Source: Thermodesulfovibrionales bacterium (GTDB lineage: Bacteria > Nitrospirota > Thermodesulfovibrionia > Thermodesulfovibrionales > UBA9159). Taken from it: DNA of 55,598 nt. The stretch is from contig DASRZP010000088.1 in assembly GCA_035686305.1 (NCBI GenBank), positions 1-55,598 of the forward strand. The letters are read 5' to 3'. Positions 1 through 55,598 of this stretch are shown here, in pieces (the first letter of the stretch is position 1; each line of letters begins with the position of its first letter). The position numbers and the translations under genes were made by a program. The notes under the pieces were generated by a model that saw only the letters and a list, made by a program, of their open reading frames with translations, searched no databases and was not told the DNA's origin.

Positions 1-723
1 TCTATGGCCTGATTGATGAAAAATCATCTTTTTGAGCTCTTCGTGCAACTATATCACCTTGTTCCAGCGAAGAGTCCCTTCAAAAAGCTGCTCATCAGAC
101 GTATTCACATGGGCTGTATAAATCAATCGCGGATTTTGGGACGGATATCAACACCGTGATAAAACATTAGAAGAGGTCCACAAATTCTTTCTGCCTCAAC
201 CCTGCCGGCCTGAAGTCTTTCCTGTCTCAGGTATTCAGCTTTACGTGATGCTTATCTTCAGTCTCTTCAGGTTCAATGACGATGGAGGGCCTCTCCCGTC
301 AATCGCAATCAAACCATGTTTCGCAAATTTGCCGCAATATGCATGCAGTCACAGTCATCGGAATGGTGCAGCTTTTTAGGACGACAGCTGTGAGTATGTC
401 CGAAGATGACGACGTTGGAGCAGTATCCCACAATCAGTCTTCTTGATGCCGCCGCGACCCTTTAGAATCCCATCTCTCAATCCAAGGCTTCAGAAGCTTG
501 AGCGTCAGTAAAGATCATCCTGCTTTCTTGTGGAGAAAAGTAAAGCCTATTTATTAAGCTATAAAATAAAAAAATAGCAAAAAGGTTTGCAGTTATGCTA
601 TTTTTCACAACTGCCGATTTCGCTCACGCAGTTATGACTTTAACTTTTCGTAATGCGGTTACCTTTTGTAACTCAGGAAGGTGCGAAATAAAGTAACGGT
701 AAACTATACGCTGAGGAGGTTCC
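1..723. other. Gene-poor leading stretch, no recognised gene
   Basis: No convincing coding region was seen in these 723 bases on either strand; all frames are broken by frequent stops. On the minus strand around 200-350 a short stretch reads like the tail of a protein, but it is interrupted and I could not assign it to a family, so it may be a decayed gene. The last 150 bases are AT-rich and hold short inverted repeats (see the promoter entry). Confidence 0.5.
631..720 (+). promoter_or_regulatory. Possible promoter/operator before the NADH dehydrogenase module
   Basis: GTTAC (658-662), a 5-nt spacer and GTAAC (668-672) form a perfect inverted repeat, and GTTA...TAAC occurs again at 631-644. 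A weak -35 (TTGTAA, 666-671) lies 17 nt before a poor -10 (TAAAGT, 689-694), so the inverted repeat would overlap the -35. A strong ribosome binding site, GAGGAGGT at 713-720, sits just before the ATG at 724. The operator reading is inference; no regulator is known from the window. Confidence 0.3.
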
Positions 724-1206
724 ATGAAGCTTGACGAGGTAAGTATTGATGGACATTATAGAGAGATTGGAGATATCCTTAGAGAAGGACAGAAGAAGAG
801 AGGCCTTCTTATCCACGCCTTCCAGGAGATGCAAAAGGAATACAATTATCTTCCAGAGGAAAAACTCAGGGAACTGTCACTTAAGCTCGAAATACCTCTG
901 GCTGAGGTTTACAGCACGGCATCATTCTACAAGCATTTTTACTTCAAGCCCCGGGGCAAAAAGATCGTGAGCGTCTGCATGGGCACGGCATGTCACGTAA
1001 GGGGCGCTTCGAAGGTGCTTAATAGACTCGAAGAGGATTTCAAGGTGAAGGCTGGAGAGACGACTCCTGACATGTCCGTGACTCTCGAAACTGTCGGCTG
1101 TGTCGGATGCTGCGGTCTCGCACCCGTCGTCACGGTAAATGAAGAGGTTTTCGGTGATGTCGGCACAAAGAAGGTCGATGAGATTATGTCGACGGTAAAA
1201 AAATAA
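724..1206 (+). CDS. nuoE: NuoE/HndA-like 2Fe-2S subunit of NADH dehydrogenase module
   Basis: This 160-residue protein matches the thioredoxin-like 24-kDa subunit family that passes electrons between NADH-oxidising flavin subunits and iron-sulfur partners. The N-terminal helical part is followed by the thioredoxin-like domain with the four cluster ligands in the pattern VCMGTAC (about residues 83-88) and VGCVGCCG (about 124-131), as expected for a single 2Fe-2S cluster. The strong GAGGAGGT ribosome site fixes the start. It is the first gene of a module that continues 13 nt downstream with the NuoF-like subunit. NuoE, HndA and formate-dehydrogenase gamma subunits cannot be separated by sequence reading alone; the neighbours make a soluble NADH-linked complex most likely. 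Confidence 0.88.
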   Translation: MKLDEVSIDGHYREIGDILREGQKKRGLLIHAFQEMQKEYNYLPEEKLRELSLKLEIPLAEVYSTASFYKHFYFKPRGKKIVSVCMGTACHVRGASKVLNRLEEDFKVKAGETTPDMSVTLETVGCVGCCGLAPVVTVNEEVFGDVGTKKVDEIMSTVKK

Positions 1207-1219
1207 CAGGGAGCTTGTC

Positions 1220-3559
1220 ATGGTGAGATTGAAAAATATAGACGATCTGAGAACGTTGAGGGTTAAACTCTCGTCAGAGGTCTTTCCGCAGGGCAAAGAC
1301 AGGGCGAGGGTCTGCTGCGGTACCGCCTGCACCGCATCCGGCTCCGCAAGGGTCATTGATGCGCTGGTGGGCGAAGCAAGGAAGAGGGGAGTCGATGTCG
1401 AAATTATAAAGACGGGCTGCCAGGGCATGTGCCAGAGGGGCCCTATCATGAAAGTCGAGCCCCATGAAATCTTCTACGAGAGGGTAAGGCCAGAGCAGGT
1501 TCCCCCTCTCATAGACCATACCTTTTTGAGCGGAACGCCTTACCGGCAGGCTCTATACCGTGAAGATATCTTGAGTGAGCCGACGACGGAGATGCTTGAC
1601 CTCCCCTTTTATAAGAAACAGGTGAGGATCGCCTTGAGGAATAATGTCAAGATTGACCCCACGAATATTTACCATTACATAGCGGTCGGAGGATATGCCG
1701 GCATCGAGAAGGCCCTGTCCTCCATGACTCCTGATGATGTGCTCCACGAAGTTGACCATGCGATCCTGAGAGGAAGAGGAGGCGCAGGGTTCCCGGCCGG
1801 AAAGAAGTGGCATCACACAAAGAGCGCACCGGGCAAGATCAAATTCGTCATTGCCAACGGCGATGAGGGAGATCCCGGTGCATTCATGGACAGATCGATC
1901 ATGGAAGGCGATCCCCACAGTCTCTTTGAAGGGATGCTCCTGTGCGCTTACGCAATAGGGGCTCAATATGGTTTCGTGTACGTGAGGCACGAATATCCCC
2001 TCGCGGTGAAGAACCTCAAGCACGCGATAAAACAGGCAGAGGAGCTCGGCCTCCTCGGCAAAAATATCCTCGGAACGGACTTCAGTTTCCATCTGGACGT
2101 TAGGGAGGGTGCAGGAGCCTTTGTCTGCGGTGAGTCAACGTCTCTCGTAGCTTCTATTGAGGGCGAAAGGGGTTTTCCGAGGCCCCGTCCGCCGAGGCTC
2201 TCGGAACCGGGGGGTGGCGTCTGGGGGTATCCGAGTAATCTGAACAACATAGAAACTTACGCCTGTGTGGCGCCGATCATCGAAAAAGGCGCCGAATGGT
2301 TCAGGAGCATCGGCACGAAGACTTCGCCCGGCACCAAGGTCTTTGCGCTCACCGGGAAGGTGAAGAATACGGGACTCGTGGAGGTCCCCATGGGCATGAC
2401 CCTGAGGGAAATCATCTTCGACATCGGCGGTGGAATACTGCATGATAAGGCGATCAAGGCCGTCCAGACAGGCGGACCATCGGGCGGTTGCATACCGGCA
2501 CATTTGCTTGACCTGCCGGCAGACTTTGATTCGCTCACAAAGGCAGGATCGATGATGGGATCGGGCGGCATGGTAGTGATGGACGAGGAGACCTGCATGG
2601 TTGATGTGGCAAAATACTTTCTCTCCTTTTCCCTGTCGGAGTCCTGCGGGAAGTGTCCTCCCTGCAGGCTCGGGACCTATCAGATGTTCCAGATCCTCGA
2701 AAGGATCACTCAGGGGAAGGGTCAGGACGGCGACCTCCAAAGGCTCTATAACATGGGGAAACAGATCCAGAGGGGATCGCTCTGCGGTCTGGGACAGAGT
2801 GCTCCGAATCCCGTGCTCAGCACCATTAAGTATTTCAGGGACGAATACGAGGAGCACATCTATGGCAAATACTGCAGGGCTAACGTCTGCGGCGGCATGG
2901 GGGTCTTTACGATCAATTCTGCCGAGTGCTTCAGCTGCGGACTCTGCAAGGCCGCTTGCGCCTATGGGGCCGTCAAGGAGACAAGGAGCAGGTATTTCAT
3001 AGATCAGGATGCCTGCGCGAAGTGCAAGGCGTGTTACGCCGCCTGCCCGATCGGTGCCGTAAAGATACGGAAACAGAGCATAGTCCGGCTTGAGGAGCAG
3101 TTCCGGGTACCGATAGATAAGATTGAGATTCTTGAAAGGAGAGCAAAGATGACATTACGAGACCTTATTGCGGCCAAGCCGATGAAGATCGTGACGTGCA
3201 ACACATCGTGTATCGTGGCCGACGCGGTGACGATCATGGACGGGAACAACGTCGGTTCCATACTCGTCTATGATGAGAACAAGAAGCTCGCAGGCATCTT
3301 TACCGAGAGAGATATCATGCACTGTTTTGCGAAGAACGTCTCATTTAAGGAAGAGACAATGGAGAAGGTCATGAGTCGTGATCCTGTGATCCTCGATGCC
3401 TCGACGGACATCAGCGTGGCTGTTACGGTCATGTCTGAGAAGAAGATCAGACATCTGCCCGTCCTTGAAGGCGGGAAGATAATCGGCATGGTCTCATACA
3501 GGGACCTCGTATCATATCTGCTGCCTGAAGTGATTTACATGGCAGAAGATATCTATTAG
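1220..3559 (+). CDS. nuoF: NuoF-like NADH-binding flavoprotein fused to ferredoxin and CBS domains
   Basis: The 779-residue protein is the predicted NADH-oxidising FMN subunit. Domains in order: an N-terminal thioredoxin-like 2Fe-2S domain (Cys ligands near residues 32-37 and 73-77, as in HndC-type proteins), the FMN/NADH core with GRGGAGFPAGKKW (about 183) and ANGDEGDPGAF (about 212), GAGAFVCGES (about 296), the 4Fe-4S N3 ligand motif SCGKCPPCRLGT (about 474), two ferredoxin-type 4Fe-4S clusters (about 569 and 597), and a tandem CBS pair from about 643 to the C-terminus. The first parts match bifurcating-type NuoF/HndC proteins of about 600 residues. The CBS pair, a domain known to bind adenine nucleotides, is an unusual addition and suggests energy-state control; that is inference. 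It is followed closely by an accessory iron-sulfur protein. Confidence 0.9.
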   Translation: MVRLKNIDDLRTLRVKLSSEVFPQGKDRARVCCGTACTASGSARVIDALVGEARKRGVDVEIIKTGCQGMCQRGPIMKVEPHEIFYERVRPEQVPPLIDHTFLSGTPYRQALYREDILSEPTTEMLDLPFYKKQVRIALRNNVKIDPTNIYHYIAVGGYAGIEKALSSMTPDDVLHEVDHAILRGRGGAGFPAGKKWHHTKSAPGKIKFVIANGDEGDPGAFMDRSIMEGDPHSLFEGMLLCAYAIGAQYGFVYVRHEYPLAVKNLKHAIKQAEELGLLGKNILGTDFSFHLDVREGAGAFVCGESTSLVASIEGERGFPRPRPPRLSEPGGGVWGYPSNLNNIETYACVAPIIEKGAEWFRSIGTKTSPGTKVFALTGKVKNTGLVEVPMGMTLREIIFDIGGGILHDKAIKAVQTGGPSGGCIPAHLLDLPADFDSLTKAGSMMGSGGMVVMDEETCMVDVAKYFLSFSLSESCGKCPPCRLGTYQMFQILERITQGKGQDGDLQRLYNMGKQIQRGSLCGLGQSAPNPVLSTIKYFRDEYEEHIYGKYCRANVCGGMGVFTINSAECFSCGLCKAACAYGAVKETRSRYFIDQDACAKCKACYAACPIGAVKIRKQSIVRLEEQFRVPIDKIEILERRAKMTLRDLIAAKPMKIVTCNTSCIVADAVTIMDGNNVGSILVYDENKKLAGIFTERDIMHCFAKNVSFKEETMEKVMSRDPVILDASTDISVAVTVMSEKKIRHLPVLEGGKIIGMVSYRDLVSYLLPEVIYMAEDIY

Positions 3560-3572
3560 AGCAGAGGTGACT

Positions 3573-4175
3573 ATGACCGGTGAGAGCATCACAGAAATGA
3601 AAGAGCTGAAGGTTGAGGAGATCAAGGCACTGGCCGAGGAGAAGGGCTGTCCCGTCCAGAAGGCCCTCTATTATATCACCGAGTTTCTGTCAGGGCCTAT
3701 GTGCAGCAGGTGCTTCCCCTGCTCCTTTGGCAGCTATGAGGCGCGGATGAGGCTCGAGAAGATTGCGAATGGTCGGGGAGAGGAGGCAGACCTCCGGACC
3801 CTCCGGAGGGTTGCCGAAGATATGCTCGTGTCGTCGATGTGCAAGAAGGGAAAGGACACCGCGAGGTTTATCATCGACTGGATGGAGACCGATGTGTTCC
3901 GCGAACATGTCGACGGGATTTGTCCCGCGAAGGATTGCACGGCCCTTATCGAATACCGTGTCATACCTGAACGATGCACGTCATGCGGTCTCTGCCTCGA
4001 CGCCTGCTCGTACCATGCAATCCTCGGCGAAAAGAGCAAGCCCTTTTTGAGCGGCTATGTACCCTTCGAGATACGGCAGAAGCGATGTATGAAGTGCGAC
4101 GCCTGCCGGAAGGTCTGTCCTACAGAAGCGATACTCATTGCCGGCGCAAAGAAAAAGGAGCTAGCAGGTGTATAG
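3573..4175 (+). CDS. NuoF C-terminal-like iron-sulfur protein with two 4Fe-4S clusters
   Basis: This 200-residue protein looks like the tail of a NuoF subunit without the flavin domain. It starts with a helical domain carrying CSRCFPCSFGSYEAR (about residue 47), which mirrors the N3-cluster motif of NuoF, plus a later Cys in SSMCKKGK. It ends with two CxxCxxC-type ferredoxin clusters (CTSCGLCLDAC and CMKCDACRKVC). I chose the ATG at 3573 because AGAGGTGA just upstream is a ribosome site; a GTG at 3567 would add two residues. It probably relays electrons inside the module made by its neighbours, or docks a different electron partner. No standard NADH dehydrogenase has this subunit, so its precise job is open. 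Confidence 0.75.
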   Translation: MTGESITEMKELKVEEIKALAEEKGCPVQKALYYITEFLSGPMCSRCFPCSFGSYEARMRLEKIANGRGEEADLRTLRRVAEDMLVSSMCKKGKDTARFIIDWMETDVFREHVDGICPAKDCTALIEYRVIPERCTSCGLCLDACSYHAILGEKSKPFLSGYVPFEIRQKRCMKCDACRKVCPTEAILIAGAKKKELAGV

Positions 4176-4284
4176 AGAAAAATATTCCCTCAGCGGGTCA
4201 TTGAGGGATAGAGGATCAAGAGAGCATACCGATGACTCGATCGCAACGCCCTCATAAATCAATAACGGTATTCAGGAGGCTTTT

Positions 4285-6315
4285 ATGGCAAAGACAGTAA
4301 AACTGAAAATAGACGGCAAGGAGATTCAGGCGTCAGAGGGCATGAACCTCATCGATGCCGCTGAAGTGGCCGGCATTCATATACCGAATCTCTGTTACCT
4401 GAAAGGGATGAAGGGGATCGGCGCATGCAGGCTCTGTATGGTAGAGGTTGAGGGACTGAAGGCGCCGATGATCGCCTGCACGACAAAGGTGAAGGAAGGT
4501 ATGCATGTCAAGACGAAGACCGATCAGGTGTTGGAGACGCGGAAATTCGTCATTGACCTCATCCTCTCCATGCATCCCCTCGATTGCATGACCTGCACGA
4601 AGGCCGGGGTATGCAACCTCCAGAACTATGCCTATGATTTTGAGATACAAGAGTCGAGCTTCACGAGAAAGAAGTTCGGCTTTGCTCCGGACAACGCAAA
4701 TCCCTTTATAAAACTCGATCCTGATTACTGTGTCCTCTGCGGAAGGTGCGTGAGGGTCTGCAAGAACCAGGGCACGAACGTTCTCGAATTCATGGGAAGG
4801 GGTGTGGGCTCGAAAGTTACGACAGCCGGAGACAAACCTCTCGATAAATCGGACTGTACCTTCTGCGGCAGTTGCGTTGACGTCTGTCCTGTGAACGCAA
4901 TCCTCGAGGCAGACCGGTGGCGCAGGGGGAGGAACTGGGACTATGACGAGATCGAGTCGACATGCCTTCTTTGCGGCAATGCCTGTGATATTAGGGTGAG
5001 CACAAAGGACGGCAGGGTGATGAGAATCGGTGCAAAAACCCTGGAAGGTTCCGCGGAAAAGTATATCTGCGCCTATGGCAGATTCGGGTTCGACTCCATA
5101 GAGGCCGACACAAGGGTGACGGCCCCTCTCAAACGTGTAGGCGGCGAACTCAGGGAGACGTCCTGGGAAGATGCCCTGGATATTGTTGCTAAGGCGTTAA
5201 AAGAGGCGGGCAGCAATTCAGGGTTCCTTACGACGGGAGGGATCCTCAACGAGGATGTCCTTACCTTAAGAACGCTTGCCTCTGAGGCGGTGAAGACCGA
5301 AAACATCGACAGCACCGTGAGCCTTTATGGTAACGCAGAGACACTGCTCTCGGATAACGTAGATCCCGATACTGCGGATCTCCTTGTCCTTGTTGATCTC
5401 GCTCCGAATCAATGGACACGCGTATTACCCGCCCTTGACGCGATCATAAGGAGACGGATCAATGCGGGCGCAAAGCTCATCACGATTCATGATTCTGAGA
5501 CAAAGACTTCCTCCGTTGCGGAAGTCGACCTTCCCGGAGACTGTGCCGAGACATTGAGGAGTCTCGCAAAAGCGCTTATCGACAAGGGTATACCTGCAGA
5601 CAAAAATCTCGCATCGGCCGTTTCCCAGGCAACACTTACTGAAGCCGTCGACAAGGCGGCTTCGATCTATGCTGAGGCGAAGAGTGTGTCCGTCCTGACA
5701 TCTCCGGCGATGTATAAAGCAGCAGCCAATCTGGCCCTCCTGAAGGGTTCTGTGGTCTCCGTTCCTGCCGAGGCCAATGCGAAGGGTGTCCTTCTCATGG
5801 GAGTCAAGGGCGACGGCAAGACCTATTCGGACATGGCCATTGGGGGATTGGAACTCCTCTATACAGTAGGCGAAGTGCCCCTGAAAACGAAACCTTCAGT
5901 CGGTCTTCTCGTAGTACAGAGCTCCCATCTCACAGAACTCGCCAGGCAGGCGGACGTGGTGTTACCCTCTGCAGCATACCTCGAAGCGGATGGCTCCATC
6001 GTCGATTATTTGGGAAGGATGCGGCGAGTCGTCAAAGCCGTTGAGCCAGCAGGCGGTGCCAAACCGCACAGGGCAATATTTGCTGAGATCGCAAAGGCCA
6101 TGGGGGCAGACGTGAAGGAGGCAGGGGAGAACAATGCGAAGAAATTCGCAAAGATGAAGCCGAAGGTCTCCCTCAATCCCTTCACACGCACTGATGGGCT
6201 TCACGTGAAGGTTGATGAGATCATTGAATCGATGAACGCCCCTGTCATCGACGGGTCGAGACTCCTCTGGCTTAAGGAGTCGGCTCATACGATGATGGCC
6301 GCTTCCGGCGTTTGA
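4285..6315 (+). CDS. nuoG: NuoG-like iron-sulfur/molybdopterin-fold subunit
   Basis: The 676-residue protein has the NuoG layout. An N-terminal 2Fe-2S ferredoxin domain (ligands around LCYL, ACRLC and ACTT) is followed by a His/Cys 4Fe-4S cluster (HPLDCMTCTKAGVC, near 93-106), two ferredoxin clusters (CVLCGRCVRVC and CTFCGSCVDVC), a further CLLCGNAC 4Fe-4S motif near 228, and a molybdopterin-oxidoreductase-like region to the end. No H-cluster cysteines of FeFe hydrogenase and no active-site Cys or Sec of formate dehydrogenase are visible, so the Mo-like domain is probably structural as in complex I. A GGAGG site precedes the ATG. With the three upstream genes it forms a soluble NADH-to-iron-sulfur electron-transfer complex. 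Its electron acceptor is unknown; ferredoxin for the nearby nitrogenase is possible but unproven. Confidence 0.82.
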   Translation: MAKTVKLKIDGKEIQASEGMNLIDAAEVAGIHIPNLCYLKGMKGIGACRLCMVEVEGLKAPMIACTTKVKEGMHVKTKTDQVLETRKFVIDLILSMHPLDCMTCTKAGVCNLQNYAYDFEIQESSFTRKKFGFAPDNANPFIKLDPDYCVLCGRCVRVCKNQGTNVLEFMGRGVGSKVTTAGDKPLDKSDCTFCGSCVDVCPVNAILEADRWRRGRNWDYDEIESTCLLCGNACDIRVSTKDGRVMRIGAKTLEGSAEKYICAYGRFGFDSIEADTRVTAPLKRVGGELRETSWEDALDIVAKALKEAGSNSGFLTTGGILNEDVLTLRTLASEAVKTENIDSTVSLYGNAETLLSDNVDPDTADLLVLVDLAPNQWTRVLPALDAIIRRRINAGAKLITIHDSETKTSSVAEVDLPGDCAETLRSLAKALIDKGIPADKNLASAVSQATLTEAVDKAASIYAEAKSVSVLTSPAMYKAAANLALLKGSVVSVPAEANAKGVLLMGVKGDGKTYSDMAIGGLELLYTVGEVPLKTKPSVGLLVVQSSHLTELARQADVVLPSAAYLEADGSIVDYLGRMRRVVKAVEPAGGAKPHRAIFAEIAKAMGADVKEAGENNAKKFAKMKPKVSLNPFTRTDGLHVKVDEIIESMNAPVIDGSRLLWLKESAHTMMAASGV

Positions 6316-6343
6316 TAAGAAATCATAAGGCTGACCTTTTGAA

Positions 6344-6375
6344 AACCCCGGCCGATAGGGCGGGGTTCTTTTTTT
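6344..6375 (+). terminator. Rho-independent terminator after the NADH dehydrogenase module
   Basis: AACCCCG (6344-6350) pairs perfectly with CGGGGTT (6361-6367) across a 10-nt loop, followed by a run of T residues (6369-6375). It lies 29 nt after the nuoG-like stop codon. Confidence 0.88.
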
Positions 6376-6541
6376 GCGCGACTCTCTCATGTGCCTTGGC
6401 CTCAATAGCTCATAATGTCGGCGATCAACATCTGCGTCCCAGGCAGGAGTCAGGGTTATAGCACGTAGATTCCTCTGTCAAAGGATCCTGTGGTAGAATA
6501 ACCTTAAGAGAATGGCGTTGACTTAATTGAAGGCGTAGGCG

Positions 6542-6856
6542 ATGGCGCAGAACGGAACAAGGGTTAAGGAAAGGCCTGCTGAAAAGACCGAGCAGGAGAC
6601 GCGGGAGCCCCCTCTCTTTAAGGTCTTTCTCCTGAACGATGACTACACAACGATGGACTTTGTCGTGTACATCCTCGAGAGCGTCTTTGGCAAGCCCACA
6701 ACCGAGGCCACGCAGATCATGCTCCACGTCCATAAGAAAGGCGCCGGTCTGTGCGGGGTCTATACCCGGGAAATCGCAGAGACAAAAGTTGCCCTGGTCC
6801 ATGAACTCGCGCGGGAAAGGAATTTCCCTCTAAAATGCAGGACGGAGAAGGAATGA
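6542..6856 (+). CDS. clpS: ClpS adaptor of the N-degron pathway
   Basis: This 104-residue protein matches ClpS, the small cytosolic adaptor that binds substrates with destabilising N-terminal residues and hands them to ClpAP. The family signature is clear: PPLFKVFLLNDDYTTMDFVV near residues 21-40, with the Asn-Asp-Asp that contacts the substrate amino terminus, then the central VTEATQIMLHVH-like helix and the C-terminal ETK stretch. The disordered N-terminus is of usual length. It overlaps clpA by an ATGA junction, so the two are translationally coupled, and aat follows. The order clpS-clpA-aat puts the whole substrate-marking and delivery pathway in one transcription unit. Confidence 0.95.
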   Translation: MAQNGTRVKERPAEKTEQETREPPLFKVFLLNDDYTTMDFVVYILESVFGKPTTEATQIMLHVHKKGAGLCGVYTREIAETKVALVHELARERNFPLKCRTEKE

Positions 6857-9126
6857 TCAGCAAGGAACTCGAGATGGTTATCGAAGCGACGATACGGGAT
6901 GCAAAGGCACGGCACCATGAATACCTCACCGTCGAACATATTCTCTATGCTGTCATCCACGATGACCGCGGCATCGAGATCATCGCTAATTGCGGCGGGA
7001 TGATCGGAAGAATCAAGGCGTCTCTCGAACGATTCTTTGAGGAGAATGTCCCCAAGAGCAAGGCGGAATCGGAGATCTATCCCCAACCTGCGATCGGTTT
7101 TCAGCGCGTCCTCCAGAGGGCCTTGAACCATGTCCGGGCTGCGGAGAAGAGTGAGGCCGACGCAGGAGATATCCTTGCTGCACTCCTCCTTGAGGAAGAT
7201 TCCCACGCCGTTCACTTCCTCCACACAGAAGGCATCTCCCGCCTCGACGTCCTGAACTACATATCTCACGGTATCCCGCGCACGCCTCACGCACAGGGAG
7301 AGGAGAAGAATGACGAAGGAGAGCTGTCTGTCCCTCAGAACGACTCCCATCAGGCGAAAGATCCTCTCTCGCTCTTCACCGTAAACCTCAATGAAAGGGC
7401 GGCAAAGGGTGATATCGATCCCCTTGTCGGCCGCGACCTGGAACTCGCCCGGACGATGCAGGTGCTGAGCAGGAGGAGGAAAAACAACATCGTCTTTGTT
7501 GGTGAACCGGGAGTCGGCAAGACCGCCATTGTCGAAGGACTCGCCCTGAAGATCTTTCAGGGAGAGGTGCCTGATGCCTTGAAGGGCGCGAAGATTTTCC
7601 TTCTCGACATGGGCGGGATGCTTGCGGGAACAAAATATCGCGGAGACTTTGAAGCGCGCCTGAAGGCGACGATCAAGGGTGTTGAAAAGATTCCTGGAGC
7701 GATTCTTTTTATTGACGAGATCCACACGATTGTCGGGGCCGGGGCGACGAGCGGCGGGTCCATGGACGCATCGAACATCCTGAAACCTGTCCTTATCACG
7801 GGGAAGATGAGATGCATCGGCGCAACAACCTATGAAGAATACAAGAATTACTTCGAAAAGGACCGTGCTCTATCACGCCGTTTTCAGAAGATAGAGATCC
7901 AGGAACCGACGGTTCCGGAGACCCTCCTCATTCTCAAGGGCCTGAAGGCATACTACGAAGAATTTCATGGCGTGAAATACACTCAGAGCGCCTTGAAGTC
8001 TGCTGTTGAACTCTCGGCAAAATATATAAATGACAAGTATCTTCCGGACAAGGCGATCGATGTCATTGATGAGGCAGGCGCCATGACGAAGCTTTCGGCG
8101 GTGGATGGAAAGAAAAAGACCGTCGCCCATATCGAGATCGAGAAGGTCGTGGCAAAGATAGCCAGGATCCCTTCGAGAAATGTATCCTCTTCAGATACGG
8201 ACAGGCTGAAGAATCTGGCAGATGAACTGAAAAAGGTCGTCTTCGGCCAAGACGATGCCATCAACGCTCTTGTTTCGGCCATCAAGAGGTCCCGCGCGGG
8301 CCTCGGCTCTGCCGAAAGGCCGATCGGCTCCTTTCTCTTCACGGGGCCCACGGGCGTAGGTAAGACAGAGGTCTCAAAGCAGATGGCCGTCGTCCTCGGT
8401 GTTTCCTTCTCCCGTTTTGATATGAGCGAATACATGGAGAAACACGCCGTGGCCCGCCTCATCGGGGCGCCGCCGGGGTACGTCGGCTTTGACCAGGGGG
8501 GATTGTTGACCGAGACGATCCGGAAGCACCCGTACAGCGTTCTTCTGCTCGACGAGATCGAGAAGGCCCATCCTGATATCTTCAACATCCTGCTCCAGGT
8601 CATGGACTATGCGACCCTGACGGACAATACGGGCAAGAGGGCAGATTTCAGAAACGTGATCCTTATCATGACTTCCAATGCAGGAGCCAGGGATATGGAC
8701 AGGAACGTCATCGGCTTTGGCGATAGGACAAAAGATACCCATGCAAAGGGCGCTGAGGCTGTCGGCAAGCTCTTCAACCCTGAATTCAGAAACCGTCTCG
8801 ACGGCACGATAAACTTCGGACACCTCACGAAGGACATTATGAAGAAGGTCGTCGACAAGTTCATCAGGGAGTTTGAAGAACAGCTGAATTCCCGTAAGGT
8901 ACGGCTTCACGTGTCGGAAAGCCTCCGTGACCGGCTTGCAGTCAAGGGGTATGATCCCCTTTACGGGGCGAGACCCCTCGGACGGCTTATCCAGACAGAA
9001 TTGAAAGATCCCCTGACGGATGAACTCCTCTTCGGCAGGTTGAAGAACGGCGGCACCGTCTCGATCGACCTCACAGACGGCACAATCGTCTTTGATTATC
9101 CGGAGATAACGCAAGAGGGTCAATGA
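6853..9126 (+). CDS. clpA: ATP-dependent Clp protease ATPase subunit ClpA
   Basis: ClpA is the AAA+ unfoldase that threads proteins into ClpP. The 757-residue product has the N-terminal Clp repeat domain (about 1-145), a first AAA module with Walker A GEPGVGKT (about 218) and Walker B ILFIDEIH, and a second module with GPTGVGKT (about 496) and Walker [12 protein letters not shown]. The C-terminal domain contains the GARPLGR sensor-2 motif. I start it at 6853 (protein beginning MISKELE) because this ATG overlaps the clpS stop as ATGA and matches the usual ClpA N-terminus; an ATG at 6835 would add six residues. No clpP is present in the window. Confidence 0.96.
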
Positions 9127-9218
9127 GGTACGAGGCTCCGGGGAAGAAGGCGCCTCATTCTCTTAATCCCGTAATCTTTCATCGACTCAATCGACGGATT
9201 ACGTAGCAACATGAAAAC

Positions 9219-9905
9219 ATGACTGTCTTTCAATTGTGCAACGAGCTTATCTTCCCGCCGCCTGAATTCTCAGAAAGGGACGGCCTCCTCGCCATTGGCG
9301 GCGATCTCAGAGTCGAACGCCTCCTCCTTGCCTACTCAAAGGGCATCTTCCCGTGGTACTCCGATAATTGGCCTATTCTCTGGTGGTCTCCAGACCCCCG
9401 TCTTATCCTGATCCCTGAGGAGTTGAGAGTGTCACGGAGTCTGAAACAGACGATCCGGAAGGGCTTTTTCACGGCGACCATGGATCGGGCCTTTGAGGAG
9501 GTGATCTGGAATTGCTCGGATGTGCACAGGAAGGAAGACGACGGGACCTGGATTACCGATGACATGGCCGATGCCTATGTAGCCCTCCACCATGCGGGGT
9601 ACGCCCATTCCATCGAAAGCTGGCATGACGGCAAACTGGCGGGAGGTCTCTACGGCGTCTCCCTTGGCAGCGCCTTTTTCGGAGAATCCATGTTTACAAA
9701 GATCTCAGACGCCTCAAAGGTCGCCTTCACAAGACTTGTGCGGCAATTGAAGGCCTGGAACTTTACGCTCATCGACTGCCAGGTGACCACAAGGCATCTC
9801 ACGAGCTTCGGGGCCCGTCAGGTCTTGCGGAGCAGATTTCTCGCAATGCTGACTGATGCCCTACAAACCCCGACGAGAAAGGGGAAGTGGGATTTCAGTC
9901 TGTGA
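9219..9905 (+). CDS. aat: Leucyl/phenylalanyl-tRNA-protein transferase
   Basis: Aat transfers Leu or Phe from aminoacyl-tRNA to proteins with N-terminal Arg or Lys, making them ClpS/ClpA substrates. The 228-residue protein is of family length and shows the typical features: FPPPEFSERDGLLAIGGDL near the N-terminus, YSKGIFPWYS, PDPRLIL, and GGLYGVSLGSAFFGESMF in the acetyltransferase-like core. It follows clpA after 92 nt and completes an N-degron gene set. No strong ribosome site is seen before the ATG. The next gene, a cardiolipin synthase, overlaps its 3' end. Confidence 0.95.
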   Translation: MTVFQLCNELIFPPPEFSERDGLLAIGGDLRVERLLLAYSKGIFPWYSDNWPILWWSPDPRLILIPEELRVSRSLKQTIRKGFFTATMDRAFEEVIWNCSDVHRKEDDGTWITDDMADAYVALHHAGYAHSIESWHDGKLAGGLYGVSLGSAFFGESMFTKISDASKVAFTRLVRQLKAWNFTLIDCQVTTRHLTSFGARQVLRSRFLAMLTDALQTPTRKGKWDFSL

Positions 9906-11065
9906 CGCTCGCCTTTGACAGACGCTCCATAGAAAGCATATCTGATAATACCTTCGTGCCGGGCAACAGCGTCACGCTTCTCCATAAAACCCGGGATTCT
10001 TTCAACGCCATTTTTGACGCCATCAGGGAGGCGAGGGATGTTATCTGTCTTCAGTTCTACATCTTCAGAAATGACGAAACCGGCACCGAAGTAGCCGACC
10101 TTCTCAAGGAAAAAGCCAAGGCGGGAGTAAGGGTCTATCTGCTCTATGACCATTTTGGTTCTTTCGGGACTCCCGCCTCCTTTTGGAAGGGCCTCGAAAA
10201 GGCCGGGATAAGCATTAGGGCCTCGAGGCCCTTTAAATGGTCATCACCCTTTCATTACGTACAGCGCGACCACCGGAAGCTCCTTATCATAGACGGAAGA
10301 AAGGTCTTTACGGGTGGACTCAACATAGCCAACGAATACCGTGGTTTCCATCTGAGGATGAAAGAGGGATGGAGAGATACGGGCATCATGCTTCGAGGCC
10401 CCATCGCTCCCGCACTATTCAGAATATTCATGGCCACATGGAAGACGTGGGGAGGAGGTAACATACCACTCCCTGATGTCGTTCCTTCTCAAGGAGTCCC
10501 CCCCTCCCCTGATAATAACCTGCCTGTCATCCCGATTTTTGCCTCTTCGGCAAAGGGCAGGAGAAAGATGCGGAAACTGCTCTATTACAGCTTCAGGAAT
10601 GCGAGAGCGAGCATACGCCTGACAACGGCATATTTCACTCCGAGCAGAAGAATGATCGACACCCTCGAAGAGTCTGTTCAGAGAGGAGTGGACGTCAGAT
10701 TGCTCCTCCCGGGGATCAGTGATGTCCCCGCCGCCCGCTACGCAGGAAGGGCCTCCTTTTCACGTCTCCTCAGGGCGGGTGTGAAGATCTCTACCTACCA
10801 AGGTGAAGTCCTTCACGCAAAGACCTCGGTCTTCGATGGTTACTGGAGCATTGTTGGATCGGCAAATCTTGATTTCCTGTCCCTCCGTCGCAATGACGAG
10901 GGAAATGTCGGCATCCTCGACGAAGGTTTCGGAAGGAAGATGAATGCGGTTTTTGAAGATGATCTTACGCGCTCCACGGAAATACGTGAAGAGGATTGGG
11001 CCGGGAGACCTCTCCGTGAAAAGATCAAGGAGAGATTCTTTGTCCTCTTCAGGAGGAGACTGTAG
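9887..11065 (+). CDS. cls: Cardiolipin synthase, phospholipase D family
   Basis: The 392-residue protein has the two HxKxxxxD motifs that make the active site of cardiolipin synthases, which join two phosphatidylglycerols. The first is DHRKLLIIDGRKVFTGG (about residue 126) and the second HAKTSVFDGYWSIVGSANLD (about 308). No long N-terminal membrane segments are present, so it resembles the shorter ClsB/ClsC-like members rather than ClsA, and a general PLD-family role cannot be excluded. The start is a GTG at 9887 inside the end of aat; a GTG at 9902 is the alternative. The overlap suggests co-transcription with aat, though the functions are unrelated. Confidence 0.85.
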   Translation: MGFQSVTLAFDRRSIESISDNTFVPGNSVTLLHKTRDSFNAIFDAIREARDVICLQFYIFRNDETGTEVADLLKEKAKAGVRVYLLYDHFGSFGTPASFWKGLEKAGISIRASRPFKWSSPFHYVQRDHRKLLIIDGRKVFTGGLNIANEYRGFHLRMKEGWRDTGIMLRGPIAPALFRIFMATWKTWGGGNIPLPDVVPSQGVPPSPDNNLPVIPIFASSAKGRRKMRKLLYYSFRNARASIRLTTAYFTPSRRMIDTLEESVQRGVDVRLLLPGISDVPAARYAGRASFSRLLRAGVKISTYQGEVLHAKTSVFDGYWSIVGSANLDFLSLRRNDEGNVGILDEGFGRKMNAVFEDDLTRSTEIREEDWAGRPLREKIKERFFVLFRRRL

Positions 11066-11262
11066 GACCCACCCGGAAGGCGTGACTCCGCTTCTCTTCT
11101 GCTCCTGAGAGCAGCCCCTTTTCCATGATCCGTCATTCTCTCTGAACTGCTTTGGATCTCAAAGGAAGATGGGCAGCTTACAATTTCTTTCTTCCTTCAG
11201 GAAGGTCTGACAGGGTAGCGTAGACATGGTAAAATAGATGAGACTCTGAAAGGATAGGAACT

Positions 11263-11823
11263 ATGATCGGCATGAACGACTTTTTGAACATCTTTAAGAA
11301 AACGGCCTTCAGGGAAAAGGAGCTGCGAAAATTCTATTCCTCGATAAAGAAGTCCGTAATACTGTTACACCTCGGCAAACGGGCTTGGCCCGAACTTTTT
11401 AAACTTGAAGAGACATGTCAGTGGCCTGTTCTGAAAGAAATTGCCGATCCCGATCTTTCCATCTACCGGGGCGCCGACAAGGCGCTCCTTGACAGGTTCA
11501 TAAAGACTATTATCGAAGAAAAGGGCATAAGGGACCATAAGGGGGCTACAGACAAAGTCCGTTACTGGTCCGCTCTCCAATACCAGATAGAAGAGAGGAT
11601 AAACCTTTTCACCCAGATCTTCGCCTTCACCGGAGATGACGTCGGGCATTGTGAAACCGTGGCCGAGAGGTACTCTCAGGTCCGGAAACGGAGAATGCAA
11701 AAAAGGAGGAAGATGTGGCAGATCGGCTTTGGTGCCGGTGCAGCTACCGTGGCAGGAGCGGCGGCCATCTGGTATATATCGAAAAAAGACAAAAAAATAA
11801 CACCTCACGAGAGTACAGACTGA
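11263..11823 (+). CDS. Conserved-looking hypothetical protein with C-terminal membrane segment
   Basis: I do not recognise this 186-residue protein. It is helical and charged, with a basic stretch (RKRRMQKRRK, about 145-154) directly before a single hydrophobic segment rich in Gly and Ala (about 156-173) and a short charged tail, so it is probably a tail-anchored inner-membrane protein with its bulk in the cytoplasm. A ribosome site AGGATAGG precedes the ATG. It is a separate unit from cls (197-nt gap) and lies 55 nt before another unrecognised gene on the same strand. Confidence 0.6.
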   Translation: MIGMNDFLNIFKKTAFREKELRKFYSSIKKSVILLHLGKRAWPELFKLEETCQWPVLKEIADPDLSIYRGADKALLDRFIKTIIEEKGIRDHKGATDKVRYWSALQYQIEERINLFTQIFAFTGDDVGHCETVAERYSQVRKRRMQKRRKMWQIGFGAGAATVAGAAAIWYISKKDKKITPHESTD

Positions 11824-11878
11824 AGGCCTTGACTCACTCGGTAAGCTTCCCTCGCCCTCTTTTCCTTCCTTATATCAG

Positions 11879-12550
11879 ATGAAGAGGGACTTGTCAATTA
11901 ATCAAATCCTTAAGAGATCCGATAAGAGAGATGGAATACCAGTAAAGGGGGAGACCTTCAGTGAAGATGAAGCCAAAGAGAAGGAAGGAAGCATGGGTGA
12001 GGTTATCCCTTTCGTAAGAAAGGAAAAGAGAAGGCAGACATTCGAAAGTGATTTCACAGAGATCCTGAAGGATGTGGTTGAGGTCAAGAGGAAGTCCCTT
12101 TGTAGTGAAGAGAATGGCATTTTCCGTCTCGCCGTAAGTTTTGAGGACTTCCTCAAGGCAAAGATCGGCTCTTTTATCATAGAACATAAGCTCATGAACG
12201 CCGACCTCTTCCGATGCGGTTTATATGTATCACATGTCTTGACCGAAGCCCTTTCGAGGAAGATCGAAAGTTGTTATGCGACTGACTACTACCTCCGCGG
12301 TTTCGAGGAGGATGATCCTCTCATCATGCAGCAAGGGGCTGACCTCTGCTGCATCCTCTGTATTTTCTTTGAAGAGAGACGAAACTGGAGGATGATGAAG
12401 ACAGGGGACTATGCAAGAATGGGGACCCAACTCTATGCCCTCTCCTATGGAAAGACGAAAAAGACGATAGCCTGGCACATGAGCAGAAATTTTGACCGCA
12501 TTACAGCGATCACGAGAAAGTGCGTGACCTCCTTGGAAACACTTGGATAA
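11879..12550 (+). CDS. Hypothetical protein upstream of nifH
   Basis: This 223-residue protein was not recognised. It has a charged, probably flexible N-terminal third (to about residue 50) and a helical remainder containing a cluster of cysteines (DLCCILCIFF near 160) and several His and Arg residues. No signal peptide, membrane segment or known motif is visible. There is no clear ribosome binding site before the ATG. It ends about 90 nt before the predicted NifA site of nifH, so it is not part of the nif operon, although the shared strand leaves open read-through. Confidence 0.55.
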   Translation: MKRDLSINQILKRSDKRDGIPVKGETFSEDEAKEKEGSMGEVIPFVRKEKRRQTFESDFTEILKDVVEVKRKSLCSEENGIFRLAVSFEDFLKAKIGSFIIEHKLMNADLFRCGLYVSHVLTEALSRKIESCYATDYYLRGFEEDDPLIMQQGADLCCILCIFFEERRNWRMMKTGDYARMGTQLYALSYGKTKKTIAWHMSRNFDRITAITRKCVTSLETLG

Positions 12551-12640
12551 GAAAACACATTCGCCATGGAGTCAAGACTTCATGGCCTCCACCCCTCCTC
12601 TGAAGAGTTTCCGTTATCTCCTGTGACTTTAAAACAATAA

Positions 12641-12656
12641 TGTTCGTTTCAAGACA
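12641..12656 (+). promoter_or_regulatory. NifA upstream activator sequence for nifH
   Basis: TGT (12641-12643), ten bases, then ACA (12654-12656) is a perfect match to the TGT-N10-ACA NifA binding consensus. It lies 78 bp upstream of the -24 element, the usual distance. The site sits in a 20-bp tandem repeat: ACAATAATGTTC (12634-12645) recurs as ACAATTATGTTC (12654-12665), so a second half-site may be present. Confidence 0.75.
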
Positions 12657-12672
12657 ATTATGTTCTCAGTGA

Positions 12673-13614
<942 letters not shown>

Positions 13615-13672
13615 CAAGATCAGGGAAGTGAACCGTTCTCACGCACAGGCTGATCAAGAATAGGAGGAGACA

Positions 13673-15100
13673 GTGAGCAGCGCAATAAAAGATACGCAGA
13701 ATATGATAGAGGAGGTTCTCGATGCATACCCTGAGAAGGCGAAGAAGGACAGGGCAAAGCACCTCGCAGCCAATGATCCCAGCGGCCAGTGCAGTGCCTG
13801 CCAGGTAAAGTCGAACATAAAGTCCCGTCCGGGAGTGATGACCGTGAGGGGCTGCGCATACGCAGGTGCAAAGGGAGTGGTTTGGGGGCCGGTAAAGGAT
13901 CAAATAACGATCAGTCATGGTCCCATCGGGTGTGGCCAATACAGCTGGTGGTCGAGAAGGAATTACTACAACGGCCAGACCGGCATCGACACCTTCGGCA
14001 CGATGCATATCACCACCGACTTCCAGGAGAAAGACATCGTATACGGCGGGGATAAAAACCTCGATGCGGCGCTCCACGAACTGAAGGAGCTCTTCCCTCT
14101 CGCAAAAAGCATAGGTATTCTCTCCGAATGCCCCGTTGGGCTCATCGGTGACGACATCGAGGCCGTCTCCAAGAAGGTGGGAAAGGAGTTCGGATGTCCC
14201 ATTGTTCCTGTCCGCTGTGAAGGGTTCAGGGGTGTGAGTCAGTCCCTCGGCCACCACATTGCGAATGACACCATCAGGGACTATGTGCTGGGCAAGGGCA
14301 CTCTCGAAAAGACGACTCCCTATGATGTTGCACTCGTCGGTGATTACAACATCGGCGGAGATGCCTGGGCCTCGAGAAAGATGCTGGAGGAGATGGGGCT
14401 GCGGGTCATTGCCCAGTGGACAGGGGACGCATCGATAAACGAACTCGGAATCGCACACAAGGCAAAGCTGAACCTCATCCACTGCTACCGTTCCATGAAC
14501 TATATCTGCAGGCACATGGAAGAACAGTACGGCATTCCCTGGGTTGAGTTCAACTTTTTCGGCCCGACAAAGATATACCAGAGCTTACGGAAGATCGCCT
14601 CATATTTCGATGACGCCATCAAGGAGAGGACAGAGAAGATGATCGAGAAGTACAAGCCCCATATGGATGAGGTCATCGCGGAATTCCGGCCACGGCTCGA
14701 GGGGAAAAAGGTGATGCTCTATGTCGGTGGGTTGAGGCCGAGGCATACGATCGGCGCCTATGAAGACCTGGGCATGGAGGTTGTCGCATCGGGATATGAG
14801 TTCGGTCACAACGATGACTACAAGAGGACCTACCCAGAGATGAAGGAAGGCGCCGTCATCATGGATGATGCGACCCTCTACGAGCTTGAAGAGTTTACGA
14901 GGAGGCTCAGGCCTGACATGGTTGGCTCAGGCATCAAGGAAAAGTACTCCTATCACAAGATGGGCGTGCCCTTCAGGCAGATGCACTCCTGGGACTACTC
15001 AGGCCCCTATCACGGGTTTGACGGCTTCCCGGTTTTTGCGCGGGATATGGACATGACGGTGAACAGTCCGACATGGAGTCTCATACGGAGGAAGAGATGA
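13673..15100 (+). CDS. nifD: Nitrogenase molybdenum-iron protein alpha chain NifD
   Basis: NifD is the 475-residue catalytic subunit that holds FeMo-cofactor and half of the P-cluster. Seen residues: the P-cluster cysteines in [18 protein letters not shown] and [11 protein letters not shown]; the cofactor ligand Cys in [10 protein letters not shown] (about 265); the cofactor His in [14 protein letters not shown] (about 430); and the active-site Gln and His in VSQSLGHH. All metal ligands are present, so it should be functional. The start is a GTG at 13673 preceded by AGGAGG. Its stop overlaps the nifK start as ATGA, coupling the equimolar subunits. The presence of nifV and modABC nearby argues for the molybdenum enzyme. 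Confidence 0.98.
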
Positions 15101-16608
15101 AACTGAAAATAAAAGACCACAACGAATTGTTCCAGGAAGAGGCTTACTGCAAGCAGTTTGAAGGCAAGAAAGAGTTCGAGAACGGTCCGACCGAAGAGGA
15201 GATTAACCGGGTGGCCGAATGGACCAAGACCGAGGAATATAAGGAACTCAACTTTAAGCGTCAGAACATCAAGATCAATCCTGCCAAGGCCTGTCAGCCG
15301 CTGGGGGCCATCTTCTGTTCGTCGGGATTTGATGGCGCCCTGCCCTTCGTGCAGGGCGCCCAGGGGTGCGTAGCATACTTCAGGAGCCATCTCAATCGCC
15401 ATTTCAAGGAACCCATGACGGCGGTTTCCACATCCATGACTGAGGACGCGGCGGTCTTCGGTGGACTGAATAACATGCTCGAAGGAATCGAGAACGCCTA
15501 TACGCTCTACAAACCGAAGATGATTTCGGTCTGTACCACGTGCATGGCTGAAGTCATCGGTGATGACCTGAATGCATACATAAGGACTGCCCGGGAGAAG
15601 GAGCTTATCCCAAAGGATCTCCCCGTACCTTTTGCCCATACACCGAGTTTTGTGGGATCACACATCACGGGATACGATGTCATGATGAAGGGCATCCTTA
15701 CCGCTCTTATAGCAGGCAAGAAAGATGAGCCAAAGGAGAAGATCAACATCATCATGGGCTTTGACACCTATACCGGAGACTATCATGAGGTCAAGAGGCT
15801 GATGAGGACGATGGGTGTTGATTTTACGCTTCTCTCCGACGCAAGCGCCACCTTTGACTCGCCCAATACCGGCGAGTACAAGCTGTATCCGGGAGGGACT
15901 CCCCTTGCTGATGCAGCTGATTCCATCAATGCAAGAGCGACGATATCGCTCCAAAAATACTCGACCATGAAGACGATGGAATACATCCATAAGGAATGGG
16001 GACAGAATGCTCAGGTATTGCCCATGATAGGTGTGAAGAACACGGACAACTTTTTTGAAGAGCTGAGTAAGATCACGGGCAAGCCTATACCCAAAGAGAT
16101 CGAGGAAGAGCGGGGCCGCGCAGTGGATGCGATGATCGACTCCCATGCCTATGTCCATGGCAAGAGGTTTGCCCTGGTGGGCGACCTCGACCAGCTTCTC
16201 GGTCTGATCAGTTTCCTCCTTGAGATGGGAGCGGTGCCGGTACATATCGTCTGTACGAACGGGGACAAGAAGTTTGAGGAAGAAGCGATCACCCTTCTCA
16301 ACGAAAGTCCCTTTGGCGCTGAAGGCAAGGTTTATATAAACAAGGATATGTGGCACCTGAGGTCCCTCATGTTCACGGAGCCTGTTGACTATCTGATCGG
16401 AAACTCCTATGCCAAGTTCCTCTGGAGGGATACTGGTACGCCACTCATCAGGATCGGCTTCCCGCTCTTTGACCGGCACCAGCTGCACCGGTATCCGATC
16501 ATTGGTTACCAGGGCGTGATCAATCTGGTGAACTGGGTGGTGAATACCATCCTTGACGAGATGGACAGGAAGACCATGAATACGACCAGCTTTGATGTAA
16601 TCAGATAG
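15097..16608 (+). CDS. nifK: Nitrogenase molybdenum-iron protein beta chain NifK
   Basis: NifK pairs with NifD and supplies the other P-cluster cysteines, seen in AKACQPLGA (about 62), [13 protein letters not shown] (about 88) and [13 protein letters not shown] (about 146). The family also shows the conserved [13 protein letters not shown] stretch. The 503-residue length is usual. I take the ATG at 15097, which overlaps the nifD stop (ATGA) and has GGAGGA just upstream, in preference to an ATG at 15073 that would lie within nifD. It is followed after 63 nt by the nifEN fusion. Confidence 0.98.
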
Positions 16609-16671
16609 ATACCGAGAAGGCTGTATCCACCAGATGCGCGCCAGCAAAACTGGAAAATATGAAAGAGAGAT

Positions 16672-19278
16672 ATGGGAATGATGACTAATTTAGACAGGCT
16701 GACCGAAAGCGGATGTGGCACAGAGAAAAAAGGCCGGATATGCAGATCCCGGGGAGGAGAGTCGTGCGCCTTTGACGGTGCCATGATCGTTCTCCAGCCT
16801 ATCGCCGACACTGCCCACATCGTTCATGGACCCATAGCCTGCTGCGGCAACTCCTGGGAAGGGAGGGGAACCCTCTCCAGAAAGGGGGGCCTGTACAGGA
16901 TGGGTTTCACTACGGACATGGGAGAAATGGACATCGTTTACGGCGGTGAGCGAAAACTCCATGACGCCATACTCCAGACCCACGATAAGGTGCATCCCAA
17001 GGCTATCTTTGTCTATGCGACCTGCGTAAGCGGCCTGATCGGAGAGGATCTGGAATCTGTCTGCAGACAGACCGAAAAAAAACTCAGGATACCCGTCATC
17101 CCGGTGAATGCGCCGGGCTTTGTGGGACCCAAGAACCTTGGCAACAGGATCGCGGGGGAAGTGCTCCTCGATCACGTGATCGGCACAGGCACGGCAAAGA
17201 ATATGTCGGACCATGATATTAACCTTATTGGAGAGTATAACATTGCAGGCGACCTCTGGCTCATCGAGCCCGTGCTCAAAGAAGCAGGCTTCAGGGTACT
17301 TTCAAGGATAACGGGCGACTCGACGTTTGAGGAAATAACTTATGCACATAAGGCGCGCCTGAATGCAGTCGTGTGCAGCAGGGCCCTTATCAATGTTGCA
17401 CAAGGAATGGAGAAGAAGTACGGCATACCCTATGTTGAGGTATCCTTCTTCGGGAAAACCGAAATGGCAAAGGCCCTCAGGGCAATTGCGGAAAAGGGTA
17501 TGGAACATGGAGTGTGGGATGGAAGAACAGGGGAAGCGATTGAAGAAGTAATCAAGACCAAGGAACGCGCCCTTGAGAAGAAGCTTTTGCCTTACCGGCA
17601 TCTCAGAGGCAAGAAGGCAGTACTCTACACCGGTGGGGTAAAGAGCTGGTCATTCATCTCAGCCCTCCTGGACCTCGGTATCGAGCTCGTCGCTGTGGGT
17701 ACAAAAAAGAGCACCCATGAGGACGAGGAGAAGATGAGGGATATCCTCGGCCAGGACGCCCCTCTCGTGGAGAACATAACGCCGAAAAACCTTAAGAGAC
17801 TCCTTACGGAAAGGAACGCGGACATTCTGGTCGCAGGGGGCAGGAACCAGTACCTTGCCATAAAAGAAGGGTACCCTTTTGTTGATGTAAACCAGGAAAG
17901 GCATATCGCCTATGCAGGCTATGATGGCCTGGTCAACCTCGCGGAGCAGATGAGCAACAGCATACATTTCTACGAAAAAAATAAGTCCCATAAGTCTCAT
18001 ACGACTTATGTTCACCACAATAAAGAAGCTGTTGTCATGAACCCCTTGAAACATTCTCCATCCATTGGTGCTGCCATGGCATTTCAGGGGATCCATAATG
18101 CCCTTCCCATAATCCATGGAGCCCAGGGCTGCACGTTCCTGGCAAAGGTGCTCCTCACTAAGCATTTCAGGGAACCGATAGCCCTTGCAAGCACCAAGCT
18201 CTTTGCGGAGGACGTTGTCATGGGGAGCGATGAGAACTTGTCAAAAGCCGTCAAGGGCTTCGTCGAGAAAGACGGGCCCGACGTTATCGGTATTCTGACA
18301 TCGGGCCTCACCGAAATCAAAGGAGATGATGTCGCGGCATCAGTGAGAGAACTCAATGCCAACCCCTCGGGAACGAGAGTTGTCTTTGTATCCACCCCTG
18401 ACTATGAGGGAGGGATTGAGGCAGGTTACTGTGCGGCAGTCTCATCGCTCCTGAGCATTGCCGACGCACCGCGCCATGCAAGGGAGGTCACAAGAGGGCA
18501 GATCAATGTCCTTGCAGGACCACACCTGACCCCTGCTGATTGCATCGAGCTGAGGGAAGTAACAGAGTCCTTTGGTCTCAGGCCGATCATCTTGCCCGAT
18601 CTCTCCTCACTCGACGGAAGCAGGCTTGAGATGTCACCTCTTGCGACAGGTGGCACGGAAATATGGGATATAATTTCCGTCGGTTCGTCAGAATTCACCA
18701 TTGGAATCGGCATGTCCATGGAGCCCGCTGCGCAGCTACTAAAAGAACGCTTCGGCATTGAATACAGGGTGTGTGAAGGCATCTCGGGTATAAAGGATAC
18801 CGACATTTTTCTGGAGACATTGGGCCTGCTCAGTGGAAGACCTGTACCATTACGCTACGAGAGGCAGAGGCGTATCCTTGTTGACGCCATGGGCGACTGC
18901 CATGGTGTCTTTGCGAAGAAAAGGGTTTGTATTGCTCTCGAAGCGGACCATGCACTCCAGACGTCACGATGGATAACGGAGATGGGTGGCACGATACCGC
19001 TGAGTTTGGTTCCCACTGCGTCGAGGGCTTCGGCGCATATTCATGCAGACCGCGTCATTATGGGCGACCTTTCTTCCATACAGGGCGAATTCGATCTCCT
19101 TATATCGAACTCCCATGCCACCCATACGGCGGAAAAACTTGGGATGCCCCTCCTGCAGGCGGGCTTCCCGGTATACAAGATCTTCGGTAACACGAACAAA
19201 ATAACCATTGGATACAAGGGTACCCTCTCCCTAATTCAAGAAGCAGCCACTCTGTTCGCAAAGGAGGTGCATCGATGA
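16672..19278 (+). CDS. nifEN: NifE-NifN fusion, FeMo-cofactor assembly scaffold
   Basis: This single 868-residue frame contains a full NifE (about 1-435) and a full NifN (about 455-868). The NifE part shows CAFDGAMIVLQPIADTAHIVHGPIACCGNSW near the N-terminus and ends with GYPFVDVNQERHIAYAGYDG; the NifN part starts with NPLKHSPSIGAAMAFQGI and contains HGAQGCTFLAKVLLTKHFRE. In most diazotrophs these are two genes forming an alpha2-beta2 scaffold where the NifB product matures to FeMo-cofactor. The linker (about 436-454) is rich in His, Ser and Lys. The frame is open throughout with no stop at the junction, so the fusion is real at the sequence level. nifX overlaps its stop by ATGA. Confidence 0.95.
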   Translation: MGMMTNLDRLTESGCGTEKKGRICRSRGGESCAFDGAMIVLQPIADTAHIVHGPIACCGNSWEGRGTLSRKGGLYRMGFTTDMGEMDIVYGGERKLHDAILQTHDKVHPKAIFVYATCVSGLIGEDLESVCRQTEKKLRIPVIPVNAPGFVGPKNLGNRIAGEVLLDHVIGTGTAKNMSDHDINLIGEYNIAGDLWLIEPVLKEAGFRVLSRITGDSTFEEITYAHKARLNAVVCSRALINVAQGMEKKYGIPYVEVSFFGKTEMAKALRAIAEKGMEHGVWDGRTGEAIEEVIKTKERALEKKLLPYRHLRGKKAVLYTGGVKSWSFISALLDLGIELVAVGTKKSTHEDEEKMRDILGQDAPLVENITPKNLKRLLTERNADILVAGGRNQYLAIKEGYPFVDVNQERHIAYAGYDGLVNLAEQMSNSIHFYEKNKSHKSHTTYVHHNKEAVVMNPLKHSPSIGAAMAFQGIHNALPIIHGAQGCTFLAKVLLTKHFREPIALASTKLFAEDVVMGSDENLSKAVKGFVEKDGPDVIGILTSGLTEIKGDDVAASVRELNANPSGTRVVFVSTPDYEGGIEAGYCAAVSSLLSIADAPRHAREVTRGQINVLAGPHLTPADCIELREVTESFGLRPIILPDLSSLDGSRLEMSPLATGGTEIWDIISVGSSEFTIGIGMSMEPAAQLLKERFGIEYRVCEGISGIKDTDIFLETLGLLSGRPVPLRYERQRRILVDAMGDCHGVFAKKRVCIALEADHALQTSRWITEMGGTIPLSLVPTASRASAHIHADRVIMGDLSSIQGEFDLLISNSHATHTAEKLGMPLLQAGFPVYKIFGNTNKITIGYKGTLSLIQEAATLFAKEVHR

Positions 19279-19679
19279 AAGTGGCATTTGCGACAACAAA
19301 TGGCGTCGCGGTAGATGAACATTTCGGCAGGGCAGGCGCCTTTGCCGTTTACGACCTCACCGCTGAAGGTTTTCGCTTCCTCGAAATGCGGAAATTCGCA
19401 GACGGCAGGGACACCGCTGTCGAGGACACAAAGGGCATGGGAAGACCGCACGATGACATCGTTGAGAAGAAAGTCAATAAACTCTCTGATTGCAAAATAA
19501 TCTATCTCACCGAAATCGGCGGTCCCTCCGCATCTCGTCTCATAAGAAAGGGTATTATGCCCGTCAAGGTGAAGGAGATCGTTTCAATTCAGGAATCGCT
19601 CAAGAAGCTCCTTGATACGATCAAGACCTCACCGCCCCCGTGGCTTAGGAAGGCACTCCAAGGTAAAGGTCAGGAATAG
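19275..19679 (+). CDS. nifX: NifX-family FeMo-cofactor carrier protein
   Basis: This 134-residue protein belongs to the dinitrogenase iron-molybdenum cofactor family (NifX, NafY, NifB C-terminal domain), whose members bind NifB-co or FeMo-cofactor precursors and shuttle them. It has the expected N-terminus KVAFATTNGVAVDEHFGRA with the HFG motif used in cofactor contact, and the central IYLTEIGGPSASRLIRKGI stretch. Its ATG overlaps the nifEN stop (ATGA), so scaffold and carrier are translated together. The last 25 residues are a basic tail beyond the fold. Confidence 0.92.
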   Translation: MKVAFATTNGVAVDEHFGRAGAFAVYDLTAEGFRFLEMRKFADGRDTAVEDTKGMGRPHDDIVEKKVNKLSDCKIIYLTEIGGPSASRLIRKGIMPVKVKEIVSIQESLKKLLDTIKTSPPPWLRKALQGKGQE

Positions 19680-19736
19680 AGGCCGGCGATTGTTTGGAAA
19701 AAAGCGTACGTACAGCAAACAAAGGAGGAACAAAAG

Positions 19737-20054
19737 ATGAAGATGATCAGAGCTTTTATCAGACCTGAAAAGGAACAGGAAGTTGTGCTTGCCCTTGAGG
19801 GTGCAGGGTTCCCCTCTCTCACCAAGGTACCGGTCTTCGGACGGGGGAAACAGAAAGGACTGACCGTAGGACCTGTGCACTATGACGAGCTCCCAAAGAT
19901 CATGATCATGACTGTCGTGGCAAATGACGACGCCGACAAAGTGATTACCATCATCAAGGAAAAGGCGAGGACAGGCTTCATTGGTGACGGAAAGATCTTT
20001 GTCAGCCCCGTGGAGGCTGCCTATACTGTCAGGACCGGCGAGGCTGCCCTATGA
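19737..20054 (+). CDS. nifI1: NifI1, PII-like nitrogenase switch-off protein
   Basis: This 105-residue PII-family protein has the NifI1 features: the GRGKQKGL stretch leading into a T-loop with YDELPK, and the nucleotide-site tail GDGKIFVSPVEAAYTVRTGE. In archaea and several anaerobes NifI1 and NifI2 form a complex that inhibits NifDK when 2-oxoglutarate is low. The start has the strong site AAAGGAGG. It is followed by nifI2 with a 4-nt overlap. In most known operons the pair sits between nifH and nifD; here it follows nifX, which is noted as a finding. Confidence 0.93.
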   Translation: MKMIRAFIRPEKEQEVVLALEGAGFPSLTKVPVFGRGKQKGLTVGPVHYDELPKIMIMTVVANDDADKVITIIKEKARTGFIGDGKIFVSPVEAAYTVRTGEAAL

Positions 20055-20467
20055 AAGAGATAACGGCAATCATACGAAGGGACAAGCTTCCCGAGACAAA
20101 GAAGGTGATTGAGGAATTGGGATATCCGTCATTAACGATCCAGAGCGTTGAGGGGAGAGGGAGGCAGAAGGGCGCCATGTGTGCAGAGATGGACTCTGAA
20201 ATGCCTGACAGCTTCTGTACGGCAGTCAAACTGACACCGACACCCTCATCCTACGCCCTCGAGCACACCCTGCCAAAGGTGGCCCTCTTTGTCCCCAAGA
20301 GGCTTCTCACTATTGTGGTGCCCGATGATGTTGTTACAAAGATTGTCAAATCTCTCATCAAGGTTAATCAGACCGGAAAGGCGGGGGACGGAAAGATCTT
20401 TGTCTCACCCATCGAAGGCGCCTTCAGGGTGAGAACCGGAGAGACTGGTGGAGAGGCAATAGCGTGA
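20051..20467 (+). CDS. nifI2: NifI2, PII-like nitrogenase switch-off protein
   Basis: The 138-residue protein is the second PII-like partner, recognisable by GRGRQKGAM, an extended T-loop region (about 45-85, longer than in NifI1, including LPKVALFVPKRLLTIVV after it) and the tail GDGKIFVSPIEGAFRVRTGE. NifI2 normally senses 2-oxoglutarate and ATP and with NifI1 blocks electron flow from NifH to NifDK. Its ATG overlaps the nifI1 stop as ATGA. The NifI pair in place of DraT/DraG suggests direct protein-protein control of nitrogenase activity here. Confidence 0.93.
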   Translation: MKEITAIIRRDKLPETKKVIEELGYPSLTIQSVEGRGRQKGAMCAEMDSEMPDSFCTAVKLTPTPSSYALEHTLPKVALFVPKRLLTIVVPDDVVTKIVKSLIKVNQTGKAGDGKIFVSPIEGAFRVRTGETGGEAIA

Positions 20468-20549
20468 AGTGAATAATGGAGTATCACTAAGGAGTTTAAA
20501 AGAGGGGAGATTTCATATCAATGCTCCCTTATCTATGTACTTCTTAGTA

Positions 20550-20613
20550 ATTCCCCTCCTTGGAGGGGTGCAGGGGTGGGTCGTCCATGCCCCGCCCTTC
20601 GAGGGAGGGGAAT
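20550..20613. repeat. Palindromic GC-rich intergenic repeat
   Basis: ATTCCCCTCC (20550-20559) is matched by its exact reverse complement GGAGGGGAAT (20604-20613), and inner arms GGGGTGGG and CCCCGCCC also pair with one G-T wobble, so the 64-bp unit can fold into a long imperfect hairpin. It has the character of a dispersed REP or MITE-like element. It lies between nifI2 and the ferredoxin gene, where it could attenuate transcription or affect mRNA stability. Confidence 0.6.
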
Positions 20614-20640
20614 GAAGCGCTCATCTGGAAGGAGGAAGAT

Positions 20641-20916
20641 ATGTCAATCACAGGATACACGCGCGGGGGACAGACATGGTCCCCGCGGTTCATCGAATCA
20701 ATCGATGCAAATAAATGCATCGGTTGCGGCCGCTGCTACAAGGTCTGCAGCAGGGAGGTCCTTGAACTTATCGAAAAACCCTTTGAAGGAGAAGATGAGT
20801 ATGGCGACGATATGGGCAATAAGGTAATGTCCGTTGCCTATCCGGGCAATTGCATCGGTTGTGAGGCATGTTCCAGGGTCTGCACGAAAAGATGCCATCT
20901 CCATATTGAGTTGTGA
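20641..20916 (+). CDS. fdxB: Nif-associated 2[4Fe-4S] ferredoxin
   Basis: This 91-residue protein has two ferredoxin cluster motifs, CIGCGRCYKVC (about 23-33) and CIGCEACSRVC (about 73-83), separated by an acidic insert of about 40 residues (EGEDEYGDDMG). This spacing and the TRGGQTWSPRF N-terminus match the ferredoxin III family found in nif clusters, a likely electron donor for NifH or for cofactor assembly. The start at 20641 is set by AAGGAGG at 20629-20635; a longer frame beginning at 20560 would run through the palindromic repeat. It is the last gene of the nifH operon. Confidence 0.9.
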   Translation: MSITGYTRGGQTWSPRFIESIDANKCIGCGRCYKVCSREVLELIEKPFEGEDEYGDDMGNKVMSVAYPGNCIGCEACSRVCTKRCHLHIEL

Positions 20917-21039
20917 GCGCGGCCGGGGTGATCACATTTTCACCTGCAGAACATGCCTGTTGCCAAAAGAAAGTTTCTCAGGACTCTCCGTCGTTTTCGA
21001 GTGCTCTGAGGAAAATATCGACCATTTCTCCTGACGCTT

Positions 21040-23331
21040 CTACTCAGGCGAAAGGGCGCCTTGCGACCCGATCTTCTCAGGGGGCTGCCAGTTCAGGAGG
21101 CGGCTGGAATTGAGCATGATGCCCACGGTGTGGACGATGTGCAAAAGGCCGCCCATGATCGGCGTAATCACACCTGCCGCTCCCAGAGCGACTCCCGCAA
21201 TGTTTGTGGAGACCGCGAGCCAGTGGTTCTGCTCTATGACCCTGAGTGTCTGCATGCTCATCTGTCTCAGGGTGATCAAACGCCCTATGTTACTGTCCAG
21301 CAGCGCGATGTCTGCCGCCTCTATCGCCACCTCCGCGCCCCCGGCTCCCATGGCTACCCCTACATGTGCCTTTGAAATGGCTAGAGCATCATTCACTCCA
21401 TCCCCCACCATGGTTATCCGGCGGCCGGCTCTCGCGAGTCCTTCCACAAACATTGCCTTTTCCTCAGGCAGAAGCTCGGCCCTATAATCGTCAAACCCCA
21501 AGTCCCGAGCCAGAGCCTTTGCCACGGCCTCCGTGTCCCCGGTAATGAGGACGAGGTGAGAGACGCCATCTGTCTTCAGCCAGTTAAGCACATCGACGGT
21601 GCCGGGCCGGATCGCATTTGCAACCCCGATGATCCCCTGGACCGCACCGTTTCGTGCAACATAGACGACCGTATGACCTGCATCCACAAGTCTCATCATC
21701 TCACTGGTGAAGTAGGTGATATCAACTTCTGACTCTTCCATGAATTGGGCGTTACCTACGAGGATGGTCTCTCTCTGCATCCTGGCCCTGACTCCGCGGC
21801 CCAGAACGAATTCACAGACCGCGTGTGTAGGGACGGTGATGCCCCGGGTCTCTGCCTCCTTCACGATAGCAATAGCCAAAGGATGCATATTATGTACCTC
21901 GGCGGCAGCCGCCATGGCAAGGAGCCTGTTAGGGTTTTGTCTTGGTGTTCTAGGAAGTATCTTCACCACCTGGGGGTGACCGATGGTAAGGGTACCTGTC
22001 TTATCAAAACAGAAGCAGTCCGTCTTTCCTGCGGTTTCAAGATAAAGCCCTCCCTTGATGAGTATTCGCCTGCGGGCGGCATTAGCGAGGGCGGCGGATA
22101 CCGCCGTGGATGCTGCAAGGGCCGACGCACATGGACACGATACGACGAGCAACACTGTGAACGCCCTGATGAAACTCCCTGTGAGAACGGCCGTGGCTGT
22201 TGTGGCGAGTGCACCGAGGCGCACCAGCCGGGCAGCGAGAAGATCCGCAGCTTTCTCGGTAGGCGCCCGATTGGCCAAAGATTCCTGCACGAGCCGCAGT
22301 ATTCTGTTGAGATAGGTTTCCTCGCCCACCTTCTCTGCATGGACGTAAATTACTCCATGGTGCACAATAGTGCCGGCGTAGACCTTATGGTCAATGGAGC
22401 GGAGTTCGAGTCCTGCGCGGCCCGTTATGGATGCCTCATCCACGAGGGCCTCTCCCTTCACTACGACGCCGTCCACGGGGATCTTCTCGCTCGTATGAAT
22501 TACGACCGTGTCCCCAGGTCGGACTTGTTCTGCCGGGATCTCCCTTTCTCTGCCTTCAACGAGAATAAAGGCGTTCCTTGTGGTGACCTGGAGGGCATCC
22601 CGTATTGCCCTTCGAGATCTGTCGGTTATGTAGTCCTCAAGGAGCATGCTCAAACCGCTGATCCATATCACCTCAAGGGCAGTAAGAGCCTCACCCATGA
22701 CAATGGCAAGGAGACAGGTACCTGCAAGGAACGGGAAGAGGCTGATGCCTTTTCCTCCAGCGCGAACGTCGTTCCAGGCGTGTCGCATGAGGGGAAATGA
22801 ACCTGCGGCAGCCACCAGGCCCGTAAGACTGAGCGGACCCTGAGGCACCGTTGCCCTGAAGATAAGCCTTCTCACCAGAAGATATACCGAATAACCGGTT
22901 ATAGCACCAAAATGCAACAGGTTTCCGTGAATAGCGTGGTCGTGTTGAATCTTCCGCCGAGATTCCCGGACCGGGTTATCTCTTCTGCTCTCCTCAGAGA
23001 CCTTGAGAACCTTCTCCAGCAGTTCGATAATGACTACCGGAGTGGTCTTCTCGCTGTCGTAGGAAATGATGACACTCCCTGTGAGAGGCCTGGCTTCCGC
23101 CCGCACCACACCAGTCTCTCTTCCCAGCCTCTTGCTGAAGTCGGCGGCCTTCTCTCCATGCCTCTGGATAAAGGGCACTTTTATCCGGAGGCGGCCCTTC
23201 GCGGAATGACAGACTGCCATGCCATCTCTGTGCACTTCCCTTCCCATACGCACATTGTACGCCTGGGGGCGGACAAATGCAATGTGAGAATAAATCGGGA
23301 CAACGGGCAGGAGTTTGGTTATGTTATGCAT
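21040..23331 (-). CDS. P1B-type heavy-metal ATPase embedded in the nif region
   Basis: The 763-residue protein is a P-type metal pump. Seen motifs: the membrane metal site SCPCAS (about 400), the phosphorylation site FDKTGTLT (about 443), HP in MHPLAI (about 490), and GDGVNDALAISKAHVGVAMG (about 655). The N-terminus carries a domain starting GRLRIKVP in place of a CxxC metal-binding domain. The actuator loop reads SITGRAGLE where most P-type ATPases have TGE, so the Glu that drives dephosphorylation appears to be replaced by Arg. The metal cannot be assigned. It lies on the opposite strand between the two nif operons and shares its upstream region with nifB. The start may instead be an internal Met (GREVHRDG, about residue 30). 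Confidence 0.85.
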   Translation of the reverse strand: MHNITKLLPVVPIYSHIAFVRPQAYNVRMGREVHRDGMAVCHSAKGRLRIKVPFIQRHGEKAADFSKRLGRETGVVRAEARPLTGSVIISYDSEKTTPVVIIELLEKVLKVSEESRRDNPVRESRRKIQHDHAIHGNLLHFGAITGYSVYLLVRRLIFRATVPQGPLSLTGLVAAAGSFPLMRHAWNDVRAGGKGISLFPFLAGTCLLAIVMGEALTALEVIWISGLSMLLEDYITDRSRRAIRDALQVTTRNAFILVEGREREIPAEQVRPGDTVVIHTSEKIPVDGVVVKGEALVDEASITGRAGLELRSIDHKVYAGTIVHHGVIYVHAEKVGEETYLNRILRLVQESLANRAPTEKAADLLAARLVRLGALATTATAVLTGSFIRAFTVLLVVSCPCASALAASTAVSAALANAARRRILIKGGLYLETAGKTDCFCFDKTGTLTIGHPQVVKILPRTPRQNPNRLLAMAAAAEVHNMHPLAIAIVKEAETRGITVPTHAVCEFVLGRGVRARMQRETILVGNAQFMEESEVDITYFTSEMMRLVDAGHTVVYVARNGAVQGIIGVANAIRPGTVDVLNWLKTDGVSHLVLITGDTEAVAKALARDLGFDDYRAELLPEEKAMFVEGLARAGRRITMVGDGVNDALAISKAHVGVAMGAGGAEVAIEAADIALLDSNIGRLITLRQMSMQTLRVIEQNHWLAVSTNIAGVALGAAGVITPIMGGLLHIVHTVGIMLNSSRLLNWQPPEKIGSQGALSPE

Positions 23332-23351
23332 CTATCGCGATCATACAAAAT

Positions 23352-23367
23352 TGTTACATTAAATACA
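23352..23367 (+). promoter_or_regulatory. NifA upstream activator sequence for nifB
   Basis: TGT (23352-23354), ten bases, then ACA (23365-23367) is a perfect TGT-N10-ACA site. It lies 81 bp upstream of the nifB -24 element, almost the same distance as at nifH, and is only 20 bp from the start of the divergent P-type ATPase. Confidence 0.7.
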
Positions 23368-23432
23368 GAACTGTCCACCCTGTATATCATGTTCCGGTTT
23401 GGTAGTGGAGCAAAATCAAGGGCTTAAAGAGA

Positions 23433-23448
23433 AGGCATCCATCTTGCT
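23433..23448 (+). promoter_or_regulatory. Sigma-54 promoter of the nifB operon
   Basis: AGGCATCCATCTTGCT matches the -24/-12 consensus with GG at 23434-23435 and TTGC at 23444-23447 at correct spacing. It is followed by GAGGTGAACC and the nifB ATG at 23482. Confidence 0.78.
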
Positions 23449-23481
23449 CATGTCGGAGGAAACGCGAAAGTGAGGTGAACC

Positions 23482-24390
23482 ATGATACCAATTGGGGTCA
23501 GCAATACAAAAACCAAGAAGAACCCGGATATTGGGAAGACCCATCCGTGCTTCTCAAAGGAAGCGCATCACACATTCGGAAGAATACATCTGCCTGTTGC
23601 CCCCGCATGCAACATCCAGTGTAAGTATTGTGTGCGAAAATACGACTGTGCCAATGAATCAAGACCTGGCATTACCAGCAAAGTCATGACACCGCGTGAG
23701 GCGGTGGAGCGGGTGCTGCTCCTTATGGAAAGAAACGACCGGATCACTGTCATCGGCATCGCAGGCCCCGGAGATCCTCTCGCAAACGATACGACCTTTG
23801 AAGTCTTAGGCGCCATCAATCGGGAGTTCCCTGAACTTACCCTCTGTGTATCCACAAACGGGCTTCTTCTCACCGACAGGCTGCCGGAACTCATGAAATG
23901 TGGCGTGAAGAGTCTCACCATTACCATGAATGCTGTGACTCCCGAGACAGCAGAGAAAATATATTCATGGGTATCTTACCGGGGGAAAAAATATATTGGT
24001 AAAGAGGCGGCTGCGTGTCTTGTCGCCAACCAGACGCGGGGGCTGAGAAATGCGATTGACGCGGGGTTCATGGTCAAGGTCAATAGCGTCTTTATCCCCG
24101 GGATCAACAATGCTGACCTACCCCTCGTTGCATGGCTCGCCGGGATGAGAGGAGCGGAAATCATGAATGTACTTCCTCTTATTCCCCAGGCCGATTTTGC
24201 GGATATTAAGGGGCCTTCCCGTGGGATGGTGGATAGGATGCGTGCTGAGTGCACGAGATATATCCCCCAGATGACCCACTGCAGGCAATGCAGGGCTGAT
24301 GCCTTCGGCGTCCTGGGAGAGGATAGAGACATGGAACTGGAGGCCCTGAACGCGAGAATTGGAGAGGAGTACTGTGAAATGGTTGCCTGA
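23482..24390 (+). CDS. nifB: FeMo-cofactor core synthase NifB (radical SAM)
   Basis: NifB builds the 8Fe-9S-C core (NifB-co) of FeMo-cofactor. The 302-residue protein has the family N-terminus with HPCFSKEAHHTFGRIHLPVAP and the radical SAM cluster motif CNIQCKYC (about 50-57), GPGDPLAN for SAM binding, and C-terminal CRQCRADA that ligates an accessory cluster. The NifX-like C-terminal domain found in many bacterial NifBs is missing; the separate nifX gene of the other operon may stand in. The GAGGTGA ribosome site and sigma-54 promoter define the start. hesA follows in the same operon. Confidence 0.97.
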   Translation: MIPIGVSNTKTKKNPDIGKTHPCFSKEAHHTFGRIHLPVAPACNIQCKYCVRKYDCANESRPGITSKVMTPREAVERVLLLMERNDRITVIGIAGPGDPLANDTTFEVLGAINREFPELTLCVSTNGLLLTDRLPELMKCGVKSLTITMNAVTPETAEKIYSWVSYRGKKYIGKEAAACLVANQTRGLRNAIDAGFMVKVNSVFIPGINNADLPLVAWLAGMRGAEIMNVLPLIPQADFADIKGPSRGMVDRMRAECTRYIPQMTHCRQCRADAFGVLGEDRDMELEALNARIGEEYCEMVA

Positions 24391-24420
24391 GGCACCCAGC
24401 ATAACAACGGGGCAGATGTC

Positions 24421-25215
24421 ATGGATAGAAAACTGAGCGAAAGGGAAGTTGAGCGGTACCGGAGACAGTTGATCCTCGGTGGGTTTACCCATGAACACCA
24501 GGAGAGACTGAAAGATTCCACTGTACTCATTGCCGGCATCGGTGGACTGGGAGGGACTGCCGCAGTCTATCTTGCGGTGGCGGGAATCGGGAAAATGAAG
24601 CTCGCCCATTATGGCAATCTCACCCTTTCGAATATGAACAGACAGATACTCATGAAAGACGACTGGATAGGGAAAAGCAGGGTCATACAGGCAAAGAGAA
24701 GTATTCGTGAAATAAATCCTGATGTGGCCATCGAGATCTATAATGAACGGACAACCGGGGAGAATGTTGAGGAGCTTCTTTCAGGCGTGCATCTTGCACT
24801 CTCTGCACGACCAAACTTTTCGGAACGCCGCGTTCTGAACGCAGCCTGTGTGAGAAGAAATATTCCCATGGTGGAGGCCGCAATGAACGGCATGGAGGGG
24901 TATCTCTTCAATGTCATCCCCGGAGAGACACCCTGCCTGAACTGTCTTTATGCTGAAGACGATCCTCATTGGGAAGAACTAGGGTTCCCCGTTCTCGGGG
25001 CGGTATCCGGAATGTTAGGCTGCATCATGGCGCTGGAAGCGATAAAGCTGCTCACCGGCTTTGGAAAACCGCTTGCCTCCCAGGTGCTTCTGTTTAATAC
25101 TGTTGACATGGAATTCAGGAAACTCAGGATTAAAAGGGACGGTGGGTGTAAAATATGCGGGGATGTGATTTACAAAGGGATAGCCGAGGGGAAACAACAT
25201 TATGAGTGCGTATAA
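24421..25215 (+). CDS. hesA: HesA/MoeB/ThiF-family adenylyltransferase
   Basis: This 264-residue E1-like protein would adenylate the C-terminus of a small sulfur-carrier protein. It has the nucleotide-binding loop AGIGGLGGTAAVYLA (about 38-52), the NRQIL motif with the Arg that contacts ATP, and four Cys in two CxxC pairs for zinc (TPCLNC about 178 and CKIC about 244). No rhodanese domain is present. The position between nifB and modA fits HesA, which often occurs in nif clusters and is linked to cofactor or molybdenum handling; MoeB for molybdopterin is the alternative. No partner ThiS/MoaD-type gene is in the window. Confidence 0.8.
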   Translation: MDRKLSEREVERYRRQLILGGFTHEHQERLKDSTVLIAGIGGLGGTAAVYLAVAGIGKMKLAHYGNLTLSNMNRQILMKDDWIGKSRVIQAKRSIREINPDVAIEIYNERTTGENVEELLSGVHLALSARPNFSERRVLNAACVRRNIPMVEAAMNGMEGYLFNVIPGETPCLNCLYAEDDPHWEELGFPVLGAVSGMLGCIMALEAIKLLTGFGKPLASQVLLFNTVDMEFRKLRIKRDGGCKICGDVIYKGIAEGKQHYECV

Positions 25216-25248
25216 CTTTGCAGATAGATCAAAAGATAGGAGAGACCT

Positions 25249-26025
25249 ATGAAAGCCAAATATCTTTATGTTCTTTTCTTTTTCATGTCGGTATCGTTCA
25301 TGCTGCAACACGTTGCAGTAGCCGAAAGGACTCGGGAGATTACCGTCTCGGCAGCCATAAGTCTCAAGAAAGCCTTTGAGGAGATCGGCAGGCTCTATGA
25401 ATCGAAGCATAAAGGATTAAGAGTTTCATTCAACTTCGGAGCTTCTGGAGACTTAATGAGACAGATTGAAGGCGGCGCTCCTGTTGATGTCTTTGCATCG
25501 GCCGCGCAAAAAGATATGGACGAGGCGGAAAAGAAGGGGCTTATCCTTTCAGGATCGAGGGCCGATTTTGCTGCTAATGCCGTGGTGCTTGTGGCTCCCG
25601 CAACTGCAAAAATGCCGATAAAATCCTTTGAGGATCTTAAGACGGACAGCATAAAGAAGATCGCCGTCGGCAACTCCAAAACCGTGCCCGCAGGGAGATA
25701 CGCCGAGGAGGTTTTCCACTATTACAGAATTTTTGATACGATAAAGGATCGACTCATCCTCACCGAGAACGTGCGCCAGGCCCTGGACTACGTCGCTCGC
25801 GGTGAAGTTGACGCAGGGGTTGTGTATGCGACTGATGCGATGACCAGGCCGAAAGAGGTCAGCATCGTTGCGACCGCTCCCGAGGAGAGTCATAAGCCTG
25901 TGGTGTATCCTATAGCGGTCGTGAAAGATACGAGGAACGAAGCGGCGGCGAAGGACTTCATCGCCCTTGTGCTGTCACCCGAAGGACAGAAGATCCTTGA
26001 GAAGTACGGTTTCAAGAAACAATAG
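25249..26025 (+). CDS. modA: Molybdate-binding periplasmic protein ModA
   Basis: The 258-residue protein begins with a signal peptide (to about residue 25, ending near VAVAE) and continues with the ModA pattern ITVSAAISLKKAFEEI, FNFGASGDLMRQIEGG and PVDVFASA, and later VDAGVVYATDA. It should bind molybdate outside the inner membrane and deliver it to ModBC. Its place inside a nifB operon is consistent with feeding FeMo-cofactor synthesis. A GGAGAG ribosome site lies upstream. Confidence 0.94.
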   Translation: MKAKYLYVLFFFMSVSFMLQHVAVAERTREITVSAAISLKKAFEEIGRLYESKHKGLRVSFNFGASGDLMRQIEGGAPVDVFASAAQKDMDEAEKKGLILSGSRADFAANAVVLVAPATAKMPIKSFEDLKTDSIKKIAVGNSKTVPAGRYAEEVFHYYRIFDTIKDRLILTENVRQALDYVARGEVDAGVVYATDAMTRPKEVSIVATAPEESHKPVVYPIAVVKDTRNEAAAKDFIALVLSPEGQKILEKYGFKKQ

Positions 26026-26040
26026 ACATGAAAGGATGAA

Positions 26041-26712
26041 GTGAGCATGGAGACCGGCACGCTTTTTTCGATGAGGCTCTCGCTTCAGGTGGCAGCGGTC
26101 GCAACGTTCTTTGTGGTCCTTGCCGGAACAGCCATTGCCTACTTCCTGGCGCGGAGGGACTTCAGGGGACGGGAATTCCTCGATATGCTGTTCACGTTGC
26201 CCCTCGTGCTTCCCCCGACGGTGACCGGCTACTACCTGATCGTCATCTTCGGAAGGAATGGCCTGATCGGCAGGACCGTCTATGAGCTGACGGGCTTTAC
26301 GATCATGTTCACGTGGTATGCGGCCGCACTGGCCTCGTTTGTCGTTGCCCTGCCGCTCATGATAAAAACTGCGAGGGCTGCGATAGAATCGGTGGACCGT
26401 AATCTCGTCAACGCCGCCTACACGTTGGGTCACGGGGAGGCCTCCACAGCATTCAAGGTAATAATCCCTCTCGCAAAGAGAGGAATTCTTGCCGGCACCG
26501 TGCTTTCCTTTGCACGGGCCATGGGGGAGTTCGGAGCGACCCTGATGATGGCCGGGAATATTCCGGGAAGGACCGACACCATGCCGCTCGCCATCTACGG
26601 CCTTGCAAGCAGCGGCGAGTGGACGAAGGCCCACGCAATGGTTGCCCTGCTCACGGCCATGTCCGGCTTCTTCCTCTATCTCGCGAACACATATTCAAAG
26701 AGAGGCATATAA
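26041..26712 (+). CDS. modB: Molybdate ABC transporter permease ModB
   Basis: This 223-residue inner-membrane protein has about five hydrophobic segments and the permease motif EAASTAFKVIIPLAKRGI-like stretch (here GEASTAFKVIIPLAKRGILA, about 138-157), the loop that contacts ModC. The DMLFTLPLVLPPTVTGYYL segment is typical of ModB. The GTG at 26041 follows AGGATGAA; an ATG at 26047 is equally possible. Its stop codon overlaps the modC ATG (TAATG). Confidence 0.93.
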   Translation: MSMETGTLFSMRLSLQVAAVATFFVVLAGTAIAYFLARRDFRGREFLDMLFTLPLVLPPTVTGYYLIVIFGRNGLIGRTVYELTGFTIMFTWYAAALASFVVALPLMIKTARAAIESVDRNLVNAAYTLGHGEASTAFKVIIPLAKRGILAGTVLSFARAMGEFGATLMMAGNIPGRTDTMPLAIYGLASSGEWTKAHAMVALLTAMSGFFLYLANTYSKRGI

Positions 26713-27506
26713 TGGGGCTCTCGCTCAGACTCAAGAAGAACGTGAACGGTTTCAAACTCGATGTGGCGTGGGAGATCGGCAACGAGCTTGGGGTGCTTTT
26801 CGGCTATTCGGGCTCAGGAAAATCAATGACGCTTCAACTAATCACGGGTCTGCTGAGACCCGACGAAGGCAGAATCCGCTCAGGCGGTAAGACTTACTTT
26901 GACAGCGAAGAGGGGATTGACACCCCGCCCCAGGCCCGCTCCTTCGGCTATGTGTCTCAGGATCTGGCCTTATTCCCCCACATGACCGTCATGAGAAACA
27001 TTCTTTTCGGCGCGCCGGCGGTGCTCAAAAAGGAAAGGCTCTTGAGGGCTCAGGAAATGATAGAGGCCTTCAAACTTGCCGGCATTGAAGACCGCTATCC
27101 CTCCGAGATATCGGGAGGCCAGAAGCAGAGGGTTGCCTTTGCTCGGGCGCTCATCCGTCATCCGGACCTTTTATTGCTTGATGAACCCTTCTCAGCCCTG
27201 GACCAGCCCCTCCGCACAGAGATGAGGCATTTTCTTAAGGAGGTGAGACAGCGGTTCGAAATACCCGTCATTCTTGTGACCCACGACTGCAATGAAGCGG
27301 CATTTCTCGGGGACAGGGTTATTGTGTACTCTCACGGAAGGATCCTGCAGACCGGTTCGTGGGAGCAGGTCTCGACCGAGCCTGTAAGCCCCGAAGTGGA
27401 AATTCTCGTCGGGCCGGAAAGGACCTCGACGCAGATCCGTGAGACGTTCAACTCCTCCTGTAAGACTCGGGGTGAGAGGAACAGAACGAGCGGGATCCCC
27501 GTTTGA
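26712..27506 (+). CDS. modC: Molybdate ABC transporter ATPase ModC, short form
   Basis: The 264-residue ATPase has Walker A GYSGSGKS, the signature ISGGQKQRVAFARAL, Walker B LLLLDEPFSALD, and the switch His in VTHD. It starts at 26712, overlapping the modB stop. The C-terminal Mop/TOBE molybdate-binding domain that makes most ModC proteins about 350 residues long is missing, so product inhibition by molybdate through that domain is not expected. The nifV frame starts within its last codons. Confidence 0.93.
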   Translation: MGLSLRLKKNVNGFKLDVAWEIGNELGVLFGYSGSGKSMTLQLITGLLRPDEGRIRSGGKTYFDSEEGIDTPPQARSFGYVSQDLALFPHMTVMRNILFGAPAVLKKERLLRAQEMIEAFKLAGIEDRYPSEISGGQKQRVAFARALIRHPDLLLLDEPFSALDQPLRTEMRHFLKEVRQRFEIPVILVTHDCNEAAFLGDRVIVYSHGRILQTGSWEQVSTEPVSPEVEILVGPERTSTQIRETFNSSCKTRGERNRTSGIPV

Positions 27507-28792
27507 CGAGCACCTTCATGCGGCGGCAGTTGCACATGACCACTTGCGAATGCTCCGTGAAAAACAAAGTCTATCTCATCGATGTGACGAACAGGGACGG
27601 AGTCCAGACGTCAAGAATTATGCTCCCGAAGCTCTCCAAAACGATGCTGAACATCTACCTTGACGAAATGGGGGTTTATCAGAGCGAAATAGGATTCCCC
27701 ACGCTGAAGCACGAGATACACTATATCAACGCAAATCTCGATTTGGCAGGAGCAGGCGGTATCAAAAGGCTCCATCTTCAGGGGTGGTGCAGGGCATTGC
27801 CTGATGACGTTGAACTTTCCTTCAGGAACTGTCCGGATCTTCGCCACCTCAATCTTTCCGTATCCACATCACCTCTCATGATACAGGGGAAGTTCCAGGG
27901 CAGAAAGACATGGAAGGACGTTGTGGAATCGATGTACAAGTCCACAAGGCTGGCAAGGCAGATGGGAGCGGCAACGGTGGCGGTGAATGCTGAAGACGCC
28001 TCCCGGACAGACCTGGACAAACTCATTGAGTTCGGGCTGGCAGGGAAAGAGGCCGGTGCAGACCGCATGAGATACTGTGACACCCTTGGGGTCGATGATC
28101 CGATTACCCTCTATGAGCGAATAAAGGCGCTCACATCGGCTACCAAACTCCCCATCGAAATGCATTGCCACAATGACCTCGGCATGGCAGAGGCTGTTTC
28201 TGTGGCGGGCGCCCAGGGCGCGATAGAAAGCAATGTTGCCTCCTACATCAACACAACAATTAATGGCTACGGGGAGCGGGCTGGGAACTGCGACCTGGTA
28301 TCAACGGTCCTTGCGCTGAAGTTTTCCCATGCATTAAAGGGTAAGATACCCTTAGACGAACACATCAACCTCAAAACAGCCTGGAAAATCGCGAAATATG
28401 CTTCCTATGCCTTCAATATTCCCATACCGATAAACCAGCCCGGTGTCGGCGCCAATACCTTTGCCCATGAATCAGGGATCCATGCAGATGGCGCCCTGAA
28501 GGACAGGCGGAGCTATGAGCTCTTTGATCCAGAAGATGTGGGGCGGGGCGAACCTGAGTTGATCGAGACGGGAAGGATCATCACGACCGGGGAATACGGC
28601 GGCATAAAGGGCTTCAGACATGTATACGACAAGCTCGGCATCAGCTTCCCCAACGACAAAGAGGCTCGAAAGATCCTCGAACTCGTCCAGTTTGCTAACC
28701 TCCACACCCAGAAACCTCTGACCGATGATGAACTGCGGTTCATCGCGACCTACCCTAAGATTGTGCAAAAGATTCTCGTAGTGCAGCCGTAA
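27503..28792 (+). CDS. nifV: Homocitrate synthase NifV
   Basis: NifV condenses acetyl-CoA and 2-oxoglutarate to homocitrate, the organic ligand of FeMo-cofactor. The protein shows the HMGL-like family features: an Asp-Arg type N-terminal motif VTNRDGVQTSRI, EMHCHNDLGMAEA with the metal-binding His pair, and NGYGERAGNCDL, then the regulatory tail region with HESGIHADG. Being in the mod-nif operon separates it from isopropylmalate synthase. The start is uncertain: a TTG at 27503 overlaps the modC stop, and ATGs at 27518 and 27536 are alternatives; the family similarity begins near KVYLIDVTN, so the ATG at 27536 would suffice. Confidence 0.92.
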   Translation: MTSTFMRRQLHMTTCECSVKNKVYLIDVTNRDGVQTSRIMLPKLSKTMLNIYLDEMGVYQSEIGFPTLKHEIHYINANLDLAGAGGIKRLHLQGWCRALPDDVELSFRNCPDLRHLNLSVSTSPLMIQGKFQGRKTWKDVVESMYKSTRLARQMGAATVAVNAEDASRTDLDKLIEFGLAGKEAGADRMRYCDTLGVDDPITLYERIKALTSATKLPIEMHCHNDLGMAEAVSVAGAQGAIESNVASYINTTINGYGERAGNCDLVSTVLALKFSHALKGKIPLDEHINLKTAWKIAKYASYAFNIPIPINQPGVGANTFAHESGIHADGALKDRRSYELFDPEDVGRGEPELIETGRIITTGEYGGIKGFRHVYDKLGISFPNDKEARKILELVQFANLHTQKPLTDDELRFIATYPKIVQKILVVQP

Positions 28793-28937
28793 GGTTACTT
28801 TCCATTTGCATAAAACTGACATGTTCGGGAAGGCGGGTATGGTGAGAAGCCTTGTATTGCGATACCTTTGATCGAACAAAGATGTCTGTTCGGACCGGAC
28901 GAGAGAGCCCGATCTCAGACGTTCTCTTCGTTGCGAC

Positions 28938-29210
28938 TTATTTTCTTGCTTTCCTGCCGGCCTTACTCTTTCCCTCTGTCCGTTCTTTCATACTGAGAAG
29001 GCGACCCAGCAGCCGGGCGATATCATCGATTCTGCTCAGTATCGTTTCCTGCATCTTCATAATCTCATCCAATCGAGCCTTTATCTCTTCGATCTCGTCG
29101 ATTTCCTGAATATCCTTGATCTGGTCCATACCTAACTTCTCATCTCCGTTAGCCAGAAATTCGTCAGGGAAAAACGTCCCCAATTCCAGAGGCCTTTGGC
29201 AGCTGAACAT
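28938..29210 (-). CDS. Small acidic coiled-coil protein, hypothetical
   Basis: A 90-residue frame with a strongly charged central helix rich in Ile, Glu and Lys (about 28-75, heptad-like IxEIDEIEEIKARL) and a basic tail. Nothing about it is recognised beyond coiled-coil character. It is 48 nt downstream of the HEAT-repeat gene on the same strand. A weak GAAGGG site precedes the first ATG; a start at the Met of MDQIKD (about residue 28) is also possible. Confidence 0.4.
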   Translation of the reverse strand: MFSCQRPLELGTFFPDEFLANGDEKLGMDQIKDIQEIDEIEEIKARLDEIMKMQETILSRIDDIARLLGRLLSMKERTEGKSKAGRKARK

Positions 29211-29258
29211 CCCTTCAAAAACAGGGTCGCCACCAGCGGCCCATGTACCTGGCAGTCC

Positions 29259-29951
29259 TTAATTCTGCTGTGAATGATGACGAAAGACGCTCAATGCGGC
29301 CCTTGCCTGATTCCTCACCACCGTATCACTGTCCTTCTCTGCTATACGCTCCAGATAGGGAATTGCCTGAGGGTTTCCGATCTCTTCCAGGGCTTTTATC
29401 GCGCTTAATTTTATGCTCACACGTTCGTCATCCAGCACATTGAGCAAGTACGGAACTGACTTTGAACTCCTGATCTTGCCAAGCGACCTTATTGACGCCT
29501 CTCTCGTGAGAAGTTCGCGGTCATTGATGCCGCCGATGAGGGCTTCATCGAGTCGTTTGTCATCCCTGAAGTTGCCGAGGGCCGTGGCAGTGTAAGACTT
29601 TATGGCCGGACATTCCCAGCTCAGCATACTGTCATTAAAGATGTCAAGAAGACTCTCCAGTGCCTTTGGATCTCCGGTCTCGCCGAGCAATTGAATTGCC
29701 CTGACCCTGACTTCGGTATGCTCTCCTCCAAAGTTGGCCACTTCTATCAGCATGGGCAACGACCTTTCGTCCCGGGAAGCGCCCAGCTTCTCGACGCCTG
29801 CCAAACGAACCTTCCAGTCCTTGCTATTGAGGTCCTCCGTAATCTCGCGCATATCTTCCGACGCCGAGACCGTCATGGGAGATATCGTTGCTATCAAAAG
29901 CGCGACGGACACCAAAACCCTTCCGGAAAACTTGCTGCATATAGGAACCAT
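29259..29951 (-). CDS. Exported HEAT-repeat protein
   Basis: This 230-residue protein has a signal peptide (hydrophobic VLVSVALLIATISPMTVSAS near 12-31) followed by five to six HEAT-type helical repeats, each with a pattern such as VRVRAIQLLGETGDPKALESLL, IRSLGKIRSSKSVPYLLNVL and AIKALEEIGNPQAIPYLERI. The superhelix would act as a protein-binding scaffold in the periplasm. The family is too broad to name a partner. AAGGAGG lies before the ATG. It is divergent from the lipoprotein gene at 30124. Confidence 0.85.
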   Translation of the reverse strand: MVPICSKFSGRVLVSVALLIATISPMTVSASEDMREITEDLNSKDWKVRLAGVEKLGASRDERSLPMLIEVANFGGEHTEVRVRAIQLLGETGDPKALESLLDIFNDSMLSWECPAIKSYTATALGNFRDDKRLDEALIGGINDRELLTREASIRSLGKIRSSKSVPYLLNVLDDERVSIKLSAIKALEEIGNPQAIPYLERIAEKDSDTVVRNQARAALSVFRHHSQQN

Positions 29952-30054
29952 TCCATACCTCCTTCATCTTCAGGAATCCTTACCTGCTATTTTACCAAAT
30001 TATTTTACCAAAAAGTCTCGAAAAGGCGACCTCTTTTCTCATGACTTCTTCCTC

Positions 30055-30082
30055 TTGCAATGTTGCCTTCTGGTGATATAAT
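30055..30082 (+). promoter_or_regulatory. Sigma-70-type promoter before the small lipoprotein gene
   Basis: TTGCAA (30055-30060), a 16-bp spacer and a perfect TATAAT (30077-30082) precede the lipoprotein start by about 40 nt. The mRNA would have a leader with the strong ribosome site AAAGGAGGTGAT. Confidence 0.7.
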
Positions 30083-30123
30083 GTACTCGGAGAGTAAATA
30101 CGGAACGGAAAGGAGGTGATATC

Positions 30124-30504
30124 ATGAGAAAGGTGATACCATTGTTCGTATCATGTTTTGTCCTGTTTTCCCTCGTCTTCGGATGCGCTTCAAAAGATTA
30201 TGTCAAACAACAGATTGACCCTCTTGTAGACAGAATAAGCAAACTTGAGGCGAGGGTTTCGGCTCTTGAGGCCAGGATGGCAAAGGGAGGCGAGCCAATG
30301 CCCATGACGTCTGCCGAAGCGCAGGATGCGAAGAAGATGGCCATGGAAGCAAAAGCGCTGGCTGAGGAAGCTAAGAAATGCTGTGACAGAGGGGACACCG
30401 GCGCTGCTATGGATGCAGCAAAGAGAGCTGAAGCCGCTGCAAACAGGGCTGAAGCAGCTGCCGCAAAGGCAGCAAAGTCCTTTGAGCTGCAACAGAAGAA
30501 ATAG
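30124..30504 (+). CDS. Small alanine-rich, Lpp-like lipoprotein
   Basis: The 126-residue protein has a lipoprotein signal peptide ending in the lipobox LVFGC (Cys at about 21). A short coiled-coil follows (IDPLVDRISKLEARVSALEARM, about 32-54) and then a long Ala-, Glu- and Lys-rich helix (about 65-122). This resembles Lpp-type envelope spacers or alanine-zipper lipoproteins that trimerise in the periplasm. The composition is low-complexity, so family placement is uncertain. It has a clear promoter and a UUCG-hairpin terminator. Confidence 0.8.
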   Translation: MRKVIPLFVSCFVLFSLVFGCASKDYVKQQIDPLVDRISKLEARVSALEARMAKGGEPMPMTSAEAQDAKKMAMEAKALAEEAKKCCDRGDTGAAMDAAKRAEAAANRAEAAAAKAAKSFELQQKK

Positions 30505-30533
30505 AACTGTCTGCTATAGTCAAACGGCGAATT

Positions 30534-30552
30534 GGGGCCTTCGGGCCCCTTT
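30534..30552 (+). terminator. Rho-independent terminator after the small lipoprotein
   Basis: GGGGCC (30534-30539), tetraloop TTCG, GGCCCC (30544-30549) and a short TTT form a compact hairpin between two convergent genes. It overlaps the stop region of the L,D-transpeptidase gene on the other strand. Confidence 0.78.
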
Positions 30553-31523
30553 CATTTCCGTCTTCCCGAAAGAACGTCCTTTGCTCCGTCATGGGGGGCC
30601 ATGCTTTCACCCGAGATATCAACAGGTATACCACGCTTTTCTTCTGCCGCAAGATAGAGTCTTCCGGTATCAATACGTCCGAGAAACCCCTTCTTTATCA
30701 GCAGACGAACGGCCTCCTGAAAATAATTCATTCCCTGATGATCATCATGAACTTCGATATATACCCTGTGGTTCCTGAGGCCCACCTTTACGGGCTGACG
30801 AACAATCGTCACTTTAACACCAACGGGGGCAACCTGAAAAAGCTTCGGGATATCCTCGGGATAGAGCCTTATACATCCATGACTGACCCTTCTCCCGACA
30901 CCCCAGGGCTTGTTCGTTCCGTGAATGAGAATAGTTCCCAATGAAAGCCTTAATGCGTGAGAACCAAGGGGATTATCAGGCCCCGGAGGGACTACGGCTG
31001 GCAGCCACGGCTTTTCATTCTTGATAGATTCAGGAACGTGCCAGGCCGGCTGGACGATCTTCTCTACAACCCTGAACTCCCCGGTAGGGGTGTCGTTTCC
31101 CTCGCTGCCGATCCCGATGGGAAATGTCATGACGAGTCGGGACGCTCCCTGCCGGAAGAAATAGTAGAGTCGCAATTCAGAAAGATTGATAACGATCCCG
31201 TCATAGGATTCCTCATCAGGGAGTATCCATGAGTGAGGTACCGTCACCAGAGCGCCCGTTCCCGGGACAAAGGGGTCAAGGAGGGGGTTCGCATCAGCAA
31301 TCTCGTTATAACCTATTCCTGATGCCCTCGCTAGTTCGATCAACGATTCCCCATCCCTCACTCTGTGATCTCTCACCCAACCGATAACCGTACTGCCGTT
31401 ACCATATGGATAGGCTTCTGTGCCGGCCTGGAGAAGACTTGGAACAAGGAGAAAGGATAGTAACAGGAAGACCATTCCTTTCATCCTTTGTAAGGCCTGT
31501 ACATCATAACTATTAAGAGTCAT
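30552..31523 (-). CDS. L,D-transpeptidase with LysM domain
   Basis: The 323-residue exported protein has a signal peptide (about 13-32), a LysM-like peptidoglycan-binding domain (about 50-100, VRDGESLIELARASGIGYNEIADANP) and a YkuD catalytic domain. The active site is plain: HGTNKPWGVGRRVSHGCIRLY with catalytic Cys and paired His (about 205-225). A further C-terminal part of about 80 residues follows the catalytic domain. It makes 3-3 cross-links in peptidoglycan or attaches lipoproteins to it; the small lipoprotein next door is a conceivable but unproven substrate. Confidence 0.92.
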   Translation of the reverse strand: MTLNSYDVQALQRMKGMVFLLLSFLLVPSLLQAGTEAYPYGNGSTVIGWVRDHRVRDGESLIELARASGIGYNEIADANPLLDPFVPGTGALVTVPHSWILPDEESYDGIVINLSELRLYYFFRQGASRLVMTFPIGIGSEGNDTPTGEFRVVEKIVQPAWHVPESIKNEKPWLPAVVPPGPDNPLGSHALRLSLGTILIHGTNKPWGVGRRVSHGCIRLYPEDIPKLFQVAPVGVKVTIVRQPVKVGLRNHRVYIEVHDDHQGMNYFQEAVRLLIKKGFLGRIDTGRLYLAAEEKRGIPVDISGESMAPHDGAKDVLSGRRK

Positions 31524-31695
31524 TCACCTCTCCTTAAGACGTCACGATTGATCTGTGTTGTTTCATATTATACACAATCAAGCACTTTCGGATAATCTTT
31601 CGAAACCCATATTTCGCATGGTACATTCTTTTATCGCAAGAGGGCCGCTCAGGAAGTAGACAATGCTCCAAGAATCGCAGCTTAACCTATCATGC

Positions 31696-32439
31696 CTAAA
31701 ATCTATATTCTGAATTGTTCGGATCAAAGTCTGCTTCGGTGAGTCCCGCATGAAGCTTTACAGCTTCATATCCGTAACTCTCCAGCAGGGAGTCATCCCA
31801 ATCATAGATGTGCACCCTGATCGGCACTTTTGTCTCCACATCAAAATTCATCAAGGCCCGATAACAGTAATAATATTTTGTCTTATCCTTGGGAAAGATG
31901 ATCTCAACCTTTCTCGTAGTCCTTCCGTATACTTTCTCCTCGCCGTGCTCTTTAATATTAACCTCTTGGGCGTTTGTGCTCTTCTTCAGGTTCGTTCTCA
32001 TGAGTTTGACAAGGTTTTCAAGCCCGGAATCCGTAATAGGATGTCGGCTGCCCTTCATAATTAAAGTACCTTTGGGATCGATATTTAGCGTTATCATCCC
32101 TGCAATGCCGCATTCGCGAACCTTTATGAGATTGTCATTATATCCTTCGGCATAGAGCGCTTCGCGCCCTTTATAAGGTTCTTTTATCCATTTCATATAG
32201 ACCTTGAAAGGTTTTTTAAATTTAAGAAAGATAGTTTCTTCGTCAGTCAGTCTCTGTTGTATCCTCTCCCGTTTATGAAAAATTGCAGTATAGCTGTCCG
32301 TTCCTTCGAGTGTCGACTCAGCCTCATTTAGCCAGTTTTCAAGATCTCTCTTATCATATGCTCCGACTAGCGACGCACAAAATGCAAAGACAAGCAACAA
32401 GAAGATGATGCCACCCATCAACTTCCGATTATGCATCAT
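31696..32439 (-). CDS. DUF1571-family exported protein
   Basis: This 247-residue protein has an N-terminal signal peptide or anchor (about 7-27) and a fold like outer-membrane lipoprotein sorting proteins, of the DUF1571 family. The recognisable parts are a stretch EETIFLKFKKPFKVYMKW, and YYYCYRALMNFDVETKVPIRVHIYDW near 195-220. No function is established for the family; a role in lipid or lipoprotein handling is a guess from the fold. GGAGGT lies just before the ATG. Confidence 0.75.
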   Translation of the reverse strand: MMHNRKLMGGIIFLLLVFAFCASLVGAYDKRDLENWLNEAESTLEGTDSYTAIFHKRERIQQRLTDEETIFLKFKKPFKVYMKWIKEPYKGREALYAEGYNDNLIKVRECGIAGMITLNIDPKGTLIMKGSRHPITDSGLENLVKLMRTNLKKSTNAQEVNIKEHGEEKVYGRTTRKVEIIFPKDKTKYYYCYRALMNFDVETKVPIRVHIYDWDDSLLESYGYEAVKLHAGLTEADFDPNNSEYRF

Positions 32440-32815
32440 TACCTCCTATTATCCTGATTACCTCTTATTATCCCAGGCATTCTCTCCTCACCGTGGTGAT
32501 CATGGCCGGCTTAAGGTTTTCTTCAGTATATCATAGCTAATGAGCAGAGAAGATGATGTTGCTGCCTGGATTCATTTTTTCCAAAAGAGTGTTTCTGCTT
32601 GACAGCGGTCGGATAGTCAGAGTAGAAAAAATATGTTTTTTGGGGGGAACTCATGTTAGACGGAAAACTCGATAGCATTACAAAAGTTATATTAGCCGAC
32701 CGCGATTATACGAGACATCGAGTAGTTACGCCCGACACGACATCTATGGTGGATTGCGAAGGATGAAGAATGCCGGAGTTATCGAGTTATAATAACTCGT
32801 TAATGAAATCGTCCG
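32440..32815. other. Long intergenic stretch upstream of the toxin-antitoxin genes
   Basis: About 400 bases lack a convincing gene. A 37-codon frame from 32653 has no recognised similarity and is probably not a gene. A perfect palindrome, CGAGTTAT-A-ATAACTCG, lies at 32783-32799, 33 bp before the -10 spacer operator of the toxin gene and may be a second operator or a hairpin. The stretch is more AT-rich than its surroundings, which suits recently acquired DNA. Confidence 0.5.
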
Positions 32816-32844
32816 TTGCCAAAAGGCACACAATGTGCTATTCT
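32816..32844 (+). promoter_or_regulatory. Promoter with embedded operator for the BrnT/BrnA-like pair
   Basis: TTGCCA (32816-32821), exactly 17 bp, and TATTCT (32839-32844) form a sigma-70-type promoter. The inverted repeat GCACA-CAA-TGTGC (32826-32838) fills the spacer, as expected for an autorepressed toxin-antitoxin promoter. The ATG at 32853 is 8 nt after the -10, so the mRNA would be nearly leaderless. Confidence 0.65.
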
Positions 32845-32852
32845 ATCAATAG

Positions 32853-33131
32853 ATGAAGCATATCAATTGGAATACAGAAAAGAGTCTGAAACTTAAAGAA
32901 TCAAGAGGCATTTGTTTTGAGGATATTGTTTTCTATATTGAAAAAGGCGACATTTTAGATGACTATCTACACCCGAATCGGAAAAGGTATCCGGAACAGC
33001 GGATAATGGTAATCGGAATAAATAATTATGCTTATCTTGTCCCATATGTCGAGGATGCAGAAGAAATATTTCTGAAAACCATTATCCCCAGTAGAAAGGC
33101 AACAGATATTTATTTCGGAGGAGAGAAATGA
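32853..33131 (+). CDS. BrnT-like toxin
   Basis: This 92-residue protein looks like a BrnT-type ribonuclease toxin: an N-terminal INWNTEKSLKLKESRGICFEDIV block, a central strand region EQRIMVIGINNYAYLVPYV and the ending TIIPSRKATDIYF, which parallels the ISARKA motif of the family. BrnT cleaves RNA and is held inactive by BrnA. There is no ribosome binding site before the ATG. The antitoxin gene follows with a 4-nt overlap. The AT-rich composition differs from the neighbours and suggests acquisition. Confidence 0.7.
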   Translation: MKHINWNTEKSLKLKESRGICFEDIVFYIEKGDILDDYLHPNRKRYPEQRIMVIGINNYAYLVPYVEDAEEIFLKTIIPSRKATDIYFGGEK

Positions 33132-33406
33132 AAGCTAAATTAACTAAAGAAGAACAGGAAATTTTGGACAGTTTTGAGAAAGGCGAATGGATTCCGGTTA
33201 AGAACCTTTCAAAAAGAAAAGCCGAACTGATGAAGTATGCACGGAATACTCTTAAAAAAGATAAAAGGCTGAATATAAGAATTTCCGAAAGAGACCTGAC
33301 TGAATTGCAAAAGAAGGCGGTGAGCGAAGGCTTGCCTTATCAGACATATGTTTCCAGTATAATTCATAAATTTGTGACTGGAAAACTGGTGGAGGCAAAA
33401 AATTAG
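33128..33406 (+). CDS. Antitoxin partner of the BrnT-like toxin
   Basis: The 92-residue protein overlaps the toxin stop by 4 nt (ATGA). Its N-terminal half is charged and would be the toxin-binding part; the C-terminal half, with RLNIRISERDLTELQKKAVSEGLPYQTYVSSIIHKF, is a ribbon-helix-helix-type DNA-binding domain as in BrnA/CopG antitoxins. It probably binds the inverted repeat in the promoter and represses the pair. Naming as BrnA is by context rather than by strong similarity. Confidence 0.7.
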   Translation: MKAKLTKEEQEILDSFEKGEWIPVKNLSKRKAELMKYARNTLKKDKRLNIRISERDLTELQKKAVSEGLPYQTYVSSIIHKFVTGKLVEAKN

Positions 33407-33458
33407 GCTGCTAACAAATCACTCGTGCGGATGGCAGTCGTTATGCGGCGGCATTTCA

Positions 33459-33668
33459 TCATTCAAATTCAGAGCGGTGGATGCCGGACTGCCGTATGAT
33501 AGACTGCAGGGTGCCAATTCTGATCTCATGATGTGCCAGGGACTGGAATAGTAATCGTACTGTCTTCTGCATAACGATGTGGCTTCCTCTCCTTCTCACC
33601 TCGGTGAAGCCATGCCGGGCAAGAATCGCACAGACCTCTCTCCCGGACAATAGACGAAGTTTACCCAA
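33459..33668 (-). pseudogene. hicA: HicA-like toxin with two compensating frameshifts
   Basis: The 69-residue frame begins like HicA (GKLRLLSGREVCAILARHGF, RRRGSHIVMQ, with the catalytic His) and ends like HicA (HHEIRIGTLQSIIRQSG). The stretch between them, codons for VRLLFQSLA, does not fit, but the same bases (33535-33558) read in another frame give TITIPVPG, the expected family core. Two extra bases before and one after this patch therefore shift the frame out and back. The start is a TTG. Activity is doubtful, since part of the RNA-binding fold is altered. It abuts a HicB-like remnant. Confidence 0.65.
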
Positions 33669-33846
33669 CCGCTACCTCAATATGCGTAACAAATATATCG
33701 CCGGGAGAGGCGGTTTCAAAAAATAATTCTAACTCTCTTATCACTAATGATGAGCTATCACTGTGCTTCATTCTTTCACTTTGAAAATAATATCCCCTGT
33801 TTCTGTCCACCGATATTTTCATAATTGTTATCAGACTTCTTCCCAT
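33661..33846 (-). pseudogene. Decayed HicB-like antitoxin remnant
   Basis: A 61-residue frame overlapping the 5' end of the HicA-like gene. Its end, ELFFETASPGDIFVTHIEVAVG, and an early GYYF stretch recall HicB-family antitoxins of this toxin type, but the central part is short and unlike them. The position directly upstream of hicA supports the reading. It is probably a deletion-damaged gene; an intact unrelated small protein cannot be excluded. Confidence 0.4.
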
Positions 33847-33951
33847 GAGGTGTCGAGCGTTTAAAAAGAAGGAAACAAGCCCTTTCCGATTGCATCCCTA
33901 TCTACGAATCTGTTATATTCAACCGTTCTTTCAGATGGAGGATTCTGTCCG

Positions 33952-34947
33952 ATGAGTTACATATCTATCATAGGCGCCGGAAGCTGGGGGACTACCCTCT
34001 CCTGCCTCCTTGCAGAGAAAGGGTATGACATCTCGCTCTGGGTACATGAGAGGGACCTCTGTGAGGAGATGAAGATCACGAGGGTCAACAGGACCTATCT
34101 GCCAGGGGTCACCGTTCCTGATGACGTTGCCATCACGAATGATCTCAGCACAGCCCTCAGGAACGCCCGGTATGTACTCAATGTGGTACCGACGCAATAC
34201 ACGAGAGAAATCATCACGAGTGCCGTTCCATACATCGCGGACGGCGCAGTCATAATCAACGCCTCAAAGGGCATAGAAAAGAAAACCCTTCTCACCGTCT
34301 CGTCCATCATAAGAGAGGTGACGAGTCATCAGGTCGCCGTGCTCTCAGGCCCAAGTTTCGCCCTTGAGGTTGTAAGGAAACTCCCGACGGCTGTCACCCT
34401 CTCCTGCCAAGATGCGTCTACTGCCTTACTCTTGCAGGAGATCTTTAATACCCACTATTTCAGGGTTTATACCCATGATGATGTCCTGGGAGTCGAACTG
34501 GGCGGGGCTCTGAAGAACGTGATAGCGATTGCATCAGGCATCTGCGACGGTCTTGAACTCGGACACAATGCAAGGGCCGCACTCCTGACAAGGGGTCTGG
34601 CTGAAATCGAACGCCTGGGCATAAGCATGGGTGCCGAAGAGCAGACATTCTCGGGTCTCAGCGGACTTGGGGACCTTATCCTCACTTGCACCGCTCATCT
34701 TTCCCGGAATTATACCGTCGGCAAGAAACTCGGTCAGGGCATGAAGCTGAACGATATCCTTGCTGAGACGATGAGCGTGGCCGAAGGAGTGGCCACCGCA
34801 GAATCGGCGTACGAACTCTCTCAAAAATACGACGTGCAGATGCCGATCGTAGAACAGATCTATATGGTCCTTTACAAAGACAAGTCGCCCGCCCTCGCCG
34901 CAAACGACCTGATGAACCGTACTCTCAAGACCGAGTTTCATGGATAG
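33952..34947 (+). CDS. gpsA: Glycerol-3-phosphate dehydrogenase [NAD(P)+]
   Basis: GpsA reduces dihydroxyacetone phosphate to sn-glycerol-3-phosphate for phospholipid synthesis. The 331-residue protein has the N-terminal dinucleotide loop IIGAGSWGTTLSCLLAEKG, SGPSFALEV (about 140), the catalytic Lys in ELGGALKNVIAIASGI (about 183-198), and ARAALLTRGLAEI further on. GGAGG upstream sets the start. It is followed by larB with an 8-nt overlap, so the two are co-transcribed. Confidence 0.96.
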   Translation: MSYISIIGAGSWGTTLSCLLAEKGYDISLWVHERDLCEEMKITRVNRTYLPGVTVPDDVAITNDLSTALRNARYVLNVVPTQYTREIITSAVPYIADGAVIINASKGIEKKTLLTVSSIIREVTSHQVAVLSGPSFALEVVRKLPTAVTLSCQDASTALLLQEIFNTHYFRVYTHDDVLGVELGGALKNVIAIASGICDGLELGHNARAALLTRGLAEIERLGISMGAEEQTFSGLSGLGDLILTCTAHLSRNYTVGKKLGQGMKLNDILAETMSVAEGVATAESAYELSQKYDVQMPIVEQIYMVLYKDKSPALAANDLMNRTLKTEFHG

Positions 34948-35674
34948 CTCCCGGGTAAGGGAAATCCTCTCCGCCGTCAAATCGGGAGAGTTGTCTCCCG
35001 AAAAGGCCCTTGGAAAGCTGAAAGACCTTCCCTATGAAGACATCTCCTTTGCAAAGGTCGATCATCACAGGCATCTGAGACAGGGAATTCCGGAGGTAAT
35101 CTTCGCAAAGGGCAAGACTGCCGAAGCCATCAGGGCCATCGCCCTGTCCATGTATAAGAAGAGCAAGAGGTTTCTCATAACAAAGGCGACGAAGGAGATC
35201 TATGAGAGCCTCGATATGAAGGATGCCCTCTTCCATCCCGCCTCCGGCACAATCTCAATCGGGACAGACATCGGGGGGAGGGGCTCTGTCCTTGTTGTCT
35301 CAGCAGGGACATCCGATATACCCGTTGCTGAAGAGGCGGCGGTCACGGCCGCATTTCTCGGCAGCAAGACAGCAACAGAATACGACATTGGCGTCGCAGG
35401 CATTCACCGGCTCCTCGACAAGAGAACCCTTCTCTCCTCAGCGAGGGTCATTGTAGTTGTCGCCGGAATGGAAGGCGCCCTGCCCTCCGTCGTCGGCGGA
35501 CTCACCGATAGACCGGTCGTCGCAGTGCCGACGTCAACCGGCTATGGAACGAGCCTCGGAGGCCTCACCGCTCTCTTTGCGATGCTGAACTCCTGCGTCC
35601 CGGGTATCGCCGTCATGAACATTGACAACGGCTTCGGCGCCGGGTGTCTCGCCCACAAGATAAATACGCTATAA
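34940..35674 (+). CDS. larB: LarB, nickel-pincer cofactor biosynthesis carboxylase
   Basis: LarB carboxylates and hydrolyses nicotinic acid adenine dinucleotide, the first step in making the nickel-pincer cofactor of lactate racemase-type enzymes. The 244-residue protein ends with a PurE-like domain: SAGTSDIPVAEEAAVTAAFLG (about 114-134), DIGVAGIHRL, and the C-terminal GYGTSLGGLTALFAMLNSC...NIDNGFGAG pattern. The N-terminal 100 residues match the LarB-specific extension. LarC and LarE are not in the window. It overlaps gpsA and is followed 7 nt later by a cation transporter. Confidence 0.92.
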   Translation: MDSSRVREILSAVKSGELSPEKALGKLKDLPYEDISFAKVDHHRHLRQGIPEVIFAKGKTAEAIRAIALSMYKKSKRFLITKATKEIYESLDMKDALFHPASGTISIGTDIGGRGSVLVVSAGTSDIPVAEEAAVTAAFLGSKTATEYDIGVAGIHRLLDKRTLLSSARVIVVVAGMEGALPSVVGGLTDRPVVAVPTSTGYGTSLGGLTALFAMLNSCVPGIAVMNIDNGFGAGCLAHKINTL

Positions 35675-35681
35675 TTTCCTT

Positions 35682-36566
35682 ATGCACCACGATGGAGAAA
35701 GACGTCTCACCCTATCCTTCTCGATAACGCTTCTGATCCTCGTTGCGGAGGTTGCGGGAGGACTGCTGAGCAACAGTCTTGCTCTCCTCAGTGATGCCGG
35801 ACATGTCCTGACCGATGCCTTCGCCCTCGGCTTGAGCATAATCGCGATGAAAATAAGCCGAAGACCTTCAGATTATCGGGCAACCTACGGGTACCAGCGT
35901 GTCGGTCTCCTCGCGGCAGTGGCAAACGGTATCAGCCTTCTCGCCATATCAGGATTCATCTTCTATGAAGCCTACCAACGTTTTGTGGCGCCACCCTCCG
36001 TTGATGTCCCGCTGATGCTCGGGATCGCGGCCTTCGGACTCGCCGGCAACATCGCCATGGCCTTGATCATCGGCCATAGACATGAAGACCTGAATATCAG
36101 GAGTGCCTGGCTCCATGTACTGGGAGACACCCTGTCGTCCCTCGGTGTCATTCTGTCCGGTCTCGTCATCTACTTTACGAAATGGCCTTACGCAGACCCC
36201 CTTGCCAGTGTCATCATCGGCATCGTCATTATCACAGGGGGCACAAGGGTGGTGAAAGAGGCCCTCCTCATATTCCTCGAGATGACGCCTGCCGGCTTCC
36301 ATGCAGAAGAGATCGCAAAGAAGATCTGCAATATGCCTGAAGTGATGGGCGTGCATGACGTCCATATCTGGTCTGTCGCCCACAGGAAAATTGCCTTTAC
36401 AGCCCATATCTGGGTCCATGACCAGAAGTTAAGCGAGGCTGAAGGGATTCGGAAAGCGATCGAGACGTTGCTCATGGATATGGGGATCAACCACATCATC
36501 CTTCAGTTTGAGTGCGCCGAATGCGCCGAGAACGAACTCTACTGCCAGATCCATGCAAAGGAGTAA
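35682..36566 (+). CDS. Cation diffusion facilitator (zinc-type) transporter
   Basis: This 294-residue protein has six membrane segments and the CDF family metal sites: SDAGHVLTDAFAL in the second segment and HVLGDTLSSLG in the fifth, both with the HxxxD layout of zinc transporters such as ZitB/CzcD. The C-terminal cytosolic domain has VHDVHIWSV and ends in a Cys-rich ECAECAENELYC. It should export Zn2+ or related cations in exchange for protons. A TATAAT box lies at 35670-35675, six nt before the ATG, and there is no ribosome site, so the gene may have its own leaderless transcript besides read-through from larB. Confidence 0.9.
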   Translation: MHHDGERRLTLSFSITLLILVAEVAGGLLSNSLALLSDAGHVLTDAFALGLSIIAMKISRRPSDYRATYGYQRVGLLAAVANGISLLAISGFIFYEAYQRFVAPPSVDVPLMLGIAAFGLAGNIAMALIIGHRHEDLNIRSAWLHVLGDTLSSLGVILSGLVIYFTKWPYADPLASVIIGIVIITGGTRVVKEALLIFLEMTPAGFHAEEIAKKICNMPEVMGVHDVHIWSVAHRKIAFTAHIWVHDQKLSEAEGIRKAIETLLMDMGINHIILQFECAECAENELYCQIHAKE

Positions 36567-36569
36567 CCG

Positions 36570-37877
36570 TCAGTCGGGTGCCCTGCCGACACGAAAAGAC
36601 TCTCTGCGCCCCCCCGCGAGCAGCGCTACCGGAAAATCCGAGAGAGCCCCTCTCAAATGCAAGACCGTATTGCCGCCCTTACGGGAACCCTTGATCTCTT
36701 CCCCCGTAAAGACGTTGCGGTATGATGTCACGTTCCCATCAAAGGGCAGCAGGACGTAAGAGTCTTTCCATACGGCCCTGCTCACCATGCGCGCTCTCGG
36801 ACCCGAAGCAAGGGAGGCAAAGAATCTGGGAGCAATCACCAGCGCTACCTCCTCGTCCAGTCTCCGTGCAAAGGCACAGACATGAGATGCCTTTGGACCT
36901 CCCGTTTCCAGAGGGATATATTCTCCCCCTTCAAAGACCTCCCTCTTCTGCTTCCGGAAGTTCAGGGCCTTGTATACTAGGTAAAGTTTTATCTTGCCGT
37001 CGAAGGGGGAGGCACACAGTTCCCGCGCCAGCTTCAGTTGGCCGATGAGGGACTCCCTCCGCTTCAATTCCGAGAGCATCTCCATCCTCGTATCATAGTC
37101 GACGGTCCTGCGATTGTCGGGGTCCACGAGGTTGAGGTCGCATGTCTCGCTCCCCTGGTAGAAGTCAGGTGCGCCGGGCGAAGTGATCTTGAGCAGGACC
37201 TGTGAAAGGGAGTTGAGCATGCCGGAGGCGGCGATCATTTTCTGAAAGGGCTCAAGCTCTCTCATGAATTTGTTACGGGGCACTGCTTCCATGATCGCCT
37301 CAATAAACGAGAGAAGGGCTTCCTCGTATTGAGGGGCCGGATTGATCCAGCTGGTATTGACCTTCGCCTCCCGCACCGCTTTGAGCATATATTCCTTGAC
37401 GCGCTCCTTAAAGATCCCTCGATTATCGCGGACTGAAGGGTCGATCGGCCATGCGCCGACAAGGGTCTGATACAGGAGGTACTCTTCGTTGCGGTCGGGA
37501 ACGGGCTGTCCGTCCACGAGGGCCTTCTTCTTCTTGTTTTCCGCGGCCGCCTTCATGAGAAAAGCTCTCCAGCGCTCGGGAATTTCAGAGAGCACATTAA
37601 TCCGAGCCCTAACGTCTTCGCCGCGCTTTGTATCGTGCGTTGAGGATGTAATGAGGGAATGGGGCGCTTTTCCCGGTGGATTTGAGAATGTTCGCGCAAG
37701 CCTTGAAGCCGAAAGCCCCGTATATCTTCTCCACAGTGAACCTTCTTTCCAAAAACGTGTTTGGATATGTAAGCCCTGATCAACCAAAGTATACAGGCAA
37801 AATGCGAACGCGGCAACTGCGGAGGGGGAAAGATTCCGGACAGGGCCGGAATGACTATCGAAGAAGGAATGCTTCAA
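36570..37877 (-). pseudogene. treY: Truncated malto-oligosyltrehalose synthase (3' part of treY)
   Basis: The 435-residue frame corresponds to the C-terminal half of TreY, which is usually about 900 residues: STHDTKRGEDVRARINVLSEIPERW (about 83-107), LLYQTLVGAWP, SPGAPDFYQGSE and VDPDNRRTVDY are clear. The catalytic N-terminal barrel is missing. Residues before the first conserved block match TreY only weakly, and the region near 37665 can be better matched in another frame, suggesting a frameshift. No upstream start or ribosome site is evident. It is read as a decaying remnant; no treZ or treX is nearby. Confidence 0.75.
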
Positions 37878-37944
37878 TAAAATACCGGCGGTTCAACCCA
37901 CTGCCCATAAGAACGACGTTACAGTAAAAAAGTCAAGCAGTTCC

Positions 37945-37980
37945 TTGCAATTATCCTGAATTATCGGATAATATTAACTT
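37945..37980 (+). promoter_or_regulatory. Promoter directly before secA
   Basis: TTGCAA (37945-37950), a 16-bp spacer and GATAAT (37967-37972) lie so close to the ATG at 37981 that the transcript would start at or within a base or two of the start codon. No ribosome binding site is present. Confidence 0.55.
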
Positions 37981-40599
37981 ATGGTTCAAGTATTGCTTAA
38001 GAAAATATTCGGAACGAAGAACGAACGGGAACTGAAGCGGCTCTGGCCCATGGTCGACAGGATCAATTCCTTCGAAGCCGCTGTCGCCTCCCTCACTGAA
38101 TCAGAGCTGAAAGACAAGACCGCAGAATTCAGGAGGCGGCTCGAAGAGGGTCAGACTCTTGATGAAATCCTCCCCGAGGCCTTTGCTGTCGTGCGGGAGA
38201 CATCAAAGAGGGTCCTGAACATGAGGCACTTTGATGTGCAACTCATCGGCGGCATCGTGCTCCATGAAGGAAAGATCTCGGAGATGAAGACCGGCGAAGG
38301 AAAGACCCTTGTCGCCACTCTGCCGGTATACCTCAATGCCCTCTCTTCAAGGGGCGTCCACGTTGTCACGGTCAACGATTACCTTGCCCGAAGGGACGCA
38401 CGCTGGATGGGGCCCCTTTACAATTTCCTCGGCATGAGTGTCGGCGTCATCGTCCACGGCCTTACCGACGAAGAGAGGCAGGCAGCCTACAACGCAGACA
38501 TAACATATGGAACGAATAATGAATTCGGCTTTGATTATCTGAGGGATAATATGAAATACGATATATCCCACTATGTCCAGAGGGAGCTGAATTACGCCAT
38601 CGTCGACGAGGTCGACAGCATCCTCGTCGACGAGGCGAGGACGCCGCTCATCATATCCGGCCCTTCCGAGGATTCGACAGACAAGTACTACAGAATCGAC
38701 AAAATTATCCCGAAGCTCAGGAAGGATGCGGACTACACCATCGATGAAAAGGCGAAGACGGCGATCCTGACTGACGAAGGGAATATGAAGGTTGAACGCT
38801 CCCTCGGCATATCAAACCTCTATGACCCCTCCAACATCGAGATCGTCCATCACGTGCTCCAGGCCCTTAAGGCCCATACCCTCTTCAAGAGGGACGTTGA
38901 CTATGTTGTAAAGGACGGCGAAGTCCTCATCGTCGACGAGTTCACCGGAAGGCTCATGCCCGGAAGGCGGTGGAGCGACGGGCTCCATCAGGCCGTAGAG
39001 GCAAAGGAAGGGGTCAAGATCGAGAGCGAGAATCAGACCCTTGCCACGATCACCTTTCAGAACTACTTCAGGATGTACAACAAACTTGCCGGTATGACGG
39101 GCACCGCCGATACCGAGGCCGAGGAGTTCGCAAAGATCTACAACCTCGAAGTAGTCGTCATCCCCACGAACAGACCGATGATAAGGGCCGACCACCAGGA
39201 TTCGATTTACAAGACCGAAGCCGCCAAATTCAAGGCAGCCATAGCGGAGATAGAGGAATTGCACAAGAAAGGACAGCCTGTCCTTGTCGGAACCATTTCG
39301 ATAGAGAAGTCAGAGGTGCTGAGCGCGATGCTCAGAAAAAAGGGGATCCCCCATTCGGTGCTGAACGCAAAATACCATGAGAGAGAGGCAGAGATCATCG
39401 CACAGGCGGGACGGAGCGGCTCGGTCACGATAGCGACAAACATGGCCGGCAGGGGCACGGACATCGTCCTCGGGGGTAATCCGGGAGGTCTCGTAAAAGA
39501 CCTTCTGGCCGACAAGAAAGATCCGACCGAGGAGGACTCTCGGCGCGCCCTTGAGAAGGCACGGGAGATGTGCAGCAAGGATAAAGAGCAGGTGATAGCA
39601 GCCGGCGGACTTCATATTCTTGGAACAGAGCGTCATGAGGCACGAAGGATAGACAACCAGCTTCGGGGACGTTCAGGCAGGCAGGGAGACCCCGGCTCTT
39701 CGCGGTTCTACCTGTCTCTCGAAGATGACCTCATGAGGATCTTCGGTTCCGACAGGATCTCCGGCCTCATGGGCAAGCTCGGCATGGATGAGGATATCCC
39801 GATAGAAAACAAGATGGTTTCGAAGGCCATTGAGAATGCCCAGAAGCGTGTCGAGGCGCATAACTTTGACATCAGAAAGCATCTCATCGAATATGACGAT
39901 ATCATGAATAAACAGAGGACCGAAATCTACGGCTTCAGGCGTGAAATCCTCCAGGGAGAAAACCTCAGGGAGAGAATCATCGATCTCCTGGAGGACGTAG
40001 CTGACGAGCTCATGGGCATCTACTGCCCTGAAGAGCGACATGCTGAGCAGTGGGACATAAAAGGCCTGAAAGACGCCTTCTTCGGAATATTCTCTGTGCC
40101 CCTTGAAGAGGTCCCCGAGGACCGTCAGCAGTTGCGGGATGCCCTTCTGTCCGCCGCAAAGGCTGCGTACGGAGGGAAGGAAACTGGTATCGGCGCAGAC
40201 ATGATGCGTTATCTTGAAAAGATGATGTTCCTCCAGGTCCTTGATACCCAGTGGAAGGACCATCTCCTTGGGATGGACCATCTTAAGGAGGGGATAGGGC
40301 TCAGGGGCTACGGCCAGAGAGACCCCCTCACGGAATACAAGAGAGAGGCCTTCGACATGTTCGCGGCGCTCACGGAGAGGATCTCGATGGAAACCCTCTC
40401 CAGGCTCTTCAAGATACAGATACGCGAAGAGGCCGTGAGAAAGGAGCAAGTCCTGAGAAAGCAGACCGTACGGTATAACAGGGGTGAAGGCTCCGAGGGT
40501 AACCAGCCTGTCACCAAGGGCAAGAAGATCGGGAGGAACGACCCATGCCCCTGCGGGAGCGGTAGGAAATACAAGAAGTGTTGCGGTGTAAATGCCTGA
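37981..40599 (+). CDS. secA: Preprotein translocase ATPase SecA
   Basis: SecA drives proteins through SecYEG. The 872-residue protein carries all main parts: Walker A MKTGEGKT (about 103), [20 protein letters not shown] (about 209), [11 protein letters not shown], the second nucleotide domain with [10 protein letters not shown] and [19 protein letters not shown], the helical wing and scaffold, and a zinc-binding tail with [13 protein letters not shown]. It overlaps the next gene by 8 nt. A -10 box is only eight nt before the ATG and no ribosome site is seen. Confidence 0.98.
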
Positions 40600-41980
40600 G
40601 ATATTCATTATAGGGAAAGAACTCCTCAACAAGAACTTCGACTTCCTTAAGAAACACGGTACCCTTTCAAAACTCAAGTCCATCAATGATCTTAAGATAA
40701 CGGCTAAGGGCGGGGCCACCCTGCTCGTCATCGACAAGACACAGAGCAGGGAGAGCTCTTTCATGGATTTCTCGAAACGACTCTCTGACGTGCCGAAGCT
40801 TATCGTATCCTCCGACGGCTCCTCAAGGGGGCTCGCTCCGTGGCTGAAGTTGCCCCTTACCTTGCCGACGAGGAACCCTGATGACAGAGAACTCTCTTTT
40901 CTTGCCCGACATCTCATCTCACAGAAGACAAATCTCCAGGACAGCATACGTCTGAAGGAGGAACTCTCCTGCTCGAGGTCGGAGCTCGATCTTCTCGAGG
41001 TCATAGGGAAGATCCTCATTTCCGATATCGCCATCGACGATATGCTCGGGGTCATCATGAAGAACGTAAAGAAGGCCCTCGGGGCGGCAGCGTGGTATGT
41101 TTTTCTGCTCAATGAGGACACCGGTGAGCTTGTCCTCGAAAGAACCGATGATAAAAAAAGCAAACAACAGCAGGAGCAGAAATTGAGGCGCGGGGAAGGG
41201 GTCGCCGGCTGGGTGTTTAAGGAGGGGATTCCCGTCATTGTCCCCGATGTCTCACAGGACAAGCGTTGCATGCATTATTCAGCTCAACAGAAGGGCTCCC
41301 ATGCAGTCTCACTCATCTCAGTCCCGATCAAGACGGCCGATCATACCCTAGGAGTAATAGAATTCGTCGGCAAGGCAGCAGGAAGGCCCTTTACCAAAGA
41401 CGATCTTGATCTCCTCATGCGGACCCTTGATTATGCCGCCCTCGCCATAAAGGTTGCTTCACTCTATCAGAAGATGGCCGATCTTTCCGTTACCGACGAT
41501 CTGACAAAACTTTTCAACAGCCGCTATCTGAACCGGACCATTGAAGTGGAAATACAGAGATCTGAGCGTTCCCACGTATCCGTCTCGCTCATTTTCATGG
41601 ATATCGACTACTTCAAGGAGGTGAATGATCATCACGGACATCTGACGGGAAGCAAACTCCTTGTGGAAATCGGCCAACTCTTGCTGAAGAACCTCCGTTC
41701 CATTGATATCGTCGCACGATACGGCGGCGATGAATTCGTCATCGTCCTTCCCCAGACCGGTCCTGACGTAGCCGAAGGGGTTGCTGAAAGGATACGCAGG
41801 GAAGTCGAACAGAATGTCTTCCTGAAGAAGGAGGGCCTTTCCATTAGAATAACTGCCAGTTTCGGTGTTGCTTCATACCCGGAACATGCAAAGTCGAAGG
41901 ACGATCTTCTTCGTCTTGCCGATGAGGCCATGTACCGGGTGAAAAATTATACGAGAAACGGTGTTTATGCTATAATTTAA
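40592..41980 (+). CDS. GAF-GGDEF diguanylate cyclase
   Basis: This 462-residue cytosolic protein has an N-terminal receiver-like or unassigned region (about 1-120), a GAF sensor domain (about 150-300, with [18 protein letters not shown]) and a GGDEF domain (about 305-462) with intact [12 protein letters not shown]. The domain has no EAL partner, so it should make cyclic di-GMP in response to a GAF ligand. An RxxD inhibitory site was not clearly seen. Its ATG lies within the last codons of secA, and the MglA-like GTPase gene follows after 2 nt. Confidence 0.9.
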
Positions 41981-41982
41981 AA

Positions 41983-42933
41983 ATGGCCTTCTTCAATTAT
42001 GTAACAAAAGAAATCACCCTGAAGGTTGTTTACTACGGCCCCGGCCTGAGCGGAAAAACAACGAATCTCCAGCACCTCTATTCCGTTCTCGATCCTGCAT
42101 CCCGCGGGAAGTTTATATCCCTCGCAACAGAGGCCGACAGGACACTCTTCTTTGATTTCCTGCCCGTTGACCTCGGAAAGATCCGGGAGTTTACGCTCCG
42201 GTTCCAGCTCTATACCGTTCCCGGGCAGATACGGTACAACGCGACGCGAAAGCTCGTTCTGAAAGGCGCAGATGCCATCATCTTTGTCGCAGACTCCCAG
42301 AGGGAGATGAGGGAGCAGAACCTTGAGAGTCTCGAAAACATGAAGGAAAACCTTGTGGCGAACAACATCGATCCCGACTCCATTCCCATGGTCATTCAGT
42401 ATAATAAACGTGACCTTCCCAATGTCCTGCCTCTTGAGGAACTGGAGAGGGATCTGAACAAAAGACACTTTGAATTTACCGAGGCGGAAGCGGTCAAAGG
42501 CAAGGGAGTGATGGAGACCTTCCGCGTTATCACAAAGACCCTTGTCAAGGACATTGCCCGAAAGCATAAAGTGGATATCGCTCCTGCCAAAGATGAAGGG
42601 ATAGCGATCAGGATCCACGAAAAGAGCGAGCTGGACGTTGAGGAAGCGATCCCTTTACAAGAGCCTGAGACATTCACGGAAGAGGTCGCAACTGCCTCAC
42701 TCCCTGTTGCGTCGCAAGGCTCCTTCTTCCCCGACGAAAAATTGAATTCCCTGGCGGAGAGCCTCGACGAGATAAACCGAACCCTTTCAAAGATGAAAGA
42801 CAGCCTTGCCTTTCTTTCGAGCGAGGTCATCGAGACGAGAAAACAGCAGGATGGCATCCATAAAGCCCTCAATGAAATAAACAGGTCTCTGTCAAAGTTC
42901 AGACCGAAAAGGCGGTGGTTCTTTTTCCTGTGA
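41983..42933 (+). CDS. MglA-like small GTPase with C-terminal coiled-coil extension
   Basis: The first 195 residues are an MglA-type Ras-like GTPase: P-loop YYGPGLSGKTTN (about 17-28), the switch region, TVPGQIRYNATRKLVLKGAD (G3), and NKRDLP (G4). MglA sets cell polarity in Myxococcus and Thermus. Here an extra 120 residues follow, with an acidic linker and a predicted coiled coil (LNSLAESLDEINRTLSKMKD near 255-275, repeated pattern later) ending in a basic RPKRRWFFFL tail. No MglB-like GAP is in the window. TGC-TATAAT (41968-41976) lies six nt before the ATG, so a leaderless transcript is likely besides read-through. Confidence 0.87.
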   Translation: MAFFNYVTKEITLKVVYYGPGLSGKTTNLQHLYSVLDPASRGKFISLATEADRTLFFDFLPVDLGKIREFTLRFQLYTVPGQIRYNATRKLVLKGADAIIFVADSQREMREQNLESLENMKENLVANNIDPDSIPMVIQYNKRDLPNVLPLEELERDLNKRHFEFTEAEAVKGKGVMETFRVITKTLVKDIARKHKVDIAPAKDEGIAIRIHEKSELDVEEAIPLQEPETFTEEVATASLPVASQGSFFPDEKLNSLAESLDEINRTLSKMKDSLAFLSSEVIETRKQQDGIHKALNEINRSLSKFRPKRRWFFFL

Positions 42934-43137
42934 AGACCAAATCCGTTCCCCTTCCGGCTTTACCATGAGCACATTCTTCCAGAATCGGGAAACAATGCCT
43001 TAAGAAAAGAGAGAAATTATCGTATATTTCTCAGTGACGAGATGGCTTCTATAACGCAATGAGTAATTGCGCATTGAGCCGTATGTTGTACCTCTTATCT
43101 GCTCAAGGAAATCCGTGAAGACTCACGGTGCGTTCCC

Positions 43138-44283
43138 ATGCCCTCCCTGAAGGAAAGGATATTAGAAAGGATAGCTTCGAGGGGTCCCATGAATTTTGAA
43201 GCGTTCATGGATATGGCCCTGTACTACCCTTCCCTCGGTTACTACGCAAAGGATTCGGCAAAGATCGGCAGGACAGGAGATTTTTATACGAGTCCCCATC
43301 TCCATAGGATTTTCGGTGCTATGATAGGAAGGCAGTTGGAAGAGATGTGGGTTTTGATGGGTCGTCCTGACCTCTTCAGCGTCGTTGAGATGGGTGCAGG
43401 GATGGGACATCTTGCAAAGGACCTTCTGGAATATCTCAGGGGAGAAGGCGGGAAAGGGCAAGACACAGAGGGAGAAAAGAGTCTCTTTGAACATCTCAAG
43501 TACACCATCATCGAAATCAACCCCTCGCTCGGAGAAAGGCAGCGTGAACTGCTCAGAGATTTCGTGGACAAGATGACCTGGCTCTCTCACATCGGGGAAA
43601 TCGGAGCCGTCAGGGGCTGTTTCCTCTCGAATGAGCTTCTTGACGCCTTTCCAGTCAGGCTTGTTGAGATGGCCGATGATCTGATGGAGATTTATGTCTC
43701 TGCAGAGGGAAAGAGCCTCGTCGAGAAGAGAGTCCCCTGCAGCAGCGAAGTGAAGGAGTACTTCAGGGAGTTCGGCGTTGAACTCCCCAGGGGCATGAGG
43801 ACAGAGGTGAATCTAAGACTGAGAACGTGGCTTAAGGAGGTCGGAGAGAAGCTTTCCGATGGTTTCGTTTTGACGATAGACTATGGCTACCCTGCGTGGG
43901 ATTACTACGGCGATGACAGAAGCAGAGGCACCCTCCTCTGTTATTATGAGCACCAGATCAATGAAGATCCCTATCAGCATGTCGGAGAGCAAGACATCAC
44001 GGCACATGTGAATTTCTCCTCCTTGAAAAAATGGGGCGATGAATTCGGTCTGAAGACCCTCGGTTTTTGCCCCCAGGGAACGTATCTCGTCTCACTCGGT
44101 ATCGATGAAGTCATCACAGAGTTCTATGGAAGCCTGCCCGATCCCCTTGAGATTGCACAGATCAAGGGCTTGATCATGCCCCAGGGAATGGGCGAGACAC
44201 ACAGAGTAATGGTCCAGTATAAAGGAGCGGGCTTACCCGTTCTCAGGGGGTTTCGTCTGAGAAACCAGATGGGGAAACTCTAG
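43138..44283 (+). CDS. MidA/NDUFAF7-family SAM-dependent methyltransferase
   Basis: This 381-residue protein matches the MidA family, whose mitochondrial member dimethylates an arginine of a complex I subunit. It shows MDMALYYPSLGYYA (about 25-38), the SAM-binding VVEMGAGMGHLAKDLL (about 82-97), SNELLDAFPV (about 162) and IDYGYPAWDYY. There is no ribosome site; a hairpin CCGTGA-AGAC-TCACGG sits at 43113-43128 just before the ATG. The 3' end overlaps the convergent TIM-barrel gene by 41 nt. A link with the NADH dehydrogenase module is conceivable but distant. Confidence 0.87.
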   Translation: MPSLKERILERIASRGPMNFEAFMDMALYYPSLGYYAKDSAKIGRTGDFYTSPHLHRIFGAMIGRQLEEMWVLMGRPDLFSVVEMGAGMGHLAKDLLEYLRGEGGKGQDTEGEKSLFEHLKYTIIEINPSLGERQRELLRDFVDKMTWLSHIGEIGAVRGCFLSNELLDAFPVRLVEMADDLMEIYVSAEGKSLVEKRVPCSSEVKEYFREFGVELPRGMRTEVNLRLRTWLKEVGEKLSDGFVLTIDYGYPAWDYYGDDRSRGTLLCYYEHQINEDPYQHVGEQDITAHVNFSSLKKWGDEFGLKTLGFCPQGTYLVSLGIDEVITEFYGSLPDPLEIAQIKGLIMPQGMGETHRVMVQYKGAGLPVLRGFRLRNQMGKL

Positions 44284-45034
44284 TAAACCTCTTCAGACGC
44301 TCGATGCTCTTCAGGACTCTCTCGGGTGTATGTGCTTCAATAGTGTAAACACATTCCCTTTCCCTTGTTGCAGCAAAGAGTGTCTCAAAATCGAAGGTGC
44401 CGTCGCCGACGGGAAGGTGTGCATCGAAACTCTTATCGTTATCGTGGAGATGGAGCTCAACGATGAAGCTGCCGAGGGTATCGAGCCATTCTCTCAAAGG
44501 CACCTTTGAGAAAAGGTTGCAGTGACCGGTGTCAAAGCATATCCCGAAATTCTGCGAAGAGAGTTCCTTCATGAGAGCCTGAAGATTAGAGGGTTCGTCT
44601 TCGAAGATATTCTCGATCGCAAGTTTAAGATTGAGTCGGGCCGCCTTTTCTATGAACGGCCGCCACGTCTTCAGACTCCCCTCTAGCCAAAGGTCAATCC
44701 TATGAGCATATTTCCACTTTTCGTAGCCGGAATGAAATACGATAGTCTCAGGCCTAAGGACCTCTGCGATGCCCAGCACCTGTGAGAAACGCTCGACAGT
44801 AACTGTCCTGATTTTGGAATCAACCGCTCCCGGCGAGAGGTCCATGAAAGGGGCATGCATGGAGAGAGAGGGCTTATACTCAAGACTATGCTTCAGCGCC
44901 TCGATACTGCCATCTCTTAAAGAATCGAGGGATGCAGCAGAAAAGTATATCTCGAGGTTCAGTCTCTCCTTTCTGAGAAGGGGGAGGTACTTCCCTATCT
45001 TGTCGTAGGGGATGTGGACATGGACTTTACTCAC
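44243..45034 (-). CDS. Sugar phosphate isomerase/epimerase-like TIM-barrel protein
   Basis: This 263-residue protein has the xylose isomerase-like/AP endonuclease 2 TIM-barrel pattern. Metal ligands are seen in SMHAPF (about 58), VFHSGYEKW (about 99), LAIENIFED (Glu, about 140), FDTGHCNLF (about 169) and ELHLHDN (about 193). The substrate cannot be inferred from sequence. It overlaps the end of the methyltransferase gene on the other strand and is immediately downstream of the FmdB gene (4-nt overlap). Confidence 0.8.
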
Positions 45035-45360
45035 TCAGACTTGGCAGCGACTTCGGGTTTCTTCTCAGATTTGTCCTCTGACTTGGAAGGAGGTTCAGAC
45101 TTTTTTCCGGCATTATCCTCAGAAGTCGCTCCCGTCTTCTGAGTCGTTTCCCCTTCGGCATCCTGCTTCGTCTTTCTGTCACCTGAGGCATAATCAGTCT
45201 TATACCAACCTGAGCCTTTCAGGACAAAGGAAGTAGGAGATATGAGTTTCCTCATATGGCCTCCGCAGTCAGGACATAGAAGAAGGGGGCTGTCAGAGTG
45301 CCTCTGCATCATCTCATGATGCCTTCCGCAGGCCGTGCATTCGTACTCGTATATCGGCAT
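45031..45360 (-). CDS. FmdB-family zinc ribbon protein
   Basis: The first 60 residues form the FmdB regulatory zinc ribbon: [19 protein letters not shown] and [29 protein letters not shown], with two CxxC pairs. The remaining 50 residues are a low-complexity tail of Lys, Glu and Ser. The function of the family is unclear; some members are named for a formamidase regulator. It overlaps the TIM-barrel gene by 4 nt and is the first gene of that pair. Confidence 0.88.
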
Positions 45361-45537
45361 ATCTACCTCCTATGAATAATCTACTATAACCCATCTTTCT
45401 GACGATAATCAATTTACGGCTCGAGAATGTATCGTGGAAAATGCTGGATTTTTTTTGGCAATAAGGTAAAATAAAAGTTGAAGCATCTGCCTCTGCCCGC
45501 GTCGTCAAGGTCTTGAGCAGGGGCTGCTGAAAACAAT

Positions 45538-45606
45538 TTCGTCGTCCCCTTAATCCGAAACCCGGTGTGTCCCTGGGTCCCGGTTTTCGCGGGAACGACC
45601 ACGATG
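45538..45606. repeat. Imperfect palindromic intergenic repeat
   Basis: GTCGTCCCC on the left is mirrored by GGGAACGAC on the right, with an inner GGTCCCGGTTTTCGCGGGAAC hairpin. The right half is like the widespread 'CCCGC-TTTCGCGGGAA-TGAC' intergenic repeat of many bacteria. It lies just before mlaA and produces the spurious 5' extension of that frame. Confidence 0.5.
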
Positions 45607-45621
45607 AAAGGCGGAACAAGA

Positions 45622-46521
45622 ATGGTGCCGATGAGAAGGTCTTCCTTGCTATGGCTTGTTTTCTTGATCTTTCTTCTCTTGCCGTTGTCCGCAGGAGCGG
45701 ATGAACTTCGGGATATCCCGAAGGCCGAACAGGATGTCTCGAACATCGAACGAGATACCTCGAAGACCGAACAGGATACTTTAAAGGGCGAAACAGAAGG
45801 TTCTGCGGCGGTCAACGCAGCCCCGGCAGAGTCGGCGGAAACCCAGGAAGCGGTCGAGGAAGAATTCGTCGAAGTGAAACCCATGGCCGACCCTCTTGAG
45901 CCATTGAACCGCCTTTTCTACTTCGTCAACGACAAACTCTATTTTATCATCTTCAAACCGGTAGCACAGCTATACAGCCTTGTTGTCCCTGAATTTGGTA
46001 GGGTCCGCATTCGTAACGCCTTCCATAACATGACAGCCCCTGTCCGCATCGTCAATTCCCTTCTCCAGCTGAAAATGAAGGACGCAGGCGTCGAACTCGC
46101 GCGTTTCCTGATAAACTCTTCCGTCGGTCTCGCCGGAATGTTCGATGTTGCATCTCAAAACCCCGATCTCAAAGGTTCGGACAAAGACCTGGGACAGACA
46201 CTGGGAGTCTACGGCGTCGGCGAGGGAATTTTCCTTATGCTGCCTATTCTCGGGCCCTCTTCCTTGAGGGACTCCGTGGGAATGGCAGGCGACACATTCC
46301 TCAATCCAATCACCTATATCAAGCCTACGGGAACGTCACTAGCAGTCCGTGCCCTCGAATATGAGAACGCCCTTTCCCTCAGGATCGGCGAATATGAGGA
46401 CCTCAAGGAATCGGCCGTTGACCCCTATACATCGCTTAAGGACGCTTACACCGAATACCGACGGAATAAAATAAAGCAGGAAAAGCCCGCGCCAGCTCCT
46501 GCTCTTGTTCCTGCTCCTTAA
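45622..46521 (+). CDS. mlaA: MlaA-family outer-membrane lipid-asymmetry protein
   Basis: MlaA removes phospholipids from the outer leaflet and passes them to MlaC. The family core is clear: DPLEPLNRLFYFVNDKLYF (about 71-89), RVRIRNAFHNMTAPVRIVN, GLAGMFDVAS, GQTLGVYGVGEGIFLMLPILGPSSLRDSVG. The signal peptide ends in LPLSAGAD with no lipobox Cys, unlike E. coli MlaA. Between signal and core is a 40-residue acidic linker with three heptads (KAEQDVS, NIERDTS, KTEQDTL). I chose the ATG at 45622 after AAAGGCGG; longer frames enter the palindromic repeat. It faces mlaEFDC, converging with 4 nt of overlap. Confidence 0.88.
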   Translation: MVPMRRSSLLWLVFLIFLLLPLSAGADELRDIPKAEQDVSNIERDTSKTEQDTLKGETEGSAAVNAAPAESAETQEAVEEEFVEVKPMADPLEPLNRLFYFVNDKLYFIIFKPVAQLYSLVVPEFGRVRIRNAFHNMTAPVRIVNSLLQLKMKDAGVELARFLINSSVGLAGMFDVASQNPDLKGSDKDLGQTLGVYGVGEGIFLMLPILGPSSLRDSVGMAGDTFLNPITYIKPTGTSLAVRALEYENALSLRIGEYEDLKESAVDPYTSLKDAYTEYRRNKIKQEKPAPAPALVPAP

Positions 46522-47138
46522 GACGTCGGCTCCTTGAGGGACTTGCTCTTCATCCTCTTCACCAGTTCCTCATATGATTGCGAGCGGATGATCTCATTGA
46601 ACTGATTCCGGTAATTGTTAACGAGGCTGACCCCTTCGATCACGACATCGTAGGCCATCCACAGGTTCCCTTTTTTCAGCAGCCGGTACTCTATCGGTAT
46701 ATCCACTTCCTTGCTCGTGATGATGCTCGTCTTTACCGTAGCATACGGGCCTTCGGTCTTTTCGTCACGGTAGGCCACCTTTTCATCCTGATACCGCTCG
46801 ATCTTTTTTATGTATGTGTTCTCGAGGAGGTCGGTGTACAGGGCCACGAACTCCTTCTGTTCCTGGGGCGTCCTCTTCTTCCAGTTCTGGGCAAGGGAAC
46901 GTCTTGCCATCTCTTCAAAATCGAACCTTCCCGAGACGATATTCCTGATCTTCGCCCGTCTCTCCTCGGTCTTTTCGGGTCTCTTGAGTTCCTTGTTCCT
47001 CAGAATGTCAAGGACGGCATCGACGGTCTGCTTCACCTGATCCGTAGGCTCCCCGGCATTCGCCTTTGAAGGAGCAGATAACAAGAGGGAGAGACAAAAA
47101 AGCACGAGAAAACCGAATGTCATTCCATCTGTCCTCAT
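46518..47138 (-). CDS. mlaC: MlaC-like periplasmic phospholipid-binding protein
   Basis: The 206-residue protein has a signal peptide (to about residue 28, SKANAG) and the Ttg2D/MlaC fold, with RRAKIRNIVSGRFDFEEMARRSLAQNW (about 63-89), FVALYTDLLENTYIKKIERY, and DVVIEGVSLVNNYRNQFNEIIR. It ferries phospholipids across the periplasm between MlaA and the MlaFED complex. It is the last gene of mlaE-F-D-C, 14 nt after mlaD. Confidence 0.93.
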   Translation of the reverse strand: MRTDGMTFGFLVLFCLSLLLSAPSKANAGEPTDQVKQTVDAVLDILRNKELKRPEKTEERRAKIRNIVSGRFDFEEMARRSLAQNWKKRTPQEQKEFVALYTDLLENTYIKKIERYQDEKVAYRDEKTEGPYATVKTSIITSKEVDIPIEYRLLKKGNLWMAYDVVIEGVSLVNNYRNQFNEIIRSQSYEELVKRMKSKSLKEPTS

Positions 47139-47152
47139 AGTTTCCTCCTCAT

Positions 47153-47602
47153 TTAAACTTTTCCGAAGGCGTACTTCGAGATGATCTCCTCAACATCGAT
47201 GGCCGATTCCGTTTCCCGAATCTTGCCGCCCGCAGAGATCATGGCATCGGACGCTCCCGGCGTAATCTCTACATACCGTTCTCCAATGAGTCCCTTTGTC
47301 TTCACTGAGGCAATGGCGTCCTCCTGGATCTTCACAGCCGTGTTCAGATTCAATGCCACCCGAGCCTGATAGTCTTTGTCGAGCCGCACGCTCTTCACCT
47401 TTCCGACTTCAACGCCCGCTATTTCGACGCTCGAGCCCGCTTTGATTCCCCCTGCCTTTGCAAAATCTGCATAGACAGTATAATACCTTGTGCCGATCAC
47501 TTCAAGCCTCCCCAGCTTTATCGATATATAAGCGAGGCAGATGATCCCTATCACCAGAAAAAGACCCACAGCCATATCGAGATCAAACGTCTTCCTATGC
47601 AT
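47153..47602 (-). CDS. mlaD: MlaD-like MCE-domain protein
   Basis: This 149-residue protein has one N-terminal membrane anchor (about 11-29) and one MCE domain with YYTVYADFAKAGGIKAGSSVEIAGVEVGKVKSVRL and IGERYVEITPGA. MlaD forms the hexameric ring that binds lipid in the MlaFED transporter. Length is typical for a single-MCE MlaD. It lies 79 nt after mlaF. Confidence 0.94.
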   Translation of the reverse strand: MHRKTFDLDMAVGLFLVIGIICLAYISIKLGRLEVIGTRYYTVYADFAKAGGIKAGSSVEIAGVEVGKVKSVRLDKDYQARVALNLNTAVKIQEDAIASVKTKGLIGERYVEITPGASDAMISAGGKIRETESAIDVEEIISKYAFGKV

Positions 47603-47681
47603 AATCGTCCTCCTCTGCTCCGATTTTCGCTCTCCCCTCTATCCTTCCTTCCAAAGGTAATCTCGTCTTTCGTCCTCGATC

Positions 47682-48431
47682 TTAATAAACAATCTCAATA
47701 GGCCCTGTCAGGCTTCCCGTTATGAACTGTCTCACAATAGGATCTCCGGAGGCTCTGATCTCATCGGGCGTGCCGATCACCTCTATCTTGCCTTTGTAGA
47801 GAAAGGCGATCCTGTCGACAATGGAGAAGATCTCGGGGATATCATGGCTGATCATAACGCCGGTGAAGCCGTATTTTTTATGGGTGTCGCTGATGAGCTT
47901 ATGAATAGCATGAAGCATGATCGGATCAAGACCGGTCGTGGGCTCGTCAAAGAGCACTATCTTGGGCTCTGTTATAAGCGCCCTCGCAAGGGCGACCCTC
48001 TTCTTCATGCCGCCGCTTATCTCGTCCGGGTATTTTTCTTCGATGCCTTTAAGACCGACATCCAGCAGGGCTTCCTCCACCTTGTCATGAATGTCCGATT
48101 CCGAAAGCCTTGTCTTCTCTCTTACGGGAAAGGCGATATTATCGTAAATGGTCAGGGAATCGAAGAGGGCTCCTCCCTGAAAAACAACGCCGAAGTTCTG
48201 TCGTATTCTGTCGAGCGCTCTTCTCCTGAGTCTCGTTATGTCCTCGCCATCGACAAGCACCTTCCCTGAATTGGGCCTGAGAAGGCGTATGAGATGTTTG
48301 AGGAGGACGCTCTTTCCGCCTCCGCTCTCCCCGATGATAGCGATCAATTCCTTGTCACGAATCGTCAAATTGACGCCATCGAGGACCTTCTGCGGCCCGA
48401 AAGACTTCGTGAGTTCAATAATCTCGATCAT
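47682..48431 (-). CDS. mlaF: MlaF-like lipid ABC transporter ATPase
   Basis: The 249-residue ATPase has Walker A GESGGGKS (about 34), the signature [14 protein letters not shown] (about 137), Walker [14 protein letters not shown] and the switch His in MISHD. The GMKKR form of the signature is typical of MlaF. It powers lipid transport with MlaE and MlaD. It lies 9 nt after mlaE. Confidence 0.95.
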
Positions 48432-48440
48432 ACGCCCTTC

Positions 48441-49244
48441 CTAGATAAACAGGGTGCCGAGGAAATAGTCCCATATGAGGATTAGGACAGAGGACATGAC
48501 GACGGCCTCTGTCGTGGACTTACTCACCCCCTCTGCGCCGTACCCTGTGTAAAAGCCTTTATAGCAGCATATCCATAATACGAGAACTCCAAAGCTGAAG
48601 GATTTGTAGAATCCGATAAGAATGTCCCTCATGTCGACAAACTGCTTCATCTGCGAGAAATAGGTCCCGGAGCTGAGGCCGAGGAGCTTTACCCCCACCA
48701 GATATCCACCCCATATGCCGATGAAATCAAACATGGCAGTAAGGAGGGGGAACGTGATCATTGCTGCAACGATCTTCGGGACAACGAGATACCTCATCGG
48801 GTTAAGCGCCATCGACGTTAGGGCGTCTATCTGCTCGGTTATCCTCATGATGCCGATCTCGGCTGTAAGGGCTGAACCCGCCCTTCCCGTAATCGTGAGT
48901 GCAGACAGCACCGGGCCTAACTCGCGGATGAGGGTGAGGGCGACAGCAGGACCGAGCATTGCCTCTGAGCCGACTTTTCTGAGGGTATGGAATATCTGTA
49001 GGGCAAGTACCATCCCGGTAAAAGATCCCATGAGGAAGATGACAACCATGGATTTTGTTCCGATGAACTGTATCTGTCTCAGAAAGATTCTGTATTTGAA
49101 AGGAGGGACAAAGACGTAGGCAAGGGAGTAGAGCAAAAAGATGTACATACGCCCCAGCGTCTTCAGTGTCGAGAGCGCCCACGAACCCGCGCCTCTCAGC
49201 CATTCTGCCACTGTCCGATGCCACAGACTGATTCCGTTCTCCAT
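48441..49244 (-). CDS. mlaE: MlaE-like lipid ABC transporter permease
   Basis: This inner-membrane permease has the MlaE family features: FIGTKSMVVIFLMGSFTGMVLALQ, LTLIRELGPVLSALTITGRAGSALTAEIG (about 100-130) and EQIDALTSMALNPMRYLVVPK. I start it at the ATG at 49244 (protein MENGIS, 267 residues); the frame stays open to a TTG at 49280. It is the first gene of the mlaE-F-D-C unit, and its upstream region is shared divergently with ribD. Confidence 0.94.
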   Translation of the reverse strand: MENGISLWHRTVAEWLRGAGSWALSTLKTLGRMYIFLLYSLAYVFVPPFKYRIFLRQIQFIGTKSMVVIFLMGSFTGMVLALQIFHTLRKVGSEAMLGPAVALTLIRELGPVLSALTITGRAGSALTAEIGIMRITEQIDALTSMALNPMRYLVVPKIVAAMITFPLLTAMFDFIGIWGGYLVGVKLLGLSSGTYFSQMKQFVDMRDILIGFYKSFSFGVLVLWICCYKGFYTGYGAEGVSKSTTEAVVMSSVLILIWDYFLGTLFI

Positions 49245-49454
49245 GGGTATTAGGATAAAGGGAAATACTCTTCTTGTCAAACGCTCGTTATCGGAGGCGA
49301 TTCACAGTCACGTCATTCTTACGGCGAACAGGTTGAGTTGGCTGCCTTCTACTGCAGTCGTCCGTCATCGCTTCGGCAAAGAGATACCTCCTCTGCTCCT
49401 GCCGGCCCGCAAAACAGAATCCGTTCCTATGGTATACTCTCACAGAGTTGAGAA

Positions 49455-50561
49455 ATGGCCGACAGACTGACTGAAGAACATTTCATGGAGAGGGCTATCA
49501 TGCTTGCAGCGAGGGCGCGGGGGATGACGAGCCCGAACCCCATGGTCGGAGCCGTCATCGTCAAGGATGAGAAGATTATCGCCGAAGATTATCACAGAAA
49601 AGCGGGTACTCCTCATGCAGAGGCCCTTGCACTCTCAAAGGCCGGAAGGGATGCGAGGGCATCCACGCTTTATGTGAGCCTTGAACCATGCTGCCACACC
49701 GACAAGAGGACGCCGCCCTGCACAAAGGCGATCATAGGAGCGGGCGTCAAGAGGGTCATCGTGGCCATGAGAGATCCCAATACGAAGGTCTCGGGCAGGG
49801 GAATCAGGGAATTAGAAGAGGCGGGCATCAAGGTCATATCGGGGATAGCCGAGGCGAAGGCCCGAAGGCTAAACGAATCCTATATCAAATACATAACTAC
49901 GGGTAAACCCTTTGTCACGTTGAAGGTCGCCATGACCCTCGACGGCAAGATCGCGACACCCGAAGGCCAATCGAAATGGATAACGGGACAGAGGGCACGG
50001 CTCGTCGTCCATAAGCTGAGAAGCGGCGTTGACGCCGTCATGACCGCAATCGGCACTGTCAAGACAGATGATCCTCAACTCACAGTAAGACTGAAGGGAA
50101 AGCGGAAGAACCCGGTAAGAGTCGTCATTGACCCTAACATCGAGATTCCTCTCGATGCGAAGATACTCAAGGTCCCTCCTGAAACGATCATTGTTGCGAA
50201 AGAGCCCGATGCGGCGAGGAAGTCCGTGCTCGCTCACAAGTTAGAAAACCTCGCCCTATCAGGAACATCATTGCTATATTTTAGAGAAAAGCTTGCTCTT
50301 CATTGGCTCATGGAGAGGCTTGGCGAGAGAGGGATCACTTCCGTAATGATTGAGGGCGGCTCCTCCCTCAATGCCCATGCCCTTGAGGACGGAATCGTCG
50401 ATAAGGTGATCTTCTTCATCGCGCCCAAGATTATCGGCTCCAGAGAATCTTTCCCGGCAGTTGGCGGAAAAGACTTCAGGAGACTTGAAGACGCCTTCTC
50501 GCTCAAGGATATGCGCGTCAGACGCCTGGGAGATGATATCATGATCGAAGGTTATCTGTAA
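49455..50561 (+). CDS. ribD: Bifunctional riboflavin biosynthesis deaminase/reductase RibD
   Basis: RibD performs the deamination and reduction steps of riboflavin synthesis. The N-terminal deaminase domain (about 1-145) has the zinc site HAEALAL and PCCHTDKRTPPC; the C-terminal reductase domain (about 150-368) has TLKVAMTLDGKIATP, SKWITG and VMIEGGSSLNA. The 368-residue length is normal. A TATACT box lies at 49433-49438, 16 nt before the ATG, so the leader is very short. No other rib genes are nearby. Confidence 0.96.
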   Translation: MADRLTEEHFMERAIMLAARARGMTSPNPMVGAVIVKDEKIIAEDYHRKAGTPHAEALALSKAGRDARASTLYVSLEPCCHTDKRTPPCTKAIIGAGVKRVIVAMRDPNTKVSGRGIRELEEAGIKVISGIAEAKARRLNESYIKYITTGKPFVTLKVAMTLDGKIATPEGQSKWITGQRARLVVHKLRSGVDAVMTAIGTVKTDDPQLTVRLKGKRKNPVRVVIDPNIEIPLDAKILKVPPETIIVAKEPDAARKSVLAHKLENLALSGTSLLYFREKLALHWLMERLGERGITSVMIEGGSSLNAHALEDGIVDKVIFFIAPKIIGSRESFPAVGGKDFRRLEDAFSLKDMRVRRLGDDIMIEGYL

Positions 50562-50644
50562 TGCTGCTGTCACCAGACGGCAGATCCTTCTTGACGATTT
50601 CCGCGCAGAATGGCGACTCTCTGCATGTGAGCGACTCGTTGATA

Positions 50645-50653
50645 TGGTATAAT
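50645..50653 (+). promoter_or_regulatory. Extended -10 promoter immediately before the DUF1573 gene
   Basis: TGG-TATAAT is a perfect extended -10 element (TATAAT at 50648-50653). The ATG at 50659 begins five nt after it, so transcription would start at or beside the start codon. There is no ribosome binding site between them and no good -35. Confidence 0.65.
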
Positions 50654-50658
50654 GTGAC

Positions 50659-51057
50659 ATGAAGAAGATTATTCTAGTTTGCGCGATCCTCTTCCCTGTC
50701 ATGGCTTATGCCCAGCCCTCCATACACTTTCAAGATGAGATCCATGATTTCGGAGAGGTGAAGGAGGGGACGCAGTTGGAGCACGTCTTCGATTTCGAAA
50801 ACGCAGGAACCTCGGACCTCATGATCTCAGGAGTAAAGGCATCCTGAGGATGCACTGCAGCGATGGCTAGTTCAAGCCATCTGAAGCCGGGAGAAAAAGG
50901 GAAAATAACGGCAAGGGTCGATACCGCCAAGAGAAGAGGCATTCTCGTCAAGACAGTCGAGGTCTTCAGTAACGCCACGGATCGACCCAGGACGGTCCTC
51001 ACCCTGAAAGCGATGGTGAAAGGTCCTGATACTTCGGCCATACCCCCGACAAAGTAG
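50659..51057 (+). CDS. DUF1573-family exported protein, probable selenoprotein (TGA at codon 63)
   Basis: Read with the TGA at 50845-50847 as selenocysteine, this is a 132-residue protein. It has a signal peptide (KKIILVCAILFPVMAYAQ) and one DUF1573 domain with the family start HDFGEVKEGTQLEHVFDF and, after the TGA, GCTAA, LKPGEKGKITARVDTAKRRG and VEVFSNATDRP. The TGA replaces the first Cys of the conserved Ser-Cys-Gly-Cys-Thr motif, giving Sec-Gly-Cys. The downstream half has full family similarity in the same frame, and a SECIS-like hairpin starts 14 nt after the TGA. A nonsense mutation is the main alternative. The Sec-Gly-Cys pair would suit periplasmic redox chemistry. ResB- and CcsA-like genes are convergent next to it. 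Confidence 0.75.
50845..50883 (+). promoter_or_regulatory. SECIS-like element for UGA recoding
   Basis: After the UGA (50845-50847) come 14 nt, then GATGGCT (50862-50868), loop AGTTCA (50869-50874) and AGCCATC (50875-50881): a perfect 7-bp stem with a 6-nt loop containing GU at 50870-50871. Two lower pairs (C58-G83, A59-T82) extend the stem past a 2-nt bulge. In E. coli fdhF the loop GU is at positions 23-24 counted from the U of UGA; here it is at 26-27, within the range of bacterial SECIS elements. Confidence 0.7.
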
Positions 51058-51066
51058 GAGGATTCT

Positions 51067-51810
51067 CTAGCCCGCCTCACTCCTCCCTTCGCGTCCCGTT
51101 TTGAGTAGAACAAGCATCACTGTTCCGGAGAGAAAGAGTACCCCTCCGGCAAGCGCCCATGGTGCGCCCGGCTCCCTTGTAATCTCAAGGAGGACCGTTT
51201 TTTCCGGGGATGCCCTCAGATCCTTCACGTAGACCCCTAGTCCTTCCCGGAGAGACGGTCTGTTCGGCATAAGTAGCTCTTCATGCACCATCCTTCCCTC
51301 AGAGAGGTATGCGACATCAACTGCCCAATCACTCACGTAACCATAAGAGTCGACGGATATGGTTATGCTCCTGACCTGAAGGGTCGTATTGTTCGGGAGA
51401 TTGAAAGAGGCACCCTCCCGAGCTACTGCCATACCTTTAAAGCTGCCCATTGCGCTCAGGAAATGGGCAAGGAGAATAACGAGAAAGCCGATATGGATTA
51501 TCTGGGGCGAGATCAGGAGGAGCCATTGAGCATTCCTTCTCTTCCTGATGACCGATTCGATGCTGCAGAAAAGGGTATTCGCCGTCAGGACAGAGAGGAG
51601 ACCTACCGAGGCCCATAACCACCAGGTTATGCCCAGCGGCTGCTCCTTCATCCATCCGAAAAGAGGAAGGGAATGGATCGACTGGAATTCCTCTTTCAGA
51701 GGCATGATACATGCTCCTCCCAGGAGCATGATGAGCAGGAAGAGGAGGGACCAGAGAGTCGTCCTCAGGGATACAAAGAAACCTAACGTGTGTCTTATGA
51801 GCTTATACAT
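51067..51810 (-). CDS. ResB-like cytochrome c biogenesis protein, short form
   Basis: The 247-residue membrane protein has hydrophobic segments near 10-35, 65-85, 95-120 and 220-240 and a periplasmic part (about 125-215) with SFNLPNNTTLQVRSITISVDSYG and GVYVKDLRASPEKTVLLEITREPGAPWALAGG. This matches the ends of ResB/Ccs1, the heme-handling partner of CcsA in system II, but full ResB is about 450 residues; the large periplasmic insert is reduced. It lies downstream of the CcsA-like gene on the same strand, with a repeat-bearing 158-nt gap. Confidence 0.75.
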   Translation of the reverse strand: MYKLIRHTLGFFVSLRTTLWSLLFLLIMLLGGACIMPLKEEFQSIHSLPLFGWMKEQPLGITWWLWASVGLLSVLTANTLFCSIESVIRKRRNAQWLLLISPQIIHIGFLVILLAHFLSAMGSFKGMAVAREGASFNLPNNTTLQVRSITISVDSYGYVSDWAVDVAYLSEGRMVHEELLMPNRPSLREGLGVYVKDLRASPEKTVLLEITREPGAPWALAGGVLFLSGTVMLVLLKTGREGRSEAG

Positions 51811-51854
51811 AATACGAAAACGGTCACGACTGAAACTGCGTGCGGCAGTATTCC

Positions 51855-51926
51855 GTCATTCCGGCTGTTCGGAATCTCTCTTCTTTTTCAGAAAGATTCC
51901 CGACGCGCTCCGCTTGCGGGCATGAC
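51855..51926. repeat. Palindromic intergenic repeat between CcsA- and ResB-like genes
   Basis: GTCATTCCGGC at the left end faces GCGGGCATGAC at the right, and inside them CGGAATCT faces AGATTCCCG, with TTTTTCAGAAA near the centre. The 72-bp unit can fold into a long interrupted hairpin. It is of the dispersed GTCATTCC-type seen between genes in many bacteria. Confidence 0.6.
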
Positions 51927-51968
51927 AAGTGTATGGTTTTACAAGTAGCCTCCTTAACAATTGAGCGA

Positions 51969-52733
51969 TTAAAAAGTATGAGAACTCTTCATTAACAGAC
52001 TCACTCCGAGATAGGTGAACAAAACGACTCCGAAACCTGCCATGCCAAGAATGACAGCAGGTTTCCCATTCCACCACGTTCTCAGCCGGGCGTGGAGATA
52101 GGCGGTGTAATAAAGCCAGAGGATGCTTGTCCAGAGCTCCTTGGGAGTCCATAGCCAGTACGTTCCCCACGCAAGATATGCCCACACTCCCCCGACTATC
52201 ATCGACAAAGAGAAGAGGCAGTATCCGACAAGGATCGTCCTGTATTGAAAGCCTTCAAATGAAGGTTCCTGCCCCCGAAGGAAAAGGTATCCGAAAATAG
52301 CGGCCAAGGCGAAAAGGGCATAGGAGAGAAATGCCAGGACAACATGGAGTTCGAACCAAAGGGTTTTGAGAACGGGTGGAAGGGGAGTATTATGCTGTTT
52401 TGAGATGAGGCCGAATATCGTAAAAGCAGCTGCCGTCAGAGCAGCTGCGGAAGAGAATCGCTCATTCTTCCTCGGAATGTTCCGAAAAGGAAGTGAGAAG
52501 GCGACGATAGACGCTGCAATGAAGGTGAGGGTGTCGTGGGGTCCCACCAAGGGCAGCCTTCCGAGACCCAAGCCCCTTGAGACGATATACGTTATCTGCA
52601 GGAGGAGCCCGGCATACAAAAAGGGCCTCTTCCAGAGGCTCAAGAGATACAAAGGAAAGACTGCGAAGGCCATCCGCAACGAAGAAAAGAAAAAGAACAG
52701 CTTCTCGGGAGTCTCTGCAGGGAAGAGCAGCAT
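51969..52733 (-). CDS. CcsA/ResC-like cytochrome c assembly protein
   Basis: This 254-residue polytopic protein resembles CcsA, which presents heme to apocytochrome c. It has about eight hydrophobic segments, a conserved His in WFELHVVLAFLSYALFA (about 127), the tryptophan-rich loop WGTYWLWTPKELWTSILWLYY (two halves, about 189-209) and YLHARLRTWW (about 213). The loop normally reads WxWDPKE; here the Asp is Thr. Heme attachment needs the ResB-like partner encoded downstream on the same strand. Confidence 0.85.
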   Translation of the reverse strand: MLLFPAETPEKLFFFFSSLRMAFAVFPLYLLSLWKRPFLYAGLLLQITYIVSRGLGLGRLPLVGPHDTLTFIAASIVAFSLPFRNIPRKNERFSSAAALTAAAFTIFGLISKQHNTPLPPVLKTLWFELHVVLAFLSYALFALAAIFGYLFLRGQEPSFEGFQYRTILVGYCLFSLSMIVGGVWAYLAWGTYWLWTPKELWTSILWLYYTAYLHARLRTWWNGKPAVILGMAGFGVVLFTYLGVSLLMKSSHTF

Positions 52734-52811
52734 GAGGTTAAGCCATCAACAGGTGTTCAAAGTCCCCGACGCCCGAGTATCATAGTTGAAGTATCCGGTA
52801 TTTTGCCCGTT

Positions 52812-53165
52812 CTATTCAAGATCTCTCTTGGCAACAAAGAAAACACCGGCGGCTATAAGAATGGTAATGCAGGCTACGGTCAATCCGAGTGACTTTCCAT
52901 GCCACAATCCGACAAACCAGTGACTTAACTCGCTCGCAAGGACATTCGCCCGTCCGCCATAAAGCTCCATGTTGCGCATATATGTCTTGGAATCTTCACG
53001 CATGTTCTCATAAACGTATCCACCTCCTACGTCATAACCCAAAACGTTGTCCCCATCCTTCTCAGATGTCAGATAGATCACAACGGCACTGCTCAGACCC
53101 ACGACAAGAATCATGGCCGGGACGAGGTAAAGGCGCCTCTGGAGATGTAAGATTTTCCGGTTCAT
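52812..53165 (-). CDS. Small membrane protein upstream of the CcsA-like gene
   Basis: This 117-residue protein has two hydrophobic segments (about 14-32 and 95-111) with a hydrophilic, probably periplasmic, loop between them containing several Tyr and Gly (YDVGGGYVYENMREDSK). It was not recognised. It is upstream of the CcsA-like gene on the same strand and probably co-transcribed, so a link with cytochrome c handling is plausible by context only. Confidence 0.6.
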   Translation of the reverse strand: MNRKILHLQRRLYLVPAMILVVGLSSAVVIYLTSEKDGDNVLGYDVGGGYVYENMREDSKTYMRNMELYGGRANVLASELSHWFVGLWHGKSLGLTVACITILIAAGVFFVAKRDLE

Positions 53166-53462
53166 GTCGTCTCTATTCTTCCTCCGTTATTGTTTCATCG
53201 GTCAGGTTGGGAGCCTCGTTGCCCCCTTGCGTCAACGGCTGTGTTCATCAACTTATTACTCTTAATAGTAGCACTTCTCTCATTGATATGTCATTTACCG
53301 ACAACACCGTGCCCGTAAAGTTCAATTACGCAGACGATGAGAACGCCTGAGAGGTTGCAGGTGACACAGGAAGTCGGGGTAAAGCTGATGACCACGGGAG
53401 ACAAAGGAGGCTTCCATCGATGAGGATATTCGAACCGTCCTGGCTCAGCCGTCTTTCGAAAT

Positions 53463-53933
53463 TCAGTCCTTCTGCTTCAGGCCATCACTCTCCAAATGAT
53501 GAAGGATTCTCAGGATGAGATCGTTCTGCTGTTCAAGATGCAGGAGAATGGTCTCGATCTCCTTTTCGGCCTTTACATTGATATCAAAATCCGATTCTGC
53601 CCTTGCCTCTGCGTGACGACCTTGGAGATTCTGACCTATCATAATGAGCGGCATCAAGAATATCTGCAGCATGTTGGATAGAAAAAGCCATAAGACAAAG
53701 GCCGGGAACGGATCAAACCTCCACTCCTTCGGCCCCAGAGTGTTCCATCCAAGCCAGGCAAAGGTCCAAACAAGAATAAGAATGAAAAATCCCATTGAGC
53801 CAACCTTGTCCGTGATCCAGACTGCAAAGAGCTCCAAAGGGGTCAGACTCTTTCTATGCTCAACATTGACGTTCCTGACAGGCTTGTGCAGCTTTTTCAG
53901 TTCTTCATGAGTTAATGGTCGCTTGTCGGTCAT
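53463..53933 (-). CDS. DUF1003-family membrane protein
   Basis: The 156-residue protein matches DUF1003: two membrane segments (about 45-66 and 80-102), the family pattern FFILILVWTFAWLGWNTL and FDPFPAFVLWLFLSNMLQIFLMPLIMIGQN, then RAESDFDINVKAEKEIE and a C-terminal helix. The family has no established function. It is 12 nt before the next gene on the same strand. Confidence 0.88.
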   Translation of the reverse strand: MTDKRPLTHEELKKLHKPVRNVNVEHRKSLTPLELFAVWITDKVGSMGFFILILVWTFAWLGWNTLGPKEWRFDPFPAFVLWLFLSNMLQIFLMPLIMIGQNLQGRHAEARAESDFDINVKAEKEIETILLHLEQQNDLILRILHHLESDGLKQKD

Positions 53934-53945
53934 CCATGAGCTCCT

Positions 53946-54335
53946 TCACTTACGGGGGGGATTCTGTCTCGGCATAAAATTAACATTCGGCTCTACGAAG
54001 ATAGGCATCTGCTGCTTCTCTCCTTCGTAGATAGTCGTCAGTTTTTCAATCTGTCCGGTGCTGTAAATCCGGAGGTAGACATTGTCGCCTTTCACGACCA
54101 ACGTTCTCTTTGACGCATCCCATTCCACGTCAAAGACTCTGGTGCCGCCGTCGTGGTAGGCTACTCTCTTCCCGGAAGAACCGATTTCGATAACCTTTTC
54201 CGAAGTTTCGGAAATCACTCTTCCGTCCCTGTCCACAAGAAAATACCCGCCGGCATGTGCGGTTATCGGAAAAAGAACGGTCAGCATACCCATGAAAAGC
54301 GGGATTAACCTTGCTACCCTGGAAAGGCATTTCAT
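53946..54335 (-). CDS. Small exported protein, unrecognised
   Basis: This 129-residue protein has a clear signal peptide (LIPLFMGMLTVLFPITAHA) and a beta-rich mature part with many Val, Ile and Tyr (VDRDGRVISETSEKVIEIG, RVFDVEWDASKRTLVVKGD) and a Pro- and Asn-rich tail. No family was recognised. A GA-rich ribosome site (GAGGGGGGAA) precedes the ATG. It is upstream of the DUF1003 gene. Confidence 0.7.
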   Translation of the reverse strand: MKCLSRVARLIPLFMGMLTVLFPITAHAGGYFLVDRDGRVISETSEKVIEIGSSGKRVAYHDGGTRVFDVEWDASKRTLVVKGDNVYLRIYSTGQIEKLTTIYEGEKQQMPIFVEPNVNFMPRQNPPRK

Positions 54336-54624
54336 TTCAATTCCCCCCTCTCTTATCTTGAGATAGCGACAGCCTTGCCGCTCTTAACTATATCACAAAA
54401 GGTGAAAGAGAGATTTTCGATAAGACAAACAGCCGGTGAGATGAGGAAGACCCGAAAAGACTGCGATGAGGAGAAGTTATCATATCTGCGAAGAGTCCTT
54501 CTCAGGGAGGGCATGCCCTTGACGGCACCCGTATAGTTTTAGTAGATTTAACCGGGACGTGATGTTTTCCTTTGATTCGGTCTTTGATGAAGGTCAGGCA
54601 CTAACCATAGAAAAGGAGACGGAA

Positions 54625-55185
54625 ATGAAGAGAGGAAAGAAGTTCGTGAGTATCATCTGCATCTTTGGAATGCTTGTCACCGTATCACTGGGCGCCGGAT
54701 GCGCCACGCAGGCCCAGACAGGAGCAGCAACGGGCGCAGGAGCGGGCGCTCTCATCGGCGGACTTGCCAACATGCACGGGTCGTGGGGTGCAACAGCCCT
54801 GATCGGGGCGGGTGTTGGCGCCGGTATCGGCTATCTCATCGGCAATGAAGAGGACAAGAAGGATGCCGCAAGGCGCCAACAGGCAACGGAAGGGGAGTTA
54901 AGGCCTCTTGCCGGTACGACGTGGCAGGTCGTCAGCATCGTGCCTACCCCCGCGAAGTCCCATAAGTCGATTGTTTCACATTTCAGGAAAGACGGCACTG
55001 TTGTAACAACGAAGACAAATCTGGACGGGAAGGTAGAGACGACAACGGAGCGCTATCGCATCGTCGGGTCAACGCTCATTCTGAGCACGAAAGACTACGT
55101 TGTAAACGCCACATTTAAAATCGACGGTAAGAAGTTGATCATCGATTACGGAAACGGGAGCTCTGTCCTTCAGCGAGTCAGTTGA
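54625..55185 (+). CDS. Glycine-zipper exported protein, probable lipoprotein
   Basis: The 186-residue protein has a signal peptide ending SLGAGC, a possible lipobox (Cys about 23). A glycine-zipper region follows (about 29-70: GAATGAGAGALIGGLANM, then ALIGAGVGAGIGYLIGNEED), and a beta-rich domain (about 90-186) with LAGTTWQVVSIVP and repeated Lys/Thr strands resembling small lipocalin-like lipoprotein domains. The start at 54625 follows AAAAGGAGA; a longer frame from 54559 has no such site. A strong hairpin terminator follows. Confidence 0.78.
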   Translation: MKRGKKFVSIICIFGMLVTVSLGAGCATQAQTGAATGAGAGALIGGLANMHGSWGATALIGAGVGAGIGYLIGNEEDKKDAARRQQATEGELRPLAGTTWQVVSIVPTPAKSHKSIVSHFRKDGTVVTTKTNLDGKVETTTERYRIVGSTLILSTKDYVVNATFKIDGKKLIIDYGNGSSVLQRVS

Positions 55186-55220
55186 GAAGATAAGAGAGGC
55201 GCGGTCGGATCTTTGATCAT

Positions 55221-55259
55221 CCGCAATCCCCGGTGAAATCAGGAACGCGGGGATTGCGG
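55221..55259. terminator. Strong hairpin terminator between convergent genes
   Basis: CCGCAATCCCCG (55221-55232) pairs perfectly over 12 bp with CGGGGATTGCGG (55248-55259) across a 15-nt loop. It lies between the glycine-zipper gene and the convergent gene at 55289, so it may serve both; there is no long T run on either side. Confidence 0.7.
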
Positions 55260-55288
55260 GTTCTCCACTTCTTAATGAGGCCTCTGGC

Positions 55289-55576
55289 CTACTTCTCCTC
55301 CTTCTTTTCATGCTCTTTGTTCTCTTCCTTCCTCTTCTTACTGCCGGTCAGATAGGCTTCAACGGGTCTCCAGCCAAAGGACGCCTCCTTCCCTGCCAGA
55401 CTCAGAAGTCCGTTCACTGCCGCAACACCAAGGGCGAACAGAAAGGCCGCGGGAAGGGCTGCGATATAGGCCAATCCTACAAAGGGTGCCGTCGCTATCT
55501 TCCGGATCGTCTTCATCGTGCTGCCCTGTCCCAGTTCCCTCCGGTACTCCCTATCCTCCTTTGCCGTGGTCACCAT
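55289..55576 (-). CDS. Small membrane-associated hypothetical protein at the window edge
   Basis: The 95-residue frame has a hydrophobic central segment (ATAPFVGLAYIAALPAAFLFALGVAAVNGLL-type, about 28-58, long enough for one or two membrane passes), a short SFGWRPVEAYLTG stretch and a Lys/Glu-rich tail. It was not recognised. The frame stays open to the window end upstream of the first ATG, so the true start may lie outside the window; an internal ATG at 55516 is also possible. Confidence 0.5.
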   Translation of the reverse strand: MVTTAKEDREYRRELGQGSTMKTIRKIATAPFVGLAYIAALPAAFLFALGVAAVNGLLSLAGKEASFGWRPVEAYLTGSKKRKEENKEHEKKEEK

Positions 55577-55598
55577 GGACTTGAAGGGCTTCGGCTTC

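Follow-up and report, generated by a model that had tools for sequence, protein, structure and literature searches.

The window analyzed here, a stretch of 55,598 nucleotides from one contig of a Thermodesulfovibrionales genome (phylum Nitrospirota), contains a DUF1573 gene that is interrupted by an in-frame TGA (Table 1). This TGA is the single internal stop in the frame and is followed directly by GGA-TGC (Gly-Cys); the sequence around it reads GVKAS-U-GCTAAMASSSHLKPGEKGKI. The original prediction, made from the DNA alone, held that the TGA falls exactly on the first Cys of the conserved Cys-Gly-Cys motif and that the family frame stays open beyond it. Both points were borne out: with Cys placed at residue 63, the product matches Pfam model PF07610 (DUF1573) from end to end (profile positions 1 to 98 of 98, 92.3 bits, E value of 2.1e-26). 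The domain search also returned the HYDIN/VesB Ig-like family. As such, the gene combines the two features under which DUF1573 selenoproteins are listed in the literature, namely, the pfam07610 domain and a Sec-Gly-Cys motif (UxC/UGC). The N terminus resembles a signal peptide, which supports the predicted placement of Sec-Gly-Cys in a protein that is probably exported.

Table 1. Features at and around the DUF1573 locus, in window coordinates
Feature	Position	Strand	Basis or remark
DUF1573 selenoprotein gene	50659..51057	+	132 residues; Sec at 63; stop TAG at 51055-51057
Likely signal peptide MKKIILVCAILFPVMAYA, followed by QPS	50659..50712	+	read by eye
TGA, very probably read as selenocysteine (residue 63)	50845..50847	+	alignment with relatives
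TGC, Cys65, partner in the Sec-Gly-Cys motif	50851..50853	+	
SECIS hairpin, 7-bp stem; loop AGUUCA at 50869-50874	50862..50881	+	fold, covariation
Putative extended -10 promoter TGGTATAAT, directly 5' of ATG	50645..50653	+	comparison with relatives
ResB-like gene (cytochrome c biogenesis), convergent neighbor	51067..51810	-	adjacency not conserved
CcsA-like cytochrome c assembly gene, neighbor	51969..52733	-	adjacency not conserved

Relatives of the window protein were searched in 396 genomes of the phylum and were present in 109, the nearest being Nitrospirota/Thermodesulfovibrionales metagenome-assembled genomes (MAGs). A TGA lies inside the match in 87 of these 109 genomes, and for nearly all of them we verified the codon itself. 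An alignment covering the site comprised 170 distinct sequences: 85 have TGA as this codon, 68 have TGT or TGC, and 3 have TTT. The other 14 have a TGA at the preceding residue, in a U-x-x-C arrangement or one like it. As is expected of a bacterial selenoprotein gene, the in-frame UGA of the window is thus aligned with the Cys of homologues; in 85 aligned proteins, residue 63 is always Cys or Sec. At this site, relatives recovered outside the phylum (from Bacteroidota, Aminicenantes, Chlorobiota, and others) use a sense codon, nearly always for Cys. In a tree, the Sec and Cys forms are split by one change, at a weak support value (67). The distribution of selA follows that of the codon, with the gene found in 79 of 87 genomes carrying a Sec form compared to 6 of 22 genomes with Cys forms only (Fisher P = 5e-9). 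The 8 Sec carriers in which selA went undetected are perhaps incomplete assemblies, although 5 of them are listed as 85 to 100% complete.

The genome to which the window belongs (3.23 Mb, 97.7% complete) has the corresponding decoding machinery. It encodes selA and selB near each other on contig 63 and a tRNA-Sec scoring 70.6 bits, and its selD (L021; contig 57, positions 7793 to 8716) has an in-frame TGA of its own after LSRTCG, with a stem-loop downstream. A search for selA, selB, selC, and selD had been proposed along with the original prediction, and the full set, as expected of a selenoprotein-producing bacterium, is present. The presence of two genes with an in-frame TGA (DUF1573 and selD) could also suggest a reassigned code in which TGA specifies an ordinary amino acid, but we reject this reading as having a negligible probability, as TGA is otherwise an ordinary stop in the window, where it terminates 13 of 38 long open reading frames, and as the TGA in DUF1573 replaces one Cys column only and tracks with selA.

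Downstream of the TGA, we confirmed the perfect 7-bp stem with a 6-nucleotide loop that the original prediction had noted. The hairpin, GATGGCT-AGTTCA-AGCCATC, begins 14 nucleotides past the TGA and has a predicted folding energy of -9.5 kcal/mol. Published rules for bacterial SECIS (bSECIS) elements specify a loop of 3 to 9 nucleotides, a stem of 4 to 16 bp, a G in the first two loop positions, a distance of 16 to 37 nucleotides from the UGA, and an energy of at most -7.5 kcal/mol (PMC13188914). The window hairpin, with a loop of 6 nucleotides, a stem of 7 bp, G in second position, and 21 nucleotides from UGA to loop, agrees with every one of these rules. By itself, this is modest evidence and not decisive: of the 2,255 TGA trinucleotides on both strands of the window, 15 have a similar stem whose loop carries an early G, and the 55-nucleotide fold is not unusually stable (z-score of only -0.46). 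An Rfam scan of positions 50000 to 51500 gave no match.

What places the element far beyond chance is the recurrence of the aligned TGA in relatives together with strong covariation of the stem. In a gap-free alignment of 72 Sec genes, 93.3% of the cells in the 7-bp helix are paired, with two-sided changes in 6 of the 7 pairs. Compensatory cells number 97, compared to 39 in shuffled alignments, and the covariation score is 0.514, whereas it is 0.275 after shuffling and never exceeds 0.166 when the register is slid. With a protein-preserving control, the mean fold z-score is -1.56 for Sec genes versus +0.26 for Cys genes. The loop motif AGTTC is found in 83 of 99 Sec genes versus 4 of 68 Cys genes, and Cys homologues lack the hairpin itself. 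Where the motif is U-x-x-C, the hairpin is displaced downstream along with the extra codon. When the genome was searched with a SECIS model derived from these relatives, the window site was the only strong hit (69 bits; the next scored 16.9), and no further selenoprotein genes were revealed.

Taken together, the comparative evidence makes it very probable that the UGA is decoded as Sec with the help of the downstream SECIS hairpin. Neither of the outcomes that the original prediction had named as counting against Sec decoding, a genome devoid of sel genes or a lack of homologues with a UGA or a conserved stem, was encountered; rather, 85 distinct sequences carry TGA at the aligned codon, and the stem covaries. 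The same observations bear on whether the TGA is instead a true stop in a pseudogene or an error for TGC or TGT. That reading draws on the single MAG-like assembly and on the weak folding statistics of the window hairpin alone, but we rejected it as highly improbable because the same TGA and covarying stem recur in many independent genomes; the frame is also free of any other stop or frameshift.

Some Cys homologues have weak sequence remnants at the SECIS position (16 to 17 bits). Two such Cys genes (L132 and L135), from a family without a detected selA, carry an AGTTC-like stretch there. These remnants could derive from a SECIS that was lost, or they may simply reflect protein conservation.

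The region upstream of the gene was also compared among relatives. A TATAAT-like box starting 8 to 16 nucleotides 5' of the ATG is present in 46 of 71 Sec relatives (loci L076 to L176), compared to a mean of 11.8 and a maximum of 21 in shuffled sequences. The box often takes the extended -10 form, TGnTATAAT, and a Shine-Dalgarno sequence is usually absent. The box stands directly before the ATG, mostly without a Shine-Dalgarno sequence, and this arrangement suggests that transcription from an extended -10 promoter probably yields leaderless mRNAs. On the other side, the ResB-like and CcsA-like neighbors would fit a cytochrome-related role, but their adjacency is not conserved among relatives and was discarded as a functional clue. 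The neighbors that do recur in relatives are UvrA-like and protein-L-isoaspartate methyltransferase-like genes (names judged from their sequences).

While the window protein is of the stand-alone type, relatives include fusions of DUF1573 to a cytochrome c domain (PF13442, E value of 4e-11) that contains two CxxCH motifs, to SCO1-SenC (E value of 4e-18), and to a carboxypeptidase-regulatory-like domain. The dihaem cytochrome c domain is fused C-terminally to Sec-DUF1573 in L086, L026, L089, L096, L104, and others, and Cys homologues belonging to other families of the phylum show the same fusion. In L161, L166, and L172, SCO1 is joined to a DUF1573 domain in which U-R/K-x-C (or U-K-R/K-A) replaces U-G-C and the SECIS is shifted by the extra codon; L170, L173, L175, L178 to L181, and L184 have the same motif and shifted SECIS behind other N-terminal domains. 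Three loci (L170, L173, and L184) encode tandem DUF1573 domains with a pair of in-frame TGAs between which the frame is free of further stops. Across the 99 Sec sites, the motif is UGC in 82 and UxxC in 11, and the second Cys is missing in 6. Sec may act alone in some members, such as L102, L141, and L176, because the second Cys has been lost there (U-G-G, U-G-A, and U-G-S).

In the AlphaFold model, the window protein is an all-beta domain (mean pLDDT of 89) with residue 63 in a loop between strands 54 to 61 and 65 to 69. Foldseek matched it to ASH/PapD-like Ig domains (HYDIN, CEP192, and VesB), and the best PDB sequence match of the profile was 2qsv, a Porphyromonas gingivalis protein of unknown function. 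The predicted fold is therefore a single Ig-like (ASH/PapD-like) domain. A thioredoxin fold was considered and rejected on the basis of the all-beta model and these matches, so that the fold holding Sec would be Ig-like and not thioredoxin-like.

The mechanism that we propose begins with SelB, which, carrying Sec-tRNA-Sec, would bind the AGUUC loop of the hairpin and bring Sec to the ribosome at the UGA; translation would then run on via Gly64-Cys65 to the TAG. The evidence for SelB decoding via this hairpin is strong. The exported product would be a single Ig-like domain in which a short interstrand loop holds Sec63. Sec63 and Cys65 would most likely form a reactive selenol-thiol/selenenyl-sulfide pair in the periplasm and exchange electrons with c-type cytochrome or copper-protein partners. 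The fusions of DUF1573 to cytochrome c and SCO1 domains in relatives are the main grounds for a likely role in the periplasm, be it electron transfer, the reduction of thiols, or the handling of metals for cytochromes and copper proteins. For a redox role of the Sec63/Cys65 pair taken by itself, we consider the case about evenly balanced.

A possibility that we regard as real, if somewhat doubtful, is that Sec is decoded but the domain binds or delivers a metal such as copper instead of taking part in thiol-disulfide or electron exchange. The SCO1-SenC fusion, the Ig-like rather than thioredoxin-like fold, and the 6 variants that retain Sec without the second Cys would all suit such a function. 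On the other hand, a UGC or UxxC pair is kept at 93 of 99 Sec sites, as is typical of redox-active Sec, and the dihaem cytochrome c fusion fits electron transfer at least as well. We tentatively suggest, at somewhat less than even confidence, that this phylum uses the DUF1573 Ig-like domain as a versatile carrier of Sec, which occurs alone, in dihaem cytochrome c or SCO1 fusions, and in tandem two-Sec proteins, and whose partner Cys lies at +2 or +3 or is missing. Such proteins would constitute a class of selenol modules with an Ig fold that act in periplasmic electron transfer or in copper/cytochrome maturation. In annotation, a UGA taken as a stop truncates the window gene, and an exported selenoprotein that recurs across the phylum would thereby be overlooked.

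The original prediction went astray in supposing that DUF1573 was not a described selenoprotein family. OS_HP2 (pfam07610, UxC) was listed in 2008 (PLoS Genet; PMC2398784), and DUF1573 with UGC appears in the review tables of PMC9312934 and PMC13188914, with PMC9312934 crediting Zhang and Gladyshev (2007) for the DUF1573 selenoprotein. NCBIfam also holds a model, NF041425, named "OS_HP2 family (seleno)protein." The window protein matches this model over its full length (E value of 1.1e-21) at 77 bits, short of the curated cutoff of 100, and is homologous to its members but outside the curated subfamily. Since DUF1573/OS_HP2 is already on selenoprotein lists, the window gene represents a new member rather than a new family. 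In the open-access literature, we came across no paper dealing with Nitrospirota DUF1573 selenoproteins and no description of their breadth in the phylum, the dihaem cytochrome c and SCO1 fusions, the UxxC and Cys-less variants, the two-Sec tandem proteins, or the probable leaderless extended -10 promoter. The review tables consulted leave function open, and the large Sec/Cys set together with the cytochrome c and SCO1 fusions suggests a role for DUF1573 selenoproteins that can be tested.

Compared with known systems, the window protein is closest to the OS_HP2/DUF1573 selenoprotein, with which it shares the Pfam family and Sec-Gly-Cys at the family's CGC. The source given for OS_HP2 in 2007 is a symbiotic deltaproteobacterium, whereas the window protein is from Nitrospirota, and its relatives, unlike OS_HP2/DUF1573 as listed, include fusions, UxxC, and two-Sec forms. 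Cys-type DUF1573 proteins of Bacteroidota and others share the domain and the CGC position but have a Cys codon and lack the SECIS hairpin. The ASH/PapD-like Ig domains of HYDIN, CEP192, and VesB share the predicted fold, and the titles of these structure matches name no redox or Sec function. The N-terminal domain of DsbD is an Ig-like periplasmic domain with a redox Cys pair that feeds cytochrome c maturation. Absent among the structure matches shown, it is not a relative of the window protein but an analogy for how that protein may work.
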